From contig JARGOK010000001.1 in NCBI GenBank assembly GCA_029233985.1, positions 619,096 through 683,095 of the forward strand: 64,000 nt of DNA, written 5' to 3'. Position numbers and translations under genes: made by a program. The stretch is from Candidatus Altimarinota bacterium. GTDB lineage: Bacteria > Patescibacteriota > Gracilibacteria > JAUYGZ01. This document shows positions 1 to 64,000 of this stretch, one piece after another. Under the pieces are notes generated by a model. It had not been told where the DNA came from. It searched no databases and saw only the letters and a list, made by a program, of their open reading frames with translations. Position 1 is the first letter of the stretch. Every line of letters starts with the position of its first letter.

Positions 1-106
1 ACTGAAAGTTGATCCACCATTCTTTGATGAAGTAGATGACAAGAAGACCTCCGATAATGAGAGCGGTTTGGATGACGGGTCCGTAGGAAAAAAATTCAAA
101 AGGCAT
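1..106 (-). CDS. N-terminus of a small membrane protein (cut by window edge)
   Basis: An open frame begins at an ATG at 106-104 and runs off the left edge, giving 35 residues that start MPFEFFSYGPV. Residues about 10-28 are hydrophobic (QTALIIGGLLVIYFI) and would form one membrane helix, followed by KEWW. It lies 26 bp downstream of the 298-residue gene on the same strand, so the two may be cotranscribed. The family cannot be named from this fragment. Confidence 0.5.
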   Translation of the reverse strand, partial: MPFEFFSYGPVIQTALIIGGLLVIYFIKEWWINFQ

Positions 107-132
107 AGAGGAAGAAAAAGAATGTACCTCCA

Positions 133-1029
133 TTAGAGCACTTTCCAGTCGAAAGAATCAAACATTTTCTTATTCTCCTTAGCAATCTTTAAATCATACC
201 TCTTTCGAGTAACGAACCCAGAAACAACATCAGCTTTCCAGAGAATGAATAATTTTGATCGTCTTGGTAATTCAACATGATCTCTAATAACACTCCCTAG
301 CCCTTCTTCCTCGACTTCTTCAAAGCCAGTATACTTACCAAATGCCCCAATAAAATCACTGTAGTTATTTGTAGCGATGAGGAGATTGTTTTCACCGTAC
401 TCACCTCGAGATGTAATTCTTGTTTTCTGCTTATCTATCATCCCTAAGAAATGAATGTTTTGGGTTGGGAGAAGAATACCGTTATCACTCCGTATGATCC
501 TTCCATTATATGGAGAAATATCTTTCTCATTTGTAATGATCATATCGGCATACTTGTCTTTGCATATTATCCTGAAGACAGAGTATCTGTCCAACAACGC
601 TGCGAATTCTTCTCTTTGGCATGCAATTAATTTTATAACCTGTTCATCAATAATATCAATACTCGGCTGGACATGAGAAAGAGCCATAAAGTGAATTTTC
701 TCATCAAAATACGGGAGTACTTTATTTCGGAGATCTTCAGGTACATCCTCTCTTATAAGATGGCTATTGGAAAATAACTTCTGAATAATTTTTGGTCTCG
801 TTGTTGCAATCACAACAATAATTGTAGAAGATCCATCTTCATATTTTACACTGGCGAATTCAACTAGTTGACTCTCAGCAATATCTCCATGCCTCTCTCC
901 CCTGAGAACAGAACTCCCTACAATCTTTCCTGGAATAGTTGGAAGTGTTGGTTTTACAAAGAGTTCATCGGCGATAAAATTTGCAGAATGATGAGAATCC
1001 TCTGTTGAAGTAAGTTTTATTGAGTACAT
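133..1029 (-). CDS. hypothetical protein, 298 aa
   Basis: A complete frame with an ATG start and TAA stop. I do not recognise the family. The protein is soluble-looking, with alternating beta-like segments (TIIVVIATTRP near residue 70, SKLFILWKADVVSGFVTRKRYDLKIAKE near the C-terminus) and no signal peptide or membrane helix. No catalytic motif stands out. A small membrane-protein gene follows on the same strand after 26 bp, and clpB lies upstream on the same strand about 185 bp away. That gap holds only a partial copy of the interspersed repeat (TAAGGGGTTAGG near 1186-1197). Confidence 0.75.
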   Translation of the reverse strand: MYSIKLTSTEDSHHSANFIADELFVKPTLPTIPGKIVGSSVLRGERHGDIAESQLVEFASVKYEDGSSTIIVVIATTRPKIIQKLFSNSHLIREDVPEDLRNKVLPYFDEKIHFMALSHVQPSIDIIDEQVIKLIACQREEFAALLDRYSVFRIICKDKYADMIITNEKDISPYNGRIIRSDNGILLPTQNIHFLGMIDKQKTRITSRGEYGENNLLIATNNYSDFIGAFGKYTGFEEVEEEGLGSVIRDHVELPRRSKLFILWKADVVSGFVTRKRYDLKIAKENKKMFDSFDWKVL

Positions 1030-1214
1030 ATGATGTCACAAATTATGAGATCGCATCTTACTCGTCAAGAGGGCTTTGTGCAAATAGATAGTGGAGTACT
1101 GATACCCTGACACTCGGTCCCTTAAAAACGAAGACAATCTCAAAACCATACGAACGTTTATTCGTCTCATTCTTCGATTCCTATTATAAGGGGTTAGGCG
1201 CCTCACCTCACTCA

Positions 1215-3821
1215 CTACCCAAAAAATATCTTACCACCCTTCACCTCCACACTCACCACCGACATCTTATTAGCTATCCCTTGTTTTATTTCCTGACCTA
1301 TAATTTTCATTGCAAGAGGATCGAGCAGTTCGTTTTGTATGACACGCTTGAGCGGCCGAGCTCCGAAGACGGGATCGTATCCTTTTTCGGCGAGGTGATC
1401 CATAGCTTTCTTACTGACTTCTAACTTGATCCCTTGCTGCTCAAGACGTGCAGAAACTTCGTGAATCTGGATGTCGACAATGGAACGGATCTCTTCTTTG
1501 CTCAATGCTTCGAAGGTGACGATGTCGTCGATCCGGTTGAGAAACTCTGGTCGAAACTGCTTGCCGAGTTCTTGCTTGAGAGTTGCATCTAGTTCTTCTC
1601 GCTTTATTTTTCCATTGGCAAATTCTTGAATGAATTGTGACCCCACATTGGAGGTCATGATAATAATCGTATTCGTGAAGTTCACCACACGGCCTTTAGA
1701 ATCAGTCAGTCTCCCATCATCTAAAATCTGAAGCATGATGTTGAACACATCACGATGAGCTTTTTCGATTTCATCGAAGAGGATAATGGAATACGGCCGG
1801 CGTCGAACAGCTTCGGTAAGCTGTCCTCCTTCGTCGTATCCGACATAACCTGGAGGAGCTCCAATAAGTCGAGCGACAGCGTGTTGTTCCATGTACTCAC
1901 TCATGTCGATACGGACCATAGCGTGTTCGTCATCGAAGAGAATTTCTGCGAGGGCTTTTGCCAGCTCTGTTTTTCCTACTCCCGTTGGTCCCATGAAGAT
2001 AAATGACCCCACAGGTCGCTGGGCAGACTGGATCCCCGCACGACTTCTTCGGATAGCATTTGAGACAGCCCCCACAGCTTGGTCTTGTCCGACGACTCGC
2101 TTGTGGAGTTCGTCTTCGAGCTTGAGGAGCTTCTCTTGTTCAGACTGGAGCATTTTGCTGACGGGAACCCCTGTCCATTTGGAAACGACAGTGGCGATAT
2201 CTTCTTCGGTCACTTCTTCCTGGAGGATGGATGATTCTTTTTGGAGTTTTTCTAGTTTCTTGGAATGTTTTTCGATCTCTTCTTCTTTTTTTGGAATCTC
2301 TCCATAGTTGAGTTCAGCCACTCGTTGAAGGTTTCCATTCCGCTCTTCTTGCTCAGCATTTGTTCTGAGTTTTTCGAGTTGTTCTTTCAGAGTTCTCATT
2401 TGTACAATGATGTCTTTTTCAGATTTCCATTTCACATCGAGTTCTTGTTTTTCTTCGCTGAGTTCGGCTGCTTCTTTTTCGATCACTTTGAGACGAGCCT
2501 TTGAATCGGCATCAGTTTCTTTTTTAAGAGCTTCCTTTTCAATCTCGAGTTGAATGAGTTTTCGCTGAAGTCGATCAATTTCTACCGGTGAACTATCGAT
2601 CTGCATTCGTACCGCGGCGGTTGCTTCGTCGATGAGATCAACAGCTTTATCGGGAAGAAAACGATCGGTAATGTATCGCGAGCTGAGCTTAGCAGCTGCT
2701 ACAATGGCGCTGTCTTGGATGCGTACTCCGTGATGAACTTCGTACTTGTCCTTAATTCCTCGCAGGATTGAAATCGTTTCTTCTTCCGAAGGTTCTCCTA
2801 CATAGACTTGTTGAAATCTTCGCTCGAGGGCAGCGTCTTTTTCAATATATTTTTGATATTCTTTTAGTGTCGTCGCTCCAATCATATGAAGCATCCCTCG
2901 TGCCAACTCTGGTTTGATCAAGTTCGCTGCATCCATCTGTCCATCTCCACCAGCCCCAGCTCCAACCAGCATATGCACTTCATCCACGAAGACAATAATC
3001 CGACCTTCTGCAGCTACCAATTCTTTGATGACGGCTTTCAAACGATCTTCAAACTCACCCCGGTATTTGGCACCCGCGACGAGTGCTCCGAGATCTAATG
3101 TGAGGAGTTCTTTTCCTCGTAAATTTTCTGGAACATCGTTGTCGACAATACGACGAGCGAGCCCTTCGACGATTGTTGTTTTCCCAACTCCTGGTTCACC
3201 AATGAGCACGGGGTTATTTTTTGTTCGTCGTGAAAGAATCTGCATCACCCTTCGAATCTCTTCATCTCGTCCAATCACAGGGTCAATTTTTCCTTGGCGG
3301 GCAAGCTGAGTAAGATTGGTCGAGTATTTCTCGAGGGCCTGATACTTGGCCTCAGGATTGTCATCAGTGACGCGTTGGTTTCCTCTCACTTCTGCTAGGA
3401 CTTCTGTTACAGCACTTTTTTCGATGCCGTTTATTTTTAATACTTTTCCAACTGCTCCGGTTGATTCTAAGAAAGCGAGCAAGAGATGTTCGGTAGAAAT
3501 ATATTCATCACTCATGTCAGCCGCTTCTTTATTGGCCTGGTTGAGCACTTTTTTTAAATCTTGGCTCATATAAATATCGAGCACTCCATCAACCTTCGGG
3601 AGTTTTTCCAGCACAGCTTCTAGTTCATTTCGAACCGTATCAACTGGAACCTCAATCTTTTGCAAAAGCGTCTTCACCAAACTCCCCTCTTGGGCGAGTA
3701 AGCTCAAAAAGAGATGTGGTCCATCCACCGCCTGATGCTGATTTTCCTGCGCGAGTTTAATCGCCGATTGGAGCGCTTCAGTGGTTTTTTTGGTGAAGTT
3801 GTTTCCGAGGGTGAGGCCCAT
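1215..3821 (-). CDS. clpB: ATP-dependent disaggregase ClpB
   Basis: ClpB is a cytoplasmic hexameric AAA+ chaperone that pulls polypeptides out of aggregates together with DnaK. The 868-residue protein has the full family layout: an N-domain (1-150), a first AAA+ module with Walker A GEPGVGKT at about 208-215 and Walker B ending VFVDEVH near 280, a long coiled-coil middle domain (about 410-530) that separates ClpB from ClpA and ClpC, and a second AAA+ module with GPTGVGKT near 610 and [10 protein letters not shown]. The length is normal for ClpB. The start at 3821 ([12 protein letters not shown]) fits the family N-terminus. It is a single gene under its own CIRCE-controlled promoter at 3979-4019. 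Confidence 0.98.
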
Positions 3822-3897
3822 GGGGAGGGAGGGTTAGGATTATTGGGAGCATTGGGATGGAGGATTGCAACGATTGCAAAGATTGAGAATGATTTTT
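3822..3897 (-). repeat. 9-nt period microrepeat in the clpB leader
   Basis: Just upstream of the clpB start codon the leader is built of imperfect 9-nt units. On the plus strand these read AGGATTGCA, ACGATTGCA, AAGATTGAG in succession, preceded by TTGGGAGCA and TTGGGATGG. On the clpB sense strand the stretch has little G and no clear Shine-Dalgarno. Similar 9-nt-period leaders occur before the ferredoxin and dnaG genes. Confidence 0.6.
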
Positions 3898-3978
3898 GAT
3901 ACGTTGTCATTGCGAGTGGAGTCGACTGGAATGAGACGGAGCGTCGTAATCCCGAGACGAGATCAACTAGATTATCAA

Positions 3979-4005
3979 TTAGCACTCTCCATTGTAGAGT
4001 GCTAA
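3979..4005 (-). promoter_or_regulatory. CIRCE operator (HrcA site) for clpB
   Basis: The sequence is a perfect TTAGCACTC-N9-GAGTGCTAA inverted repeat, which is the exact consensus of the CIRCE heat-shock operator bound by the repressor HrcA. It lies 158 bp upstream of the clpB start codon and overlaps the clpB promoter. No hrcA gene is in the window, so the repressor must be encoded elsewhere. Confidence 0.95.
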
Positions 4006-4019
4006 TTCTTACTTGTCAA
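3991..4019 (-). promoter_or_regulatory. sigma70 promoter of clpB
   Basis: On the minus strand TTGACA (4019-4014) is followed after exactly 17 bp by TACAAT (3996-3991). The -10 hexamer lies in the 9-nt spacer of the CIRCE element and the distal arm lies in the promoter spacer, so HrcA binding would directly block RNA polymerase. The predicted 5' leader is about 160 nt. Confidence 0.9.
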
Positions 4020-4038
4020 CAATGGAGTGGGGTGATGA

Positions 4039-4060
4039 CACCTAACCCCTTAAAAGGGGA
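4039..4060 (+). repeat. interspersed palindromic repeat, A form
   Basis: This reads CACCTAACCCCTT followed by AAAAGGGGA, with the palindromic core CCCCTTAAAAGGGG. It is one of about ten copies in the window. A diverged copy follows at 4181-4215, where ACCCCTAGCCTC and GAGGAACCCC flank an AT loop. The gap 3822-4236 otherwise holds the clpB leader, the CIRCE site and other repeats. Confidence 0.75.
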
Positions 4061-4236
4061 ATAATACCGGAGAGGAGCGTGTCATTTCGAGGGAGGGAGT
4101 CTTGTCATTTTGACCATGAGCGAAGTCGAAGGGGAAGAATCTGGTGGTGTCTTTTGGAGCGGTTTTTTTCTTGCTCCCTCCCCAACCCCTAGCCTCTTTG
4201 AAAAAGAGGAACCCCTCACAATCGTCTCAATCATTA

Positions 4237-4494
4237 TCAATTCTTCTTCAGATCCTCCTCCTCCTTTAATCCCCCAATCTCCACCTTCATTTGCAGCAAG
4301 GTTTCTTTCTTCTTCACCTCTGCCTGAGCATAAATTTTTTCCTGTTCTCGCTTGTCGTTCTCCAGAACTTTTATGAGTTCTCCAATCTGCTGATCGTCCA
4401 TTTTTGGAAGCATAGTAATGATCGCTTGTTGCTCTTCGTCGGAGAGCGTTGATTCATGAAGGAGTTTTGCGATGTGGGTTGGGTCGTGGGTCAT
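4237..4494 (-). CDS. small helical-hairpin protein, 85 aa (last gene of the giant-protein locus)
   Basis: This is a charged, all-helical protein with no recognised family. Residues 17-44 (SDEEQQAIITML, then MDDQQIGELIKVL) form two predicted helices joined by a short turn. The same spacing of hydrophobic residues is seen in the 57-, 151- and 192-residue proteins of this locus. The C-terminal half is a Lys/Glu-rich coiled coil. It starts 8 bp after the stop of the 1360-residue gene, so translation is probably coupled. It resembles in style the small DUF5663-like helical proteins of CPR genomes, but that is only a comparison of pattern. Confidence 0.7.
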   Translation of the reverse strand: MTHDPTHIAKLLHESTLSDEEQQAIITMLPKMDDQQIGELIKVLENDKREQEKIYAQAEVKKKETLLQMKVEIGGLKEEEDLKKN

Positions 4495-4502
4495 GGTGAT
4501 TA

Positions 4503-7500
4503 TTAATTTTCAAAAGATTGCAATTTTGATCTATTGGGAATTTTCTCCCCAAGACCCCTTCTAAGAATTCCAGAAATTGTTGATGATTGAGCCTTCATCA
4601 CAGATCTTTCCTTCGTCACCATTGCATTATCCCAAATGGAGTCATTTCTCGAATCAAAATTATCATCCCATGAACTTGTAAACTCATATTGGATGTTGAG
4701 TAAAGTTTTCTGGTCCAATTTATCACCCATGTCTTCATCAAGCCCTTCGGAATCATTCATCGACCACTCGTCTCCATCCCAATAGAGGCCATACATTCCT
4801 CTCTTCTCCTCTGAGAAAAAAGTCTTCATAGCCTCCTCTGTCGCTTCACCATGATACCCAAAATACTGAGCCAAACGATACACTGCATTCACATAGATAT
4901 TTGATGGATGAATATCTTTTTCAAACTCTTGCTCTGGAGAATTTAAAAATTTATCCATTTGGGTTTTTCCGTTTTTAAGCATTTCTTGATACCTACCTTT
5001 ATCTCTTCCAATCTTATTTCTTGCTCTTGCTAACCACATTGCATACTCAACATCTGTTCTCAGTTCCCGAGTATGGACAAGATAGTTTCGGAGTGAAACA
5101 TTCAACTGCAATTGATCATCCCCTACTTCACCTTGCATACAATTTGTATAGAATTTCCCTGAACAGTAAAGCTCCATTAAATATTCATCACTAAACTGAT
5201 CAAAATTATTTTTTAATGTATCCGGAACCATACTTAAGCGATGTTTTTCTAATGCGCTAATCAATTCTGAAGCTGCATCAAAATCTGGATCATCATACTT
5301 CTCATCCATTACGTTTATGTTTCCGAGCATATATCTATGTCCCGAAACTTTAATTTTATCTCTGGTTTCCATAAGCTCCTGATACATCATAGAATATTGC
5401 AAAGCACGCTCAGCAACTCCACGATGTGAGGGAGGATATGACTCAAAGAACAGCTTTAAAAAATGTAAACGATACTTATTCGGAGGAGAATACCTTTTTG
5501 ACATTTTCAACTGTTTGATTGGATCTGGTTCCAATAACATCTCTTCTTTTGACAAGAGTGAGAGCATAATCTTCTCTGAAGTATTTAGCCTTTCTTTTTG
5601 AATCTGTTTTTCAGTGGAAAAAATCCTAAGCCGATCTCCAGCTGTATCTGAATAGGCACTTGTTGTTACCCACTCATGGATCAGTTTATTCCTATCTCCT
5701 TTCTTATACCATTCTTCAGCCTGAACCGTCCTCTCATACATGGAATCGATAACATTTGCTCCAACTGATGTCGCCACTATCAAAGGTAAGGCTGCAGTTC
5801 CAACGGCAGTCGCTGTACCAGCTTCTGCCCCAAGGATTACTGTTGAATATAAGCCATATGTTGCAGCCCCATCAACCGCAGCATTGGCGCCCCACATGAC
5901 CCCTTTTCCAAGAGTAATATTCCCCCTATCTGTATCCCCATTATAGTATGACTTTCCAGACTCATAAAATGCTCCTGCAGATTCCACACCTGAATACACC
6001 GTCCCTAAGGCTGATAACACAACTCCTCCTACCCGAGCAGCTTTCATGAGCTTGAAAAGCTCAGGACTAAAGTGCACTGTTTCATCTGTTAGCTTTGCCA
6101 GTGTTTTCACTACTTGCTCTGGATTGTTTGCAACCTTTAAATCATCGACTAATCCGACTGCATCCTCTGCATTCACCCCTTGTTTAATAAGGTACTTGAA
6201 TATTTTTGATTCGTCCTTCATGCCAACAAGAGCATCAACATGTGATGTTCCAAATTTTGCTCCTTTCCAAGATTCATATCCCTTGTACCAATTTTTGTTT
6301 TTCATCCATTCAGAACTTGACTGTATGCCTTTCGAAATTGTTTCTCTTGTTCCTTTGATAACCTTTAGCTCCCCTACCTCAGATCCATATTTACCCACTT
6401 TCCCAAAAACACTCTTTACACTGTTTAATACACTTCGATTTAATACATCATCTGCCTCATCAATATGACTACTTCCCTTTTCAACAAGATTACTAATACC
6501 TTCCCACTCTCTAGAGTGAAGATCTATTGCCACATCACCCATTTCATCAAGCTTTCCAGAAATATTATTGAGAGTGTTCTTTAGTTCAAATACTTTGTCA
6601 CTGAGCTCCCAAACCTTACTATTTCCTTTCAGATTTTTTTTCAATGAGCTGGAAGCTTCATAGCTATTTTCTATCAGCTCTTCAAGTGATTTAATTTTGC
6701 TTTTTACATTTGAAAGACTTGCACCATCTTCAAGGTTTCCGATAACAGATTCAATATTCTTGAAACCCTCTTTTACTGTGTTGAGATCATGCCTTCTTGA
6801 GATAATTGCTATTGGCTCAAAAACTTCCATTACGCCTCTCTTCCAGAGAAATCGATTCTCTTTTGTTATAACTGGAAAGAGTGACTTGAAAACTTTCAAG
6901 GAAACTGTGCCTTTCCCAGGTGCAGACTTGACCAGGTCCATATACCCCTTCGCAGCACCAAAGGTTGCTGAGCTAAAAACCATAGTCGTTGCACCACCTA
7001 TAATAACGGGATAAAGCACTCCATCATTTTCATCGCTCTGGAGTTGGTCAATGGTGGACATGACTGATGCTTTTGCCTGACCCGCTAAGACAACAGGTGG
7101 AGAAGTATCCCAAATAAGCAATAGCGTATTCCCTCCATCAGCCCATCCAATTCCAGCATCACCATTCTTGATGAGGCTCTTGAACTTTTTCCCAATCTCG
7201 AGCCTTCCTATTCCACCACCAATAGTTTCAATAAGTTGGGCTTCGTTATCAACAAGAAGCCTCTTCCCAATCGTCGTTCTGGAATCCTTAGGTACTTTTG
7301 CCATGAGATAAAGGGCATCTCGAACCTTTTCTTTTTCATCATCATTGCTTTCTTCTCCATAAATACTATTTACAATCTTATCGATGAGCTCTTTTCTGGA
7401 CCAGACTGCTCCCACCATCAATGCAGCAGAAATAGCAGCTCTCTCTGGTGTTTTTGTCCCAACTTTCAACATCGTTTTTCCGAACATAAAAATGACTCCT

Positions 7501-8585
7501 CTCATCATCCATGCTGCGTTTGCAATGGCGATTGTTTTCCCAGGATCGATTGCTGCAATATCAATCATTCCATCAACAAACCCTTCTTCTTTTACATTTG
7601 GAAGCATAGTGTCGACAGCCGATGCTAATCCTGGTGATGTTTTATTGAGCTTTTCTACAAAACTGTCTCGGACTCCACCCATCTTTTCTCTGTACTTATC
7701 TAGAGCATTCTTTGCATATGACTTCCCTTCTGCATCTTTCAAAAGCATCAGATATATCCCTCCATTGATGGCAACCCCCTTCCAACCTAAATACTTGTAA
7801 ATAAGGAAACCTGCCCCTCCAAATTTCATCACATCTCCAACATTCACATTCTTTTCTTTCAAGTACTTTGTCACATCCTTAGTCGTCATATTTTCAATCA
7901 CATCAGGAGGATCAATGCCTTTGTCTTTCAGTGTCTCAATCAGCCACTCCTTCTTCGCATCAATACCCACCAGCTTATCAATCGCTTCAATTGACTCTGC
8001 AGCAGAATCCGTAAGTGAGACTCCAGCCACTTCTTTGATTTTTCTTACTGTGTCTGTTCCCAAACGAGATATGCCATTTGCACTTCCAGACAGCAAGAGC
8101 TTTGCCACCCCGGATGAACCATCAGTAGCAAAAGCCTTGGCGACTTCTCCCATACTCAAATCTCCTTTTACTGCTTCGTATACTACTCCACCAAGCGATG
8201 CTCCAAGCGCAGTGATAAGCACCCCTTTCATGGTATTGCTTGCTGTTTCACCGAGTTGTTCTTTCATCCACCCGCCAATAGACATCATTCCGTCGATGGC
8301 TTTTTTGGCGACATAAGCAACAGCAGCGACTCCTCCTGCAAGCTTCATAAATGCGAAGACTTTTTCCCAAGTGCTCCCGTGTCGGAGTTCTTCCATGGTG
8401 GATTTCACTCCTTCTTTTACAAAATTGCTCACACTTTCAAGAACTCCTGGTTCTTTTTCTTTGGACTCATTGGTTTCTTTTCTTTTTCTGAGTTGCTTTA
8501 ATTTGTCTCCCACCACCAAGTCGAGACCTGGTGTTTTTAGAGCTACATCTCTCACACTCGTTGTTTCGATACCATCAGGAGTCAT
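4503..8585 (-). CDS. giant protein with hydrophobic helical segments, 1360 aa, unknown function
   Basis: I do not recognise this family. There is no N-terminal signal peptide. Several glycine/alanine-rich hydrophobic stretches are present at about residues 83-105, 120-140, 255-282, 355-380, 530-555, 885-910 and 925-980 (for example AGTATAVGTAALPLIVATSVGA). They alternate with charged helical regions, and the C-terminal 350 residues are soluble and acidic. Weakly hydrophobic Gly/Ala helices of this kind are typical of phage tape-measure and toxin-translocation proteins, but nothing else supports either identity. The gene starts 5 bp after the 57-residue gene and is followed at 8 bp by the 85-residue gene, which implies a complex or shared assembly. 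Confidence 0.85.
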   Translation of the reverse strand: MTPDGIETTSVRDVALKTPGLDLVVGDKLKQLRKRKETNESKEKEPGVLESVSNFVKEGVKSTMEELRHGSTWEKVFAFMKLAGGVAAVAYVAKKAIDGMMSIGGWMKEQLGETASNTMKGVLITALGASLGGVVYEAVKGDLSMGEVAKAFATDGSSGVAKLLLSGSANGISRLGTDTVRKIKEVAGVSLTDSAAESIEAIDKLVGIDAKKEWLIETLKDKGIDPPDVIENMTTKDVTKYLKEKNVNVGDVMKFGGAGFLIYKYLGWKGVAINGGIYLMLLKDAEGKSYAKNALDKYREKMGGVRDSFVEKLNKTSPGLASAVDTMLPNVKEEGFVDGMIDIAAIDPGKTIAIANAAWMMRGVIFMFGKTMLKVGTKTPERAAISAALMVGAVWSRKELIDKIVNSIYGEESNDDEKEKVRDALYLMAKVPKDSRTTIGKRLLVDNEAQLIETIGGGIGRLEIGKKFKSLIKNGDAGIGWADGGNTLLLIWDTSPPVVLAGQAKASVMSTIDQLQSDENDGVLYPVIIGGATTMVFSSATFGAAKGYMDLVKSAPGKGTVSLKVFKSLFPVITKENRFLWKRGVMEVFEPIAIISRRHDLNTVKEGFKNIESVIGNLEDGASLSNVKSKIKSLEELIENSYEASSSLKKNLKGNSKVWELSDKVFELKNTLNNISGKLDEMGDVAIDLHSREWEGISNLVEKGSSHIDEADDVLNRSVLNSVKSVFGKVGKYGSEVGELKVIKGTRETISKGIQSSSEWMKNKNWYKGYESWKGAKFGTSHVDALVGMKDESKIFKYLIKQGVNAEDAVGLVDDLKVANNPEQVVKTLAKLTDETVHFSPELFKLMKAARVGGVVLSALGTVYSGVESAGAFYESGKSYYNGDTDRGNITLGKGVMWGANAAVDGAATYGLYSTVILGAEAGTATAVGTAALPLIVATSVGANVIDSMYERTVQAEEWYKKGDRNKLIHEWVTTSAYSDTAGDRLRIFSTEKQIQKERLNTSEKIMLSLLSKEEMLLEPDPIKQLKMSKRYSPPNKYRLHFLKLFFESYPPSHRGVAERALQYSMMYQELMETRDKIKVSGHRYMLGNINVMDEKYDDPDFDAASELISALEKHRLSMVPDTLKNNFDQFSDEYLMELYCSGKFYTNCMQGEVGDDQLQLNVSLRNYLVHTRELRTDVEYAMWLARARNKIGRDKGRYQEMLKNGKTQMDKFLNSPEQEFEKDIHPSNIYVNAVYRLAQYFGYHGEATEEAMKTFFSEEKRGMYGLYWDGDEWSMNDSEGLDEDMGDKLDQKTLLNIQYEFTSSWDDNFDSRNDSIWDNAMVTKERSVMKAQSSTISGILRRGLGEKIPNRSKLQSFEN

Positions 8586-8590
8586 GGGTT

Positions 8591-8764
8591 TTATTTAATT
8601 TTTGTTTGAAGTTGAGAGAGCTGGTGCGAGACCAGAAATTTTTTGAGTCTTTTTTTGGTGTCTTCTGGAATATTTTGGATGATCTCATCCAGCACTTCTT
8701 GGTGTTCTCCTTCTTCAAGAAAGCCTTCTGTTTTCATCATCGATACGAGGTCGTGCTTACTCAT
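8591..8764 (-). CDS. small helical-hairpin protein, 57 aa
   Basis: A short frame starts at an ATG (8764-8762) that overlaps the stop of the 151-residue gene in the arrangement ATGAGTAA, and stops with TAA at 8593-8591. The product begins MSKHDLVSMMKTEGF and contains EVLDEIIQNI followed by DTKKRLKKFL. This matches the two-helix hairpin pattern of its three neighbours. The 8-nt overlap upstream and the 5-bp gap to the 1360-residue gene downstream indicate translational coupling. Function unknown. Confidence 0.7.
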   Translation of the reverse strand: MSKHDLVSMMKTEGFLEEGEHQEVLDEIIQNIPEDTKKRLKKFLVSHQLSQLQTKIK

Positions 8765-9212
8765 TTTCTGTGGGGTTATCGATTCCGAGTTTGGCGCGAA
8801 TGGCGTCTTGTTCGGATTGTTCTTCTTTTTCCTCTAGCACCTCCACGGCTTTCTCGAATCCTTGTTCGATTTCTGTCATGGCGGCCCCCATTTCTTCCTC
8901 CTTCTTCTGAGTAAAATCATCTACGGATGCAACTATTTCTGCCTGCTCTTCATCATTTTTAGATTGTTCTTCCTGAATGATTTGGTTCAATCCTTTCAGG
9001 AGCTCTTGCTTATCTAATATCTCCTGATCAATTTCTTGTTCTTCCTTCTCAAAGATCTTTTGGAGCTCTTCTATCATCTTGTCACTCATTCCTTTCTCTC
9101 GAATATAGTCCACATATTTTTCTTTGTGGTCTGCTGGAATAAGTGCTGAGGCATAGATTGCTTCTATGACATCACCTACGGCTTCTTCGAGAATAAATTG
9201 GTCGTCTGACAT
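8757..9212 (-). CDS. small acidic helical protein, 151 aa
   Basis: A highly acidic protein, rich in Glu and Gln and predicted to be helical throughout. Residues 25-55 (ADHKEKYVDYIREKG, then DKMIEELQKIF) carry the hairpin pattern shared with the other small proteins of this locus. Residues 55-150 are a likely coiled coil. No signal peptide or membrane segment is present. It lies 18 bp after the 494-residue gene and overlaps the 57-residue gene by 8 nt. A scaffold or chaperone partner of the large neighbouring proteins is possible but unproven. Confidence 0.75.
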   Translation of the reverse strand: MSDDQFILEEAVGDVIEAIYASALIPADHKEKYVDYIREKGMSDKMIEELQKIFEKEEQEIDQEILDKQELLKGLNQIIQEEQSKNDEEQAEIVASVDDFTQKKEEEMGAAMTEIEQGFEKAVEVLEEKEEQSEQDAIRAKLGIDNPTENE

Positions 9213-9230
9213 AATGAGAAATTATTAGAA

Positions 9231-10715
9231 TTATGCTGCTGCCTTGAGGCCTTCCTGAGCATTAATAACTGTATTGATTACTCTATCCTGAAATCGAAAT
9301 TCATTCTCTTTCTCAGCTTCATTCTGTCCTGCCTTTACCTCTTTATTTTTTGTAGCTTCCACCTCTTTTTTCTTTACACTAAAATCTAAAGAATCAATGC
9401 TCTTTGAACTCTTTGCTGGCTCGAGGTTCATATGGGTATACTTTTGTGATCCCGACTCCCATTCCATAGAAAAGACCGGCTTGAATGCATCAGAAAAATC
9501 AAGGTATCCAATAGCTTCTCCTCCCTTCTCTTTAAACATAGCTCCATCACTATCATTTCTGATCATGATGTAATCGAGCTCATCGATTTTCATTTTCTGC
9601 CCAGGCCTGCATTCTTTCATTTTATCAATATGCACTTTTATGGATGCCTCCTGATTTGTCTTTACTACGTCCGCAACCTCTTTGAGGTAATAGTTTCTCA
9701 CATCATCTTGTGTAATGGAGCCTGTATAATCTTGGATTCTCTCTCGAATTCTCCCTTCCCCACTCATCCATGGAATATTCCCTCGAGTATTTCCCTCACA
9801 GATATTTGCTATGAGGTTTTCCATGGCTTTCATTTCTGATGAAGAACCTACGCCTAATGTATGCAAAAATGCTAAAAAAGCTTTTCTATTCCCCTTAAAG
9901 ACTGCTTCTCTTAGTATTAGTTCGAAGTATTCTTGCTGCTCTGCTGTTTTGAGGTATGGAGCTGATAGTGCTCTGAGATCTTGATCCCACTCTTGAATTT
10001 TTTCATTTTTCTCACCTTTTATATCAATTCTTCCTTCGGCTTCACTTTTTACTTCTTCTACTCTCTTTTTCATATCTTCAAGTCTCGCCACTCTTCCTCT
10101 GAGGTTCTTGCTAGAAAATGGCTGCATTAAATAATCAGATGCTCTATTTTTCAAGTTGAGGACCTTCCTGAGTCCTGTATTGGCCTTGTTAATTATTTTC
10201 CTTCGCTCTTCTAACTGCGTAATTTCATCGTCGATACTTGAACTCAGGTTTTCACAAGCTTGAACCTTATACCCTAAAATATTTATGGCATTACTCGCAT
10301 ATGCCTTTACAGCGTTTGTATCATCAAATATTTTTTCAGCAGACTTTTGAGCTTCTTTTTCTGCAATTCGAGTCAGAGACCTATCTAGTCTCCGCTTTTG
10401 TGTGTCTCCTAATTGGCCAAGCGTAATAATCCCTTTTCCCATTATAAACTCTACTTTCGAACGTAGCCCTGCAGCATTCCAATTATCAATTTGCTTGAGA
10501 ATACTATTATGACTTACATCAACAATGGAATCTACTCTTTCCCCTGCTTCCTTTACTGACAACCCCCTAAATTCCTCAATTTTCTGTTGCCCCAAACTCT
10601 TCTGGGCATCTTTTTTCTCTATATCATCCCTCCTCACTTCGACAAAAACCAACCGCTTATTCAATAAGTGGGATTTCTCCTCAAAACCATTATTTAAACA
10701 CGACATTTTTAACAT
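9231..10715 (-). CDS. helical protein, 494 aa, unknown function
   Basis: Unrecognised. The protein is strongly charged and helical, with coiled-coil regions near residues 55-70, 165-185 and 205-250, and a Lys/Glu/Ala-rich low-complexity stretch near 440-475. It has no signal peptide. It heads the distal half of the locus, with a possible -10 (TATAAT on the minus strand, 10744-10739) about 24 bp upstream of the start, so transcription may restart here after the repeat cluster. The start MLKMSCLNNGF at 10715 fits a leader of about 15 nt, though the second Met is also possible. Confidence 0.75.
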   Translation of the reverse strand: MLKMSCLNNGFEEKSHLLNKRLVFVEVRRDDIEKKDAQKSLGQQKIEEFRGLSVKEAGERVDSIVDVSHNSILKQIDNWNAAGLRSKVEFIMGKGIITLGQLGDTQKRRLDRSLTRIAEKEAQKSAEKIFDDTNAVKAYASNAINILGYKVQACENLSSSIDDEITQLEERRKIINKANTGLRKVLNLKNRASDYLMQPFSSKNLRGRVARLEDMKKRVEEVKSEAEGRIDIKGEKNEKIQEWDQDLRALSAPYLKTAEQQEYFELILREAVFKGNRKAFLAFLHTLGVGSSSEMKAMENLIANICEGNTRGNIPWMSGEGRIRERIQDYTGSITQDDVRNYYLKEVADVVKTNQEASIKVHIDKMKECRPGQKMKIDELDYIMIRNDSDGAMFKEKGGEAIGYLDFSDAFKPVFSMEWESGSQKYTHMNLEPAKSSKSIDSLDFSVKKKEVEATKNKEVKAGQNEAEKENEFRFQDRVINTVINAQEGLKAAA

Positions 10716-10738
10716 GTTTTTGTTTTAGTTATCATACT

Positions 10739-10744
10739 ATTATA
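10739..10744 (-). promoter_or_regulatory. probable -10 box for the 494-aa gene
   Basis: A perfect TATAAT lies on the minus strand 24 bp upstream of the start codon at 10715. No good -35 hexamer is visible at 16-18 bp, so the call rests on the -10 and its position only. Confidence 0.5.
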
Positions 10745-10876
10745 GCAGAAAATGCGATCCGAATCCACTAATGATATCCGAAATCCCCTAATAATTCTTT
10801 TACTTATGTATATTTTTATATATAGTAAATTTGATGATTATTTTGTAATACGATGAACAATGAGAGTTGCCAGTAA

Positions 10877-11652
10877 CCCCCTCCGGACCCCCGGCCCCTT
10901 AAAAGGGGAGGCCCGGCGAACACATGAACAAATTATTCAAGAAGAACAGTTTTATACAAAAATCCTTGGTTGGCGAACGATGAAACAAAGACGTTGGGAG
11001 CTGAGAAACAGTATGACGGATGCTGAAAAAACCCTTTGGGAATTTTTACGAAGAAAGAGACTAAATGGACTTCGATTTAGAAGACAACACGGCATTGGTC
11101 CGTATGTTGCCGACTTTTACCATGCAGAAAGCATGACGGTCATTGAAATTGACGGCAGTGTTCATTCTGATCCGGATGTTGCAGATGCTGATGAATGGAG
11201 AGAAGGATACCTCAGAGAGCAAGGCTACCAAATCATCAGATTTACTAATAGAGAGGTTTTTGAGAATACCGACCTCGTCCTGGAAACTCTTCTTGAATTC
11301 ATCAAAAAAACCTTTATTTGAACTCTCCCCCGAGGTCAGTTCCCCTCCCGGAATCCGGGCCCCTCCGCCATACCAAACAGCTTAAAAGAGGAGGCCCACC
11401 ATAGAAATATGAATACCATATTGATCAAACTGTTTTATTCCCCTTTCAAGGGGTTAGGGGTCAAGTCGCCCCTCCCGGAGCCCGGCCTACAAAAGGTCTT
11501 ATGTGCAATATCCCCCTCCCGACCCCCGGCCCCTTAAAAGGGGAGGCCCACCCAAAAGAACACCTTCATCATGCTGATCAAACTGCTTGGTTCCCCTTTC
11601 AAGGGGTTAGGGGTCTGTGTTATTCCCCTCTTAAGGGGTTAGGGGTCTGTTC
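10877..11652. mobile_element. palindromic-repeat element carrying a DUF559 nuclease gene
   Basis: This stretch interrupts the giant-protein locus. It starts with a B-form palindrome (CCGGACCCCCGGCCCC, then TTAAAAGGGGAGGCC, 10882-10912), then the DUF559 gene. Next come a degenerate B copy (11340-11400), an A'-form palindrome (TTCCCCTTTCAAGGGG, then TTAGGGGTC, 11439-11463), another degenerate B (11468-11498), a full B (11512-11553) and two A' copies (11590-11615 and 11623-11648). The block B, short spacer containing TGATCAAACTG, A' occurs twice here. An inverted gene-less copy (A, spacer, B') lies at 14082-14176. The element behaves like a miniature inverted-repeat unit with and without a nuclease cargo. 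Mobility itself is inferred. Confidence 0.55.
10980..11321 (+). CDS. DUF559-family endonuclease-like protein
   Basis: A 113-residue protein of the DUF559 family, which has a very-short-patch-repair-like restriction-endonuclease fold. The conserved features are the opening helix (RRWELRNSMTDAEKTLWEFL), then LRFRRQHGIGPYVADFY, the acidic pair in VIEIDG, a following His, and the C-terminal RFTNREVFEN. The frame stays open upstream to 10860, but that part translates the repeat itself (TPGPLKGEA), so the ATG at 10980 is the better start. The gene is on the plus strand, opposite to the locus it interrupts, and is flanked by palindromic repeats. DUF559 genes are often seen next to such repeats, so it may act on them. 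Biochemical function is unproven. Confidence 0.85.
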   Translation: MKQRRWELRNSMTDAEKTLWEFLRRKRLNGLRFRRQHGIGPYVADFYHAESMTVIEIDGSVHSDPDVADADEWREGYLREQGYQIIRFTNREVFENTDLVLETLLEFIKKTFI

Positions 11653-12198
11653 CAAAACCTTCTCATTCTCCGCAATCAACGCATCCATCTCCGCAATCGC
11701 CTCCTGTTTGCTCTGTATATCCTCTATAAGAGCTGCTTTGTAAGCTTCTTTATCATCATGATCAAACTGAGTCTTCTTGAGCCGAATTTCAGTGAAAAAG
11801 GCCTTAAACTCTTCTTTTTTGTCGTCCTCTGCTGATTCGATGATCAAGGTTTGAACGGCTTCGATGACCTTATCGTCTGCGGATGAGAAGAAAGCTGCCA
11901 TGGCTTCAGCACTGGAGAAAATGTCTTGAATCACCTTTAAAAGCACTTCAGCATCCTTTTCTGTATCTATAGCCGGAGTCTCATGCTCGAGATGAGAAAC
12001 GGCTTCATTTCGAACCGCATCCTGCTCCTCCACTTTCTCATCAAGAATCTCCAGACTCTTTGAATCATGTTCATTGAGCAAACCGTTTAAATGATCTTTT
12101 TGAGGATCATTGAGCTTCTCCAACTCTGCCAAGAGCTTTTCTTTTTTTTCTGGGGTGACGAGGAGTCGTTGGATTCGGGATGTGAGAGGGGTGTTCAT
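11620..12198 (-). CDS. helical-hairpin protein, 192 aa, C-terminus encoded by a repeat
   Basis: An acidic, all-helical protein of unknown function. Residues 13-43 (TPEKKEKLLAELEKL, then QKDHLNGLLNEH) carry the two-helix pattern shared with the 85-, 57- and 151-residue proteins. A second helical region near 85-130 contains LLKVIQDIFSSAEAMAAFF, and the C-terminal part is coiled coil. The last residues, TPNPLRGE, and the TAA stop are the translated palindromic repeat at 11620-11652. The native C-terminus has therefore been replaced or lost by the repeat insertion. The gene follows the 592-residue gene by 37 bp. Confidence 0.75.
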   Translation of the reverse strand: MNTPLTSRIQRLLVTPEKKEKLLAELEKLNDPQKDHLNGLLNEHDSKSLEILDEKVEEQDAVRNEAVSHLEHETPAIDTEKDAEVLLKVIQDIFSSAEAMAAFFSSADDKVIEAVQTLIIESAEDDKKEEFKAFFTEIRLKKTQFDHDDKEAYKAALIEDIQSKQEAIAEMDALIAENEKVLEQTPNPLRGE

Positions 12199-12235
12199 AA
12201 ATAATTTGTTGCTGAAAGTTACTCCTTAATGAAAT

Positions 12236-14014
12236 TTATTTAATATCATAATAGTTTTCACTTACGGTATTAATGACTTCATTTTTTTTCAATAATATTC
12301 TTTGGCTTGCCTCTTCTAATGTCTCTCCTGGATAGTATTGTTTGAAAAATTTTGGCAAATAGTCTTTAGAGTAAACCATTGCATCAATGTACTCTCCATT
12401 TTTATTAAGCGTCTTTTGAATAAGGAGAACCACCGCCATAAGGTTTCTTTCACCTCTTAGTGACAATTCCTTATTTTTTTTCATTCGAGATGATGACTTT
12501 TTTGAACTAAAAATCGTTCTAATGAGCTGATAAATTTCTCCCTCATTCTTTTTCAGAAAGCTTGAGATCGCATTAACATCACTTGTCTCTTTTAATCCTT
12601 TTGGATCTAATATCTCACCAGAACTATTTAATTTAAAGTCTGTATTGTTGATGTTGATTTGAAAAGTATTGTCGTTATTTATACTCACTGAGGAAAAATC
12701 AAGGCTTTTATTCCTCTCTATTTTTTTCTCATTCTCGTACCCTGGCATCTTTGCTTTCAATTCTGAAAGCTTTTCTGGTTTTGCTGCCAACACCGAGAGC
12801 ATCAGATTTCTTATCTCACTTTTTAACTCTTTACCTTTGGGTTTAATATCATCAGCGAGAAGGCCTTTCATAGCATCATAATTTTTTTTAAAATACTCTT
12901 CAATATTTGTCCCTGCTCCTTCAGTTTTCAGAAGATTAAGTGAAACAATAGTTAAATTCTGAATAACCTTCATTCTCTCATCACTTGAGCTGGTGAATTC
13001 GAAAGAATAGCCGACATAATCCCCCCATTTTTGATCTAAAAATTCTTTAATTGCCATGACTTCTTGCTTCGTTTGATCGTCCATTGATTCTACAAACATT
13101 CCCTTAATATTCTTTTTATCTACAGAAACAAGCTCTGATAAATTCACATCTGTTCCCCCCACTTTCAATGTTTCATTCTTTGAATTGAATGAAATGAATT
13201 TCTTATTTTTTGAAATTCTATCAGTGGCTTCCCTGAGTTTTTTGCTTTCCACTTTTTCACGTTTTTTTGCGACCTCTTCTTCATTTTCTCTAAAGAGTTT
13301 GTTCTTTTTTGGTGCTTTTTTCTTTGGAGTTGCTTGATTTTCATACTCCTTCTTTTTACCCCCCGTCACCATCTCCTTCGCCTTTTTCCAAGCACTCCCA
13401 ACATAATCACCCGCCTGCTTGTGAAAATAAGACATCACGGTCCCCACCTTCGTAGAATACTTCCCAAAGAGATCCATTACCTTTGCCACAGAAAAACCAG
13501 TAGCAAGTGACTTGAGATCATCCACTACTTCGGTAAATGAAGGAGATGTAAACATCGTGAGGTACTCAAATTTATGAGCCTCTCTTTCTTTCATAGCTGC
13601 CATTTTGAGGCTATCTGTTTTCTCCAACAATGTTTTGAGAGCTTCCTTTCGATCTCCTCTTTCAATCTTTAACCCCTCCCCCATCTGCTCCGAAAGTTTT
13701 CCGATCTGAGATTCAGTGGCTTTTATTCTAGCTTTGAGTTGACTCTTCGTTCTTTCGTCTGAGGTTTTTTTCAGCTGATCTTTAAGACTTACGAATTGTC
13801 TTTCTATCGCCACAAAACTTTCAATAAATTTTTTATTTACCCTTCCCTTCATCTCATCGAGCTCTGAGGGAATTTTATCGCCTAGCTTTTGCCCCCTCTC
13901 TTTTCTCTGATCTGCACTTTTTTTAAGTGCATCAACCTTACCCACCCACGCCAAACGCTTCACCCTCCAGGCATTCTCTTCAAACTCACGGTATGTGCAC
14001 GAAAAATGGCGCAT
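12236..14014 (-). CDS. coiled-coil protein, 592 aa, unknown function (first gene of the locus)
   Basis: Unrecognised. The N-terminal 150 residues are Lys/Glu-rich and predicted coiled coil, followed by a moderately hydrophobic helical segment near 165-215 (VVDDLKSLATGFSVAKVMDLFGKY). Next is a very basic Lys-rich linker (about 215-265) and a mixed alpha/beta C-terminal half with Asn-rich beta segments. There is no signal peptide. It opens the 14-4.2 kb minus-strand locus from a strong promoter at 14034-14062, leaving a leader of only about a dozen nucleotides. Confidence 0.8.
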   Translation of the reverse strand: MRHFSCTYREFEENAWRVKRLAWVGKVDALKKSADQRKERGQKLGDKIPSELDEMKGRVNKKFIESFVAIERQFVSLKDQLKKTSDERTKSQLKARIKATESQIGKLSEQMGEGLKIERGDRKEALKTLLEKTDSLKMAAMKEREAHKFEYLTMFTSPSFTEVVDDLKSLATGFSVAKVMDLFGKYSTKVGTVMSYFHKQAGDYVGSAWKKAKEMVTGGKKKEYENQATPKKKAPKKNKLFRENEEEVAKKREKVESKKLREATDRISKNKKFISFNSKNETLKVGGTDVNLSELVSVDKKNIKGMFVESMDDQTKQEVMAIKEFLDQKWGDYVGYSFEFTSSSDERMKVIQNLTIVSLNLLKTEGAGTNIEEYFKKNYDAMKGLLADDIKPKGKELKSEIRNLMLSVLAAKPEKLSELKAKMPGYENEKKIERNKSLDFSSVSINNDNTFQININNTDFKLNSSGEILDPKGLKETSDVNAISSFLKKNEGEIYQLIRTIFSSKKSSSRMKKNKELSLRGERNLMAVVLLIQKTLNKNGEYIDAMVYSKDYLPKFFKQYYPGETLEEASQRILLKKNEVINTVSENYYDIK

Positions 14015-14033
14015 TTATAGTATTAATCTTCTT

Positions 14034-14062
14034 ATTATAGCAAAAAATGAGTGTTTTTTCAA
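14034..14062 (-). promoter_or_regulatory. sigma70 promoter of the giant-protein locus
   Basis: On the minus strand TTGAAA (14062-14057) and TATAAT (14039-14034) are separated by exactly 17 bp. The predicted start of transcription near 14027 lies 13 nt upstream of the ATG at 14014. Confidence 0.8.
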
Positions 14063-14081
14063 GTGGACGGGGTGATGTAGA

Positions 14082-14176
14082 GACCCCTAACCCCTTAAAA
14101 GGGGAACCGAACAGTGCGAACAACAAGGTTTGTGGAGTGTGTCTCCCTTTTTAAGGGGCCGGGGGTCAGGAGGGTC
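14082..14176. repeat. gene-less A-spacer-B' palindrome pair
   Basis: An A palindrome (ACCCCTAACCCC, then TTAAAAGGGGAA, 14083-14106) and a B' palindrome (CTCCCTTTTTAAGGGGCC, then GGGGGTCAGGAGGG, 14143-14174) are separated by about 36 bp of unrelated sequence. The pair is the inverted equivalent of the B-spacer-A' unit at 11512-11615. A GTCATTGCGAG-family unit follows at 14208-14242. The rest of the gap to purL shows nothing else. Confidence 0.7.
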
Positions 14177-14393
14177 AGAGTTCTTATTTCAGTAAGTACA
14201 TCCTGAGATTCACGGGATTGCGACGTTTCACTCGCAATGACAGTGCTCATTTCTTCTATCACTCTGTTTGAAAAATCTGTGCCATCTCATTAATCCTTGT
14301 TATCAGTGTTCCCTCCCCCACCCCGCCTCCATTTCCCTTTGGTATCGGATATTCATTTTGTTAGACTTTGTGTACCTTAATCAGCCTTTTTCT

Positions 14394-17300
14394 ATGTCAT
14401 CCGTCGTTACACTCTGTGAGCTTCTCCAAGAACAACCAGCCCTTCTCAAGCGCTTTCATAAGGAGTTTCCGTCTCTGACAAAAGTCTCAACTCAACGGAC
14501 CGCCCGCGTACAAACTCGAATTGAGCTCAGTGCCGAACAGAAACAGCATATTCACGAACTCTTATTGGCAAATAATGGAGACCGAATCACACGTGAGCAG
14601 CTCAAGCAGGGGCACCTTTTTGAGATCGCCTACCAGCCAGCAGTTCAAGACCCTGAGCATATTGCGATTGAGAAAATTTTGAAAACGAATGGATATGATG
14701 ATTTGGTCGAAAAAGTGAAAATGGCAACGATCTATGTGTTTGAAGGTATTACAGAGCACGAAGCAGAAACTTTGGTTCGAGAGTACCTCTTCAATGGTTT
14801 ACTTCATGTCATTCACAAAGATGACTTTGATCCTGAGTCGCTTAGTATTGATACAAAAGCGGAGCCGACCCAAATCATCGAAGGGTTTCGAGATTTAAAC
14901 CTCAGAGAACTCAAAGAACTCAGTGAGACCCGGAGTTTGTATATGGAGGATCACTATTTATTAGAAACCCAACGGAAATTCAAAGAGGAATATGACCGAG
15001 ACCCCACCGATGCAGAGCTAGAGTATTTGGCACAGCGAACATCTGACCATTGTTTTCACACGACTTGGAAATCACTTGGGCTCTTCAAGCATTTGAAAGG
15101 AAGCGTGGACAAAGTTCTTCCGAATCGACCAGATATTGTTTCGGTCTTTGTGGACAACTCGGGAGTGATGGCAGCAGGAGGAGACACCACCTATATGATC
15201 AAAGGAGAAACTCACAACAGCCCAACAGCAATTGCTCCAGTAGGTGGAGTGGAGACAATGCATGGAGGATGCCTCAGAGATATCATTGGAACTGGACAAG
15301 GTGGGTACCCGACCATGGCGACTCAGGTTTTTGTGGTGGGAAGCCAAACAAAAGAAGAGATGGGAGAGGATTATGAAGTGGAGAAATTTTTAGATCCCTT
15401 AGTGATTCTCAGAGGAATGGTTGATGGAGTTCAGAATTATGGAAACCCAATGGGGATACCAAACTTTGGTGGACGTGTCTTCCTACACCCGAAATTTTTT
15501 GGAAAACCATTGGCTTTAGGAATTTGTTTAGGAACAGGAAAGAAAGGGCTTTCGAATATTGGGACTCCGAAAACTGGGGATATTGCCCTTTTGATCGGAG
15601 CCTCTACAGGTCGTGATGGGATTCATGGAGCGACCATGAGTAGTGCTGCGAATACTGAGGAAACGGTGAAAAAAGAAGGAGCTGCTGTGCAGATCGGAGA
15701 TCCGTATACCGAACGCCTCTTTATGGAAGCGACCCCTGAGCTGCGACATCTTATGCGAGCCTATGGGGACTTGGGAGCAGGAGGTATTGCTTCGTGTTTT
15801 GGAGAGATGGCAGAAGGAGTTGGACTGGATATTGATTTGGAACATATTCCTGTAAAATACCAGGGACTCTCGCCTTGGGAAAAACTCGAATCTGAATCTC
15901 AAGAACGAATGGGGATGGCGGTAGCTCCAGAAAACCTCGCAGAAGTGAAAAAGATTTTGACGCATCATGAAGTGCCGTTTTTTGAACTGGGAGTATTTGC
16001 TGACCATAATAAATTTGTGGTGAAGCATGGAACTGAGACCATAGTGGATTTGGATTATGAATGGCTGGAAGGATTTCCGATTCCAAAAAAAGAAGTGAGT
16101 GAATTTTTTCCTGATACTCACAATGTCTTTCTTACAAGAGATTCTCCTAACAAAGAAACGTTTCTGAATCTTTTAGTACAACCAGAACTTGCGGATCAAT
16201 CCATCTTCACTAGAAGATGGGATAGCACCGTCCAAGGAAAAACCCTGAGAGAATCATGTGCACCATTTACCAATATGCCATACGACCAAGGAATCGTTGT
16301 TCCAGATCCAGACTCTGGGGAAACACAAGTTCTTAGTTTGTGCGTGAATCCTTGGTGGGCTGGAAACCCAGCGAATATGGCTCGAGCGACTTTTGCTGGT
16401 GCAGTTTCTAAGCAAATCGCAGCAGGAGTGAAGAGAAATAATATTGCAATGTGTGATAATTTCTATACTCCAAAAAGTCGAGACAAAGTCGACTTTGACC
16501 TCACGCAAATGGTGTATGCCATTACTGATATGATGGAATTTCTCGATACACCTGCAATCTCTGGAAAGGATTCCTCTAGCGGGACAACTAAGATGACCAA
16601 GAAGAATGATGGGATGATTGAGAACTTTGAGATTGCTCCGACGATTTGCATGTCCGCAATGGGTATGGGGGCAGACGCTATGAAGGTCGTACCGAAGGAA
16701 TTCCAAAAAGCAGGTAATAAACTGTTCTTTATTCCTGCTGGGATTGTAAATGATGCCAGTGGATCATACTTGGTATCCGAAAAAGAACGTATGGAACAGT
16801 TTAATTATCAGATCAACTTGGAAGAATATCGTAAGACTATTGATCGATTGAGTGAAGTGATTGAATCTGGAAAAATCAAAGCGATCTCAGTGATAGATGA
16901 TGGAGGGATATTTCACCGATTATTTGAAATGATGCTGGGAAGTGAGAAAGGTATCGATATTACTTTCAAGCATGAGTACTTTACTGAAAAAATGACCGGA
17001 GCCCTCCCAGGAGCATTTCTTGTAGAAACAGAATCTCAAGATCATCTTGAAGGGATTGAATGTCAGGAAATTGGAGTTGTTATTAATGAGCCACTCATGA
17101 ATAACATTATTGAAGGAGAAAGTATCTCATTGAAAAAAATGAAACAGGTCTGGCAGAAACCTTGGTACGATATTTTAAAACTTCCACATGAAGTGCAAGA
17201 CACACCTGCGCCTACCAACCCTCTCCCCTTTACTCCAAGCACAGTGAATAAGAAAAAAGTTTCGGTCGTATACACGACAGGGACAAACAACCACAATGAA

Positions 17301-17939
17301 ATGCTGAGAGTATGGCAAAAACTTGGGTGCGATGCGCAGCTTGTGTCGGTGACAGATCCACATGCGAAGTTTGCTGATGCAGACATTGTTGCCTTTCCTG
17401 GAGGTTTTGCTGATGGAGATTATTTAGGTGCTGCAAAAGTCTGGCATCAGATTTTGGAAAACCAATTTAAAGACCAGATGAATTTTCTCAGATCAGGAAA
17501 AATCCCTGTCATCGGAATCTGCAATGGGTTTCAAGTGATGACTCGTGCTGGTTTTTTTGGAGACAATCTGAGACTCGTTGAAAATGAATCACTGACCTAC
17601 CAACAACGCTGGGTTACTACGAAATTTACCGATGAATGCTCTCAATCGATTTGGACAAAGGGACTAGAAGGAAAAGAATTGGCAATGCCACTTTCTCATG
17701 GATTTGGGAGATTTGTGATCGATGGAGAAATGAAGGATGCAACGATATCCATGGTTTATTCTCCAGATACCTACCCAAACAATCCAAATGGATCTGACCA
17801 TGCGATTGCTGGAGTCTTCGCTGGAGACCAAGGACAGTTTTGGGGAGGAATGCCACATCCAGAAAGAGCGCTGGAAAACTTTCAGTTTAATCAAAGTGGA
17901 ATGATATTCTTTGAGAATCTTCTCAAAAACTTAGATTAG
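14394..17939 (+). CDS. purL: phosphoribosylformylglycinamidine synthase (single-chain FGAM synthase)
   Basis: This cytoplasmic enzyme catalyses the fourth step of purine biosynthesis, converting FGAR, glutamine and ATP to FGAM. From the ATG at 14394 it is 1181 residues. It combines the synthetase half (TSDHCFHTTWKSL, GGDTTYMIKGETHNSPTAI, and a second half with GKDSSSGTTK) with a C-terminal class-I glutamine amidotransferase. The nucleophile Cys is in GICNGFQ and the catalytic His in PHPER. The frame is open 42 codons further upstream, but those codons run through repeat-like sequence, and MSSVVTLCELLQE is a better N-terminus. No other purine gene is adjacent. Having this step in a small genome suggests at least partial purine synthesis. 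Confidence 0.96.
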   Translation: MSSVVTLCELLQEQPALLKRFHKEFPSLTKVSTQRTARVQTRIELSAEQKQHIHELLLANNGDRITREQLKQGHLFEIAYQPAVQDPEHIAIEKILKTNGYDDLVEKVKMATIYVFEGITEHEAETLVREYLFNGLLHVIHKDDFDPESLSIDTKAEPTQIIEGFRDLNLRELKELSETRSLYMEDHYLLETQRKFKEEYDRDPTDAELEYLAQRTSDHCFHTTWKSLGLFKHLKGSVDKVLPNRPDIVSVFVDNSGVMAAGGDTTYMIKGETHNSPTAIAPVGGVETMHGGCLRDIIGTGQGGYPTMATQVFVVGSQTKEEMGEDYEVEKFLDPLVILRGMVDGVQNYGNPMGIPNFGGRVFLHPKFFGKPLALGICLGTGKKGLSNIGTPKTGDIALLIGASTGRDGIHGATMSSAANTEETVKKEGAAVQIGDPYTERLFMEATPELRHLMRAYGDLGAGGIASCFGEMAEGVGLDIDLEHIPVKYQGLSPWEKLESESQERMGMAVAPENLAEVKKILTHHEVPFFELGVFADHNKFVVKHGTETIVDLDYEWLEGFPIPKKEVSEFFPDTHNVFLTRDSPNKETFLNLLVQPELADQSIFTRRWDSTVQGKTLRESCAPFTNMPYDQGIVVPDPDSGETQVLSLCVNPWWAGNPANMARATFAGAVSKQIAAGVKRNNIAMCDNFYTPKSRDKVDFDLTQMVYAITDMMEFLDTPAISGKDSSSGTTKMTKKNDGMIENFEIAPTICMSAMGMGADAMKVVPKEFQKAGNKLFFIPAGIVNDASGSYLVSEKERMEQFNYQINLEEYRKTIDRLSEVIESGKIKAISVIDDGGIFHRLFEMMLGSEKGIDITFKHEYFTEKMTGALPGAFLVETESQDHLEGIECQEIGVVINEPLMNNIIEGESISLKKMKQVWQKPWYDILKLPHEVQDTPAPTNPLPFTPSTVNKKKVSVVYTTGTNNHNEMLRVWQKLGCDAQLVSVTDPHAKFADADIVAFPGGFADGDYLGAAKVWHQILENQFKDQMNFLRSGKIPVIGICNGFQVMTRAGFFGDNLRLVENESLTYQQRWVTTKFTDECSQSIWTKGLEGKELAMPLSHGFGRFVIDGEMKDATISMVYSPDTYPNNPNGSDHAIAGVFAGDQGQFWGGMPHPERALENFQFNQSGMIFFENLLKNLD

Positions 17940-17966
17940 AGCTTTTCATAAAAAAGATCACGTCTT

Positions 17967-18299
17967 TCATGCTTTCTTTATGGTATCCTGGATGCTGTTT
18001 CTAAAGAAGACTTGAAGATCTTCATGTTTTTTTTGAAAATTTAATTCTGATACTCTGGCAACATTTTTTTCTTCCTGAAGAAGTCCGAGGATAAAGGACG
18101 CTTTTTGATGTTCAGGAAATTGGGAAAAAGACTTTTGTATTTGAGCAAAAAATTCTTCAGCTGACAATTCAGGTTTTCGCAAATAATTTCGGGCAAACAC
18201 TTTCATAAGAATAACACTCAAACGATCAAAACTTGCTACTTCACTCTCATTTTGAGGTTCTTCTGAAGAAATCTGTTTCATAGCGCCTCGTTCGTTCAT
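17967..18299 (-). CDS. hypothetical protein, 110 aa
   Basis: A short helical protein of unknown family, with FDRLSVILMKVFARNYL and AEEFFAQIQKSFSQFPEHQKASFILGLL as its main helices. The frame extends to a GTG at 18380, but a near-perfect promoter (18337-18364) lies inside that extension, with its -10 overlapping the MAPKTF methionine. The first usable start after the predicted transcription start is therefore the ATG at 18299 (MNERGAMKQ). It is divergent from the peroxiredoxin gene and convergent with purL, 27 bp from its stop. Confidence 0.6.
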   Translation of the reverse strand: MNERGAMKQISSEEPQNESEVASFDRLSVILMKVFARNYLRKPELSAEEFFAQIQKSFSQFPEHQKASFILGLLQEEKNVARVSELNFQKKHEDLQVFFRNSIQDTIKKA

Positions 18300-18336
18300 A
18301 GTGCTTTCAGGTGATTCATGAAAAGTTTTTGGCGCC

Positions 18337-18364
18337 ATTATAATCTGAATACTCTTCATGTCAA
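18337..18364 (-). promoter_or_regulatory. sigma70 promoter of the 110-aa gene
   Basis: On the minus strand TTGACA (18364-18359), a 16-bp spacer and TATAAT (18342-18337) are followed directly by GGCGCC. It decides the start of the downstream small gene. Confidence 0.8.
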
Positions 18365-18395
18365 TCCCCACTCTCGACACAAAGAATAATGAAGC

Positions 18396-18424
18396 TTGAC
18401 CCTTTTCTCTATGAAGAGTATCTT
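18396..18424 (+). promoter_or_regulatory. promoter of the peroxiredoxin gene
   Basis: TTGACC (18396-18401), a 17-bp spacer and TATCTT (18419-18424). Just downstream, in the leader, is a 13-bp palindrome TCGGCTCAGCCGA (18431-18443) that could be an operator, although its regulator is unknown. Confidence 0.6.
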
Positions 18425-18464
18425 TTGATCTCGGCTCAGCCGATTACTTTTTAATTTCATTCTT

Positions 18465-19010
18465 ATGGACGATATGGATTTTGATTTTCAACCTCTTCGA
18501 GTAGGTCTCCCTGCTCCACAGTTTCGATGCGAAGCGTTGGTTGAAGAAAAATTTGAGCACATTTCTCTCGAAGACCTCAAAGGAAAATGGGTAGTCCTTT
18601 TCTTTTACCCACTTGATTTTACTTTTGTATGCCCAACAGAAATACTTGAATTCAACAAGCATGCTGGAGATTTTGAAAAAGAAAATGCTCAACTTCTCGG
18701 AATTAGTGTGGACAGTGTCTACTCTCATCAGGCTTGGGGAAAAGAACTCGGAAAACTCAACTTCCCACTTCTCTCTGATATGACAAAAGAAGTGAGCGCA
18801 AACTACGAAGTCCTCATCGAGGATGCTGGTATTGCTCTCCGAGGAACCTTCATTATCGATCCAGAAGGAATTTTGAGGCATATCACAGTAAATGATCTCC
18901 CAGTTGGAAGAGACGTGAAAGAAACTCTCCGAGTATTGCATGCTCTTCAGTCAGGAGAACTTTGTCCAATTGGATGGAAGAAAGGAGAAGACACGCTAGG
19001 GAAAGCCTAA
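18465..19010 (+). CDS. 2-Cys peroxiredoxin (AhpC/TSA family)
   Basis: A thiol peroxidase that reduces hydrogen peroxide and organic hydroperoxides in the cytoplasm. The 181-residue protein has the peroxidatic Cys56 in FTFVCPTE and the resolving Cys167 in SGELCPIGW, followed by a short C-terminal tail, which is the layout of typical 2-Cys (Prx1/AhpC) enzymes. Length and N-terminus (LRVGLPAPQF) fit the family. No AhpF is nearby, so it probably takes electrons from thioredoxin. A 2Fe-2S ferredoxin gene follows after a repeat-rich gap. Confidence 0.95.
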   Translation: MDDMDFDFQPLRVGLPAPQFRCEALVEEKFEHISLEDLKGKWVVLFFYPLDFTFVCPTEILEFNKHAGDFEKENAQLLGISVDSVYSHQAWGKELGKLNFPLLSDMTKEVSANYEVLIEDAGIALRGTFIIDPEGILRHITVNDLPVGRDVKETLRVLHALQSGELCPIGWKKGEDTLGKA

Positions 19011-19011
19011 A

Positions 19012-19174
19012 AAAGATGCTGAGGATGCTTATGATTCTTAGGATAAGAGAGGGAGGGGTGTTAATACCCCTTCTTTTTGTTATATCCTTGTAAAGAGGTC
19101 ATATGTCTGCAAAAATACCTTTGCTGTTGATCCTCAGTATCCTTAGCATCTTTCGCATCCTAAGCATCCTCCCT
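19012..19174. repeat. 9-nt period microrepeats between peroxiredoxin and ferredoxin genes
   Basis: Two arrays are present. At 19014-19045 the units (GATGCTGAG, GATGCTTAT, GATTCTTAG) read on the minus strand as ATCCTAAGA-like. At 19128-19172 units such as AGTATCCTT, AGCATCTTT, CGCATCCTA and AGCATCCTC follow one another directly up to the ferredoxin start. The second array translates as repeated Leu-Ser-Ile in the open frame upstream of the true start and is a leader rather than protein. Confidence 0.65.
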
Positions 19175-19480
19175 ATGGCAAAAATTATCTATAAAGACGA
19201 AGACGGTACATCTACAGAGATCATCGTTGATCCAGAGAAGTCAGTACTCGAAATGCTCGAAGAAGCTGGTATTGATTACCCTTTCTCTTGTATGGCTGGA
19301 GCTTGTAGTACGTGCAAGATCACCGTTCACAAAGGAAAAGAAGACCTCAAAGATGATGCCTTTGGAACACCTATGTACCCAGTCGATGACAATGAAGTCC
19401 TTAGCTGTATCTGTGGAGTCAACAAAGCCTTTGCCGAAAACCCAGATGCAGTGATTGAACTCGAAAAGACAGAGGAATAG
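19175..19480 (+). CDS. 2Fe-2S ferredoxin
   Basis: A 101-residue plant-type ferredoxin that carries single electrons in the cytoplasm. The cluster ligands are in FSCMAGACSTCK (C-x4-C-x2-C) plus a fourth Cys in LSCICG. The frame is open back to 19103, but that part is the translated 9-nt repeat. The ATG at 19175 gives the family-like N-terminus MAKIIYKDEDG, so that start is chosen. A reductase-like flavoprotein is encoded at 36768 and could be a partner, though the two are not adjacent. Confidence 0.93.
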   Translation: MAKIIYKDEDGTSTEIIVDPEKSVLEMLEEAGIDYPFSCMAGACSTCKITVHKGKEDLKDDAFGTPMYPVDDNEVLSCICGVNKAFAENPDAVIELEKTEE

Positions 19481-19484
19481 GAAA

Positions 19485-19679
19485 TTATTTCTTTTCCTTC
19501 ACCTCCACAAAAGGCCCTTTTCTTCCTGTCTTTTTTGTGCGCACCCACCCCATCAAACTGATCCCAATTGAAATCAAGAGAAAGGCAACCGTATAGGCCA
19601 AGAGATCTGGCGAGATGAGAATCAATATTCCCAGACCAATAAAGAAAACACTGACGAAGGTGAATGGTGAGAATTTCAT
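19485..19679 (-). CDS. small two-helix membrane protein, 64 aa
   Basis: From the ATG at 19679 the protein has two hydrophobic helices (about residues 4-24 and 27-45) and a basic C-terminal tail ending EVKEKK. No function is assignable. The frame runs on upstream into sequence that translates the palindromic repeat (PLSPYKGNQTPS), so the longer version is rejected. The leader is made of CCTAAAA, CCTACCA and CCTAACA units. It is convergent with the ferredoxin gene, with stops 4 bp apart. Confidence 0.65.
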   Translation of the reverse strand: MKFSPFTFVSVFFIGLGILILISPDLLAYTVAFLLISIGISLMGWVRTKKTGRKGPFVEVKEKK

Positions 19680-19757
19680 GGGGAAGGATGTTAGGTGGTA
19701 GGTTTTAGGATGTGAGCTTTTTAGTTTATATTCGTGCTTTGTGTGGGAGGGTGTTTG

Positions 19758-19783
19758 GTTCCCCTTGTAAGGGCTTAGGGGTC
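19758..19783 (-). repeat. interspersed palindromic repeat, A' form
   Basis: The copy reads GGTTCCCCTTG followed by TAAGGGCTTAGGGGTCG, a mildly diverged palindrome between the small membrane-protein gene and the PolX gene. Confidence 0.65.
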
Positions 19784-19804
19784 GAAGGGGCATCGACCAC
19801 CTCA

Positions 19805-20800
19805 TCAGAGCACCTCTACTTTTCCCACTCCCTTCCTCTCTGTCGGCTCCGGATACTCCAGACCAAGAGCCTTATAGACTTCTTTTTCATCAGCTCCAGC
19901 GACTTTGTCTCCTTTGGTCTTATCAGGATTGAGCTTGAAGACTCCGTATTCATTAATGGTCATCCCAAGAGTACGGGCGTGTGTTCGGACACTGACATTA
20001 TGGTTTTTTGAGCCAGTAAAGTACTGAAGTGCTGCCCCCCACTCGTCTTCAGCCACTACTCGCAGATCAACTTGTTGGTCTCCTTTGAGAACGATGGCTC
20101 CTTTTGTCCCCCCTTCTGCTAACACTTTTTTTACATCCGGATGAGCCACAAAGTAATGAATGAGTTCTTCAGGTTTTTCACTGACAGCAAGGAAATCGAG
20201 ATCTCCGATGGTGTCTTCTTGGCGTCTGAATGATCCTGCCACATCTAATCGCGAGGCTAATTTTGATTTCTTGAGGTACTTCATCATCTTATCGGCGATT
20301 GGCACCATGGTCTCATATGGCTTTCTGGTATTGAGACCTTTGGCCAACTCTATCCCTTCTAAAATATTCTCTACACTTTTTTCACCAAACCCCGGAAGCG
20401 CTTCGACTGATCCGTCTTTGAGTACTTTCTTGAGTGAACTCATGTTTTCCACTCCCAACTCTTTCCAGAGCATCTGGACCTTCTTTGGTCCGAGGGATGG
20501 GATTTTCATTAGACTGATGATGCCTTTAGGAAACTCAGCCTTGAGTTCTTCGTAAGCTCTGACCTTTCCTGTTTCCAAATATTCTTCTATTTTTCCCTGA
20601 ATAGCCGGACCTACTCCTTTCATTTTTTTATGCTCGCCTTCTTCTACAATCTCTTTGATATCTTTCGGAAGATCTCGAAGAGTGAGGGCGATACGTCGGT
20701 AGCTCCCCTGGCGAAAATTATCATTAGGCTGAGACCGGAGGACATAGAGGTCCGCCATATGGTCAAATAATTCTGCTAGTTTTTCATTCGTAGACGCCAT
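19805..20800 (-). CDS. PolX-type DNA polymerase lacking the PHP domain
   Basis: A family-X DNA polymerase, probably for short-gap repair. The 331 residues contain an N-terminal 8-kDa-like helical domain, helix-hairpin-helix elements (KMKGVGPAIQGKIEEYL, then KIPSLGPKKVQMLW and LPGFGEKSVENIL), the nucleotidyltransferase signature GSFRR with catalytic Asp in GDLDFL, the third acidic residue in QVDLRVV, and a fingers/thumb region with GSKNHN. Bacterial PolX is usually about 570 residues because of a C-terminal PHP exonuclease domain, which is absent here, so the protein resembles a eukaryote-like polymerase beta core. The start at 20800 (MASTNEKLAELF) fits the family. Confidence 0.9.
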   Translation of the reverse strand: MASTNEKLAELFDHMADLYVLRSQPNDNFRQGSYRRIALTLRDLPKDIKEIVEEGEHKKMKGVGPAIQGKIEEYLETGKVRAYEELKAEFPKGIISLMKIPSLGPKKVQMLWKELGVENMSSLKKVLKDGSVEALPGFGEKSVENILEGIELAKGLNTRKPYETMVPIADKMMKYLKKSKLASRLDVAGSFRRQEDTIGDLDFLAVSEKPEELIHYFVAHPDVKKVLAEGGTKGAIVLKGDQQVDLRVVAEDEWGAALQYFTGSKNHNVSVRTHARTLGMTINEYGVFKLNPDKTKGDKVAGADEKEVYKALGLEYPEPTERKGVGKVEVL

Positions 20801-21315
20801 AAGTTCACTTTAGATATGTCGGTATCATACCTTGAAAAATCTCCTCTGGCGAGAATAGAAGAAGCAGAGAGACGAAAGACAACAAGGGTGCCTATTTTTT
20901 GTGTGGGAGACAAATCATTTGGCTTCATCTCACGTCTCTCTGCAAAGTCAAGATTGGATTGGGAAATTTTTCTCCTTTCTAGGGTATCCGATCATAACTT
21001 GCGCGCATTATAAACTACAAATACATATGTGCAAGTTTTTGCTAAAAAAAGCCCAGACGTATAATAAGAATATTGCCCTCGTAAGGACCTGTGTATACGC
21101 CTGTGCTCTTTGAATTTTTTGTTCCACTTAAAGGAACCTAAGATCATTGTAACTGAGGCTACATATTGATCGAGTCTTCTCGCTTCCCAATCACCAGAAA
21201 TGATGTTCAGAAAGCGAGAGACAATCAGGACAAATACTGAAAAGGCGATATCAGTATGTTTTTGATGTCTCTCATCGATTTTTTTTAGTGCAAAAATCGA
21301 GAAAAACTAAGATGA
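20801..21315. other. 515-bp gap, possible decayed reading frame
   Basis: No convincing gene is present. On the minus strand a frame without stops runs from 21306 to a TGA at 20994-20992 (about 104 codons) but has no ATG near its start. Its translation contains a plausible membrane-like stretch (SVFVLIVSRFLNIISGDWEA). It could be the remnant of a gene that once followed the antiporter, or chance. The short plus-strand frames here are not supported by a promoter or protein-like composition. Confidence 0.3.
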
Positions 21316-22881
21316 TCAACCTATACTTGGCAACAGCCAAATACAGGCCATCGCAACTAGCGTTGGAATAAACGCAGCCTTAAAGAGTCCAACTGCCGTT
21401 ATGCCCTCCTCAAAACTCTTGCCGAGAATAGAATTCCCAGCAGGATTTGGCGCATTTGCCATAACGGTGAGACCACCACCTGACACTGCCCCTGCCACCA
21501 AAGCAAATCTTGCACTCTCTGACAATCCCTCAATGAGGGTTCCCAGATAGGTAAGCGCTGCATTGTCTGTTATTGCAGTAAGGCTAGTAGCCCCAACAAA
21601 TAAGGTAAGATCATCCATCTTTTCTAGAATTGGCTGAAGCCACCATGCCTGAAACCCCCCAAGGGTTACAAGCCCTCCAAGGAAAAACCCGACCAAAATC
21701 GGCCCTTTCAGCTCAGGAGGTTTTTGATATTCCTGTGTTACCTGGACTAGTCCCAAGAAGAACAAAAATGCTGCTATAAAAATCACCATATGGTGATTGA
21801 AATAGACAGCAACTGCCAGGAATACTATGTGACATAGTGTGAGCCACCATGTCACTGGCATAAGACTACTTTCTTCTTGCTCATCTTTTTTCTTGCTTTT
21901 ACGAACAAGCTGTTTGCGCTTTTTACGACTCAGAGTTGGATCAAAAGCTATCACAGTACTTTGTGACAGACTTTCTAATTCATCCTTAAACAGTAAGGCT
22001 ACCATTAGGGTATTCAAGACTACCGCAATGGCTGCCTTGTACCCAAATGAGCCGATCATGTCTGACATTCCCCACCCCCACTTTGCAGCCACCATAAGTA
22101 CTGGTGGTGCTGCGAAATGTGATAGAGTCCCTCCAATTGAGATGTTCACGAACAATATTCCTAAAGTGGCATACTTGAGCTTTTCAGAGATACCTTTTGA
22201 ATAATATCTCTTCAATAGAAGAAGGGCCGTGACGGTCATTGCCGCCGGCTCTGTAATAAATGAACCCAAAAGAGGTCCAAGTATCAACGCTGACACATAA
22301 AATGCCCGCGCTTCCCCCATCGGGAGCAGCTTACTCGCTTTTTCTATTACTGTTTCAGCAAGCTCCAGTATTGGCCTCGTTGAGGCCATTGCCATCACGA
22401 CGAAAACGAACACAGGCTCGATGAAGTTTATTTCTTTTCCCTTAAGTTTTCCTTCGAGGTAGCCCACGGCTACCTCGATACCTTCGACATAAAAAATGCC
22501 GAAAAAAAATACGGCAGCCCATAGTCCGAAAACTACTTCTGCCTCACCTAAGAAATGATAGAGGTTTTCCCGAATTGAGCCTTCAGGGTGATTATGGGCT
22601 AGCTTATTAAACCAGCCTGTTAAAAACAGGGTGTGAACGATAGCAATGACAAACAATGCCCTTGCCATTTGCTGCACTGTCATTAAGTGGTGAATTTTCA
22701 ACTCTTCATGACTATGTGCATCACCTGCAAATACCACTCCTACAAAAAAGAATAGTATGGCAATAGCCATGCCAAGTGGCTTCCATAATTGTTTCAAAGT
22801 TTTTTCCTCCCACCGCCAAAAAGACGGCTTGTAAATTTTAAAGCTGTGTTCTGGACGAAGATGCCGAGAAAACTCAGACAT
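21316..22881 (-). CDS. putative Na+/H+ antiporter (Na_H_antiport_3-like)
   Basis: A polytopic inner-membrane protein of 521 residues with about 11-13 predicted helices. It resembles the putative Na+/H+ antiporter family of the ion-transporter superfamily. Recognisable parts are the polar membrane segments around STRPILELAETVIEKAS, GSFITEPAAMTVTALLLL, and the C-terminal TSLTAITDNAALTYLG with AGAVSGGGLTVMANAPNPAG, a signature close to the NhaD/ArsB-like fold. A charged cytoplasmic loop (ESSLMPV upstream, Lys/Arg-rich) lies in the middle. The gene has a long structured leader (22882-23100), suggesting RNA-level control by an ion or other signal. The exact substrate is not proven. Confidence 0.8.
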   Translation of the reverse strand: MSEFSRHLRPEHSFKIYKPSFWRWEEKTLKQLWKPLGMAIAILFFFVGVVFAGDAHSHEELKIHHLMTVQQMARALFVIAIVHTLFLTGWFNKLAHNHPEGSIRENLYHFLGEAEVVFGLWAAVFFFGIFYVEGIEVAVGYLEGKLKGKEINFIEPVFVFVVMAMASTRPILELAETVIEKASKLLPMGEARAFYVSALILGPLLGSFITEPAAMTVTALLLLKRYYSKGISEKLKYATLGILFVNISIGGTLSHFAAPPVLMVAAKWGWGMSDMIGSFGYKAAIAVVLNTLMVALLFKDELESLSQSTVIAFDPTLSRKKRKQLVRKSKKKDEQEESSLMPVTWWLTLCHIVFLAVAVYFNHHMVIFIAAFLFFLGLVQVTQEYQKPPELKGPILVGFFLGGLVTLGGFQAWWLQPILEKMDDLTLFVGATSLTAITDNAALTYLGTLIEGLSESARFALVAGAVSGGGLTVMANAPNPAGNSILGKSFEEGITAVGLFKAAFIPTLVAMACIWLLPSIG

Positions 22882-23100
22882 TCGACAGGCCCGAGAAATA
22901 CGGGCAGCTTTGCTTCAAACACGACTTTTAAGATTTCCTAGCACACTCCACAACGGAGTGTTTTCACCAGAGAATCAAACAACTAACTCTGCGAGCTAAC
23001 TCTTTGATTCTCTGGTTGAGAGATTTTTTGTCCTGATTGTCAAGGTTCTTCGAACGCCAGGGAGGCGAACAAAAAGGCCCTATTCAAGCGAATAGGAGCC
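22882..23100 (-). ncRNA. structured 5' leader of the antiporter gene (candidate riboswitch)
   Basis: About 220 nt upstream of the antiporter ATG can fold into five hairpins in a row: 23076-23100 (CCTATTC/GAATAGG, followed on the minus strand by five U); 23045-23070 (CGCC/GGCG with GTT/AAC); a perfect 14-bp stem 22966-22979 with 23003-23016 around a 23-nt loop holding two CTAACTCT copies; 22943-22961 (ACACTCC/GGAGTGT); and 22889-22905 (GCCCG/CGGGC) just before the start codon. I could not match it to a known riboswitch consensus. The first hairpin with its U-run may instead be the terminator of the upstream fic gene. Confidence 0.55.
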
Positions 23101-23103
23101 GTT

Positions 23104-23131
23104 ATTATACTTTGAACTTTGAAAAAATCAA
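23104..23131 (-). promoter_or_regulatory. probable promoter of the antiporter transcript
   Basis: On the minus strand TTGATT (23131-23126), 16 bp and TATAAT (23109-23104). Transcription would begin near 23098, inside the first leader hairpin, so part of that hairpin's stem would be lost from this transcript. Confidence 0.55.
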
Positions 23132-23164
23132 GCCTTGACGAGTCCAGTAATGAGTGAAGAATTT

Positions 23165-24124
23165 CTACTTTGATTTTCCAAATCTCGTGACATATTCCTC
23201 TACTGCTTTCTTTGTCGTTACCCAATTCCTGCTCTTTTTATGAGCATCGAGCCTCCCCTCCTTTGCCAGCTTAGAGAGGTACTCCTGAGAATAGCTACAG
23301 AACTTTGTAGCTTCAGATAATGAGATGAATTCGTCCTTTTGCTTGGCTGGAGTAATGGTGTCCAGATACATATTGAGAGATCGAAGAGCGGACTGAGCGA
23401 TCAGTTGAGTGAGAGCTTTTTGACGACCGCTGTCTGCTAAACGAAGAGCACGGTAGTATTTTTGCCGATCATTTTTTAGAATGATAACCAATGGGTAGCC
23501 CTCTCGCATGAGGAGTAGATTCATCAGGAGTCGTGCAGTTCTCCCATTCCCATCGAGAAAAGGGTGAATTTGAGCAAAGCGATGGTGAAAGAGTGCCGCG
23601 AACTCGATGAAGTGGTAGTCGTCAGCATGATCTCTGGACCAACGAAGAAGCTGCTGCATCTCTTTTTTGATTTGATCTGGCGCAGATGGTTTGTGATCTG
23701 ACCCAGCAATAAAGACATCAGTCTTGCGGTACTCATAGTCGTCTTCTTCTTCTGACATATTCACAACTGTTTGGTGCATGTCTTTGACCAGCTTTTCTGT
23801 GAAATCAAGCTCGGAAGGGTTTTCAATAAGGTCGTAGAGTTTTTCGAGAGCTTTTTTGTGGTCCTTTACTTCGAGATGTTCTTTCAGAGACTTTCCTTTC
23901 ACCGTAATCCCCTCTTGGAAAACCCAATAAGTTTCATTCAGAGAAAGTGTGTTCCCCTCGATCCCATTGGAATTATAGGTCATTTCGACCTGAAACTTTT
24001 CCTTTAGTTTTTGGAGCATTATTGGAGAGATAGGGCGAAGATCGTTCAGTTGATCAAGCTTGTCTTGTAGCAGATCTCTCAGTCTTGGCTTAAGCTGGTC
24101 TTGCTTTTTGAGGGAAATATTCAT
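23165..24124 (-). CDS. Fic-domain protein (likely AMPylase) with C-terminal DNA-binding-like domain
   Basis: Fic proteins transfer AMP or related groups to target side chains. From the ATG at 24124 the protein has 319 residues. The active-site motif is complete at 187-198 (HPFLDGNGRTAR). An N-terminal inhibitory-helix motif S-x-G-x-E-G lies at 52-57, so activity is probably self-restrained. Residues about 265-315 resemble a winged-helix or excisionase-type DNA-binding domain (ISLSEATKFCSYSQEYLSKL). This start is preferred to the upstream one because an inverted repeat and promoter-like sequence occupy that region. No antitoxin gene is adjacent, which fits the fused inhibitory helix. The inverted repeat at 24127-24161 suggests autoregulation. 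Confidence 0.92.
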   Translation of the reverse strand: MNISLKKQDQLKPRLRDLLQDKLDQLNDLRPISPIMLQKLKEKFQVEMTYNSNGIEGNTLSLNETYWVFQEGITVKGKSLKEHLEVKDHKKALEKLYDLIENPSELDFTEKLVKDMHQTVVNMSEEEDDYEYRKTDVFIAGSDHKPSAPDQIKKEMQQLLRWSRDHADDYHFIEFAALFHHRFAQIHPFLDGNGRTARLLMNLLLMREGYPLVIILKNDRQKYYRALRLADSGRQKALTQLIAQSALRSLNMYLDTITPAKQKDEFISLSEATKFCSYSQEYLSKLAKEGRLDAHKKSRNWVTTKKAVEEYVTRFGKSK

Positions 24125-24126
24125 TT

Positions 24127-24161
24127 GGGTTGGATTATCATACTTACAGTATACCCAACCC
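24127..24161. promoter_or_regulatory. inverted repeat immediately upstream of the fic start
   Basis: GGGTTGG (24127-24133) and CCAACCC (24155-24161) flank a smaller inverted repeat ATACT-TAC-AGTAT (24140-24152). The whole lies 2 bp upstream of the fic ATG and overlaps -10-like sequence (TATGATAAT on the minus strand), as an autorepressor site would. Confidence 0.5.
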
Positions 24162-24252
24162 ATACTAGTATTTCAAGAAAATTGTGATAAAAATCACCTG
24201 CATTTCGCAATTTTTGATTTTATAATGACTACCGCTACCTTAACCCACCTCC

Positions 24253-25482
24253 ATGAAAAAAATCTTGATCAGCCTTCTCTTTGCCACTTCCCTCTTTTCA
24301 CTTGGTCAGACAGTAGAACCTGTTGTTGCACAAGAAGCAGGAATAATTGGAGTAGAAGTCTTCGTCCGTGATGATTGCCAACACTGTGTCGACCAAAAAG
24401 AATTTTTCGAAGAATATACCAAGCAATATGACGATATTCAGCTGAACTACTACAATCTCGACGATGAAGACAATAGGACTCTCTGGGAAAAAGTTGCTGA
24501 GCTCGAAGGACTTTCAAAAGTGACTCCAATTACACTTATAGGAGACACCGTGATCCAGGGATTTGATCGAGCTGAAACAACGGGAGCCATGATGAACAGT
24601 CTCATCAATCAAACTCGAGGAAAAATCAGCACCACCTTTCAAGAATTTGTCGATGCCGGTGGCTCAGGTAAATCTGAAGCAGTGTTAGGTGGTGGATGCG
24701 ATGATGAAGAAGGAACCTGTGCTCCCAAAGAATATACCCCTTTTCTCATCAATATCCCTTTTTATGGAACTGTGGACGCAAAGCGATATTCTCTCCCAAC
24801 CATGTCTGTGGTCCTTGGTTTTATTGATGGGTTTAACCCTTGTGCGATGTGGGTCCTCGTGACCTTCCTGCTCGTGCTTGTTCAGATCGGTGATCGTAAA
24901 CGAATGTGGCAGATTGCTGGTCTCTTTATTTTTGCTGAGGCTGTGATGTATTATTTGATCCTAACGGTGTGGTCTACTGTTTGGGACTTTGTCGGACTTG
25001 ATCAGATCATCACTCCTATTGTTGGGATTGTAGCGATTGGAGGCGGACTCTTCTTTTTGTGGGAATGGAAACAATCCGATGGAACCTGCAATGTGACGAA
25101 CCTCAAGCAGCGTTCGAATACACGCTCACGAATCAAAACTTTGGCAGAAGCTGAGATGACTATTGCGACTATTATCGGAGTCCTTGGTCTGGCACTTTCT
25201 GTCAATATTATTGAGTTTGCGTGCTCTATCGGTATCCCTCAGGCCTTCACAAAAATCCTAGACCTCAATGACCTCACTCTCTTGTGGAAACACTTTTACA
25301 TTGGTCTCTACATTCTTTTTTATATGGTCGATGACCTGATTATTTTTGGGATTGCGCTCTACAGTATCGAAAAACTCGGCATGACCACCAAGTACTCCAA
25401 GATCTGTAATTTGATTGGTGGGATTCTCATGGTGATACTCGGAACACTCTTGATCTTCTTTCCAGATGCACTGGTGTTTTAA
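24253..25482 (+). CDS. thioredoxin-CcdA/DsbD-like transmembrane thiol oxidoreductase
   Basis: The 409-residue protein starts with a signal peptide (1-26), then a thioredoxin/glutaredoxin-like domain with CQHC at 42-45. After a Cys-rich linker (CDDEEGTC) comes a CcdA/DsbD-type membrane domain with about six helices. The membrane domain has the family's two redox cysteines, in GFNPCAMW and in IIEFACSIGIP. DsbD-like proteins carry electrons from cytoplasmic thioredoxin across the membrane to exported thiol proteins. Here the soluble domain is N-terminal and fused. The SLH-anchored thioredoxin at 35184-36146 is a natural candidate recipient. A TATAAT lies at 24221-24226, and the leader just before the ATG is G-poor (CTTAACCCACCTCC). 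Confidence 0.88.
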   Translation: MKKILISLLFATSLFSLGQTVEPVVAQEAGIIGVEVFVRDDCQHCVDQKEFFEEYTKQYDDIQLNYYNLDDEDNRTLWEKVAELEGLSKVTPITLIGDTVIQGFDRAETTGAMMNSLINQTRGKISTTFQEFVDAGGSGKSEAVLGGGCDDEEGTCAPKEYTPFLINIPFYGTVDAKRYSLPTMSVVLGFIDGFNPCAMWVLVTFLLVLVQIGDRKRMWQIAGLFIFAEAVMYYLILTVWSTVWDFVGLDQIITPIVGIVAIGGGLFFLWEWKQSDGTCNVTNLKQRSNTRSRIKTLAEAEMTIATIIGVLGLALSVNIIEFACSIGIPQAFTKILDLNDLTLLWKHFYIGLYILFYMVDDLIIFGIALYSIEKLGMTTKYSKICNLIGGILMVILGTLLIFFPDALVF

Positions 25483-25604
25483 TAATCACACTAAAAAAGA
25501 ACACAACTATGAAGAAGACTTGCTGAAATACTTCATTAACCCCGAATTATTCGTTTTAAAACGATGTGGGGAATGTTATAATAAAAGGAATCATTACCTT
25601 TTCT

Positions 25605-26396
25605 ATGACACCAAAGTACTCTTCAGAATCGCAAGACACTCCCGAGCTCTACGAACACACGCTTTCGTTTGATGTCGAAAATGGAACTCTCAAAACAGAC
25701 CTTAGACTGCACACTGACCCCAACGGGAATGTTATTGAAATACTCGATGACATCGATTCTCCAAACCCAAAAAATATCCAGACTCTCTTTCGATCAAAAT
25801 CCGAGGGGCAGTTTAGACTACTCTTGAAGACTCTCAACAATACGGATATCGAAGTAGAGCAGCCTGATTACACTTCTCCTCGAGAAGAGGAGTACAATGG
25901 AAGAATATATATACCAAAAAAAACTATCAACGAAGCTCTTCGTCTTGGTTCTTTGAAACTGACAAAAAAGGGCGCTTCGGTCATTATCAGTGAAATAAAG
26001 CCATACCTTGAAACAAAAATCCAACGTGCCAAAAAGCCAAAAGACTGGACTGATCTCGAATGCAATGACGGAAGAGATGATGAGTATAAAATGACCGCAA
26101 GAGTCTATTGGGTAGACAATGCCTACTGGGCCCAGCTTACAAACCCCAAAGGGTACTCTCAACGAGAGATGATTTCTGAAAAAAGTGAAGATACGGATAC
26201 AGCACAAAAGGTTTTTCAAAGTCTCGGTTCAGCTATGCGATTTGGGCAACCCCCGAGTATTCATGAAATCACTCAAACTACTCTTCGTTATATGAAGTCT
26301 CAAGAACAACAAGCTCTTAATATTGCTGAAGAGATAGAAAGACGGCGAAAAAGCTTCCTGGGGAAAATAAAACGAATACTGAGAATAGGCGAATAA
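25605..26396 (+). CDS. hypothetical protein, 263 aa
   Basis: An unrecognised, charged soluble protein. The C-terminal region is helical and basic (EEIERRRKSFLGKIKRILRIGE), which could be membrane-peripheral. The frame is open to 25566, but TATAAT at 25577-25582 lies within that extension, so the ATG at 25605 is the more likely start, leaving a leader of about 15 nt. The nitroreductase gene follows after 16 bp on the same strand and is probably cotranscribed. Confidence 0.7.
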   Translation: MTPKYSSESQDTPELYEHTLSFDVENGTLKTDLRLHTDPNGNVIEILDDIDSPNPKNIQTLFRSKSEGQFRLLLKTLNNTDIEVEQPDYTSPREEEYNGRIYIPKKTINEALRLGSLKLTKKGASVIISEIKPYLETKIQRAKKPKDWTDLECNDGRDDEYKMTARVYWVDNAYWAQLTNPKGYSQREMISEKSEDTDTAQKVFQSLGSAMRFGQPPSIHEITQTTLRYMKSQEQQALNIAEEIERRRKSFLGKIKRILRIGE

Positions 26397-26412
26397 CTGA
26401 TACAATCTCAGC

Positions 26413-27033
26413 ATGAACTTCTCAGACCTCATTAATAAACGTCGAGCTTGCCATCACTTTGTACCTGGAGTGGAAATTCCTGATGAGCATTTTAAAAAAA
26501 TGATCGAAGAGACTTCCCTCACCCCCTCAGGCTATAATGCCCAACCTTGGGAGTTTGTCATCGTGAAGAAGCAGGAAAACATTGTGAAGATTCATGAGAT
26601 TGCGTTTCATCAACCTCATGTAAAAGATGCCTCTGCGATGGTGGTCGTCTTAGGAGATATGGAGATAGGGAGAAATGTAGAACAAACAATTCAAGACTGG
26701 ATCAAGAATGGATACTTGAAAGCTGAAGACGAACAAGCCTTTCGAAACTCAATGGCGAAGAATCGGAAGCCAGAGAAGAAAAGAGAGATGGCGATCCGGA
26801 ATGCCATGCTTGCTGCGATGACCTTTATTTATTCTGCTGAAAATATAGGGTATGCCACTTGTCCCATGATGGGATTTTCCCAGTGGAAACTAGAAGAGTT
26901 TTTGGAGATTCCAGAAGATCGATGTATTGCTCTTTTGATTGCCATCGGAAAAGCGGATGAAGACAAACAAAAACCTCGACTGCCCAGGAAGACAGCCGAG
27001 GAAATGATGCATTTTGAAAAGTTTTCTACCTAA
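26413..27033 (+). CDS. nitroreductase-family flavoprotein
   Basis: A 206-residue member of the FMN-dependent nitroreductase fold, which reduces nitro groups, quinones or flavins with NAD(P)H. It shows the N-terminal FMN-binding pattern (INKRRACHHF, normally RRSxRxF), the conserved TPSGYNAQPWEFVIV segment, and a C-terminal half with MLAAMTFIYSAENIGYATCPM and a conserved Gly near IAIGKADE. Substrate cannot be told. It is convergent with the DUF2090 gene, with a palindromic repeat copy between their stops. Confidence 0.92.
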   Translation: MNFSDLINKRRACHHFVPGVEIPDEHFKKMIEETSLTPSGYNAQPWEFVIVKKQENIVKIHEIAFHQPHVKDASAMVVVLGDMEIGRNVEQTIQDWIKNGYLKAEDEQAFRNSMAKNRKPEKKREMAIRNAMLAAMTFIYSAENIGYATCPMMGFSQWKLEEFLEIPEDRCIALLIAIGKADEDKQKPRLPRKTAEEMMHFEKFST

Positions 27034-27038
27034 TGTTC

Positions 27039-27067
27039 GGTTCCCCTCTTAAGGGGTTAGGGGTCAG
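27039..27067 (-). repeat. interspersed palindromic repeat, A' form, between convergent genes
   Basis: The copy reads GGTTCCCCTC followed by TTAAGGGGTTAGGGGTCAGG. It lies in the 38-bp gap between two convergent stops and could work as a bidirectional terminator hairpin. Confidence 0.75.
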
Positions 27068-27071
27068 GACC

Positions 27072-27944
27072 TTACGCTGCTTCAAAAACTTCAATACAGT
27101 GATCATACCCATCAGCTACTTTTTGAGTTGCTTCTTCTTCAGATATTTCCCCCTTATGCAATTGTTCGATCGGCTCAGCAAAGATGGTTCGCCCTACAGC
27201 AAAACCAGTCACTCCTTTTGAGTGAGCTCCCTGATGTAGCCAATAATCAACTTTTTCTTGAGTCGCGCCTCTACCGAGAATCACGATTTGAACATTTTCT
27301 TTTCCTCCGCTATATGCTGCATTAGAGCAAATATCCATCCCCTCTTTTGATTCTGTTCCTTCGATCTTCCACACATCAGGCTTTACTCCTGCCGCGTGCA
27401 TTTCCGCAACTGCTTCAGCAAATCGAGTTGGTCGGACCTCTGCATCGAATCGTTCTTTGTCCCCATCAACTGAGGCAAGGTCTTCATCGTTTGGCTGGAT
27501 TAATGGTTCAATCAAAAATCCAATGTTGTTTTCGGTGCAAAAGTCTCCTAGCATTTTTAGCCGTTCGTTTTGCAAGCTATAGTCTTTTCCAGTCACGACA
27601 CGAGTAAGGGCTTTACAGTAGTCAGGAGCAATTTTTAAGATATGCTCTTGCCAGTTTTCGTATTCGAAATCATAGATTTCTTGTCCTGATTTTTCAGTCG
27701 TCAGGATTGTCGTAATCCCCAACTCTTTTGCTTGCTGGTGAATTTCTGTACAGTACTGCTCATCTCCCAAAATAGCGATATTTTCAAACCCTCTCTTCTC
27801 TCCGATCATTTTGGCCGCATTAAAGATCGTTTGTTTGCGGTCTTTTATTATCTGATGCTGTTCTTGTGTCAATTCTGTTACTCCTGGAAAAAGCATTCGA
27901 TGAAATGATCCGCGGTGGTCAAAAGGAAGCACGTATAAGGCCAT
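27072..27944 (-). CDS. DUF2090-domain protein (deoxyketogluconate-phosphate aldolase-like)
   Basis: The 290-residue protein matches the DUF2090 family, an aldolase-like TIM-barrel domain that also occurs fused to IolC kinases in inositol catabolism. Marks include YVLPFDHRGSFHRMLFPG at the N-terminus, AILGDEQY, GFLIEPLIQP, WKIEGTES, and near the C-terminus ILGRGATQEKVDYWL with GFAVGRTIFAEP. The ATG at 27944 is preferred because family members start just before LPFDHRGSF. No inositol genes are nearby, so it may be a sugar-phosphate aldolase of other specificity. Confidence 0.85.
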   Translation of the reverse strand: MALYVLPFDHRGSFHRMLFPGVTELTQEQHQIIKDRKQTIFNAAKMIGEKRGFENIAILGDEQYCTEIHQQAKELGITTILTTEKSGQEIYDFEYENWQEHILKIAPDYCKALTRVVTGKDYSLQNERLKMLGDFCTENNIGFLIEPLIQPNDEDLASVDGDKERFDAEVRPTRFAEAVAEMHAAGVKPDVWKIEGTESKEGMDICSNAAYSGGKENVQIVILGRGATQEKVDYWLHQGAHSKGVTGFAVGRTIFAEPIEQLHKGEISEEEATQKVADGYDHCIEVFEAA

Positions 27945-28053
27945 GATGGGAATATTAAAAAACAAGATAGTCATCCTTATCTTAAGTGATGATTATTCTT
28001 CTGTGAAGCATTCTCTTGTTTGCTATAGTCATGGTGCACTTAACCTCACAACT

Positions 28054-28410
28054 ATGTCTCAAGGCCTCTTAGAAAAGATTGACCTCTTTGTCCGTGCTGA
28101 ACGTGACGAAATTCTCACTGAAGTAAATGAAGAGCTTCGTGAAAAGCTAGAACCGATCCCTGTTCATATCAATATGGGAGATGAAACGACTGGTCTCTAT
28201 GGTGACTATTCAGGTACTCCATCAGGATCAGAAAGCGCTTTTGGAGCAACTGGTCCTAGTTCAGATATTACGATCTATGCAATTGGCTTCTCAGGAATGG
28301 AACACGACGAACCGGCACTTCGAAAAAAAGTGAAGAAAGTGCTGATGCATGAGTATGGTCACTATTTAGGTTTTGGTGAAGGCTACATGAGAGAAAATGG
28401 AATTTGTTAA
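28054..28410 (+). CDS. zincin-like metallopeptidase (PF06262 type)
   Basis: A 118-residue protein with the zinc-protease motif HEYGHYLGFGE (HExxH plus a downstream Gly) near its C-terminus and an acidic N-terminal half, like the short minimal zincins found next to housekeeping genes in many bacteria. It has no signal peptide, so it is cytoplasmic. The frame is open further upstream through 27943, but TATAGT lies near 28024-28029 and the ATG at 28054 gives a normal family length. Substrate unknown. Confidence 0.82.
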   Translation: MSQGLLEKIDLFVRAERDEILTEVNEELREKLEPIPVHINMGDETTGLYGDYSGTPSGSESAFGATGPSSDITIYAIGFSGMEHDEPALRKKVKKVLMHEYGHYLGFGEGYMRENGIC

Positions 28411-28532
28411 ACATACATATTTTTGCATTCAAAGAAGCCATCACATTTGTCAGGATATGAGGTCCTAAAACAAGCTACCCTCCACACTTTGTTTGCCCTA
28501 TACTTTTTATATAATCTTCACCGCCTTGAATT

Positions 28533-28934
28533 ATGAAAGCAGAAATCGCCACCGAAATCGCCTTTAGCTTTCCAAACGAGCCAGGGGTTCTCGCAAAAAC
28601 CACTCGGTCATTTTCTGACGCAGGCATTGGTATTACAGGAATGTTGAATTTTTCAAAAGGATCAACTACCCAAACTTTTATGGTACTCAGCAATGGAGTT
28701 GATAAAGCAAAAGATATCCTAAAAGAAGCTGGGGTGGATAGTATCGGCGAAGGAAATATTGTGGCCATCACTCTAGAGGGTGAAGAAGGAGCTATCGCAC
28801 TGATGTCCGAGAAACTGGCAGAAGCAGAAGTAAACATCGAAAACATGTATGTTTGCGAAGCTGTGCAAGGTCCATCTCGTATTTATGTCTCGACAAATGA
28901 TGATGACAAAGCAGCTGATGTGATAAACGGCTAG
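28533..28934 (+). CDS. tandem ACT-domain protein, 133 aa
   Basis: Two ACT-like regulatory folds are arranged back to back. The first contains FPNEPGVLAKTTRSFSDAGI, the classic PGVLA amino-acid-binding loop. The second contains LMSEKLAEAEVNIENMYV. ACT domains bind amino acids and usually regulate metabolic enzymes, but here no catalytic domain is attached. A paralogue of similar size lies at 36271. TATAAT is at 28510-28515 with a weak -35. Likely a stand-alone ligand sensor. Confidence 0.85.
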   Translation: MKAEIATEIAFSFPNEPGVLAKTTRSFSDAGIGITGMLNFSKGSTTQTFMVLSNGVDKAKDILKEAGVDSIGEGNIVAITLEGEEGAIALMSEKLAEAEVNIENMYVCEAVQGPSRIYVSTNDDDKAADVING

Positions 28935-28994
28935 TTACCTTCAAGCTCATTTCAAAATGACCTATTCTTATTTAGGCTAAGGTTTTTTGTCTGA

Positions 28995-30587
28995 CTACTC
29001 CTCCAAATCTAATATGTGGGCATCGATAAGTTCGATGGATGGATCATGAAGAGGAAAAACTGTCACATCATTTAATGATTTTTTGCTCACCTCATCTAAA
29101 ACGAGCTTTTTCAAGTTTTTCATAGATTCAAAAGTACTCATGATTGCATGACCTATATGAATGTACTCGCTGTGCCCAATAGGTAACGCCTCATTCAAGC
29201 ATGTAAGTCTTGAGAAAGAAAGTGCCTCTATTTCTTGAAAACTAATAGGAGACCCCATCCCCATACTGACACTATAATGGTCTGAGATGAACTGAAGAAC
29301 ATGACTAGCATCTATCCCTACTGCAGAAAAATGTAAAATAACAGGATGAATACCTCGGAGGATATCGAGTGATTTTTGATGATCATCATCGTTAAGCGAG
29401 AGTAATGCCAGCTTCTTTAGATTTGGAAGCTTGAGAGACATTGGATCGACATATGGAAGATCTAGTATTTCTTCATTTTCCACTATTGCACCACTCTCAT
29501 TTTGAGCACTGTGCCTTCGGGATTCAAATATGATACGATTAATTTCTGATTGCTGATATCCAAGAGACCTCATAAGCTGACTCAATCTTGTCATCACTCC
29601 TTGATTGAATACACTTGTTCTGAAGCTTTGCATACAGAGCCGGCTGAGGATTGCTCTGACTTCATCTGGTGAAGAATTCTGGAGGGAAGCGGCAAATCTC
29701 TCATGAACAGCCTGACTACTCCGTTGAATGTATTCAATTTGCTCCTCAGCATTCAGACTTCTGAGACCCTCCTCCATCAGGCCAAAAAATCTAATGAACT
29801 CTCTCAAATATATTTTATGTCGTGGGATTTGTATTCGACGCCAACTAAACGAAGAGCTTTGATTTGGTGTTATTTCTTCTATTTGATTCATTTCAGAAAT
29901 CTCAATATTTGACTCAGTTGGGAGGCCATCATTAACAATTGAACGTGGTCTATCAAGTACGTCTTGAAATTCCCCTACCCCAATGTTAAACACATAGGAG
30001 GCTTCATCCGGAATAAGACCATCCAACACTCTTCCTATACGCTCCCGTTGTCTTGAAATGTGTGCATTTGATACATCTGATTCAGCTTCTGAAGGATTCC
30101 CTTCTCCGGAATACAGCTCTATCCACCTGACCTGATCTTGATATGGCCCGAGTTCTCCCACTTGGTCAGGGCGAATCCGGAGGGGCACTCCAGCCCTGAG
30201 AAGAGCTCGAATGATGACAGGTTCCTGCTGTCGAAGCATGTCCCAGTAGACCAACCCCATTATGTTTTCATCAGAAGCATAAGAAAAAGCATTTTGCCCT
30301 GCAAATATTTTTTTTAGATCTCCTTCTCCAGACCCAAAAGAAACCCTACTCGGAATGATTCTCAGATCACTATGTAGTGATAGAATGGTAGAAACGACTA
30401 AACGATGAAATTCCACCCCCAAAGAAAGCTCAGCCTCATGCTCAAGAGCCTTCAGACATCTTTGAAAATCTTCTAAATTGATATTGCTCCCATATTGAAC
30501 CATCTTGCCGAGAGACCTCAGGGCATTTGATTTGTTTTTTGGGTCAGAAATGAAATTTCTTGATGCTGATGAGAGCTCTTTGTCCAT
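28995..30587 (-). CDS. hypothetical protein, 530 aa, LRR-like C-terminus
   Basis: Unrecognised as a whole. The N-terminal 150 residues are helical. The middle is a low-complexity acidic linker (about 165-260), and residues about 390-525 contain leucine-patterned segments (LKLPNLKKLALLSLNDD, MKNLKKLVLDEV) that look like degenerate leucine-rich repeats. No signal peptide. It is the last gene of the kinase operon, 72 bp after the 138-residue gene, so it may be a kinase substrate or adaptor. The LRR-like protein at 37559 shares the general style. Confidence 0.75.
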   Translation of the reverse strand: MDKELSSASRNFISDPKNKSNALRSLGKMVQYGSNINLEDFQRCLKALEHEAELSLGVEFHRLVVSTILSLHSDLRIIPSRVSFGSGEGDLKKIFAGQNAFSYASDENIMGLVYWDMLRQQEPVIIRALLRAGVPLRIRPDQVGELGPYQDQVRWIELYSGEGNPSEAESDVSNAHISRQRERIGRVLDGLIPDEASYVFNIGVGEFQDVLDRPRSIVNDGLPTESNIEISEMNQIEEITPNQSSSFSWRRIQIPRHKIYLREFIRFFGLMEEGLRSLNAEEQIEYIQRSSQAVHERFAASLQNSSPDEVRAILSRLCMQSFRTSVFNQGVMTRLSQLMRSLGYQQSEINRIIFESRRHSAQNESGAIVENEEILDLPYVDPMSLKLPNLKKLALLSLNDDDHQKSLDILRGIHPVILHFSAVGIDASHVLQFISDHYSVSMGMGSPISFQEIEALSFSRLTCLNEALPIGHSEYIHIGHAIMSTFESMKNLKKLVLDEVSKKSLNDVTVFPLHDPSIELIDAHILDLEE

Positions 30588-30659
30588 AAAAAAACGTGTA
30601 TCAATAAAGGCTACATTTTATACTAATTTTAGTTTTTTTCAACAAGTCTTCTAAGACTT

Positions 30660-31076
30660 TTACCGGCCACTTTTGACCAGGGTTCTTTGATCTGGCCCGA
30701 CAGGGTAGATTATAATAGGATCAGAATGAGCCCCTGTATCCTGACTCCTCACATGAAGGATCTCCCCTTCTCTAAAAATAATGGTATGACTCGAAAGACC
30801 ATTCCCTTCTATACATGTTTCAAGATTTGACCTGGTGCCTGTTTCTGGATGATAGACATAGAGCCTGTTATTTATTCCATCTGACTTTACGGTGAGGAGT
30901 GTTCCTTTTATTTGCAGAAGGTCGAGCCCCTTACCTCGAACCGTATCTACAACACTCATAAACTCCTGAGTTGTGAGAACAATCTCGTAAGAATCTTCAT
31001 TAGGAAGAAATTCTGCTAACGCATGATCGTTGTTTTTTCTTTCAACTACAGTAAATTTCTCTGGAGAAACACTCAC
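30660..31076 (-). CDS. hypothetical protein, 138 aa, in kinase operon
   Basis: A small, probably all-beta protein (LLQIKGTLLTVKSDG, NRLYVYHPETG, HTIIFREGEILHVRSQD) without a recognised family, signal peptide or membrane segment. It lies 11 bp downstream of the Ser/Thr kinase gene and is very likely cotranslated with it. A regulatory or substrate role for the kinase is inferred only from this spacing. Confidence 0.7.
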   Translation of the reverse strand: MSVSPEKFTVVERKNNDHALAEFLPNEDSYEIVLTTQEFMSVVDTVRGKGLDLLQIKGTLLTVKSDGINNRLYVYHPETGTRSNLETCIEGNGLSSHTIIFREGEILHVRSQDTGAHSDPIIIYPVGPDQRTLVKSGR

Positions 31077-31087
31077 AATGAAGGGTT

Positions 31088-32923
31088 TTAGATTTTTTTT
31101 TCATTCTTGTCGAGAGCTGCTAACTCTGTAGCTAGTATAATGGATTCTTCACCTTTTTTCATCATTTCATCAAGACGGCTTTCTCCACCTTCTCCTTCTC
31201 CTTCTCCTTCTCCTTCTTCAAGAGCTTGCATACTGGTTAAGATTTTGGTTATAGAATTTTTCAACTCCTCTTTCTTTCTGGGATTTTTTTTTATTTGAAC
31301 ACTTTCATCTATGTATGATTTCAGAAACTGTGAAAATGCGTCTTTATTCTGAAGTCCGTTGGCAATATCAAGACAAAAGCGCATTTCTGCCATTGATTCG
31401 AATCGATCAGCCTTATCAGTTTCCAATGCCCTTTCAATAATCCACCACAAAATTGGTGTGTCTTTCAAAGACTCTTTTATTTTCTGAAAACCGTTTTCAT
31501 CGAAGTTTCTTACCTTACTCATCAGATCATCAATATTTTTTGATTTGAAAGGTGCTTCTCCCATAATGGTTTCGACTATCGTCACCCCCATTGCCCATAC
31601 ATCACTTTGAATAGAATAGCTTTCTGGGCAAAGGTTTTCAAAATCGAAGAGTTCTGGTGCCATATAGCCAGGTGTGCCAAGTGAATACTTTCCCGTAGAC
31701 AATCCAGGTATAAAATTTTTCATTCCCTGAGTACTTTGACCACTCATTTCTTGATCTTCATGCATCAGTTTCACAAGCCCCCAATCTATAATTGTGACGT
31801 CACCAGCTTTGGAAACCATAATATTCTGTGGCTTTATATCTCGGTGTAGAACCCCTGCTTTATGAGCTTGATCGATCGCTTCACAAGACTGGCTCAGAAT
31901 ATCGATCGTATTTTTCAAGCTTATTTCTTGTTCGATGTGTTTCATGAGGACTTCAACGTCCTCTTTTGACAGAAGTGCATCTTCATCTACATCGGCATAA
32001 TATTTTCCATGAGAGGGTAAATAACAAGTATTAATACTTTCTTTATCATCGCTAGAAAATCGGAAATTTATCGGGAATTCACTTTTGTATACATCATAAC
32101 GAGTCGGATCCATATACTGGATATCTTCATAAAAATCTCTTTCGAATGCTTTCATCTCTAGTAAATCTACTCCATCGATAAACTCTGTTTCAATCAGCAT
32201 TTTTCCTGCAGAATCTGGAATACCCCGAACTCCATCAACTCCAACTCTTCTCAAGGTAAAGCCTTCAAGCTTTGATTTGGTATGAATACCTGAAAGCACT
32301 AGCATTTCATTTTTTAGTCGAGAAATGGATTTTTCTGACAATGGTTTTACGAGCTTTAATACAACTTCTCGTTTGGAAACCCTATCTGTTGCGAGGTAAA
32401 CATCACCAAATCCTCCATTTCCTATTTTAACAACACCTTCTTCATAAGGTGACCTTTGATCAATTATTTTTGCAAAGTCTTTATAAAAAGGCATTCTTTC
32501 TGTTGTTTTTCTTAGAATGTCTTGAAGTATATTTCCCGTACTATACTCGTCACCAAGATGACCTGTAAGTCTATTCAATCCTAAAATTTCAGCGGTCTTT
32601 ATTCTCGTATTTCGAAGAATTGCATCTGCCTCTGGGCTGAGCTCACGCAATGCTTGTTGCACTGACAGTGAAGGCATCATGACAATCTCTCCTGGAGCAA
32701 CAGAAAAATGTCGTATTTTTTCACTAATATCTCCATCCCAGCTTGTCGGATAAGCAACACTCATATCATTCAGGTCTGCAACAAAAACCTCCTTGGTAGA
32801 CTCTTGAGGATGGACTCCACTCTTCATGAGCCCAATAGGCAACTGAGTTTCAAGCTCGTAGTCCTTTAACACAACAGAATGGTCTGTTTCATCGATCTCG
32901 TTACTGGGAAAGTTTTTTTCCAT
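31088..32923 (-). CDS. eukaryotic-like Ser/Thr protein kinase, cytoplasmic, 611 aa
   Basis: A Hanks-type kinase. An N-terminal region of about 160 residues of unknown fold precedes the kinase domain. The domain shows the glycine loop GNGGFGDVY (168-176), the ATP-anchoring Lys190, the catalytic loop HRDIKPQN (360-367), DWG in place of DFG (380-382), and MAPE (421-424). A large insertion of about 80 residues lies between the N-lobe and the catalytic loop. No membrane helix or PASTA domain follows, so the protein is soluble. The C-terminal region has a short Glu-Gly repeat encoded by a hexanucleotide microsatellite. It heads a three-gene operon. Confidence 0.93.
   Translation of the reverse strand: MEKNFPSNEIDETDHSVVLKDYELETQLPIGLMKSGVHPQESTKEVFVADLNDMSVAYPTSWDGDISEKIRHFSVAPGEIVMMPSLSVQQALRELSPEADAILRNTRIKTAEILGLNRLTGHLGDEYSTGNILQDILRKTTERMPFYKDFAKIIDQRSPYEEGVVKIGNGGFGDVYLATDRVSKREVVLKLVKPLSEKSISRLKNEMLVLSGIHTKSKLEGFTLRRVGVDGVRGIPDSAGKMLIETEFIDGVDLLEMKAFERDFYEDIQYMDPTRYDVYKSEFPINFRFSSDDKESINTCYLPSHGKYYADVDEDALLSKEDVEVLMKHIEQEISLKNTIDILSQSCEAIDQAHKAGVLHRDIKPQNIMVSKAGDVTIIDWGLVKLMHEDQEMSGQSTQGMKNFIPGLSTGKYSLGTPGYMAPELFDFENLCPESYSIQSDVWAMGVTIVETIMGEAPFKSKNIDDLMSKVRNFDENGFQKIKESLKDTPILWWIIERALETDKADRFESMAEMRFCLDIANGLQNKDAFSQFLKSYIDESVQIKKNPRKKEELKNSITKILTSMQALEEGEGEGEGEGGESRLDEMMKKGEESIILATELAALDKNEKKI
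31181..31215. repeat. TTCTCC hexanucleotide microsatellite inside the kinase gene
   Basis: About five consecutive TTCTCC units on the plus strand encode alternating Glu and Gly near the kinase C-terminus. Unit changes keep the frame, so the tract can vary in length without disrupting the protein. Confidence 0.8.
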
Positions 32924-32944
32924 ATCTATTTCTTTATTCTAATC

Positions 32945-33001
32945 ATTATACCACGAACAGGGCGCATTTTTAAGTTGAGAAACTCAACCGGGCGCATTAT
33001 A
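32945..33001 (-). promoter_or_regulatory. promoter region of the kinase operon
   Basis: Two minus-strand TATAAT boxes are present, at 33001-32996 and 32950-32945. The proximal one is 22 bp from the kinase ATG and has TTAAAA 17 bp further upstream. Between them lies the hairpin GTTGAG-AAA-CTCAAC (32974-32988), and GGGCGCATT is directly repeated at 32980s and 32960s. The tandem arrangement suggests two start sites or a terminator for the upstream SLH gene. Confidence 0.55.
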
Positions 33002-33063
33002 GATTATCTTTCACGATATGGAAGTCTTTTCTTGTTGCTCTTCATGAATGATACAGCACAGTA

Positions 33064-35172
33064 TCAACATTGTCCCTCCTCCAGGTCCGTCGCTCCCTGT
33101 CGACTCGCCACACAAGTATTAGAAAAAGTATGTCTTGCTGTCCCACAATTTCCAGCTAGGCATTCTACATTCACTGTTCCGCATACGGGTTCGAACACAC
33201 TGGCACATACATCATCATTGAGATCACAAGGACCATTGGTAATAGTAATGGCTCGGAACTCTTCGGCATGGCAGCGATTGATAAAATTCTTTTTTACCTG
33301 TGCACCGAAGACTCGACCACAGACGATGGATGGTGTGTCATCACAGAGGGATAGATTACATGTGCCCCCCATTATTTCTGTTGCTCCTTCTTGCTGAGCA
33401 TCGCACTGATTTGGGAAGGGCCTGAGGATACCATTGAGTCTTCCACATACTGGAGAAAAGGAGGTGGAGCAAGCGAGTGAAGAAGAGTTGTCTGATGTAT
33501 TATCAGAATCACTTTCACTCAAGCATTCTTCTACCCCAGCATCACGCTCTCTTTTTGAACACCTCCGTTGAAGACCTTCCGTTGGACAAGATGACGTTTC
33601 AGATCCGGCACATTTAGCATTGCTGCGCGTGAAGAGATTTAGAATACGAGCTCCTACCCCATAGGTTACATCTTCTGCAAAGATATCTGTCTCCTCTTGT
33701 ACGTAAAAACGAACATTATCTATTACCCTCCCATCACTAATGGTGGCATGAACCGTGAAGGTGCGAGACTCCCCTGCTTCGATCACATGACCAGGAATAC
33801 TAAAGTCCAAGATATTACGGTCGATCAGAGACTGCGCTGAAAGATTTGTACTCCCAGCTGTGATGCGAAAGTCTCGATAATTATTAATACTCAGTGTCCC
33901 ATCGTCACGAAGACGGATGCGTTTTATACTGATATCTGATTCCCCAGCTTCGATGATAAATCGCGAGACCACCTCATCATCAGAATTAACAAAAGGAGAC
34001 TTGAGCTTGCCCTTTGGGTTTTTTACCGTAGCTGTACTGACGGGAATACTAATGATTTGAAATTCTTGACCTGAGAGAAGAGAACCGTCGAGTCTTGCGT
34101 TTGGATTGGTGAAAGATATTTGGAGTGGCTCTATTTGAAACTTGTGGAAGGTAACAGGCGTGGAGTCTTCTGAAAAATCAACAACAAGCTCAAATTGAGC
34201 AGGCTCTGCACTGGTGATACCAATGTTTAGCGAAGAAAATGTCACTGTTGCATCTTCAGATGAAAACCTACTGTCAGCTTTTTTCTTTCCATTGTACAGC
34301 AAGCGGACTTCTTCGATATCTAATAATCTCCCAGCCCCCTGCCGTTTTATCGAGATGTCCTTGATAGTTGCTGGGTTATTTACATCCACTTGAAAACGAA
34401 GCACGGTGACGTTTGTTGCCCCCAGTGGAATATTGAACCCCTCGGGCTGTGACCCAAAACTTTGGAGAGAACCAATGAGTTGGGACGGCCCCTCAATGAC
34501 AACATCCTTTGCATCTGGGTTTAGATCTTTTTCAGTTGTTTCTTTTGGGAGTTCTTCGAGAAGAGATGTACCCAAAAGTGGATCGTATTTTTGTACTTGA
34601 TAATGGTCTCTGACAATACTTCGGAAGAGAACCTCTGCGACTTGTGCACGAGTGAGTGCTCTGTCGAATGGAACACCTGCAAGAATATTGTTAGCACTTG
34701 CAAAATTGATCGAACCATCAAACCAGGTCTGCCCAGGACTGCTTTCCCACTGGAGCACACGATCGAGGATTACCAAGACCTCAGCTGCGTTGAGATTATT
34801 TGTTGGCATAAACTTCCCAGCCTCTGGTCCGGATTGATACCCTTTGATCCATCCTTGTTGTTGGGAGTAACACACTGCCGACGAAAACCAGAGCTCACCC
34901 ACATCTGGGAAACAGTATTTTAAACTCGAACTGGAAAGATCAGCTCCGAGATGACGCGTGAGGATAACGGCAAACTCTGCTCGATTGATCAGCCCATTGA
35001 CATTGAATCGATTTGAATTGGCCTCTCCTTTAAAAATACTTTTTTGAGAAAGGTACTCTATCGCGGTTGAATTTGGGTGGCTCGTTGGTACGTCTTGAAA
35101 AGACTTGGCGGAAACAACGCTCACTACAAAAGGAGTCAAAATGAGTACTATCAGAGAAAGAAAGCGCCGCAT
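33064..35172 (-). CDS. SLH-anchored surface protein with three Kazal-like domains, 702 aa
   Basis: An exported protein with a signal peptide (1-23) and about three S-layer homology repeats (SFQDVPTSHPNSTAIEYL, CFPDVGELWFSSAV and TWFDGSINFA regions, residues 24-180), which bind the cell wall. The middle 350 residues are beta-rich, without a named domain. The C-terminal 140 residues hold three Cys-rich modules, each with C-x5/7-PVCG or IVCG, an aromatic-x-N-x-C core and a final G-x-C (around 565-605, 607-652 and 655-702). This is the pattern of Kazal-type serine-protease-inhibitor domains. The gene follows the SLH-thioredoxin gene by 11 bp, and that exported thioredoxin could help form or repair its disulfides. 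Confidence 0.85.
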   Translation of the reverse strand: MRRFLSLIVLILTPFVVSVVSAKSFQDVPTSHPNSTAIEYLSQKSIFKGEANSNRFNVNGLINRAEFAVILTRHLGADLSSSSLKYCFPDVGELWFSSAVCYSQQQGWIKGYQSGPEAGKFMPTNNLNAAEVLVILDRVLQWESSPGQTWFDGSINFASANNILAGVPFDRALTRAQVAEVLFRSIVRDHYQVQKYDPLLGTSLLEELPKETTEKDLNPDAKDVVIEGPSQLIGSLQSFGSQPEGFNIPLGATNVTVLRFQVDVNNPATIKDISIKRQGAGRLLDIEEVRLLYNGKKKADSRFSSEDATVTFSSLNIGITSAEPAQFELVVDFSEDSTPVTFHKFQIEPLQISFTNPNARLDGSLLSGQEFQIISIPVSTATVKNPKGKLKSPFVNSDDEVVSRFIIEAGESDISIKRIRLRDDGTLSINNYRDFRITAGSTNLSAQSLIDRNILDFSIPGHVIEAGESRTFTVHATISDGRVIDNVRFYVQEETDIFAEDVTYGVGARILNLFTRSNAKCAGSETSSCPTEGLQRRCSKRERDAGVEECLSESDSDNTSDNSSSLACSTSFSPVCGRLNGILRPFPNQCDAQQEGATEIMGGTCNLSLCDDTPSIVCGRVFGAQVKKNFINRCHAEEFRAITITNGPCDLNDDVCASVFEPVCGTVNVECLAGNCGTARHTFSNTCVASRQGATDLEEGQC

Positions 35173-35183
35173 GAAAAAAAGGA

Positions 35184-36146
35184 TTAGAGACCAAGGGACA
35201 GAAAAAGGAGTTCTTGAATATCTTCAAATGTTTTGACACCAGATTTCCTAGAGACCTCATCCCCTGCCGCGTTCAAAATAATAAAGGTGTCTTGATAGGT
35301 TACTTTGAATTCTTTTCTGAGGTCGGTAAAGGTATCGTAATCTACTTTTCTAATATTCACTTCTCCACTTAAGGTCTTTAAAGAGTCAGAGATCACTTGA
35401 TCGGACCGTTTGCAGAGTGGGCACCACGGTGCGTGAAAGAAAAGGATCACTGGTTCGCTTCCTCTTTTGGATTCATACTCTTGCTTGACCCATTTGGCAT
35501 AGCTGGGGGAACCCTCCACAGTCTCTCGAGTAAGAGCTGAGGTCCCAATGGTTTCTTCTTCTAGATCAAAAGGGTTTCCTTTGATGCTTACTTGATCATC
35601 ACCTGGGAAGATCAGGAGCCGATGTATTCTTTCAGCTGCTTCATTTCTTTTCAGTAATTGATTTGGCGTGTATTTCTGACGAATAAGATTTCGATCTTCG
35701 ACGTACAAGAGAGCTAGATCGAGGTCTTGAAAAGATTGTTTTTGCAAAGCATTCGCCATGATCTTGGCAGCTTGCCCGGCGGTCACATCATTTGCTGGAC
35801 CAAAAGTGCCGTCTTGGTATCCAGAAAGAATCTGAAGTCTCTTTGAAGCACACACGACCCCAGCGAACCACTGCTCTTTGACATCTGGAAAACAATTCTT
35901 GTCGGTCTCTAAAGGTTGAGTCCCAGCTGCTCTGAGTACAATGGCAGTGAGCTCTGCACGGTTTAAAATACGCTGAGGATCAAAGCTTCCGTCTGGGTTT
36001 CCCGTAATGACCCCTTTTTCTGACAAGCTGGAAATACTCTCAAAGTACTCGTTTTCAGATGGCACATCTGTAAACGAAGCAAAAGCCACTAGAGGCAATG
36101 AAAAAAGAAGCGAAAGACTGAGATAGAGACGGAAGAAGTGTTTCAT
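35184..36146 (-). CDS. SLH-anchored thioredoxin-like surface protein, 320 aa
   Basis: A signal peptide (1-23) is followed by three SLH repeats (ASFTDVPSENEYFESISSL, NCFPDVKEQWFAGVV and a third to about residue 180). After a linker comes a thioredoxin-fold domain (about 215-320) with the redox motif WCPLC at 241-245 (Cys242, Cys245) and the beta strand VILFFHAP before it. The protein would be a wall-bound thiol-disulfide enzyme outside the membrane. It is the first gene of an operon with the Cys-rich SLH-Kazal protein, whose many cysteines are a likely substrate. Electrons may come from the DsbD/CcdA-like protein at 24253. Confidence 0.9.
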   Translation of the reverse strand: MKHFFRLYLSLSLLFSLPLVAFASFTDVPSENEYFESISSLSEKGVITGNPDGSFDPQRILNRAELTAIVLRAAGTQPLETDKNCFPDVKEQWFAGVVCASKRLQILSGYQDGTFGPANDVTAGQAAKIMANALQKQSFQDLDLALLYVEDRNLIRQKYTPNQLLKRNEAAERIHRLLIFPGDDQVSIKGNPFDLEEETIGTSALTRETVEGSPSYAKWVKQEYESKRGSEPVILFFHAPWCPLCKRSDQVISDSLKTLSGEVNIRKVDYDTFTDLRKEFKVTYQDTFIILNAAGDEVSRKSGVKTFEDIQELLFLSLGL

Positions 36147-36270
36147 AAGATTGAGATTAATCAGCTATCAGCATAGCACAATCCTGTGACTTCGTGTTCT
36201 TGACATAATCTCCATTCTTTGTTTTCTCTTATAATTTGTGCTTTAATACAGTATATCTATAGACATTCTT

Positions 36271-36705
36271 ATGAAGATCAAGAAAGTCACAGAAGTATCG
36301 TGTTACATGGAAAATAAGCCTGGAGTACTGGGGAAAGTCGCAGGTGCATTGGACCAGGAAGGGATCAAGATCATTGGACTTCATTCTTATGAAGGCCATC
36401 TTCAGAATATGACTCGTTTTGTTTTGGCTGACAAGGATCTTACTAAATCAGAAATGATCCTAAGAAGCCTAGGGATTGATCTCATCACACAAATAGGAGT
36501 TCTGGAAGTCCTGTTTCAGTCGAAGTCGGGTTTTATTGCAAAGCTCACGTCTCTTTTAGGAGAAGCTGGTATTAATATCCAGGTTATGTACTTTACGGAA
36601 AGTCCAGATGGAGCGACGATGGCATACATTACTGTTTCAAATACCGACAAAGCTCTAGAAATCTTGGAAGATGCAAACAAGACTGAGGCATTTTCCAAAT
36701 ACTAA
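36271..36705 (+). CDS. tandem ACT-domain protein, 144 aa
   Basis: This contains two ACT folds, the first with MENKPGVLGKVAGALDQEGI and the second with SKSGFIAKLTSLLGEAGINIQVMYF. It is a paralogue in layout of the ACT protein at 28533. No catalytic domain is present, so it is probably an amino-acid-responsive regulator. A TATAAT at 36230-36235 is 35 bp upstream, but its TTGACA is 24 bp away, too far for an ordinary promoter. It is divergent from the SLH-thioredoxin gene and is followed by the flavoprotein gene. Confidence 0.85.
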   Translation: MKIKKVTEVSCYMENKPGVLGKVAGALDQEGIKIIGLHSYEGHLQNMTRFVLADKDLTKSEMILRSLGIDLITQIGVLEVLFQSKSGFIAKLTSLLGEAGINIQVMYFTESPDGATMAYITVSNTDKALEILEDANKTEAFSKY

Positions 36706-36767
36706 GGACTTTTCCTTCTTCTCCCGTATGAGAAAGGGTATACTTTGCCCACTCTTTGCGCATTATT

Positions 36768-37472
36768 ATGGATCAACAAACCTTTCATACTGCTGATGTC
36801 ATCTCCAACGAATCGGTGGGAGAACATGTCAGATACCTAGTAATCACCCCCCCAACCTCTTTTGAGTACCACCCGGGACAGTTTTTTATCCTGCGTCTGC
36901 GTGATGCCAATGGAGAAAACGTCGAACGGTCGTACTCTGCTGCGAATTGGGATGACAGTGGACAACTCCAGTTTGTGGTGCGCATTGAAGAACATGGCCA
37001 GATGTCGAGCTTGATCGATAAACTGGAAAATGGAGATCAAATAGACATTAAAGGGCCTTTTGGTCGTTTCGGAGATGTGCCGGATGACACGAAGAAACTT
37101 ATTTTGATAGCGGGAGGTGTGGGTATCTCCCCTATTCGAGGGATCTTGCAAAAAACCGTGAAAAACCAAGATGATTTTCCAGTGCAGGTCTTTTACGGGT
37201 TTCGAACTGGTGATGATTTTTTGTTTCAAGATGAGATTATGACGGCTGCTGAAGCAGAACGCGTTTCAGTTATTCCTGCTATTAGCGAAGCGGATGCGGA
37301 GTGGACGGGAAACACAGGGTACATTCATGAATCATTGGAAGGAACAGTTGTTGAACCAGGAGAAGGAGTTCATGCGTATATTTGTGGACCGCCACCAATG
37401 GTCAAGGCTGCACGGCAAAAATTGTACGATCTTGGTTTTGAAAGAGGAGCTGTGCATGTGGAGGCTTGGTAG
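36768..37472 (+). CDS. ferredoxin-reductase-like FAD/NAD(P)-binding oxidoreductase
   Basis: A 234-residue flavoprotein of the FNR superfamily. It has the FAD-binding RSYSAAN motif, an isoalloxazine-facing GPFGRF, the NAD(P)-binding GGVGISP, and the C-terminal CGPPPMV found in ferredoxin and oxygenase reductases. No iron-sulfur domain is fused, so it probably passes electrons to a separate ferredoxin such as the one at 19175. The track frame begins at a TTG at 36756. The ATG at 36768 is chosen because TATACT (36739-36744) sets the likely transcription start close by. Confidence 0.92.
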   Translation: MDQQTFHTADVISNESVGEHVRYLVITPPTSFEYHPGQFFILRLRDANGENVERSYSAANWDDSGQLQFVVRIEEHGQMSSLIDKLENGDQIDIKGPFGRFGDVPDDTKKLILIAGGVGISPIRGILQKTVKNQDDFPVQVFYGFRTGDDFLFQDEIMTAAEAERVSVIPAISEADAEWTGNTGYIHESLEGTVVEPGEGVHAYICGPPPMVKAARQKLYDLGFERGAVHVEAW

Positions 37473-37488
37473 AAGGCACACTAAAACA

Positions 37489-37539
37489 TTGATATTCCAT
37501 ATATTTGCAGTATAATATACCTCTTAAACAGAGAGGTAT
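37489..37539 (+). promoter_or_regulatory. promoter and start-site palindrome of the LRR-like gene
   Basis: TTGATA (37489-37494), 16 bp and TATAAT (37511-37516) are followed directly by an 8-bp perfect inverted repeat, ATACCTCT-N7-AGAGGTAT (37517-37539), covering the expected transcription start. It could be an operator, or a 5' hairpin that stabilises the mRNA. Confidence 0.65.
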
Positions 37540-37558
37540 GTATTATTGATCAACCATA

Positions 37559-38581
37559 ATGAGTGGAGACGCTGGAAAAGAACAGCTCGAAAGAATAGCC
37601 AAGGCAGAATGGAACCCAAAAGAAACGACCTTTGCTGAGATTAAGGCTTTAATTGCTCGGTCGAGAACAGGAGGACTTAAAGTATTAACGCCTTCCCAAC
37701 TTGATTATTTTGAGTATTCAATTACTACTCTTGCAAAGTTTCAAAAAATATCACCATATTGGAGTTGGGACAACATCCCTTATGATTGTATGATAGATCA
37801 GTCCTATAATTTCTCTCCGGAAGTCCAGCATCAAGTTCTTTCTCAGACACTCATTCCTATATCCCTAAAATATGGCGAGTCACCAGAGGAAATCCACAAA
37901 TCATCTATCCGTTATCTTCTCATAAATGGTATAAAAAAATTTGAGAATGATGGACGGAGATCTCTTAATGAATGGGATGAGGTTATTCAACAGCTTCCCA
38001 ACCTTCAATACCTCAGTTTTAATTCTCTATTTTTTTACATTAATACCTCACAAGAAGCTCAAGAATTATATCATTGGGCTCAGTCTAGGAACCTTAAAAT
38101 CCGTGGCATGAAAGTATCGAGCCTTTCTCCCCCTGAAACATTAGATGAGTTCGAGATCGAAGAACTCAAAAGCTTCTCAATTGGGAATGGACTGGCCGAA
38201 AAAACTCTTGAACGAATACTTTCTGCCAATACTCTTCACGAACTCTCCTTTTCATACCATGAAAATAATACTCATGAAGATCTTCTCATGCTTCTCCGTC
38301 TTCCTCTTCAAAAGTTACATATCGATGCCTCTGATGATAAATCACACTCCTGTGATGACTCCTTTGCTCAATCTCTTATGAATCATCCTGAACTTATGAG
38401 TATTGAAATGTACAGTAGTATCCTCTCCCCAGATGGCATCAGATCACTTCTCAAAATCCCACAAATCAAATCTCTCGACATATGGGGTTGTGTTGGCCAC
38501 AAATTTGATCCTGATGAGATTGCAGAACTAGAGGCTATTCGGCCTGAAGTCGATTTAGAAATTTCAAACTCAGACGAGTAA
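37559..38581 (+). CDS. leucine-rich-repeat-like protein, 340 aa
   Basis: A soluble protein without a signal peptide. Residues about 130-330 show irregular repeats of roughly 25 residues with leucines at regular positions (LPNLQYLSFNSL, IEELKSFSIGNG, ANTLHELSFSYH, LRLPLQKLHIDAS, IPQIKSLDIWGC), typical of ribonuclease-inhibitor-like LRR proteins that bind other proteins. The N-terminal 120 residues are helical. Together with the LRR-like 530-residue protein of the kinase operon it suggests a small family of intracellular scaffolds, but the partners are unknown. Convergent with the VOC gene, with stops 1 bp apart. Confidence 0.72.
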   Translation: MSGDAGKEQLERIAKAEWNPKETTFAEIKALIARSRTGGLKVLTPSQLDYFEYSITTLAKFQKISPYWSWDNIPYDCMIDQSYNFSPEVQHQVLSQTLIPISLKYGESPEEIHKSSIRYLLINGIKKFENDGRRSLNEWDEVIQQLPNLQYLSFNSLFFYINTSQEAQELYHWAQSRNLKIRGMKVSSLSPPETLDEFEIEELKSFSIGNGLAEKTLERILSANTLHELSFSYHENNTHEDLLMLLRLPLQKLHIDASDDKSHSCDDSFAQSLMNHPELMSIEMYSSILSPDGIRSLLKIPQIKSLDIWGCVGHKFDPDEIAELEAIRPEVDLEISNSDE

Positions 38582-38582
38582 C

Positions 38583-39830
38583 TTAGTCACTCAAGTCTCC
38601 CTCTCCCACCCTTCCTTCAGATTTGAGAACAGAATCTTCCCCAGCTGCCTTGGTCAAAAATGCCACATTTTTTTTGGTAAAGAATCCCTGGAAACCATTA
38701 AAACGCTGCACGTACTCGGTAATCAAAAAGGAGAACTTTGATGTTCGCGAGAAGATTTGCTTGAGCCCCTCTTCTGAAGATCCGATAACCTTAAGAAGGA
38801 ATTCTACATCGTGGTTTTTCAGTGCATCGACCACTTTGTCGACATTATCAACGTCTTGACCAGGAGTATTGTCTGCTACGGAATAAGCGATGTGATGCAT
38901 TCTTTTCCCATAATTTCTTACGAAAGCTTCGGTAGGCGATGGCAGATGAACTATATTATCGACGTAATGTGGCGTATTCGCAGCGGTAAAGACCTTTGCT
39001 GGCGAGCGATATTCTTCAAACTTATTTGAGTTTCGGGTGACGTTGGTAGAGGAATTTTGATCAGCGATATCGTAGGATCCCCAGTAGTGGTAAGAAGTGG
39101 TTTTGAGGAGTTCTAAGATAGCGTGCTCTCGGTCTTGGTGAAGGACACGAGTTGCGAGATGATCAATCGGCTGTATGAGATCTCCAATGCCGAGTTCGTT
39201 TTGTAGGTTTTTTATTCCCTGCAGTTTTTCGATCCAAGCTTCGTCTTCAATGTGTTCAGGATTTTGCTCTAAATAATACTGGCGTTTCCCTTTGGGATAC
39301 TGGATATATGCAATGGTGTTCCAAGTGTACTGAGAAGGCACTGTTCGGATGAACTTTACCTCTCCACCACTTACCTGGTCTTCATCTGTAAACTCAACTC
39401 CAGCACCTGAAAGCGTTTTTTGGAGCTCATCGATATCGGATACTCGAAATACTTCTCCGATATAGCGAGTGTAGGGCTTGGTCATGGCAGCAGGAGACAA
39501 CATGTTCATGGAGATGAATCGTGAATCACTGTGGTTTTTTCTGCTCCTGATCACAAATCCAGGATTTTTTTCTCCGATCTCAAGGAGAGAATAGATAAAG
39601 GTTTTATTTTCAAAACTCTTCACATAATGATACGGCGTCATGATCATCAGCTCTTCGATATAGGCATGACGGTCTGATTCATCGACTTCTACCACAATGG
39701 AATGCATTTCTTGAACCATGTCGACCAAACCTACGGAGTCACGCCAATCGTAAATTTTTGTGAGGTATTCTTCGAAATAAGGGGAGTTTTTTTTGTCACC
39801 GAAGCGTTTGTAAGGTCGGAGAAGAGACAT
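38583..39830 (-). CDS. two-domain VOC-fold (glyoxalase/dioxygenase-like) protein, 415 aa
   Basis: The sequence pattern suggests two vicinal-oxygen-chelate modules. The second half has IDHLATRVLHQDREHAILELL, then RMHHIAYSV, and a C-terminal ITEYVQRFNGFQGFFTKKN that recalls the end of 4-hydroxyphenylpyruvate dioxygenases. Metal ligands would be the His in IDHLA, the His in HHIAY and a C-terminal Glu. The protein is soluble. No tyrosine-catabolism genes are near, so the substrate is open, and the assignment to the fold is moderate rather than certain. Confidence 0.6.
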   Translation of the reverse strand: MSLLRPYKRFGDKKNSPYFEEYLTKIYDWRDSVGLVDMVQEMHSIVVEVDESDRHAYIEELMIMTPYHYVKSFENKTFIYSLLEIGEKNPGFVIRSRKNHSDSRFISMNMLSPAAMTKPYTRYIGEVFRVSDIDELQKTLSGAGVEFTDEDQVSGGEVKFIRTVPSQYTWNTIAYIQYPKGKRQYYLEQNPEHIEDEAWIEKLQGIKNLQNELGIGDLIQPIDHLATRVLHQDREHAILELLKTTSYHYWGSYDIADQNSSTNVTRNSNKFEEYRSPAKVFTAANTPHYVDNIVHLPSPTEAFVRNYGKRMHHIAYSVADNTPGQDVDNVDKVVDALKNHDVEFLLKVIGSSEEGLKQIFSRTSKFSFLITEYVQRFNGFQGFFTKKNVAFLTKAAGEDSVLKSEGRVGEGDLSD

Positions 39831-39881
39831 GAGAGATGGGGTTATAACTAGTGTGAGTATAACGACTAGTCTAATGCAATC

Positions 39882-39899
39882 AACCCTCGTATGAGGGTT
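39882..39899. terminator. hairpin in the gap before the giant surface gene
   Basis: AACCCTC-GTAT-GAGGGTT is a perfect 7-bp stem. No U-tract follows on either strand, so it is only a possible terminator or operator. ACTAGT occurs twice just upstream, within 39847-39870. Confidence 0.35.
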
Positions 39900-39936
39900 A
39901 TGCTACACATCACACTTATCACATGGAATAGATATT

Positions 39937-39965
39937 TTGACATTTTTCTTTAAAAATTGTATAAT
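39937..39965 (+). promoter_or_regulatory. consensus sigma70 promoter of the 2352-aa surface gene
   Basis: TTGACA (39937-39942), a 17-bp AT-rich spacer and TATAAT (39960-39965) form an exact consensus promoter. The leader is about 30 nt. The exact match predicts very high expression, as expected for an abundant surface protein. Confidence 0.92.
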
Positions 39966-40002
39966 TATAAGATGCATTTAAAAAAATCATATAAAAATAC
40001 AT

Positions 40003-43000
40003 ATGAAAAAATTTCTCTCCACCCTCTCCCCCACAACAAAACGCGTGGCTTCTGCCTCGTTAGCGATCGGACTGGTGGCCGTGTCTGTACTGAGATGGAT
40101 CTCTGCCTCTGCACAGATACCGTCTGGGTATGTGGAGTTTTATATCCCAGGTGAGACTCAACAGGTCTGGGATATGTTTGAAGATATGGACAACAACCCT
40201 GATCTCGTGGAAGCGGATGGGCTTCACATGGTGATTGGTGTGGCTTCCCCACTTGATTCTTCGACGGTTTATTATGACCACTGGGAAGATGGATATGATT
40301 TTGACGAGAATAATCCAGATGCAACCGCAGATATAAAAGTGACTCTCAACAAGGGAGGAGTCCAAGAATGGGAAAGTTCAAACATCCCCGTAGACCCTCG
40401 TGGATCAACGACTCATTTTGATGGAAGAGACAAGATCTTTGTAGCTGGAGGCCCAGTAACAGTAACGATAGCTAGCTGGCCAGAATCCATTGGGACGGTT
40501 TTTTCATTTGCAGCAGAAGTCTTGCCCACAGGATCGCTTTCAAACAGCTACACACTCCCTGTCGGAGAAAACCTCGCAGGAGCTCCAGAAAACTATGTTG
40601 ATTTTACCAAGACCTATCTCTTGGTTCAGGCCCTGGAAGATACGACGACTGTGACAATTGATGACCCAACTATTGGAGGGGTGGAAGTAAACACCGTCCT
40701 GAATAGAGGTGAAGTAGCTCAGCTCTTTCATGCAAACGCTGGAACAACAGTGGTGGGCTCAAAAAATGTTCAGGTTCAATTCTTTATTGGGAATGCTCAT
40801 TCTGGACAGTCATCAGAAATGAGAGGACTAACCCTCTCTCCGACAAGCCAATGGTCGAATACTTATTATGCGCCCGTAGGAAGTTTTGGAACAAATGAAG
40901 CTGATATTTATCTCTACAATCCCAATGCTTCTCAGATCACGATAGATTTTGAAGACAAGACAGGGACGGGAAGCTTTACTATTAATGCAGGTGAAACAAA
41001 ATCTTATGAAGATGGAGCTGGTCGATATGTCCCTGATAATTCTGGCGCTCTTTTGAGCTCGACCAACACCTTCTGGGGAATTTCTACCGTAGACACTGAA
41101 AGCGCTACTTATGACTGGGCGTATAGTCTTGTTCCTGAGAATGCACTCTCGGAAGATTATATTTTGGGATGGGCGCCCGGATCTTCTGAAGGTGTTCCGA
41201 CTGTAAATGGATCACCTGTTTTTATTACTGCTGTAAATGATGATACCGATATTTTTATTGATTATAGTCCGGCGGATGGAACGATTGACCAAACCTACAA
41301 TCTAAACAAACTCGATAACCAAAAGGTTTTCGATCCGGATTTTGATAATACAGGAATGTCTATCTCATCTACTTCCCCTATCGCTGTTGCCTGGGGTGAA
41401 GACCCCAGTACTGCAAGCTCTGGAAGTCCTTACCTCGATGTCGGATATACAACTCTGCCAATCCTACCGGTTTGGATTGATGTGGTTTTGACGATTGACA
41501 AGACGGCTAACCCGACTACTGTTCCTGTTACACCTGGGCAAACTTCTACCTTTACTATTGTAACTGCTACGGAAAACTTTCCTGTAAATGATGTGGATGT
41601 GGTAGATATTCTTCCTCCAGGCTGGAATTATGTCAATGACAGCACAACCATCACCTTGCCAAACTTGAGTCAAATCACAGGTGGATCTGCGAATCCAAGT
41701 ATTGCGAGCCAGACACTTACCTGGGATCTGAGTCAAAACATGTCTATGAACGAAACACTTACGATTGTCTTTCAAGGAATAACAACTGCAGGGGTTTCTA
41801 CTGGATACAACCGAAATGATGCAATTGCCTCTGGTACTCGACTGAGTGGTGCTCAGATTTTCTCACCGGTAGACAAGGCTTTTGTTTATATCCCCACACT
41901 AACGATTGATCTTGATACCTCTACTCCAAATACAGTCGCTGGTCAGTCAGCGAATTACTCACTCTTACTTTCGAATGATGGGAATGGATCCGTGACGAAT
42001 GTGACTTCATCTGTTCCTCTCCCAGCAGGATTTACTTTTGCTAGTCAAATGATTACAGAGAACAATGCTACTCGAACAACTTCTCTGAACCCAACTCTTG
42101 GAGATAATATTCTCAACTGGGGAACTTGGGATATTGGAAATGGAGGAAGCGTTACGATTGATTTTGTTGTAAATATTGGTGGAGGTGTTGGAGTTGGTAC
42201 CTATGATACAACTGCCAATGGAACCAGTACCGAAACAGGAGCTATAGATGATGCTGGAACAGTAGGTGCTGATCCTGATACTCCTCCTGGAACTGATCCA
42301 GAGACGGATGAAGATGTAACTATTGTTTTGAATAATGGAACTATTGGTGACCTCGTGTGGTTTGATACCAATGGGGATGGAACCGTAGACGGCAATGAAA
42401 GCGGCGCTCCAAATGTAACTGTTGGTCTTTATCAAGACAATGCCGTGGTGGGTGTATTCGATGGAAGCGATACGCTTATTACTTCTTTGACTACTGATGG
42501 GTCAGGTGCATATGACTTTACTCTCCTCCCAGCTGGCAACTATATCGTAGATGTAACGGATACGAATAACGTTCTCACAACCTATGCTCAAACAGGTGGA
42601 TCAAACCCGACCTTCGTAACAGGACTGACCAACACTCAAGATTTTAATACAGCTGATTTTGGATTCCAACCTCCACAAGATGCCAGTATTGGTGACTTTG
42701 TGTGGAATGATCTCGATGGTGATGGAGTGCAGGATGGTGGTGAACCAGGTATTAACAATGTAACGGTTGATCTCATCCAAGATACAAATGGAAACGGAAC
42801 GATTGATGGCGGGGAACCTGTCTTATCGACTCTGACGACCAATGGAAGTGGGGCCTACGATTTCACAAACCTTGGCCCTGGGAATTATATTGTCAACCTA
42901 ACTGACACCAATACTGCTCTTACTGGATTTGTCCTCACTGGTGGGACGACTCCGGTGGCTATTACTCCTCTTGCCATTTCACAAGATAAAAACGATGTCG

Positions 43001-46000
43001 ACTTTGGATACCAGGATCAGAGTGCATCGATCGGTGATTTTGTGTGGAATGATCTCGATGGTGATGGAGTGCAAGATGCTGGTGAGCTGGGAATTGGAAA
43101 TGTCACTGTAGATTTGATTGAAGATACAAATGGTAATGGAATAATAGATGGTGGTGAACCGGTGCTTTCTACCTTGACGACGAGTGGAGCTGGGGCTTTT
43201 GATTTTACAAATCTTTCAGCTGGAAATTATATCGTTGATGTCACAGATACCAATACTGTCCTTACAGGATTTGTCCTGACTGGAGGAACGGATCCTTTGG
43301 TGGTGGCTCTGAATGCTGGACAAGATAAAGATGATGCGGATTTTGGATACCAGCAACAAGACGCAAGTATCGGTGATTTTGTTTGGGATGATAAAGATGG
43401 AGATGGTGTTCAAGATGCTGGTGAACCTGGGATTGTGAATATTACAATTGACCTCATCAGAGATACCAATGGAAATGGAACTCTGGATGGCGGGGAACCA
43501 GTGCTTTTAACAGAAACAACCACTCTGACAGGTGCATATGATTTTACTGCTCTACCAGCTGGAAACTACATTGTGAATGTAACAGACACCAACAATGTTC
43601 TTACAGTCTTTACTCTCACAGGAGGAACAAATCCATTAGCAGTCACAGGACTGACTGCTGGGCAAGACAAAAATGATGCAGACTTTGGGTACCAAGCTCC
43701 TCAAGATGCGAGTATTGGAGACACCATCTGGATGGATTTCAATGGAAGCGGTACTCAGGATACTGGTGAGCCAGGGATCCAAAATGTAACAGTTGATCTC
43801 ATTCGAGACACCAATGGTGATGGGAATATCGATGGAGGTGAACCCATAGTGGGAACACAGACTACGAATGCTGGTGGAAATTATGATTTTATTGGCCTTG
43901 GTCCAGACAACTACATCGTAAATGTAACAGACACCAATAATGTGCTCACTGCACATACGCTTACCGGTGGAACGAATCCCCTAGCGGTGACTCCTCTCGC
44001 GACGAGTGAAGACAAGAATGATGCGGACTTTGGGTACCAACCTCCTGCGACAGCTTTGATTGGAGATTTCATTTGGGACGATCTCAATGGAGATGGAGTA
44101 CAAGATGGAGGTGAACCAGGGATCATAAATGTGACGGTAAACCTCCACTGGGATGTAAATCAGGATGGAAATATCGATGTTGGTGATGTATTGATAGGAA
44201 CGCAGACTACAAATGGAACAGGCAACTATGATTTTACCAATCAGATACCACGTGACTATATCGTTGATGTGACAGACACCAATAATGCTCTGACTGGCTT
44301 TGTACTAACGGGAGGCACTGATCCTCTCCTGGTAGCAGGTTTGGCAATTGGGCAAGACTTTAATACTGCTGATTTTGGTTACCAAGACCAAAGTGCTTCG
44401 ATTGGTGATTTTATTTGGGATGACCTCAATGGTGATGGAATCCAAGATGGTGGTGAACCAGGGATCAACAATGTAACGATTGACCTCTACCGAGACAACA
44501 ACAATGATCAACTGATCGATGGAGGTGATAGCCTCCTCAGTACTCAGACGACTGTGGCTGGAGCTTATGATTTTATAAATCTTACAGCTGGGGATTATAT
44601 CGTCGATGTGACAGATACCAATACTGTCCTTAATGGTTACATCGTGACTGGTGGGTCTGACCCACTGGTTGTTGCTGGTCTGACAGCTGGACAAGATAAA
44701 GATGATGCCGATATTGGATACCAAAAACAAGATGGAAGCATTAGTGGGAAAACTTGGAAAGATGTCGGGAACAATAAGGTTCTTGATTCAAATGATCCTG
44801 GGATTTTTAATGTCACTGTGGATCTCTTTAATGATAATAATGGAGATGGTCTTTTTGATCTAGGAGATACGATTCGTGCAACTCAACAAACAGATATTAG
44901 TGGAGACTATAATTTTATGAATCTTCCGGTAGGAAAATATCTCGTTCAGGTAAATGATATAAACCCTCCTTTGACAGGCCTACTCTTTCAGGATGACAAC
45001 CCTCTTGCCGTAAACCTTTTGGCGTCCCAAGCAATGACTGATATCAACTTCCGCTACTACACGACTGGAGGTGGAGTCAAACGATTCAGAAAAAGCCCTC
45101 CTACAACCCCTCCACCAGAACCTCCAAAGCCTCCGGAAAAACCAGAGGAACCCGAGGAGCCAGAAGAACCAGAAGAACCTCTTCCTCCAGAAGAGCCTCC
45201 TGAAGAACCAGAAATTTTTTATGAAGAACTGGCTAAGTCTGCTCCTTCGAATTGCGACATGATCCATCCTGGCGTGCAGGAAAACATGAGCCTCATCTTT
45301 GAAGGCGAAGGATGTAACGTACGGGACAAAGACATCTGTACTGATGATCCCGTCATGAGCATGGATATCAATCAGCAATCTTGTCTCGAGCTCGATGCAG
45401 ACCGTCCGATCTTCTTTGGAGATTTAGACCTCGATGATGATGCAACACCGTTTATCCAAACCCTAAAGAACACTCAGATTATTAATGAAGGTGATTATGT
45501 CTTTAGCGGAGATGGAAATCACTCGACTGGGAAAGAACAAGAGAAATATAAAAGTGGTGATTGGGAATTCCAACCAGATCGTCTTATGAGACGTATCGAA
45601 GTGGTAAAAACTGCTCTGATTGCCAACTGTATTCCTGTCGAAGATACGATCCCAGTACCAAGAGATGGATTCAGATTTAGAGATCTCCCAGTAGATATTG
45701 ATCCAAGTGATGAGATCATGTATTTCACAGCTCGTGTTTTTTACACTGGTTACAAGCACGGTGTGATCAATGGATACAATGATCTCATGGCACGTCCGTT
45801 TGAGTATGCTAAGAATGCAGAAATTGCTGCGATACTCCTCCGAGCTGCACATGCTATTCCTGCTGACTACGACATGGTGACAGGTGCATGGTACCAGCGG
45901 TACATGCACTTTGCCCATAACAATGGGATCTTTAATAATGTTCAAGCGATTCCAATTGAATATATGACACGTAAGGATTTTGCGAAAGTCTTGATTCGTG

Positions 46001-47061
46001 TGATGTCCTATAATCCAAACTCTTCGATCCATGGATATATCGAACGAGTCAATATTGCAAAACAAGCATACTATGAATACGAGACCAACCGTCCGATTCC
46101 TGCACTTAAAAACTTTGATATTGTTCCTCTGAAATGTGTCGAGGAAGAAGTGGCAAGTTGTCATGAGCATCAGCCAGACCGACCTCTGAAGTTTACAGAT
46201 ATGTCGAGCAAGCATTTTGCTTCGCCATACACTGAGATCCTCCGAACAACGATGATCAAAGCTGATGGAGATTTCATCGTCAGTGGACACGGAAACCCTT
46301 CGACAGGTCGTCAGCAAGAAGCGTATAGAAAAGGACGATGGGAATATCAGCCGGAACGCTCTGCTACTCGATTGGAAATGCTCAAGACTGCACTGGTTGC
46401 AAACTGTATTCCTGTCGAAGATGAGATCCCAGTTCCTGAAGATGGGTTCAGATTTAGAGATGTGTCTGTGCGCACTAGCCCATCAAATGAATCAAAGCAC
46501 TTTATTGCTCGTGTTGTTTACACAGCCTACAAGCATGGCCTCCTTACGGGAGGAATGGAACGAAAAGCCCGTCCTCTAGACCCGATTAATCGAGTTGAGT
46601 CGGTTGTTCTTCTCACACGAGCCTCACGGTTGATCGACGATAACTTTAGACCATTGCCGATACCATTTACAGATATGAGCGATGACCAGTGGTATGCGAG
46701 AGAAATATCTTATGCCTACCAGCATGGACTCGTCGGAGGATTTGGTGATGGAAGCTTCAAAGGTGATCGGCTCTTGAAACGATCTGAAATGGCAAAACTT
46801 TTGATTACCTTTATGGCGACAAATAAGCAAAAGGGAATTCGTCAATACATGAATAAAGTCATTCAGTATTACAAGCTGCATGAACGAACTGACGTCGCAT
46901 ACCCCGACAGAACAGATGATGAATATTCTCAATTACGAGAAAACTATATAAAGGCTCGAGAAAAAAGAGATCAGCAAATGAAAGAAAGGAGAGCAAATGA
47001 CCAAGCTTCTCTCTCGAATTGGTTCGACTTTATTGTCGGTTCGATCTTAGGAACAGAGTAA
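40003..47061 (+). CDS. giant SLH surface protein with SdrD B-like repeats, 2352 aa
   Basis: A secreted protein with a signal peptide (1-37, ending SASA). The N-terminal region (38-490) is beta-rich and resembles the adhesin-like modules that precede DUF11 domains. DUF11/CARDB-like domains follow (about 490-775), then eight tandem SdrD B-like repeats of about 114 residues (about 780-1690), each starting IGDFVWxDxDGDGVQD. Their Asp-rich loops should bind Ca2+ and stiffen the stalk. A Pro/Glu-rich linker follows (about 1690-1745), then two copies of a Cys-containing SLH-type anchoring block (about 1765-2040 and 2045-2290) with TLKNTQI, GNHSTG and FRFRD motifs. It is likely the main surface fibre or adhesin. 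Its 3' end overlaps convergent aroE by 15 bp. Confidence 0.92.
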   Translation: MKKFLSTLSPTTKRVASASLAIGLVAVSVLRWISASAQIPSGYVEFYIPGETQQVWDMFEDMDNNPDLVEADGLHMVIGVASPLDSSTVYYDHWEDGYDFDENNPDATADIKVTLNKGGVQEWESSNIPVDPRGSTTHFDGRDKIFVAGGPVTVTIASWPESIGTVFSFAAEVLPTGSLSNSYTLPVGENLAGAPENYVDFTKTYLLVQALEDTTTVTIDDPTIGGVEVNTVLNRGEVAQLFHANAGTTVVGSKNVQVQFFIGNAHSGQSSEMRGLTLSPTSQWSNTYYAPVGSFGTNEADIYLYNPNASQITIDFEDKTGTGSFTINAGETKSYEDGAGRYVPDNSGALLSSTNTFWGISTVDTESATYDWAYSLVPENALSEDYILGWAPGSSEGVPTVNGSPVFITAVNDDTDIFIDYSPADGTIDQTYNLNKLDNQKVFDPDFDNTGMSISSTSPIAVAWGEDPSTASSGSPYLDVGYTTLPILPVWIDVVLTIDKTANPTTVPVTPGQTSTFTIVTATENFPVNDVDVVDILPPGWNYVNDSTTITLPNLSQITGGSANPSIASQTLTWDLSQNMSMNETLTIVFQGITTAGVSTGYNRNDAIASGTRLSGAQIFSPVDKAFVYIPTLTIDLDTSTPNTVAGQSANYSLLLSNDGNGSVTNVTSSVPLPAGFTFASQMITENNATRTTSLNPTLGDNILNWGTWDIGNGGSVTIDFVVNIGGGVGVGTYDTTANGTSTETGAIDDAGTVGADPDTPPGTDPETDEDVTIVLNNGTIGDLVWFDTNGDGTVDGNESGAPNVTVGLYQDNAVVGVFDGSDTLITSLTTDGSGAYDFTLLPAGNYIVDVTDTNNVLTTYAQTGGSNPTFVTGLTNTQDFNTADFGFQPPQDASIGDFVWNDLDGDGVQDGGEPGINNVTVDLIQDTNGNGTIDGGEPVLSTLTTNGSGAYDFTNLGPGNYIVNLTDTNTALTGFVLTGGTTPVAITPLAISQDKNDVDFGYQDQSASIGDFVWNDLDGDGVQDAGELGIGNVTVDLIEDTNGNGIIDGGEPVLSTLTTSGAGAFDFTNLSAGNYIVDVTDTNTVLTGFVLTGGTDPLVVALNAGQDKDDADFGYQQQDASIGDFVWDDKDGDGVQDAGEPGIVNITIDLIRDTNGNGTLDGGEPVLLTETTTLTGAYDFTALPAGNYIVNVTDTNNVLTVFTLTGGTNPLAVTGLTAGQDKNDADFGYQAPQDASIGDTIWMDFNGSGTQDTGEPGIQNVTVDLIRDTNGDGNIDGGEPIVGTQTTNAGGNYDFIGLGPDNYIVNVTDTNNVLTAHTLTGGTNPLAVTPLATSEDKNDADFGYQPPATALIGDFIWDDLNGDGVQDGGEPGIINVTVNLHWDVNQDGNIDVGDVLIGTQTTNGTGNYDFTNQIPRDYIVDVTDTNNALTGFVLTGGTDPLLVAGLAIGQDFNTADFGYQDQSASIGDFIWDDLNGDGIQDGGEPGINNVTIDLYRDNNNDQLIDGGDSLLSTQTTVAGAYDFINLTAGDYIVDVTDTNTVLNGYIVTGGSDPLVVAGLTAGQDKDDADIGYQKQDGSISGKTWKDVGNNKVLDSNDPGIFNVTVDLFNDNNGDGLFDLGDTIRATQQTDISGDYNFMNLPVGKYLVQVNDINPPLTGLLFQDDNPLAVNLLASQAMTDINFRYYTTGGGVKRFRKSPPTTPPPEPPKPPEKPEEPEEPEEPEEPLPPEEPPEEPEIFYEELAKSAPSNCDMIHPGVQENMSLIFEGEGCNVRDKDICTDDPVMSMDINQQSCLELDADRPIFFGDLDLDDDATPFIQTLKNTQIINEGDYVFSGDGNHSTGKEQEKYKSGDWEFQPDRLMRRIEVVKTALIANCIPVEDTIPVPRDGFRFRDLPVDIDPSDEIMYFTARVFYTGYKHGVINGYNDLMARPFEYAKNAEIAAILLRAAHAIPADYDMVTGAWYQRYMHFAHNNGIFNNVQAIPIEYMTRKDFAKVLIRVMSYNPNSSIHGYIERVNIAKQAYYEYETNRPIPALKNFDIVPLKCVEEEVASCHEHQPDRPLKFTDMSSKHFASPYTEILRTTMIKADGDFIVSGHGNPSTGRQQEAYRKGRWEYQPERSATRLEMLKTALVANCIPVEDEIPVPEDGFRFRDVSVRTSPSNESKHFIARVVYTAYKHGLLTGGMERKARPLDPINRVESVVLLTRASRLIDDNFRPLPIPFTDMSDDQWYAREISYAYQHGLVGGFGDGSFKGDRLLKRSEMAKLLITFMATNKQKGIRQYMNKVIQYYKLHERTDVAYPDRTDDEYSQLRENYIKAREKRDQQMKERRANDQASLSNWFDFIVGSILGTE
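42340..45070 (+). repeat. eight tandem ~342-bp coding repeats (SdrD B-like)
   Basis: The units begin near 42343, 42684, 43030, 43362, 43707, 44052, 44393 and 44733. Units 2 and 3 share long nearly identical nucleotide runs around their GATCTCGATGGTGATGGAGT segments, and units 6 and 7 are similarly close. This level of nucleotide identity points to recent duplication or gene conversion. The eighth unit is the most diverged. Confidence 0.9.
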
Positions 47062-47895
47062 TGATTCCATGAGCTTGACCGGGGGTTCCATTCCTCCGGT
47101 GAAGGCTCTGGATTGCTCTACTGCTTGCCAGAGAAACATGCGATCCCCGCACACTATTTGAGCTCCAGCTTTTTTTGCTTGGATAAGAAATTGTGTTGTT
47201 TTTGGATTGTAGATGATATCGACATAAGTACGATCAGCTGTGAACCAACTGGGGTCTGTCAAAACACAGGCATCGACGTTTGGATGCATTCCGACTGGAG
47301 TGGTGTTTACGATGAGCTTCCAATTGTCTTTTGGATCGAGTTCGTCGTACCCAAGTGTCACTGCCATCCCCCGTTGTAGAGAGGCGCCTTGGCGCGCTCC
47401 CGCGGGGTTACGCGAAGCAACCGACACCTGAAAGCCATGGTCAGCGAGAACAGCAATGATCGCCTGAGCAGCCCCTCCAGAACCCAACACGAGCGCCTTA
47501 GCCTCAGGGCGAGGAAATGAATTTTCGCCTTCAGTTATCCCAACCTCCTCCAAGGATTTTTTAAATCCCACATAATCTGTATTATCTCCAACCAATCTTA
47601 CTGATCCCTCAGCTCCCACCTTTCTCACAATTGTATTCACCGCACCCACCTTTTGTGCCCTCTCCGTCAGTTCATCAAGAAAAGGTATCACTGTTTTTTT
47701 GTGCGGAATAGTGACCGAAAAGCCATCCCAAGCTCCTTTTCTCATCTCATGTATTCTTTTTTGAAGATCTTTCGGTGCTGTATCACAATAAACATACTCT
47801 CTATCAGTCAATTGAAGCTCTTTGAAGACAGTGTTATGTAGTTTTGGCGAAAAAGAGTGAGAAACCGGGTAACCAAGGATCGCGTATGTTTTCAT
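47047..47895 (-). CDS. aroE: shikimate dehydrogenase
   Basis: AroE reduces 3-dehydroshikimate to shikimate with NADPH in aromatic amino acid synthesis. From the ATG at 47895 it is 282 residues, normal for the family. It shows the substrate-binding SHSFSP near the N-terminus, the catalytic Lys in TIPHKK, NTDYVGF, the NADP-binding GSGGAAQA, and VNTTPVGMHP. A short GC-rich, palindrome-bearing insertion encoding ARQGASLQRG lies after the ASRNP segment of the nucleotide-binding domain (47376-47424). No other shikimate genes are nearby. It is convergent with the giant surface gene, overlapping it by 15 bp. Confidence 0.95.
   Translation of the reverse strand: MKTYAILGYPVSHSFSPKLHNTVFKELQLTDREYVYCDTAPKDLQKRIHEMRKGAWDGFSVTIPHKKTVIPFLDELTERAQKVGAVNTIVRKVGAEGSVRLVGDNTDYVGFKKSLEEVGITEGENSFPRPEAKALVLGSGGAAQAIIAVLADHGFQVSVASRNPAGARQGASLQRGMAVTLGYDELDPKDNWKLIVNTTPVGMHPNVDACVLTDPSWFTADRTYVDIIYNPKTTQFLIQAKKAGAQIVCGDRMFLWQAVEQSRAFTGGMEPPVKLMESLLCS
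47376..47424. repeat. GC-rich palindromic insertion inside aroE
   Basis: This stretch is markedly richer in GC than its surroundings. It contains GCGCC-TT-GGCGC (47384-47395) and the palindrome CCCGCGGG (47399-47406), followed by TTACGCGAAGCAACC. It stays in frame with aroE and falls at a surface turn of the NADP domain. Confidence 0.55.
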
Positions 47896-48064
47896 AATGC
47901 ACACTCAAGAAGTACGTCAGCCATAGGCTACTGGTTTTTAAGCTGATCATGCAAGAATTTCAGGTTTATTAGACCTGGCACCTCCAACTTTTTGGGTTCT
48001 TGAAAACTCTTATTCATCCTTTTCACACCACAACCACGGTGTTTACACCAGCCACATAAAATGC

Positions 48065-48070
48065 TATAAT
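48065..48070 (+). promoter_or_regulatory. -10 box of the second giant surface gene
   Basis: TATAAT lies 46 bp upstream of the chosen ATG, and transcription should begin near 48077. That excludes the in-frame ATG at 48074. GGAG at 48105-48108 precedes the ATG at 48116 by a suitable distance. Confidence 0.65.
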
Positions 48071-48115
48071 AGTATGATGTCTTTATACAATATGATCTTT
48101 TTCTGGAGAAAAATA

Positions 48116-51100
48116 ATGGCTCTAATACGTCGAAGAACAGCTTTTATCGCAGGGATCACTGCCCTATTTCTAATGTCACTCGTCGGTCAAAAACTTGATA
48201 TCCAAAATATCTGGGCAGCTCCAGGTGATACTTTTCGGGTAAGCGAATACTTTTTGAGCTCAGGAACTTATACTGGAACAGCACACAATCTTATGCTTGA
48301 TCAGGACCTCACGAATAATTACTTTGTCATTATTCAAGGAAGCGATGGAGATACGACTAGCAATAATGACCGTGGGCCAGATGAAAACTATGTAGCCCTC
48401 TCTGCTGATCCCTTTGGAAGCGGTGATCTTCCTGTATCAGCTGGAACGAATGTTCTTGGCCTCACAAGGAATAATTCTGTGAATTCATGGGTGGGAGTAG
48501 TGACTGTCATAGAATGTGTAACAGACTGCAACAATACAGGTTTCAAACTATTGGATGTCCAACAGGTGATCTCCAATGGCGTTACAACATCTGGAAATGA
48601 CACCTCAGACACCAACTGGTCGGATATCAATCAGGTTATGCTTATGGGAGGATTTAACGGTGCAGGATGCCACACGGCTGAGAGCAGCTCTGCAAACTCG
48701 AAAGTATGCCACACACGTTTTTTTCCTTCTGGGAGCAACTTAATCAACTGGTCGAGAAATAATGCAGGCGCAACTCTTTCGACCTCTACGAGCACTGTCA
48801 TGGTGCTGGAATGGGGAGCCGAATGGAATGTACAGAGAGTGAACGTGACAGGGACAGCTGGAGGAAATGGGGCAAATACTCCAGGAGAGTACAATACTGC
48901 TGTTATCAATTCTGTTGCTCGAGAAAATACTTGGGTCTGGGGAACAGGCCACACGACTGACCAGGGAATTGGAGATGCTGCAGAAGGAACGATTATCACT
49001 CTCGGAAATGGTGTGGATACCAATCCGAACGAAGCAACAGTTGCCATTGGACAAGAATATAATGATACGAAGAATTTTGAAGTGTATGCTCTCACCCATG
49101 AGGACCTCTTGGTCGATTATCGGTTTAAAACCGATGGTGATGTCAATGCCCTTACTTTTGATCAATCGGTAAATGTGGCCAATGATGGCTCTGCTCGAAT
49201 GGCCTTGTCGTACAATGGACTGAATGGGACAGGGAATGCCTATCCTCGTCCTCACTTCTCCGCTCGCTATACTTCAAACAATACAATTCGCCTCGAACGA
49301 AGGCGTTTTGGACAAAACTTCCCAGCCTGGATTCAGGGAATTGATTTTTCGAATATAGTACCTGGAGTCGACCTTTCGACCTCGACCAAAACAGATAATG
49401 ATGTCGACAACAACATCGTACCTGGCCAAACGATCACCTACTCTATCACTCTCATCAACTCAGGACTAGTGAACGCGACTGGGTTGGATATCGATGATGT
49501 AGTCAATACCAACCTTGAAAATGTGGATGTTCAGAGTATTACAAATTGTGGAGGAGCTCTTACCGACAACTCCACAGCAGCTGCAATAAATATTGATAAT
49601 GCTGATGTGAATGTTGGAGTCAACTGCGTTGTTGTCTTCACTGCTGATGTAAAAGCAGGTCTTGGAGGTGGGACTCTCATCCCAAATACTGCTCAAATAA
49701 GTGCTTCGAATGAAGGGAGTGCTGCCTTCAGTCTCAACTCTCCGAACCTAATGGTAAATGCCAACAGTGACCTTGAAGTGACTATTACAGCAGATCAGGC
49801 AGAAGTAGCGAAGAATGCCCCCTTAGAATACACCATTACCGTTACGAACAATGGTCCATCAGATACGACGAATGTTACCATCAGTGATGTCTTACCGAGT
49901 GGCGTGAGCTTTGACTCTTCACTGGCGAGCCAAGGAGCCTTTGATGAGAATACCGGACTCTGGACAGTGGGAATTCTTTTGAATGGAAACACTGCAACTC
50001 TCAAGATCAATGTCACTTCTGATGATGACGCTGGTGCTTCGGTGACAAATACTGCTGCCCTCAATCTCTCCATTCCAGCTGATTTTAACATTGCAAATAG
50101 TGTGGATAGCGTCATGACTCTTATTACCGGGGGTGGCTCTAGTGGTGGAGGTGGTGGACGGAGAAATAGCTTTGGAATCTGTGGGAACGGAAAGAATGAA
50201 GCAAATGAACAGTGTGATGATGGGAATATCGAAAGTGGAGATGGGTGTAGTTCGAGCTGTCAGATGGAATTGGAAGTATCCTTTCTTGACAATCTTGCAA
50301 ACTCTGCCCCATCGGCCGAAGTGACACCAGAGCTAATTGAAGCACCTGAAATTGATCCTGCAATTGAACTTGAGACAACGCTACTTTTCACTGACCAAAC
50401 CTGCACTGATGACCCACGCTACAATGTCCCAGACAGTGGCGAACGATGCCTAATGTATGACGAGGAACGCCCCCTACTCTTCTCGGATATCGAGAACTTG
50501 GGAGCAACCGCAGACACCATAAATACACTGAAAAACACCCAGATAAAGACAACCGGTGAATACGTTTTTAGTGGTTCTGGAAATCACTCCAGTGGAAATG
50601 AAGAAGGAGTCTTTTCCGAAGGAGACTGGCCTTTCAGTCCCCTTTCAAATGTCAGTCGGATCGAAGTGGTCAAAACCCTCATGATCACGAATTGTCTACC
50701 GATTGCAGATAAAATCCCTGCCCCGAGAGATGAATTCCGATTCAAAGATATACCACAGTCGATTCCACCATCAGATGAAATGATGCACTATACGGCTCGC
50801 GTCATGTATAGCGCTTATCTCCACGGAGTCATTACAGGATACGAAGATGGTATGGCTCGTCCTTTTGAACCCGCGAGTTTTGCAGAAGTCATCACTATGC
50901 TGACGAGAGCGTCACATGTGATCCCAAATGATTACGCCATTTCAGATGCGAATTGGTACCGTGGGTCACTAGAATTTGTAAAAAAGAATAATATTCGCAA
51001 AGGGATTGGCAATGGCCTGAAGGATCCGGTTTCACGTGAAGACTATGCAACGATGCTCATGCGAATCATGGCATTTAATCCAAACCCTGAGGTTTTTGGA

Positions 51101-51205
51101 TATGTCCAAGAACTTCATGGGAAAACTACTCCTCCACAACGTGACTTGAGCTCTTTTGACCAACGACCAGAACAGTGCCAGTACATTAGCCCCAAAGCAG
51201 ATTAA
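48116..51205 (+). CDS. SLH-type surface protein with DUF11 and Cys-rich DUF4215 modules, 1029 aa
   Basis: A signal peptide (1-34, ending NIWAAP) is followed by a large beta-rich N-terminal domain (to about 400). Two DUF11-like domains follow (about 415-670, with TITVTNNGPSDTTNVTISDVLP). Next is a Gly/Ser hinge and a DUF4215 Cys-rich module (CGNGKNEANEQCDDGN, then GDGCSSSCQ, near 686-718). The C-terminal third is an SLH-type anchoring block (about 760-1010) with TLKNTQI, GNHSSG and FRFKDIP that clearly matches the duplicated block of the 2352-residue protein. The ATG at 48116 is chosen from the promoter and a GGAG ribosome-binding site. Its 3' end overlaps the convergent TrmB-family gene by 20 bp. 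Confidence 0.9.
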   Translation: MALIRRRTAFIAGITALFLMSLVGQKLDIQNIWAAPGDTFRVSEYFLSSGTYTGTAHNLMLDQDLTNNYFVIIQGSDGDTTSNNDRGPDENYVALSADPFGSGDLPVSAGTNVLGLTRNNSVNSWVGVVTVIECVTDCNNTGFKLLDVQQVISNGVTTSGNDTSDTNWSDINQVMLMGGFNGAGCHTAESSSANSKVCHTRFFPSGSNLINWSRNNAGATLSTSTSTVMVLEWGAEWNVQRVNVTGTAGGNGANTPGEYNTAVINSVARENTWVWGTGHTTDQGIGDAAEGTIITLGNGVDTNPNEATVAIGQEYNDTKNFEVYALTHEDLLVDYRFKTDGDVNALTFDQSVNVANDGSARMALSYNGLNGTGNAYPRPHFSARYTSNNTIRLERRRFGQNFPAWIQGIDFSNIVPGVDLSTSTKTDNDVDNNIVPGQTITYSITLINSGLVNATGLDIDDVVNTNLENVDVQSITNCGGALTDNSTAAAINIDNADVNVGVNCVVVFTADVKAGLGGGTLIPNTAQISASNEGSAAFSLNSPNLMVNANSDLEVTITADQAEVAKNAPLEYTITVTNNGPSDTTNVTISDVLPSGVSFDSSLASQGAFDENTGLWTVGILLNGNTATLKINVTSDDDAGASVTNTAALNLSIPADFNIANSVDSVMTLITGGGSSGGGGGRRNSFGICGNGKNEANEQCDDGNIESGDGCSSSCQMELEVSFLDNLANSAPSAEVTPELIEAPEIDPAIELETTLLFTDQTCTDDPRYNVPDSGERCLMYDEERPLLFSDIENLGATADTINTLKNTQIKTTGEYVFSGSGNHSSGNEEGVFSEGDWPFSPLSNVSRIEVVKTLMITNCLPIADKIPAPRDEFRFKDIPQSIPPSDEMMHYTARVMYSAYLHGVITGYEDGMARPFEPASFAEVITMLTRASHVIPNDYAISDANWYRGSLEFVKKNNIRKGIGNGLKDPVSREDYATMLMRIMAFNPNPEVFGYVQELHGKTTPPQRDLSSFDQRPEQCQYISPKAD

Positions 51206-51917
51206 AAAAAGATTGATGGCTTTTTGCGAGAGATGAATTGTAGATCTCAACAGCTGAAAGGTCTGATTTTCCAAAAGAAATGAGAAAAATCTTTTCTTTG
51301 CAGATAATCATATCGGACTGCAGATCTGTCCCCAATGGCAAAACTTTCATTTGATGCCGTTCAGATTCAAATTTCTCCATGTATTCGTGAGCTACTGCAT
51401 TGTCTACAAGAAGCTCGCGCGCCTTTCCTCCTTGTTTTTTGAGAGCTTGAGGAATTTTTTCGTAATATTGCGGCATCACTTCTTTCATCAGCTGAGCATT
51501 AAAAAGTGCTGAGAAGGATTCTTCCTTGAGCACTTGTTCGTACATCTGCATCACTTTGTCTTTACCTTCGAATAATTTCGTCTTGGGCGTCATTGTCAGC
51601 TTTTTTTGGAGTAATTCGAGCTCAGGGAGCTTTTCTTTGAAGTGAATCATCGTTTGGTCAAGACTTCTTTTGCGGGCATTAATGACATTTTCAATTTCCG
51701 AAACATCTACTGTTTTAAAGTACTTCACTCCAGATCGTTCGAATTCTTCAACAAGACCCAGGTTTTCAAGAGCCTGAAGAATCAAATACATGGTCGATCG
51801 AGGCGTACCGATATGCTTGGCTATTACGCTAGCAGGCTGAGCACCGAGTTCTAATAATCGGAGATATGTCTCTCCTTCATTTTTTTTGGCCCCGAGATCT
51901 CTGAGGAAGTCTTTCAT
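51186..51917 (-). CDS. TrmB-family transcriptional regulator
   Basis: A 243-residue cytoplasmic DNA-binding protein. The N-terminal winged helix (about 1-75; GAKKNEGETYLRLLELG, then PRSTMYLILQALENLGLV) is the TrmB type. A coiled-coil linker (80-110) and a C-terminal ligand-binding-like domain with phospholipase-D-like fold features (about 115-243) follow. In Archaea the family controls sugar uptake and metabolism, and in CPR bacteria the ligand is generally unknown. An inverted repeat just upstream of its start (51924-51959) suggests autoregulation. It is divergent from nothing and lies directly downstream of the ncRNA terminator. Confidence 0.85.
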   Translation of the reverse strand: MKDFLRDLGAKKNEGETYLRLLELGAQPASVIAKHIGTPRSTMYLILQALENLGLVEEFERSGVKYFKTVDVSEIENVINARKRSLDQTMIHFKEKLPELELLQKKLTMTPKTKLFEGKDKVMQMYEQVLKEESFSALFNAQLMKEVMPQYYEKIPQALKKQGGKARELLVDNAVAHEYMEKFESERHQMKVLPLGTDLQSDMIICKEKIFLISFGKSDLSAVEIYNSSLAKSHQSFFNLLWG

Positions 51918-51923
51918 GGCTTT

Positions 51924-51959
51924 TGTCAGTTAATATCAACATGTCGTATTTTACTGACA
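51924..51959. promoter_or_regulatory. inverted repeat (candidate operator) before the TrmB-family gene
   Basis: TGTCAGT (51924-51930) and ACTGACA (51953-51959) are perfect inverted repeats separated by 22 bp. They lie between a possible minus-strand promoter (TTGAAT, 16 bp, TAAAAT) and the ATG at 51917, as an autoregulatory operator would. Confidence 0.5.
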
Positions 51960-51976
51960 TTTTGTAAATATTCAAA

Positions 51977-52435
51977 TAAAAAAAACACCAACCGTAATCG
52001 ATTGGTGTGCTTTAGCCTTCCCGAGTCTCCTAGAGTCCTTTCGTACGTCAGCGCCCATTGCTGGGACAGAAATGAAGGGAATGATTCTTCGCTTCTCATG
52101 CCTTTGGTCACCCGCTGGCAAAACCGGCCGCTATTCTTACTCTTTCAAATACTAAACCCAGATTTGAGGAGCTTGAATGGCTGTCAGATATATGTTTTGG
52201 GTGCACATATCTTCTTGTCTTAATTGCGCTCTAGAAAGCTTGGGAAGAAGCTGGTAGGAAAGAGGTTGATTCGGAGCCTATGACCAATGTCTCATAATGA
52301 AACAGAGTCTCATTATTTTGACTGGCTTAGTACTTCGATGAGAATCTTCCACACAAGGCTTCAGATCCTACAGTCAACACTTCTTCCAACCAGCTTGCTT
52401 CCAAGCTATTTTTTTACGCCGTTTGTTTCAAGGTT
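51977..52435 (-). ncRNA. candidate novel structured non-coding RNA, ~460 nt
   Basis: This gene-sized stretch has no convincing reading frame but has its own promoter (TTGACT, 17 bp, TATTAT; 52470-52442) and an intrinsic terminator (10-bp stem 51985-51994 with 51999-52008, loop TAAT, then a run of about nine U). A long-range helix pairs 52249-52260 with 52384-52395 (11 of 12 pairs). It encloses a stem 52318-52324 with 52371-52377 and a hairpin 52294-52300 with 52310-52316. Further hairpins are 52187-52196 with 52205-52212 and 52145-52150 with 52162-52167. It lacks tmRNA, RNase P, SRP, 6S and T-box hallmarks that I can recognise. Confidence 0.6.
51985..52008 (-). terminator. intrinsic terminator of the ncRNA
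   Basis: ACACCAACCG (51985-51994) pairs with CGATTGGTGT (51999-52008) with one wobble-type mismatch around a TAAT loop. On the minus strand it is followed by a U-run (plus-strand A at 51977-51985). Confidence 0.9.
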
Positions 52436-52441
52436 CATATA

Positions 52442-52470
52442 ATAATAGCAAAGTAAAAGATAAAAGTCAA
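52442..52470 (-). promoter_or_regulatory. promoter of the ncRNA
   Basis: On the minus strand TTGACT (52470-52465), exactly 17 bp, and TATTAT (52447-52442). Predicted transcription start near 52435. Confidence 0.8.
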
Positions 52471-52489
52471 GCATTTAGATAAAGAAAAA

Positions 52490-52908
52490 GAGGGATTATT
52501 GAAGTTTTTATTCTAGCTCAGAAGGTCAATTGGGGAGCAAAAATCGTAAGCGCTGACTTCTGTCTCTGTACTGGAGCCGACATGGGAAGTCTAAAATGGC
52601 CCAACCTCTAGTCCCTTTTTCAGCCACAGGCTGGTCAGCCTCTAGAGGAAAAAGAGCACCACCCCCGTCATGTCATTCAGAGCGGAGCGAAGAACCTTGG
52701 CGATGAGGAACGCACCAACAACGAAGAACCACATCCATGATAAACAGCATGCCCAAACAACAGAGCCGCCAGGACCCCTGTCGGGAAAGATTATCCGTAT
52801 CTCCAACCTACGCTAAAGCTTCGGCAAGCAGGCTGAATGACAGGGGATGGAAGCATGACAAGTTGTTGGTGAAAAATAGGCTAAGTGCCAAGGCAGAGCA
52901 GAGTGTCA
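52490..52908. other. repeat-rich gap of about 420 bp with a strong hairpin
   Basis: No gene is supported. CCTCTAG (52604-52610) can pair with CTAGAGG (52641-52647) around an inner CAGCC-ACA-GGCTG hairpin. Two GTCATT-family units follow: TGTCATTCAGAGCGGAGCGA at 52671-52690, and the oppositely oriented pair CCTACGCTAAAGCTTCGGCA plus GGCTGAATGACAGG near 52796-52843. These are the same style of dispersed repeats as at 3904-4135. The stretch may also hold the terminator of the NrnA-like gene. Confidence 0.4.
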
Positions 52909-53901
52909 TTAGAACATCTGCTCCTCACCTGCCCCACTCACCTTCCATGCCATCTCACGCTGTAGGTTTCCTGGAATACTAAATCCAGCAGCCTTCACAT
53001 GCCCACCACCACCAAATTGAGCTGCGATCGCAGAGACATCCACGTCATCTCGGATAGTTCGAAGAGACCCCTTTACCCGATCTCCTGCTTCTTCGGAGAG
53101 AATCTGAGCGTAAGTAATTCCTGGAACATACTTGAGAAACTCGATCGCTCCGGACACCATGTCTTTATTTGCATCGAGCTCGTGAAGATCTGCCTGTGTC
53201 ACTGCCGAAGTCACCACCCCTTCATCGTTCTTGCTTGCTCTGCTGAGGATACGTCCCCAGAGCTTGAGCTGATTGATTGGCTTGGTATTGAAACAATGCC
53301 TCGAAACTGACGAAAGATCTGCGCCGTACTTGAGCAACTCAGATCCGACATGAAGAGTTTCTGGTGTTGTGTTTTGGTGCATAAAAGACCCCGTATCTGT
53401 ATAGAGACCAGTCAAGAGACAGGTTGCTATCTCACGAGTGAAGATGGCCTTGAAATGCTTAAACAAATAATAGAGCACCTGAGTCGTCGAAGCACTATTG
53501 GTGATGACGAGATTGATCCCAGCATACATCAAATTTGAACTATGATGATCGATATTGATATGACGATCTGACCGGCTAAAGATCTCTGGATGTGTGTCCT
53601 TGAATCCACTGAGCTTTGGGTCTGCGGTGTCAAAGCTGATGATGAGGTCGTACTGCGTATCGTCTATCTCGTGAATCAAATTCTCTACCCCAGGAATAAA
53701 CATCAGTCCATCGGCTGGCGCATTGAAACATGCAATCTCAACATTCTTTCCGAGACCTTTTAAATACCACCAAAATGCCAAAGAAGCCCCCAGAGTATCT
53801 CCATCTGGGTTCTTGTGTGCGATCAGCAGCGTCTTTTGCGAAGCAATGATCTTCTGCTTGATCTGTTCAACGGTGGTCTCGTCGAGCTGAATCATGGTCA
53901 T
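52909..53901 (-). CDS. DHH-family phosphoesterase (NrnA-like oligoribonuclease/pAp phosphatase)
   Basis: The 330-residue protein has the full DHH/DHHA1 layout: NPDGD (motif I), a metal-binding Asp in SFDTAD (II), DHH (III), TDTGSF (IV), and the C-terminal DHHA1 substrate-binding motif GGGGHVKAAGF. NrnA-type enzymes degrade nanoRNAs of two to five nucleotides and dephosphorylate pAp in the cytoplasm, replacing Orn where it is missing. Length (about 310-330) fits NrnA rather than RecJ (over 500). The translation could start at the first or third codon (both Met). Gene stands alone. Confidence 0.9.
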   Translation of the reverse strand: MTMIQLDETTVEQIKQKIIASQKTLLIAHKNPDGDTLGASLAFWWYLKGLGKNVEIACFNAPADGLMFIPGVENLIHEIDDTQYDLIISFDTADPKLSGFKDTHPEIFSRSDRHINIDHHSSNLMYAGINLVITNSASTTQVLYYLFKHFKAIFTREIATCLLTGLYTDTGSFMHQNTTPETLHVGSELLKYGADLSSVSRHCFNTKPINQLKLWGRILSRASKNDEGVVTSAVTQADLHELDANKDMVSGAIEFLKYVPGITYAQILSEEAGDRVKGSLRTIRDDVDVSAIAAQFGGGGHVKAAGFSIPGNLQREMAWKVSGAGEEQMF

Positions 53902-54093
53902 TTTTGAACGTATTTACAAGGGAGTAAGTATCCTCCTTTGCAATACTTTGTTCAACTGTCTAGACTTGCTATTGATGTAGAATTGTTGGTGGATATACTT
54001 TTGTTCAATATCTTCAATACCTCATTCTTACCCATAGCTCTTTTTACTTTTGACTCGAGAATGCTAATATAGGAATCATTTATACCCCTCCCT

Positions 54094-54654
54094 ATGAAAC
54101 TCATCATCCTATTTGGACCACCCGCTGTTGGGAAAATGACTGTGGGGTATGAGATTGAAAAAATAACCGGATGCAAACTCTTTCACAACCACATGACTCT
54201 TGAGCTTATTATGCCTTTTTTTGAATTTGGGTCACCCAGCTTCCTAAAGCTTATAAGAAGTATCCGCCTACAACTCTTTGAAGAAGTTGCGAATAGCAGT
54301 CTTAAAGGCCTTATTTTTACTTATGTTTGGTCACTAGACGATCCATCAAATTGGGAATTTATCGATAGTATCGTTGATATTTTCAAGAAAAAAGGTGCGG
54401 ATATTTACTATGTTGAACTAGAAGCAGAGCTAGAAGAACGATTGAAGCGAAACACCTCTAGCTTCAGATTATTAAAGAAAGAAAGCAAACGTGACACCGT
54501 CCAATCACAACAAAGGCTCTTATCTCTTGAGAAAAAACATGTGTTCAACACTGGAAGGATAAGACTTGAACACAAAAACTATGTAAAAATAAACAATACA
54601 AACCTCAGTCCAAAAGAAACAGCATTGCGTATCAAAAAAGCATTACAAATATGA
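54094..54654 (+). CDS. P-loop kinase-like protein (shikimate/nucleoside-kinase fold), 186 aa
   Basis: A small P-loop NTPase with the Walker A motif GPPAVGKMTVG at residues 8-18, a following HNHMTLEL segment, and a lid-like basic region (LEERLKRNTSSFRLLKKESKRD). It resembles the AAA_18/AAA_33-type small-molecule kinases rather than a named enzyme. Substrate unknown. Two weak hexamers upstream (TTTACT, 16 bp, TAATAT, ending at 54073) may be its promoter. A terminator follows at 54714-54736. Confidence 0.8.
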   Translation: MKLIILFGPPAVGKMTVGYEIEKITGCKLFHNHMTLELIMPFFEFGSPSFLKLIRSIRLQLFEEVANSSLKGLIFTYVWSLDDPSNWEFIDSIVDIFKKKGADIYYVELEAELEERLKRNTSSFRLLKKESKRDTVQSQQRLLSLEKKHVFNTGRIRLEHKNYVKINNTNLSPKETALRIKKALQI

Positions 54655-54713
54655 TTTTCATATTTCAATTTAGACATGTCAGGTCTCTACGCATGACTTA
54701 ATGATCCCCTTCT

Positions 54714-54745
54714 CCCTTGACGAAAAGGGCTTTTTTCCGTAATAT
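54714..54745 (+). promoter_or_regulatory. terminator and rpsF promoter overlapping
   Basis: CCCTT-GACGA-AAGGG with six U (54714-54736) can end the P-loop kinase transcript. The same bases form TTGACG (54717-54722) that is followed after 17 bp by TAATAT (54740-54745), a good promoter for rpsF. The rpsF leader is then about 80 nt and could hold an S6/S18 autoregulatory site, which I could not confirm. Confidence 0.7.
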
Positions 54746-54830
54746 TCCTCGGCTTAGTCATTTTCGGCCCCAGATCCCTTTTGTACGGGAAATCGAGGGT
54801 CAGGAACATTTATCCTTTAACCCCAAGAAA

Positions 54831-55409
54831 ATGAGCCAAAAGTACGAAATCATGGTCATTATGGATGGCCAAAAAACTGACGGTGAGATTGAAAAAAGTC
54901 TCGCTGGTATTAAAGAACTCCTCGGTGAAGTCGTATACGAGGAAATATGGGGTATGCGACCCTTCGCGTACCAGATCAATGGACAAGACAAAGGGTATTA
55001 TGCCATTTGGAATTTTGTCGCTGATATCCCACAAGTCAAAGCACTCGAAGAGGCTTTGAAACTGTACCCAAACCTTGTTCGTCACCTCATCATGAAGGTG
55101 CCTGACAACTACACACCAGTGAAACAAGCTGATGTGGATGCTGGAATCGCTGAAATCACAAAAGAAAAAACTGAACGTCGTGGACAAGTGCGAACGGCCT
55201 CTACGAAGCGTGAAGATGATGCAAAAAAGCCTAAAGTGGCTGTTCCAGACAAACCAAACGCAAAACCTGCTGCTGCCGCTCCTAAGAAAGAAGAAAAGCC
55301 TGCTGAAAAAACTGAGGCAGAAAAGGAAAAAGAAAAAGCAGATGAAAAGAAGTCTTTGGATGAAAAGCTTGAGGCTCTTATCAATGACGATGCTGATCTG
55401 GGATTGTAG
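54831..55409 (+). CDS. rpsF: 30S ribosomal protein S6 with long charged C-terminal extension
   Basis: S6 binds 16S rRNA as a heterodimer with S18 on the platform of the small subunit. From the ATG at 54831 the protein has 192 residues. Residues 1-95 are the S6 fold (YEIMVIMDGQ, KGYYAIWNFVAD, LVRHLIMKV). The rest is a low-complexity Lys/Ala/Glu/Pro-rich tail. Usual S6 is 95-140 residues. The frame is open 38 codons upstream, but those overlap the promoter and leader. It heads the typical rpsF-ssb-rpsR cluster. Confidence 0.95.
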   Translation: MSQKYEIMVIMDGQKTDGEIEKSLAGIKELLGEVVYEEIWGMRPFAYQINGQDKGYYAIWNFVADIPQVKALEEALKLYPNLVRHLIMKVPDNYTPVKQADVDAGIAEITKEKTERRGQVRTASTKREDDAKKPKVAVPDKPNAKPAAAAPKKEEKPAEKTEAEKEKEKADEKKSLDEKLEALINDDADLGL

Positions 55410-55428
55410 TTATCCTGCCAGGGCTTTA

Positions 55429-55468
55429 TTTGTCAATGAAGAGTCAGTTAGATGACTTCCCTGACAAA
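55429..55468 (+). other. hairpin between rpsF and ssb
   Basis: TTTGTCA (55429-55435) pairs perfectly with TGACAAA (55462-55468), and inside it GAAGAGTCA can pair with TGACTTC with a small bulge. No U-tract follows, so it is more likely an mRNA processing or stabilising stem than a terminator. Confidence 0.5.
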
Positions 55469-55518
55469 CAACAACTGGCGTATCTTAAGCAGGCATTTAT
55501 CTTTTAAATAATTTTACG

Positions 55519-56034
55519 ATGAGAAGTGTTAATAAGGTGATTTTGATCGGAAACCTGACTCGGGATCCTGATATGAGACAAACACCAAATGGTCAGCAAG
55601 TGTGCACCTTCGGTATTGCGACCAACCGCCAGTGGATGGCAAAAGATGGAGGAAAGCACTCAAGTGCAGAATTCCACGAGCTCGTTGCTTGGGCACGTCT
55701 TGCAGATGTCTGCGGGAAGTACCTCAAGAAAGGGAAGCTAATCTATGTTGAGGGATACCTCAAGACACGTGCGTGGGACACTCCAGAAGGGATCCGACGG
55801 CACAAGACAGAGGTCATCGTCCAAGACATGATCATGCTCGAAAAACGCCCAGAAGATGGAGACGAATCTTATGCAGATGCTCCTCAAGTAGAGACTCCTA
55901 AAGCTGAGGCCCCTAGCTCAGCTACCGACGGTGGAAGTGTCTCTGGTGATATCGTAGAAGCTGCCGAAACAGAAGCTTCTCCTGCACCTGTAGATGACGC
56001 TCCTCCATTGGAAGATGACGGGATTGAATTCTAG
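55519..56034 (+). CDS. ssb: single-stranded DNA-binding protein
   Basis: SSB coats single-stranded DNA in replication and repair. Residues 1-110 form the OB fold (VNKVILIGNLTRDPDMR, FGIATNR, FHELVAWARLADVCGKYLKKGKLIYVEGYL). The C-terminal 60 residues are disordered and acidic. The C-terminal tip, which recruits partner proteins, reads EDDGIEF instead of the usual DDDIPF. It lies between rpsF and rpsR, the conserved bacterial order. Confidence 0.97.
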   Translation: MRSVNKVILIGNLTRDPDMRQTPNGQQVCTFGIATNRQWMAKDGGKHSSAEFHELVAWARLADVCGKYLKKGKLIYVEGYLKTRAWDTPEGIRRHKTEVIVQDMIMLEKRPEDGDESYADAPQVETPKAEAPSSATDGGSVSGDIVEAAETEASPAPVDDAPPLEDDGIEF

Positions 56035-56035
56035 A

Positions 56036-56118
56036 GTGGCCCCCAACTCCTTAAAAGGGTTACCAAATCCCCTCCAACAAGCTAATGTCCTAACTCCTAA
56101 AACCTAACCTCCTATACT
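56036..56118. repeat. diverged palindromic repeat and 7-nt-period leader of rpsR
   Basis: CCCCCAACTCCTT followed by AAAAGGGTTACC (56040-56063) is a diverged A-form palindrome. It is followed by G-poor units (TCCTAACTCCTAAAACC, then TAACCTCC; 56087-56111) that run up to the rpsR ATG with no recognisable Shine-Dalgarno. Confidence 0.6.
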
Positions 56119-56325
56119 ATGGCAAAACTAGACGCCCGATCGGCATTCGACGACGCACAGTACGTTGATTACAAAGACCTTCCTCTCCTCCGAACGGTGG
56201 TGAGTTACTACGGAAAAATTAAACCTCGTCGATACACTGGCCTAACAGCTCGACAACAGCGCCAAGCTGCTACAGCTATCAAAAAGGCACGTATCATGGG
56301 TCTTCTCTTCTTTGTACGGGACTAA
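56119..56325 (+). CDS. rpsR: 30S ribosomal protein S18
   Basis: A 68-residue S18, partner of S6 on the 30S platform. The family core is clear: [20 protein letters not shown], then [28 protein letters not shown]. It is the last gene of the rpsF-ssb-rpsR unit and is followed by a strong terminator. Confidence 0.97.
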
Positions 56326-56351
56326 AAAACCCAAACTGTCTTCATAAATAA

Positions 56352-56383
56352 AACCCCATTGCTTCGTAGCAGTGGGGTTTTTT
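56352..56383 (+). terminator. intrinsic terminator after rpsR
   Basis: ACCCCATTGCT-TCGT-AGCAGTGGGGT is a near-perfect stem with one G-T pair, followed by TTTTTTG, and preceded by an A-run, so it may work in both directions. Confidence 0.95.
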
Positions 56384-56429
56384 GTTAGGGCGAAGAAGAA
56401 AGGCTACCTTTTTATGGAACCCCACAGCG

Positions 56430-56458
56430 TTGACTTAATCACTAAATGAGCCTATAAT
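56430..56458 (+). promoter_or_regulatory. promoter of the lipoprotein gene
   Basis: TTGACT (56430-56435), a 17-bp spacer and TATAAT (56453-56458). The predicted leader is about 20 nt before the ATG at 56485. Confidence 0.88.
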
Positions 56459-56484
56459 CACGCCCAATATCATTACTCGTGCAC

Positions 56485-57606
56485 ATGAACACCCCATCTC
56501 ACGCTCATACACCAAAAAAACCTCGATCACTTCCTTCTGGATTACCGGTGCTACTCACAGCAGTGTTCTTGGCTGCTTGCGCAGGCACCAGCACAAAACA
56601 ACCAACTCGTCCTCAATTACCAAAAAAACAACACATTAAGAATGAGCAAGAACCACAACGCGTCAGAAAAGAAACTGCTGCAAAAGTAAAAACCACTCTT
56701 GAAAAAAAAGAAAAGGTGAAAAGCATTGAAATGAACCAAGCCTTGCTAAAAAAAGAAACCAAAGCTGTTTTTAAAAACTTTGACAAGATGACGGAATCTC
56801 AGAAAAGCATCGCTATGATTTTGTATGCGAATGCCTACTGGGATGATCTCTACAACCAAGATGACCTCTATAGTGCGTTTGATAAATACCGTGATCTCGA
56901 GGATAGTCTTGAAAAAAAGCTGTCAGATTTTCAAGGCCTTGACCTTTTTCAAGAAGCTGAACTTACAGGGAAGCACATCAGTAAACTGCAGAAAATAAAA
57001 GCTCCAAAAAAAGATCTTGATGAAGCGTACCTAAACCTCGAAAGACTGCAAACTCTGATCGTTCATGCCGTTATTCAAATGGTTATCGATGACAATAAAG
57101 CTACTTATTCTGCAGATGCCTCACCAATAGATGTTCTCAATGAATCCCAAGGAGACTGCGACAGTTTTATTTATCCAGTATGGGCTCTGCTCAAAGGAAT
57201 TGGTATTGAGACCTACCTTCTCGAAACACTTTCTGAAAACTCTGGCCATGCACAGCTGGTGCATCAAAATGGAATGACTGCAAATCTGCAAGTTTTTCAA
57301 CTTTCTACTACCGTTAAAAACAACCGGATTCAGTATGTTTCCACAGAGCACAAAAACTTTGCAGATTTCATTGCCTTTCATGACAAAAACCTCTTCAAAA
57401 AAACAAGAGTAAAAAACTGGTCACTTATCTTGGATGGCCTCGAACTCTATGGCTATGGTGCTGCTGTAAAAAATGCAAACCCCACCAAAAACCGTCCGTC
57501 TATGACCTCATCTTTTCAAAAGAAAACACCCTATATGAAAATAATTCAAGCATGCCATACAAATGGAGCTGTGAGTCCACTTGAAATATCAAAGCGTTCA
57601 GACTAA
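56485..57606 (+). CDS. lipoprotein with transglutaminase-like core, 373 aa
   Basis: An N-terminal lipoprotein signal ends in the lipobox LAAC (near residue 30), so the protein is lipid-anchored outside the membrane. A basic, Lys/Gln-rich linker follows, then a helical region (about 85-190). A transglutaminase-like segment comes next, with Cys in SQGDCDSF near residue 225 and His in SGHAQLV near 255, followed by a downstream acidic residue. That spacing matches the Cys-His-Asp core of transglutaminase or cysteine-protease-like domains. Function is likely peptide crosslinking or hydrolysis at the surface. The ATG at 56485 is preferred to the GTG at 56479. Its stop overlaps the convergent gene by 4 bp. 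Confidence 0.75.
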   Translation: MNTPSHAHTPKKPRSLPSGLPVLLTAVFLAACAGTSTKQPTRPQLPKKQHIKNEQEPQRVRKETAAKVKTTLEKKEKVKSIEMNQALLKKETKAVFKNFDKMTESQKSIAMILYANAYWDDLYNQDDLYSAFDKYRDLEDSLEKKLSDFQGLDLFQEAELTGKHISKLQKIKAPKKDLDEAYLNLERLQTLIVHAVIQMVIDDNKATYSADASPIDVLNESQGDCDSFIYPVWALLKGIGIETYLLETLSENSGHAQLVHQNGMTANLQVFQLSTTVKNNRIQYVSTEHKNFADFIAFHDKNLFKKTRVKNWSLILDGLELYGYGAAVKNANPTKNRPSMTSSFQKKTPYMKIIQACHTNGAVSPLEISKRSD

Positions 57607-58604
57607 ATCCAGTAATTGATGAGAAAGAGACCGAAAAGTAAAAGGAATGGAACTCCAACAACCAACCACCAATTGGTGAGGAGCTCTGGTGGGGTGATAA
57701 ACATAAAAGCGGTTTTCCCTCCCTTGAAGTATTCGTCTGCTAGCTTGAGATAATTTTTTCGGTGCCCCACCCCCATGGTAAAAACAACGATACGCTGGTT
57801 GTTTGTTTTTTCTTTCATAATCTCTAGTGTCGCTCGCTCTCTGAGATCACTCCCAATCACCGAGTTGAATTCTTTTACGAGAAGATTGTATTGCTTTACA
57901 GCTTCCACTTGCTTGTCTGTCTTTGCTTTTCCTCCTTGCTGCCGCACTACCCTCATCTCATATGATTTTTCACTTTTTTCTATTCGTTCTGCCAAATGAT
58001 TCACACCACGAAGGACTTTTTGATATGCTTTCTCTCCCTCCACGGCATAAACTTTTATTTTCTCATTATTGAGATAATTGAAGAGCGTCATGCCAGATAC
58101 AGATGAAGCAAACAGCTGAATTTTTTCTAGAAGGTCTTTTTTTAAGAGAGCATTGTGCCACTCTTCTCCAAGTTTTTTTAAGATGGACTGAGCTACTATT
58201 GAAAGTTTTTCTACGGGAATCGGATGGGATATTTGGAGCTTCTTTTCGATCTGCTGATAGAGCTGAAAACTTGCCTGGTCGGCGAAGCTGGTTTCGAGTC
58301 CATCGTACAATCCTTCGCCTCCGAACTGTGTGATGTTGTGAAATTGCTCGAAATAAGCATAGTACGAACAGAGCCTTGCTTGGCAATTGACGATCTTTTT
58401 TCTCTCTCGGTTTCCGATCCTCCCTTTCCATACGGTGTGGACTTGTCCAATCAAGATGATGATATTTTCTGGAGTGGTAGTTGGCGTATATATATCTACT
58501 CGAGCTCGCTTAAACAACGGATGCTTTTGCAGGTGATCCACCAACTGAAGCATCCGATTGGTTTTGCGGTGCCTTGAAAATTTTGAGAAGAAGTGATAGT
58601 TCAT
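57603..58604 (-). CDS. TraB/TIKI-like protein with C-terminal membrane anchor, 333 aa
   Basis: The layout suggests the TraB/TIKI/ChaN-like superfamily. There is an early strand with a GxxH motif (IIILIGQVH), a later Gly-Glu-Gly (FGGEGLYDG), and near the C-terminus RIVVFTMGVGHRKNYLKLAD, similar to the GxGH motif of that fold. A single membrane helix (about 305-330, WWLVVGVPFLLLFGLFLI) ends the protein. The soluble part would face the cytoplasm or outside depending on topology. The assignment is tentative, and no neighbour clarifies it. Confidence 0.45.
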   Translation of the reverse strand: MNYHFFSKFSRHRKTNRMLQLVDHLQKHPLFKRARVDIYTPTTTPENIIILIGQVHTVWKGRIGNRERKKIVNCQARLCSYYAYFEQFHNITQFGGEGLYDGLETSFADQASFQLYQQIEKKLQISHPIPVEKLSIVAQSILKKLGEEWHNALLKKDLLEKIQLFASSVSGMTLFNYLNNEKIKVYAVEGEKAYQKVLRGVNHLAERIEKSEKSYEMRVVRQQGGKAKTDKQVEAVKQYNLLVKEFNSVIGSDLRERATLEIMKEKTNNQRIVVFTMGVGHRKNYLKLADEYFKGGKTAFMFITPPELLTNWWLVVGVPFLLLFGLFLINYWI

Positions 58605-58707
58605 ACACAGTAAAAAGTACTCCTATTCTAAACGAGAACATCAAAAAATAAGAACACTTCTTCTTGCTCCCTTCGCTGATATTCCTAATGCTCACACCTC
58701 CATCAAC

Positions 58708-59301
58708 CTATACTTCCCTCCTCCCTTGAATAGCCCTCTTTAGAGTGTCCGGATCAGCAAACTCGAGCTGCCCTCCCATAGGAAGTCCTTGAGCAAGATG
58801 AGTAATACGAATGCTCCGCGGATTGAGTTGCCGAGAAATATAGACTGCTGTTGCTTCGCCAGTCACAGTTGGGTTTGTAGCCAGAACAATTTCTTCGATT
58901 TCTTCTTTTTCAAAACGTTGATTGAGCTGATGAACAGTGAGCTGCTCTGGTCCAATACCGTCTAATGGTGAGATAGCTCCATGAAGGACGTGGTAGAGAC
59001 CCTTGTAAGCCCCTGTACTTTCCAAGACAAAGACATCCATCGGGTTTTCAACGATGCACACAGTGTTTTGGTCGCGTCCTGGGCTCTCGCACACACCACA
59101 CAATGTAGACTCACTCAAATTGCAACATCGCTCACAGTAGACGATCCCCTCTTTTAGATTTGAGAGAGCATTGGCCAGGTCTTTGACATGGCTGTCGTCC
59201 CTTTGGAAGAGGTAAAACACCAATCGTTCAGCTGATTTTGGTCCAATACCAGGAAGTTTTGAAAGCTGCTCGATAGCGGTCTTAATTTGGTCAGGTAACA
59301 T
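58708..59301 (-). CDS. recR: recombination mediator RecR
   Basis: RecR works with RecO and RecF to load RecA at gaps. The 197-residue protein has the helix-hairpin-helix (LSKLPGIGPKSAERLVFYL), a four-Cys zinc finger (YCERCCNLS, then CGVC), and a Toprim domain (VCIVENPMDVFVLESTGAYKGLYHVL) with the family's C-terminal GLPMGGQLEFAD. Length is standard. It is divergent from nrdR across a 140-bp gap. Confidence 0.98.
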   Translation of the reverse strand: MLPDQIKTAIEQLSKLPGIGPKSAERLVFYLFQRDDSHVKDLANALSNLKEGIVYCERCCNLSESTLCGVCESPGRDQNTVCIVENPMDVFVLESTGAYKGLYHVLHGAISPLDGIGPEQLTVHQLNQRFEKEEIEEIVLATNPTVTGEATAVYISRQLNPRSIRITHLAQGLPMGGQLEFADPDTLKRAIQGRREV

Positions 59302-59442
59302 ATGGTATACTAAGATTGTTCACAAAGAACAATAGTTGAGAGAGAACCATTTGCAAACAGAAGATTGATATTTAGGAATAAGATGAGAAATGAAGAGGTA
59401 CTCCATTCATTCTTCATCTTAATCCTTAACCTTCTCAGCAGC
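59302..59442. promoter_or_regulatory. recR-nrdR intergenic region with inverted repeats
   Basis: ATTGTTC-ACAAA-GAACAAT (59315-59333) is a perfect 7-bp inverted repeat beside TATACT (59306-59311). A second, imperfect one pairs AAGATGAGAAATGAA (59380-59394) with TTCATTCTTCATCTT (59406-59420). The latter lies in the nrdR leader and may control its translation. Neither matches the known NrdR box. Confidence 0.45.
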
Positions 59443-59910
59443 GTGAAGTGTCCAGATTGCAAAAGCATCAAGAACAGCGTGGTTGACTCCCGTTTGACGG
59501 ATAACAACTCGGCAATTCGGAGAAGGCGAGAGTGCGAAGCTTGTGAACATCGTTTTACGACCTTTGAGCGACTGAGAGCCACCAACCTGATCGTGATAAA
59601 AAAAGACCAGACTCGTGAAGAATACGACCGAGAAAAACTCGAACATGGGATTTGGAGAGCCTGCGAAAAGCGCCCTGTAAAAAAAGCTCAAATTGATTCC
59701 TTGCTCAACCGTATCGAAGAACAATGGAGCGTTCAGCCTGAAATATCAACTTCCCAAATTGGAGAAGATGTCATGCTCGGACTAAAAGATATTGATCCGG
59801 TAGCTTATATCCGATTTGCTTCTGTTTATCGTCAGTTTGCAGACGTAGAGAGCTTCCAGAAAATTATTCACAATCTAGGCCAAGAGATGGAGCAGCAGAG
59901 CTTGGTGTAG
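59443..59910 (+). CDS. nrdR: transcriptional repressor NrdR
   Basis: NrdR is a zinc-ribbon, ATP-cone repressor of ribonucleotide reductase genes. The GTG at 59443 gives the family-defining start [M]KCPDC with the zinc ribbon (Cys3, Cys6 and the CEAC pair near 31-34). An ATP-cone domain follows (about 48-140; LIVIKKDQTREEYDREKLEHGI), for a normal total of 155 residues. The frame is open to 59365, but the upstream residues do not belong to the family. Next downstream is dnaG. Confidence 0.95.
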   Translation: MKCPDCKSIKNSVVDSRLTDNNSAIRRRRECEACEHRFTTFERLRATNLIVIKKDQTREEYDREKLEHGIWRACEKRPVKKAQIDSLLNRIEEQWSVQPEISTSQIGEDVMLGLKDIDPVAYIRFASVYRQFADVESFQKIIHNLGQEMEQQSLV

Positions 59911-60084
59911 AAAAGGAAGAAGAAGATGCTGACTCCATGTCTCGCAATTGAGCCGATGTTGGCGGGTTCCAGTACGGAGATGTGGAGCCAGCACAGACAC
60001 TCTCCTCCATTATGACACTCCCAAAAAATTGTGTTATCGTAAGCATCCTCAGTATCTTTAGCATCTTCAACAACCCTTCGTTTT
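59911..60084. repeat. 9-nt period leader before dnaG
   Basis: Units AGCATCCTC, AGTATCTTT and AGCATCTTC follow one another at 60041-60067, ending 17 bp before the dnaG ATG. They are the same type as in the ferredoxin leader. No other gene is present in the gap. Confidence 0.6.
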
Positions 60085-61806
60085 ATGGACCCTCGAGAAG
60101 AAATACGAAATCGACTGGGAATAGAAGAAGTGGTTGGCCAATACGTACAGATGAAAAAATCTGGACGAAACTTCAAGGCCTGCTGCCCCTTTCATCAAGA
60201 AAAAACTCCATCCTTTATTATCAGCCCTGACAAAGGCCTCGCCTACTGTTTTGGATGCCGAAAAGGTGGAGATATCTTTGCCTTTGTTCAAGAAGTGGAA
60301 AACGTTACTTTCCCAGAGGCGCTCAAGATATTAGGAGAAAAAGCTGGAATTGAAGTGCAACAAACCTTCAACAAACAAACAAGCGAACGAAAGCAAGTTA
60401 TCCTAGGACTAATAGAAGAAGCCCAACGTTTTTTTGTCAGCCAACTGAATGCGAATGCGGCTGCTAGCAAATACCTGAGTGACCGTGGATATGACAAAAA
60501 ACTACAACAACAGCTCGGTCTTGGTTTTGCTCCCGACTCCTTTCATGAGCTAACCAAAGCTTTAGAAACCAAGGGATTTAGCTCTCAAGAGATCCTAGAC
60601 GCTGGTTTAGCAGCTCAAAAACAAGTGGGAGACAGCAATGTCTATGATCGATTTCGAAACCGTATCATGTTCCCCATTCACGACACCCAAGGTCGACTGG
60701 TAGCTTTTGGAGGCCGAACACTCTCGAAAGATGATCCTGCGAAGTACTTGAATTCCCCTGAGACGAAATATTATCACAAAGGTCAAACCCTCTACTGCTT
60801 TCACATGGCAAAACAAGCCATTCGGGAGCAAGATCAAGCCATCATCGTGGAAGGATACTTTGATGCACTGACCTGCCAAGCAAAAGGCTTCCCTCAGACA
60901 GTTGCTTCACTAGGGACAGCTCTGACGGAAGACCAGATCAAGCTTTTAAAACGGTTCACCAAAAACCTGCTCTTTGCCTTTGACGCTGACCCATCAGGAC
61001 AAGCAGCAGCGAGCCGCTCGGTGGAAATTGCCCAGCGACTGGGGCTCAATGTCTCGGTGATTACCATCCCAGCAGGAAAAGATCCTGATGAAGCTCTGCG
61101 AACCGCTCCAGCCGAATGGGAAAAGATGGTAGCAGAAGCTGTGCCTGCCGTAGACTATGAGATCCAAAAGGCTTGTAAACAGCATGATATCCGTAGTATT
61201 CAGGGAAAAAAGAGTATTGCAGAGTATGTGCTTCCTATTATCCAACGCCTTGCGAATGCCATAGAGCAAGAACACTACCTCAAAAAACTCTCATTAGAAC
61301 TGGACACCTCATTACGGAGTCTTTTTGTCCAATTGCGAGGAATCAAGGCGTCCTATAGCCCTCCTCAAACTGACAACAATGTTTCAAAAGTGGCTGAACA
61401 GCCTGTCCCGAGCAGGTTTGAGCATCTTGCTGGTCTTATCACCATTCACCCTCAGTATTCTGAACAAATATTAAGTGATATCAATAAGGAAAATTTGGAG
61501 CGTGATGAGGAAAAAAAGCTTTACACAGCCCTCTCTGCGCAATATAATCATTCGGAATCTAAAGGACAGACTGAGAGTGTTATCAGTGATGAAGAACGGC
61601 AGCGTTTGCAGTTTTTAGAACTGTACGCAGAAGAGAACTACTCTTCATTTAGCCAAGAAGATATTGCTACCGAGGTCAACGACCTCACTGAGGCGATCCG
61701 AAAAGACTATCAGCGTCGCCGGCTCCAAGAACTCCGATATCGTATGGCTAAAGAGCCAAACAACACAGATCTCGCAACAGAATACACTCAACTTCTCTCC
61801 CAATAG
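60085..61806 (+). CDS. dnaG: DNA primase
   Basis: DnaG makes RNA primers at the replication fork. The 573-residue protein has the CHC2 zinc ribbon (Cys34, His37, Cys55, Cys58), the RNA polymerase-like core (DRFRNRIMFPIHDTQGRLVAFGGR), and the Toprim domain (IIVEGYFDAL, FAFDADPSGQAA). A C-terminal helicase-interacting region of normal length is rich in charged helices. The order nrdR-dnaG-rpoD is a common macromolecular-synthesis arrangement. Confidence 0.98.
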   Translation: MDPREEIRNRLGIEEVVGQYVQMKKSGRNFKACCPFHQEKTPSFIISPDKGLAYCFGCRKGGDIFAFVQEVENVTFPEALKILGEKAGIEVQQTFNKQTSERKQVILGLIEEAQRFFVSQLNANAAASKYLSDRGYDKKLQQQLGLGFAPDSFHELTKALETKGFSSQEILDAGLAAQKQVGDSNVYDRFRNRIMFPIHDTQGRLVAFGGRTLSKDDPAKYLNSPETKYYHKGQTLYCFHMAKQAIREQDQAIIVEGYFDALTCQAKGFPQTVASLGTALTEDQIKLLKRFTKNLLFAFDADPSGQAAASRSVEIAQRLGLNVSVITIPAGKDPDEALRTAPAEWEKMVAEAVPAVDYEIQKACKQHDIRSIQGKKSIAEYVLPIIQRLANAIEQEHYLKKLSLELDTSLRSLFVQLRGIKASYSPPQTDNNVSKVAEQPVPSRFEHLAGLITIHPQYSEQILSDINKENLERDEEKKLYTALSAQYNHSESKGQTESVISDEERQRLQFLELYAEENYSSFSQEDIATEVNDLTEAIRKDYQRRRLQELRYRMAKEPNNTDLATEYTQLLSQ

Positions 61807-61836
61807 TTCTCGTTTCTTGTTCTCTATTTTCCCTTT

Positions 61837-62961
61837 GTGGCAAAAAAACAACGCAAATTCATCCCTCTTCCATCTGCGGAAGTCCTCGCTAAATTTCCAA
61901 AAGAAATTGTTCGTCTCTTGAAGAAAGGACGTGAGCAAGGGTTTATAACAAATCAAGAGCTGATGAAAGCTCTTCCAGAAGCTGAAGATACTCTCGACCT
62001 GCTCGATGAGGCTTTTGACCTCTACTACAATCTCGGAATCGAGGTAGTAGATGTAAAAGATCAGCTCATTTGGAACAAAAAAGAAGAGGAAGAAGAGGAA
62101 CCAGAAGGAAAGAAAACAACAAAACGAGTCAACCTGAAAGAAATCAGTAATGATTCGGTGCGAATGTACTTGTCTGAAATTGGACGAGTGGCTCTTTTGA
62201 CAGCTGCAGAAGAAGTAAAGCTTTCAAAGGCTATCCGAGAAGGTGACACAAACTCAAAGCAAAAGCTTGCTGAAGCAAACCTGCGTTTGGTGGTGTCTAT
62301 TGCAAAAAAATACATCGGACGTGGACTCTCGTTCTTGGATCTGATTCAAGAAGGAAATATCGGTCTCTTCCGTGCTGTAGAAAAATTTGATTACCGTCGT
62401 GGGTTTAAATTCTCGACTTATGCGACCTGGTGGATTCGTCAAGCGATCACTCGGGCTATCGCTGATCAAGCTCGTACCATCCGGATTCCGGTCCATATGG
62501 TAGAGACTATTAATAAGCTGACTCACACCCAACGACGACTTGTACAAGAAATGGGACGTGAACCCTTACCAGAAGAAATCGCAGTTGAAATGAATATGGA
62601 TGTGCGAAAAGTCCGACATATCCTGAAGATTTCTCAAGACATTATCTCTCTCGAGGCCCCAGTAGGAACAGAAGAAGACTCTCGCCTCGGTGATTTTATC
62701 GAAGATGGTGATGCTCTTTCTCCGTCTGAAGCCACCAACCGACAAATCCTAAAGGAAAACATCCACGACATGCTCCAATACCTTACGGAACGAGAGCAAA
62801 AGATTATCAAAATGCGTTTTGGACTTATCGATGGAAGAACTCACACCCTCGAAGAAGTTGGAAAAGAATTCAATGTCACTCGAGAACGGATCCGTCAGAT
62901 TGAAGCGAAAGTGCTCCAAAAGCTGAAAGACCATAGTACTGTAGTAAAGATTATGGAGTAG
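61837..62961 (+). CDS. rpoD: principal RNA polymerase sigma factor (sigma70)
   Basis: The 374-residue primary sigma factor recognises the -35/-10 promoters seen throughout the window. It has a short, Lys/Glu-rich region 1.1 (about 1-90), region 1.2 ([15 protein letters not shown]), region 2 with [24 protein letters not shown] and the -10-binding [10 protein letters not shown], region 3, and region 4 with the DNA-binding [17 protein letters not shown]. No large non-conserved insert is present. It starts with GTG at 61837, 30 bp after dnaG. Confidence 0.98.
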
Positions 62962-63045
62962 ACCGCTGACCTCTAACCCCTTATCCACCTTCGTTAAAGT
63001 TTCGAAAGGACAAGAGAAAGAGAAACCGATCAAATCTAAACCATG

Positions 63046-63094
63046 CATCTAAAAAGCTAATACGCTACCCACCTAACACCTAACCACCTCAACC
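63046..63094. repeat. 7-nt period, G-poor leader of greA
   Basis: CTAATACGCTACC is followed by CACCTAACACCTAACC and CACCTCAACC directly before the greA ATG. It contains almost no G and no Shine-Dalgarno. A similar motif, on the opposite strand, occurs at 63921-63948 (GGTTTTAGGTGGTAGG). Confidence 0.6.
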
Positions 63095-63652
63095 ATGGCT
63101 AAAAAGAAAAAAGACGATCCAATTATAGAAGAAGAAGTAGAGCAAGATGATCAGGATTTTCGTTCTGGACAAGCTTCTACTACTCAGGATGACCAAACGC
63201 TCCTTGTGACCAAAGAAGGACTTAAAAAACTCCAAGAAGAGCTTGAAAACCTCAAAAATGTTCGCCGGAAAGAAGTCTCTGGACGACTAAAGGAAGCTAT
63301 TTCTTATGGAGATCTCTCTGAAAACTCAGAGTATGAAGAAGCAAAAAATGAACAAGCCTTTATCGAAGGTCGTATTCTTGAACTTGAAAACCAGGTCAAG
63401 AATGCAAAGGTTGTAAAAGGACACACCACTAAAGGAGTGCAAATTGGTTCGATCGTGAAGCTGAAAAAAGTGGGATCTAGTAATGATGAACAATACACCA
63501 TTGTAGGAACAACAGAGGCTGACCCCTTCGAGAACAAAATCTCAAATGAATCCCCTATTGGACACGCTATTATGGAGCTCAAAAAAGGTGATAAAGTGAC
63601 TGTTGAAACACCTTCTGGAAAACAGCGTTATGAGATTACTTCACTGAAGTAA
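63095..63652 (+). CDS. greA: transcription elongation factor GreA
   Basis: GreA rescues backtracked RNA polymerase by stimulating transcript cleavage. The 185-residue protein has a charged N-terminal extension of about 35 residues. This is followed by the coiled-coil domain (LVTKEGLKKLQEELENL, then the catalytic-tip acidic residues in DLSENSEYEEAKNEQ) and the FKBP-like C-terminal domain (IGSIVKLKKV, SPIGHAIMELKKGDKVTVETP). The extension is unusual but is rich in Asp/Glu and likely disordered. Confidence 0.97.
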   Translation: MAKKKKDDPIIEEEVEQDDQDFRSGQASTTQDDQTLLVTKEGLKKLQEELENLKNVRRKEVSGRLKEAISYGDLSENSEYEEAKNEQAFIEGRILELENQVKNAKVVKGHTTKGVQIGSIVKLKKVGSSNDEQYTIVGTTEADPFENKISNESPIGHAIMELKKGDKVTVETPSGKQRYEITSLK

Positions 63653-63666
63653 AGAGCTGTTTAGCG

Positions 63667-63694
63667 TTGACAAAAGCCCGATATTGGCTAAAAT
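63667..63694 (+). promoter_or_regulatory. promoter of rpmG
   Basis: TTGACA (63667-63672), a 16-bp spacer and TAAAAT (63689-63694), 47 bp upstream of the rpmG start. Confidence 0.75.
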
Positions 63695-63740
63695 TGATAA
63701 GCTAAAAAAAAAACTACCATTATTTGATAAGTAAAGCCCT

Positions 63741-63920
63741 ATGCCTAGAGGAAAACGTACCAATACAGCGCTCCGATGTAGCGAATGTGAAAACCCAAAT
63801 GATGCTTATGTCATTCGATTGATCAAGGATATCATCAAGGGATTCACCCGAAACAAATACTGTTCTAAGTGCCGAAAACACACTCCTCACAAGGCAAAAG
63901 AGATTAAGGGAGGGTACTAG
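63741..63920 (+). CDS. rpmG: 50S ribosomal protein L33
   Basis: A 59-residue protein starting MPRGKRTNTALRCSECENPN, with the zinc-binding C-x2-C pair near residues 13-16 and the second pair in KYCSKCRKHTPHKAKE (41-44). This is the Zn-containing (C+) form of L33. It is complete, with an ATG start and TAG stop, its own promoter and a terminator, so it is transcribed separately from greA. Confidence 0.95.
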   Translation: MPRGKRTNTALRCSECENPNDAYVIRLIKDIIKGFTRNKYCSKCRKHTPHKAKEIKGGY

Positions 63921-63957
63921 ACTAGGTTTTAGGTGGTAGGTTGTAGGGAGAATAATA

Positions 63958-63991
63958 AAAAAGCCTTCGGTTTATACCGGAGGTTTTTTAG
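63958..63991 (+). terminator. intrinsic terminator after rpmG
   Basis: GCCTTCGG-TTTATA-CCGGAGGT forms a stem with one G-U wobble, followed by TTTTTT and preceded by an A-run. Confidence 0.9.
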
Positions 63992-64000
63992 ATCTCTCAT

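Follow-up and report, generated by a model that had tools for sequence, protein, structure and literature searches.

A probable orphan RNA gene that shares its promoter and leader with an undescribed, covarying RNA family of a Gracilibacteria order

Large structured RNAs of bacteria are, to our knowledge, few in number, and a function is lacking for most of those known. OLE, ROOL and GOLLD are bacterial RNAs that are large and structured and contain no reading frame (PMC12286853, PMC10898510), of which OLE has a length of about 600 nt (PMC9723947). The raiA motif RNA, or ModT (RF03072), is a stand-alone structured RNA of 215-260 nt with a housekeeping-type promoter and is reported mostly from Bacillota and Actinomycetota (PMC11706538). 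The RNA gene predicted in the 64,000-nt stretch of DNA analysed here (the window), which belongs to a genome of 1.66 Mb (G000), resembles OLE, ROOL and GOLLD in these general properties and ModT in being a stand-alone structured RNA with a promoter of this type. With its approximately 460 nt it is shorter than OLE and similar in length to tmRNA (RF00023) and RNase P RNA (RF00010). Unlike OLE, ROOL and GOLLD it has no Rfam match, and no full-length homologue of it was found.

No match to Rfam 15 is obtained at the gathering threshold anywhere in the window, SRP RNA and 6S RNA included, and no riboswitch or T-box model matches at the window RNA. The best hit to it in a permissive scan is a miRNA model with an E-value of 0.59 and 18.4 bits, the cut-off being 100, which is a chance match. 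ARAGORN recognises neither a tRNA nor a tmRNA in the window RNA, nor any tRNA-like part. The RNase P RNA of G000 is located at C3:771442-771848 (150 bits) and its tmRNA at C3:814578-815008 (97.6 bits), and since both genes exist elsewhere in the genome, the window RNA is no missed copy of either, and we reject this reading of it. An initial annotation of this DNA had placed the RNA in no recognised family and had not been able to align it with tmRNA, RNase P, SRP, 6S or a T-box leader, and the covariance models now bear this out. The predicted transcription unit and its neighbours are as follows.

52909-53901, minus strand: DHH/DHHA1 (nrnA-like) phosphoesterase gene upstream of the window RNA (Pfam DHH and DHHA1)
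52442-52470, minus strand: sigma-70-type promoter, TTGACT (52470-52465), 17-nt spacer, TATTAT (52447-52442)
52426-52436, minus strand: the 11 nt with which the transcript is predicted to begin, the shared leader GAACCUUGAAA (conserved block ATATGAACCTTGAAA)
51977-52436, minus strand: window RNA gene (predicted), approximately 460 nt, with promoter, terminator and fold and no Rfam match
51977-52008, minus strand: intrinsic terminator, a 10-bp stem (52008-51985) followed by a U-tract
51186-51917, minus strand: TrmB-family regulator gene downstream of the window RNA (Pfam TrmB, E 2.3e-12)

The promoter agrees with the consensus at 10 of 12 bases, carries the TG of an extended -10 element in front of TATTAT and is the top-ranked of seven promoter-like sites in 2 kb, where shuffled sequences yield 2.7. 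The 5' end at 52436 is positioned from the spacing to the -10 element. Six terminator-like sites are found, compared with 1.7 in shuffles. The only open reading frames that run over it encode 61 and 73 amino acids, neither of which has a Pfam match, and a simple partition into open reading frames leaves no intergenic gap in the window longer than the one that holds it (51918-52908). The promoter, the downstream terminator and the lack of a plausible reading frame proposed by the initial annotation are thus all found again. Judged by these motifs the window RNA would be transcribed as a unit of its own, with a predicted length inside the range of 430-520 nt and its own terminator, and it is probably an orphan RNA gene.

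3' of the window RNA terminator, at 51975-51948, the TrmB gene is preceded by its own weak promoter-like site. It is convergent with the gene for a 1043-aa protein with DUF11 repeats and a DUF4215 region (48074-51205), with which it overlaps by 20 bases at its end. About ten TrmB-family regulators are encoded by the 1.66-Mb genome, which is many for its size. The stretch between nrnA and the window RNA promoter (52500-52908) contains dispersed repeats, pieces of which (34-56 bases, 86-93% identity) recur at C3:699605, C3:308552, C3:492577 and C5:11723 of G000, and it includes a GTCATTCAGAGCGGAGCGAAGAA element.

The predicted fold of the whole window RNA has a minimum free energy (MFE) of -140.8 kcal/mol (z -4.0), and none of 100 shuffles is equally stable. 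The excess stability is confined to the 5' half (52207-52436), which reaches z -4.65 on the minus strand, while 238 stretches of 230 nt drawn at random from the window all stay at or above z -4.1. The 3' half shows no excess stability (z -0.09). The elements below describe the structure.

52384-52407, minus strand: inverted repeat I1, 5' arm of the long helix of the 5' domain, pairing with 52237-52260
52237-52260, minus strand: inverted repeat I1, 3' arm of the same helix, 24 nt, 83% complementary (20 of 24 pairs)
52294-52316, minus strand: inverted repeat I7, local hairpin in the 5' domain, 90% complementary and a hairpin in the MFE structure
52017-52035, minus strand: inverted repeat I2, possible alternative long-range arm, pairing with 52229-52247 (15 of 19 pairs)

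The long helix contains the pairing of 52249-52260 with 52384-52395, 11 of 12 pairs, which can be read directly from the sequence and had been singled out in the initial annotation together with two further stems; the helix proves to be part of the 24-nt inverted repeat, and further stems lie at 52294-52303/52307-52316 and 52304-52313/52338-52347. The I2 arm competes with the 52237-52260 arm and is absent from the MFE structure, and a pairing of this kind in 460 nt is by estimate close to chance expectation. Since the 5' half is equally stable on the plus strand (z -4.68), stability alone does not reveal the strand in use, which is indicated instead by promoter, leader and terminator. The earlier proposal of a stable non-coding RNA is supported in part, as a predicted unit that is discrete, non-coding and partly structured and of which strong structure covers only about half. 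Other unusually stable folds of the window are found on the plus strand at 21223-21452 (z -4.1), which overlaps a 515-nt intergenic gap (20801-21315), at 36718-36947 (z -3.6) and at 16281-16515 (z -3.5).

The region that runs from the promoter into the leader (query 10-75, about 66 nt) is 76% identical to C3:76346-76410, the only other blastn match of the window RNA in its own genome. There, TTGACA...TATTATAATATGAACCTTTAAA opens another long intergenic region that ends in strong hairpins and contains a second large RNA, referred to here as the sister RNA. Counterparts are present in all other three available genomes of the order (G001, G002 and G003).

C3:76398-~76920 of G000 (76400-76922 as 1555-2077 of locus L002): sister RNA beside a glycosyltransferase gene
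C75:5567-5990 of G002 (1513-1945 of L010): sister RNA between the NAD synthase and glycosyltransferase genes, as in G000
C7, ~78023-77583 of G001 (1747-1305 of L040), minus strand: sister RNA convergent to a glycosyltransferase gene
C63 of G003 (~1770-1270 of L082), minus strand: sister RNA between clpB and gmk

The sister RNAs are 430-520 nt long and fold with z-scores of -6.9 (G000), -6.0, -5.9 and -5.9. In three genomes they are convergent to the glycosyltransferase gene and in the fourth they occupy the clpB/gmk interval, which makes them look like stand-alone RNAs rather than gene leaders. A covariance model (R1) was derived from the core shared by the sister RNAs of G000, G001 and G002, with the window RNA and G003 left aside, and it finds the fourth member in G003 with 25 bits. 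The core comprises UCCC/GGGA, UGCA/UGCA, CGAGG-GCGUGA-CCUCG and ACGAAAGAACAGUAGGAG. With the G003 member included, 91% of its cells are paired and six pairs are changed on both sides, as in the stem that is CGAGG/CCUCG in one case and CGUCA/UGACG in another around an unchanged GCGUGA loop. In a control in which partner columns were shifted by 1-3 positions the covariation is destroyed. The sister RNA element CGAGG..CCUCGUAAAAA is one that we take to resemble the first pseudoknot of tmRNA.

None of the four sister RNAs has an acceptable Rfam match, at the gathering threshold or permissively. The hit of the G002 member to the miRNA model mir-9201 (E 0.0004, 29.6 bits, cut-off 95.5) is read as a stable hairpin matching a hairpin model, and RF03072 gives no match in permissive scans of either this sister RNA or the window RNA. 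Across 353 genomes of the class, convincing matches occur only in the four members of the order; matches outside it (19-23 bits) are rejected because this score level is expected from searching about 350 genomes and because several of them fall in apparent coding sequence. Three core-pattern matches in IMG/VR likewise look like coding sequence. The sister RNAs are thus an undescribed, covarying RNA family of the order, for which the support is good but not final, as there are only four sequences and the structure was partly derived from the same four. This covarying family is a stronger result than the window RNA itself.

The link between the two RNAs of G000 is their common start. The exact sequence ATATGAACCTTNAAA occurs at two places only in the 1.66 Mb, at the window RNA and at C3:76396, and in both cases it comes just 3' of a -10 element, where a long intergenic region that folds like an RNA begins. 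It is also present at the sister RNAs of G002 and G001, in the latter with one upstream mismatch. The window RNA reproduces exactly the arrangement of a promoter followed by TATGAACCTTNAAA that characterises the members in G000, G001 and G002 and is lost in G003. Outside G000, the combined 25-base pattern of promoter plus leader is found in 84,980 species genomes only at the sister RNAs of the two other genera (G001 and G002), and a pattern scan of IMG/VR for the leader gives no match. The leader block includes the first 11 nt of the transcript, and few stretches of the 5' region of the sister RNAs are preserved as strictly in three genera. The leader could nevertheless belong to the promoter and carry no information about the RNA. 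A role of the leader as an exposed antisense seed was considered and is not supported, its predicted openness being inconsistent between folds and leader-like sites in four genomes being about as frequent as those of a reversed control. Elsewhere in the window, at 23085-23130, TATTATACTTTGAACTTTGAAA resembles a -10 element plus leader (nhmmer E 0.009); a -35 box is not evident there, and the likeness is probably due to chance.

Beyond the leader the resemblance fades. On its RNA strand the window RNA scores at best 4.4 bits with the core model R1 and 3.1 bits with R2, compared with the 25 bits that the G003 member, unseen by R1, obtains with R1. Leader-free profiles find nothing in it, which is a weak test since the full-length profile also missed G003, and pairwise alignment with the sister RNAs outside the leader is near chance. 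The closest likeness to the sister core is the following.

52027-52044, minus strand: ACGAAAGGACUCUAGGAG, 15 of 18 positions identical to ACGAAAGAACAGUAGGAG of the sister core

This likeness is not significant on its own (4.4 bits, E 0.3; alignment p 0.24). In the strand closing the long 5' helix, the window RNA agrees with the G003 RNA at 14 of 15 positions (UACCAGCUUCUUCCC), with a p-value of 0.017 that is uncorrected and comes from one of four comparisons; as a sign of kinship this is suggestive only. Such hints are in keeping with a diverged paralogue and fall short of proof. The layout of leader, long 5' helix and terminator at about 450 nt is like that of the sister RNAs. By promoter and leader (shared with G000, G001 and G002), length class, a long helix after the leader and its own terminator, the window RNA would belong with them; by the covarying core, which it lacks at any significant score, it would not.

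Conservation of the window RNA in related genomes, which the initial annotation had set as a test, is not borne out. Searching 99 related genomes by blastn returns short pieces and no full-length match, and a plasmid collection yields nothing. In G001, nrnA adjoins the same ribosomal-protein operon and is flanked on its other side by a transporter-like gene, with no RNA; in G003 the neighbours of nrnA differ, and in G002 the contig ends inside it. Synteny with nrnA is therefore rejected, the window RNA being absent beside it in G001 and G003, as is synteny with TrmB, for which only distant paralogues of about 25% identity exist. Some of the short matches in other members of the class were inspected: a 20-mer match in G003 sits at the beginning of what looks like a riboflavin-pathway gene, and weak leader matches in relatives fall in apparent coding sequence. 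As far as the data go, the window RNA and its TrmB neighbour are lineage-specific, and as an orphan without conservation the RNA carries limited weight by itself. In other families of the same class (loci L042-L045), in-frame TGA is frequent in apparent genes of several genomes, which judged by eye suggests that TGA is read there as an amino acid; the genome of the window uses the standard code.

We read the window RNA as an RNA gene that is specific to this lineage, acts in trans and is linked to the sister RNAs by its leader, being either a diverged paralogue or an RNA of another kind whose promoter and leader are a duplicate. The explanation that we prefer, with a probability of roughly 45%, is a stand-alone, trans-acting structured RNA gene that arose as a diverged duplicate of the sister family and in which the shared leader is a recognition element. 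The window RNA would be transcribed from 52436 to about 51977 and act in trans as a structured RNA. Promoter, leader GAACCUUGAAA and the long 5' helical domain that follows would mark it as a sister gene of the conserved large RNA in G000, and its most likely history would be duplication of the sister-family gene and divergence of the interior past recognition, leaving a gene that is now lineage-specific. As a common recognition element the leader may be bound by an RNA-binding protein, act as an antisense seed or signal initiation; both RNAs may be expressed together as structured RNA particles. Stand-alone action in trans is favoured for both of them by the position of the sister RNAs, convergent or between unrelated genes, and by the retention of the leader in three genera. 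Against this explanation stand core models, leader-free profiles and alignment outside the leader that all stay at background, a 3' half that shows no excess structure, and predicted folds that do not all leave the leader unpaired.

If an unrelated RNA gene had come under a copy of the sister promoter and leader, it would share control of expression with the sister RNAs and neither structure nor function; this would account for a likeness that is confined to these 66 nt and for the blank core models and profiles. We regard it as unlikely, given that the strictly kept block reaches further into the transcript than a promoter needs and that size and layout are also similar. Distinctly less probable is a pseudogene, that is, a decaying and still transcribed copy of the sister RNA which has lost the conserved core and its function. 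It would fit a lineage-specific locus that adjoins a repeat-rich stretch at a synteny break, and the weak 15-of-18 likeness at 52044-52027 would then be a remnant; yet promoter, leader and terminator are intact, and a 5' half that folds better than all random stretches sampled is unlike a product of decay. The probability is low that the window RNA is a long cis-acting leader of the downstream TrmB-family gene, an attenuator or riboswitch that would switch through the terminator at 52008-51985. In favour of the idea, only 68 nt separate this terminator from the TrmB start on the same strand, and the arms 52237-52260 and 52017-52035 could be alternatives. Against it stand the separate weak promoter-like site after the terminator, the absence of any visible arm competing with the terminator stem, the blank riboswitch and T-box models and the sister RNAs, which have the same start and stand alone, convergent to their neighbour. 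That there is no functional RNA at all, and that an inverted repeat between genes happens by chance to have sequences like a promoter and a terminator, as the equal stability of both strands, the lack of conservation and the repeats next door might suggest, is hardly credible for elements that stand in the right order and spacing, with a promoter and leader like those of a conserved RNA gene.

To return to a duplicated gene with a shared leader, we consider it doubtful, though conceivable, that the window RNA represents a second, fast-diverging class in the same genome in which nothing but the leader is retained; membership in a group of RNAs with a common partner or target would depend on the leader and not on the core. 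The order would then possess an undescribed family of 430-520-nt RNAs with a covarying core, whose leader is strictly kept in one family of the order. Given further members, the sister family with its covarying core would be eligible for description as a new RNA family. Two large RNA genes in each cell of an organism with a reduced genome, with a leader in common but not a core, would offer a handle on what both RNAs bind.
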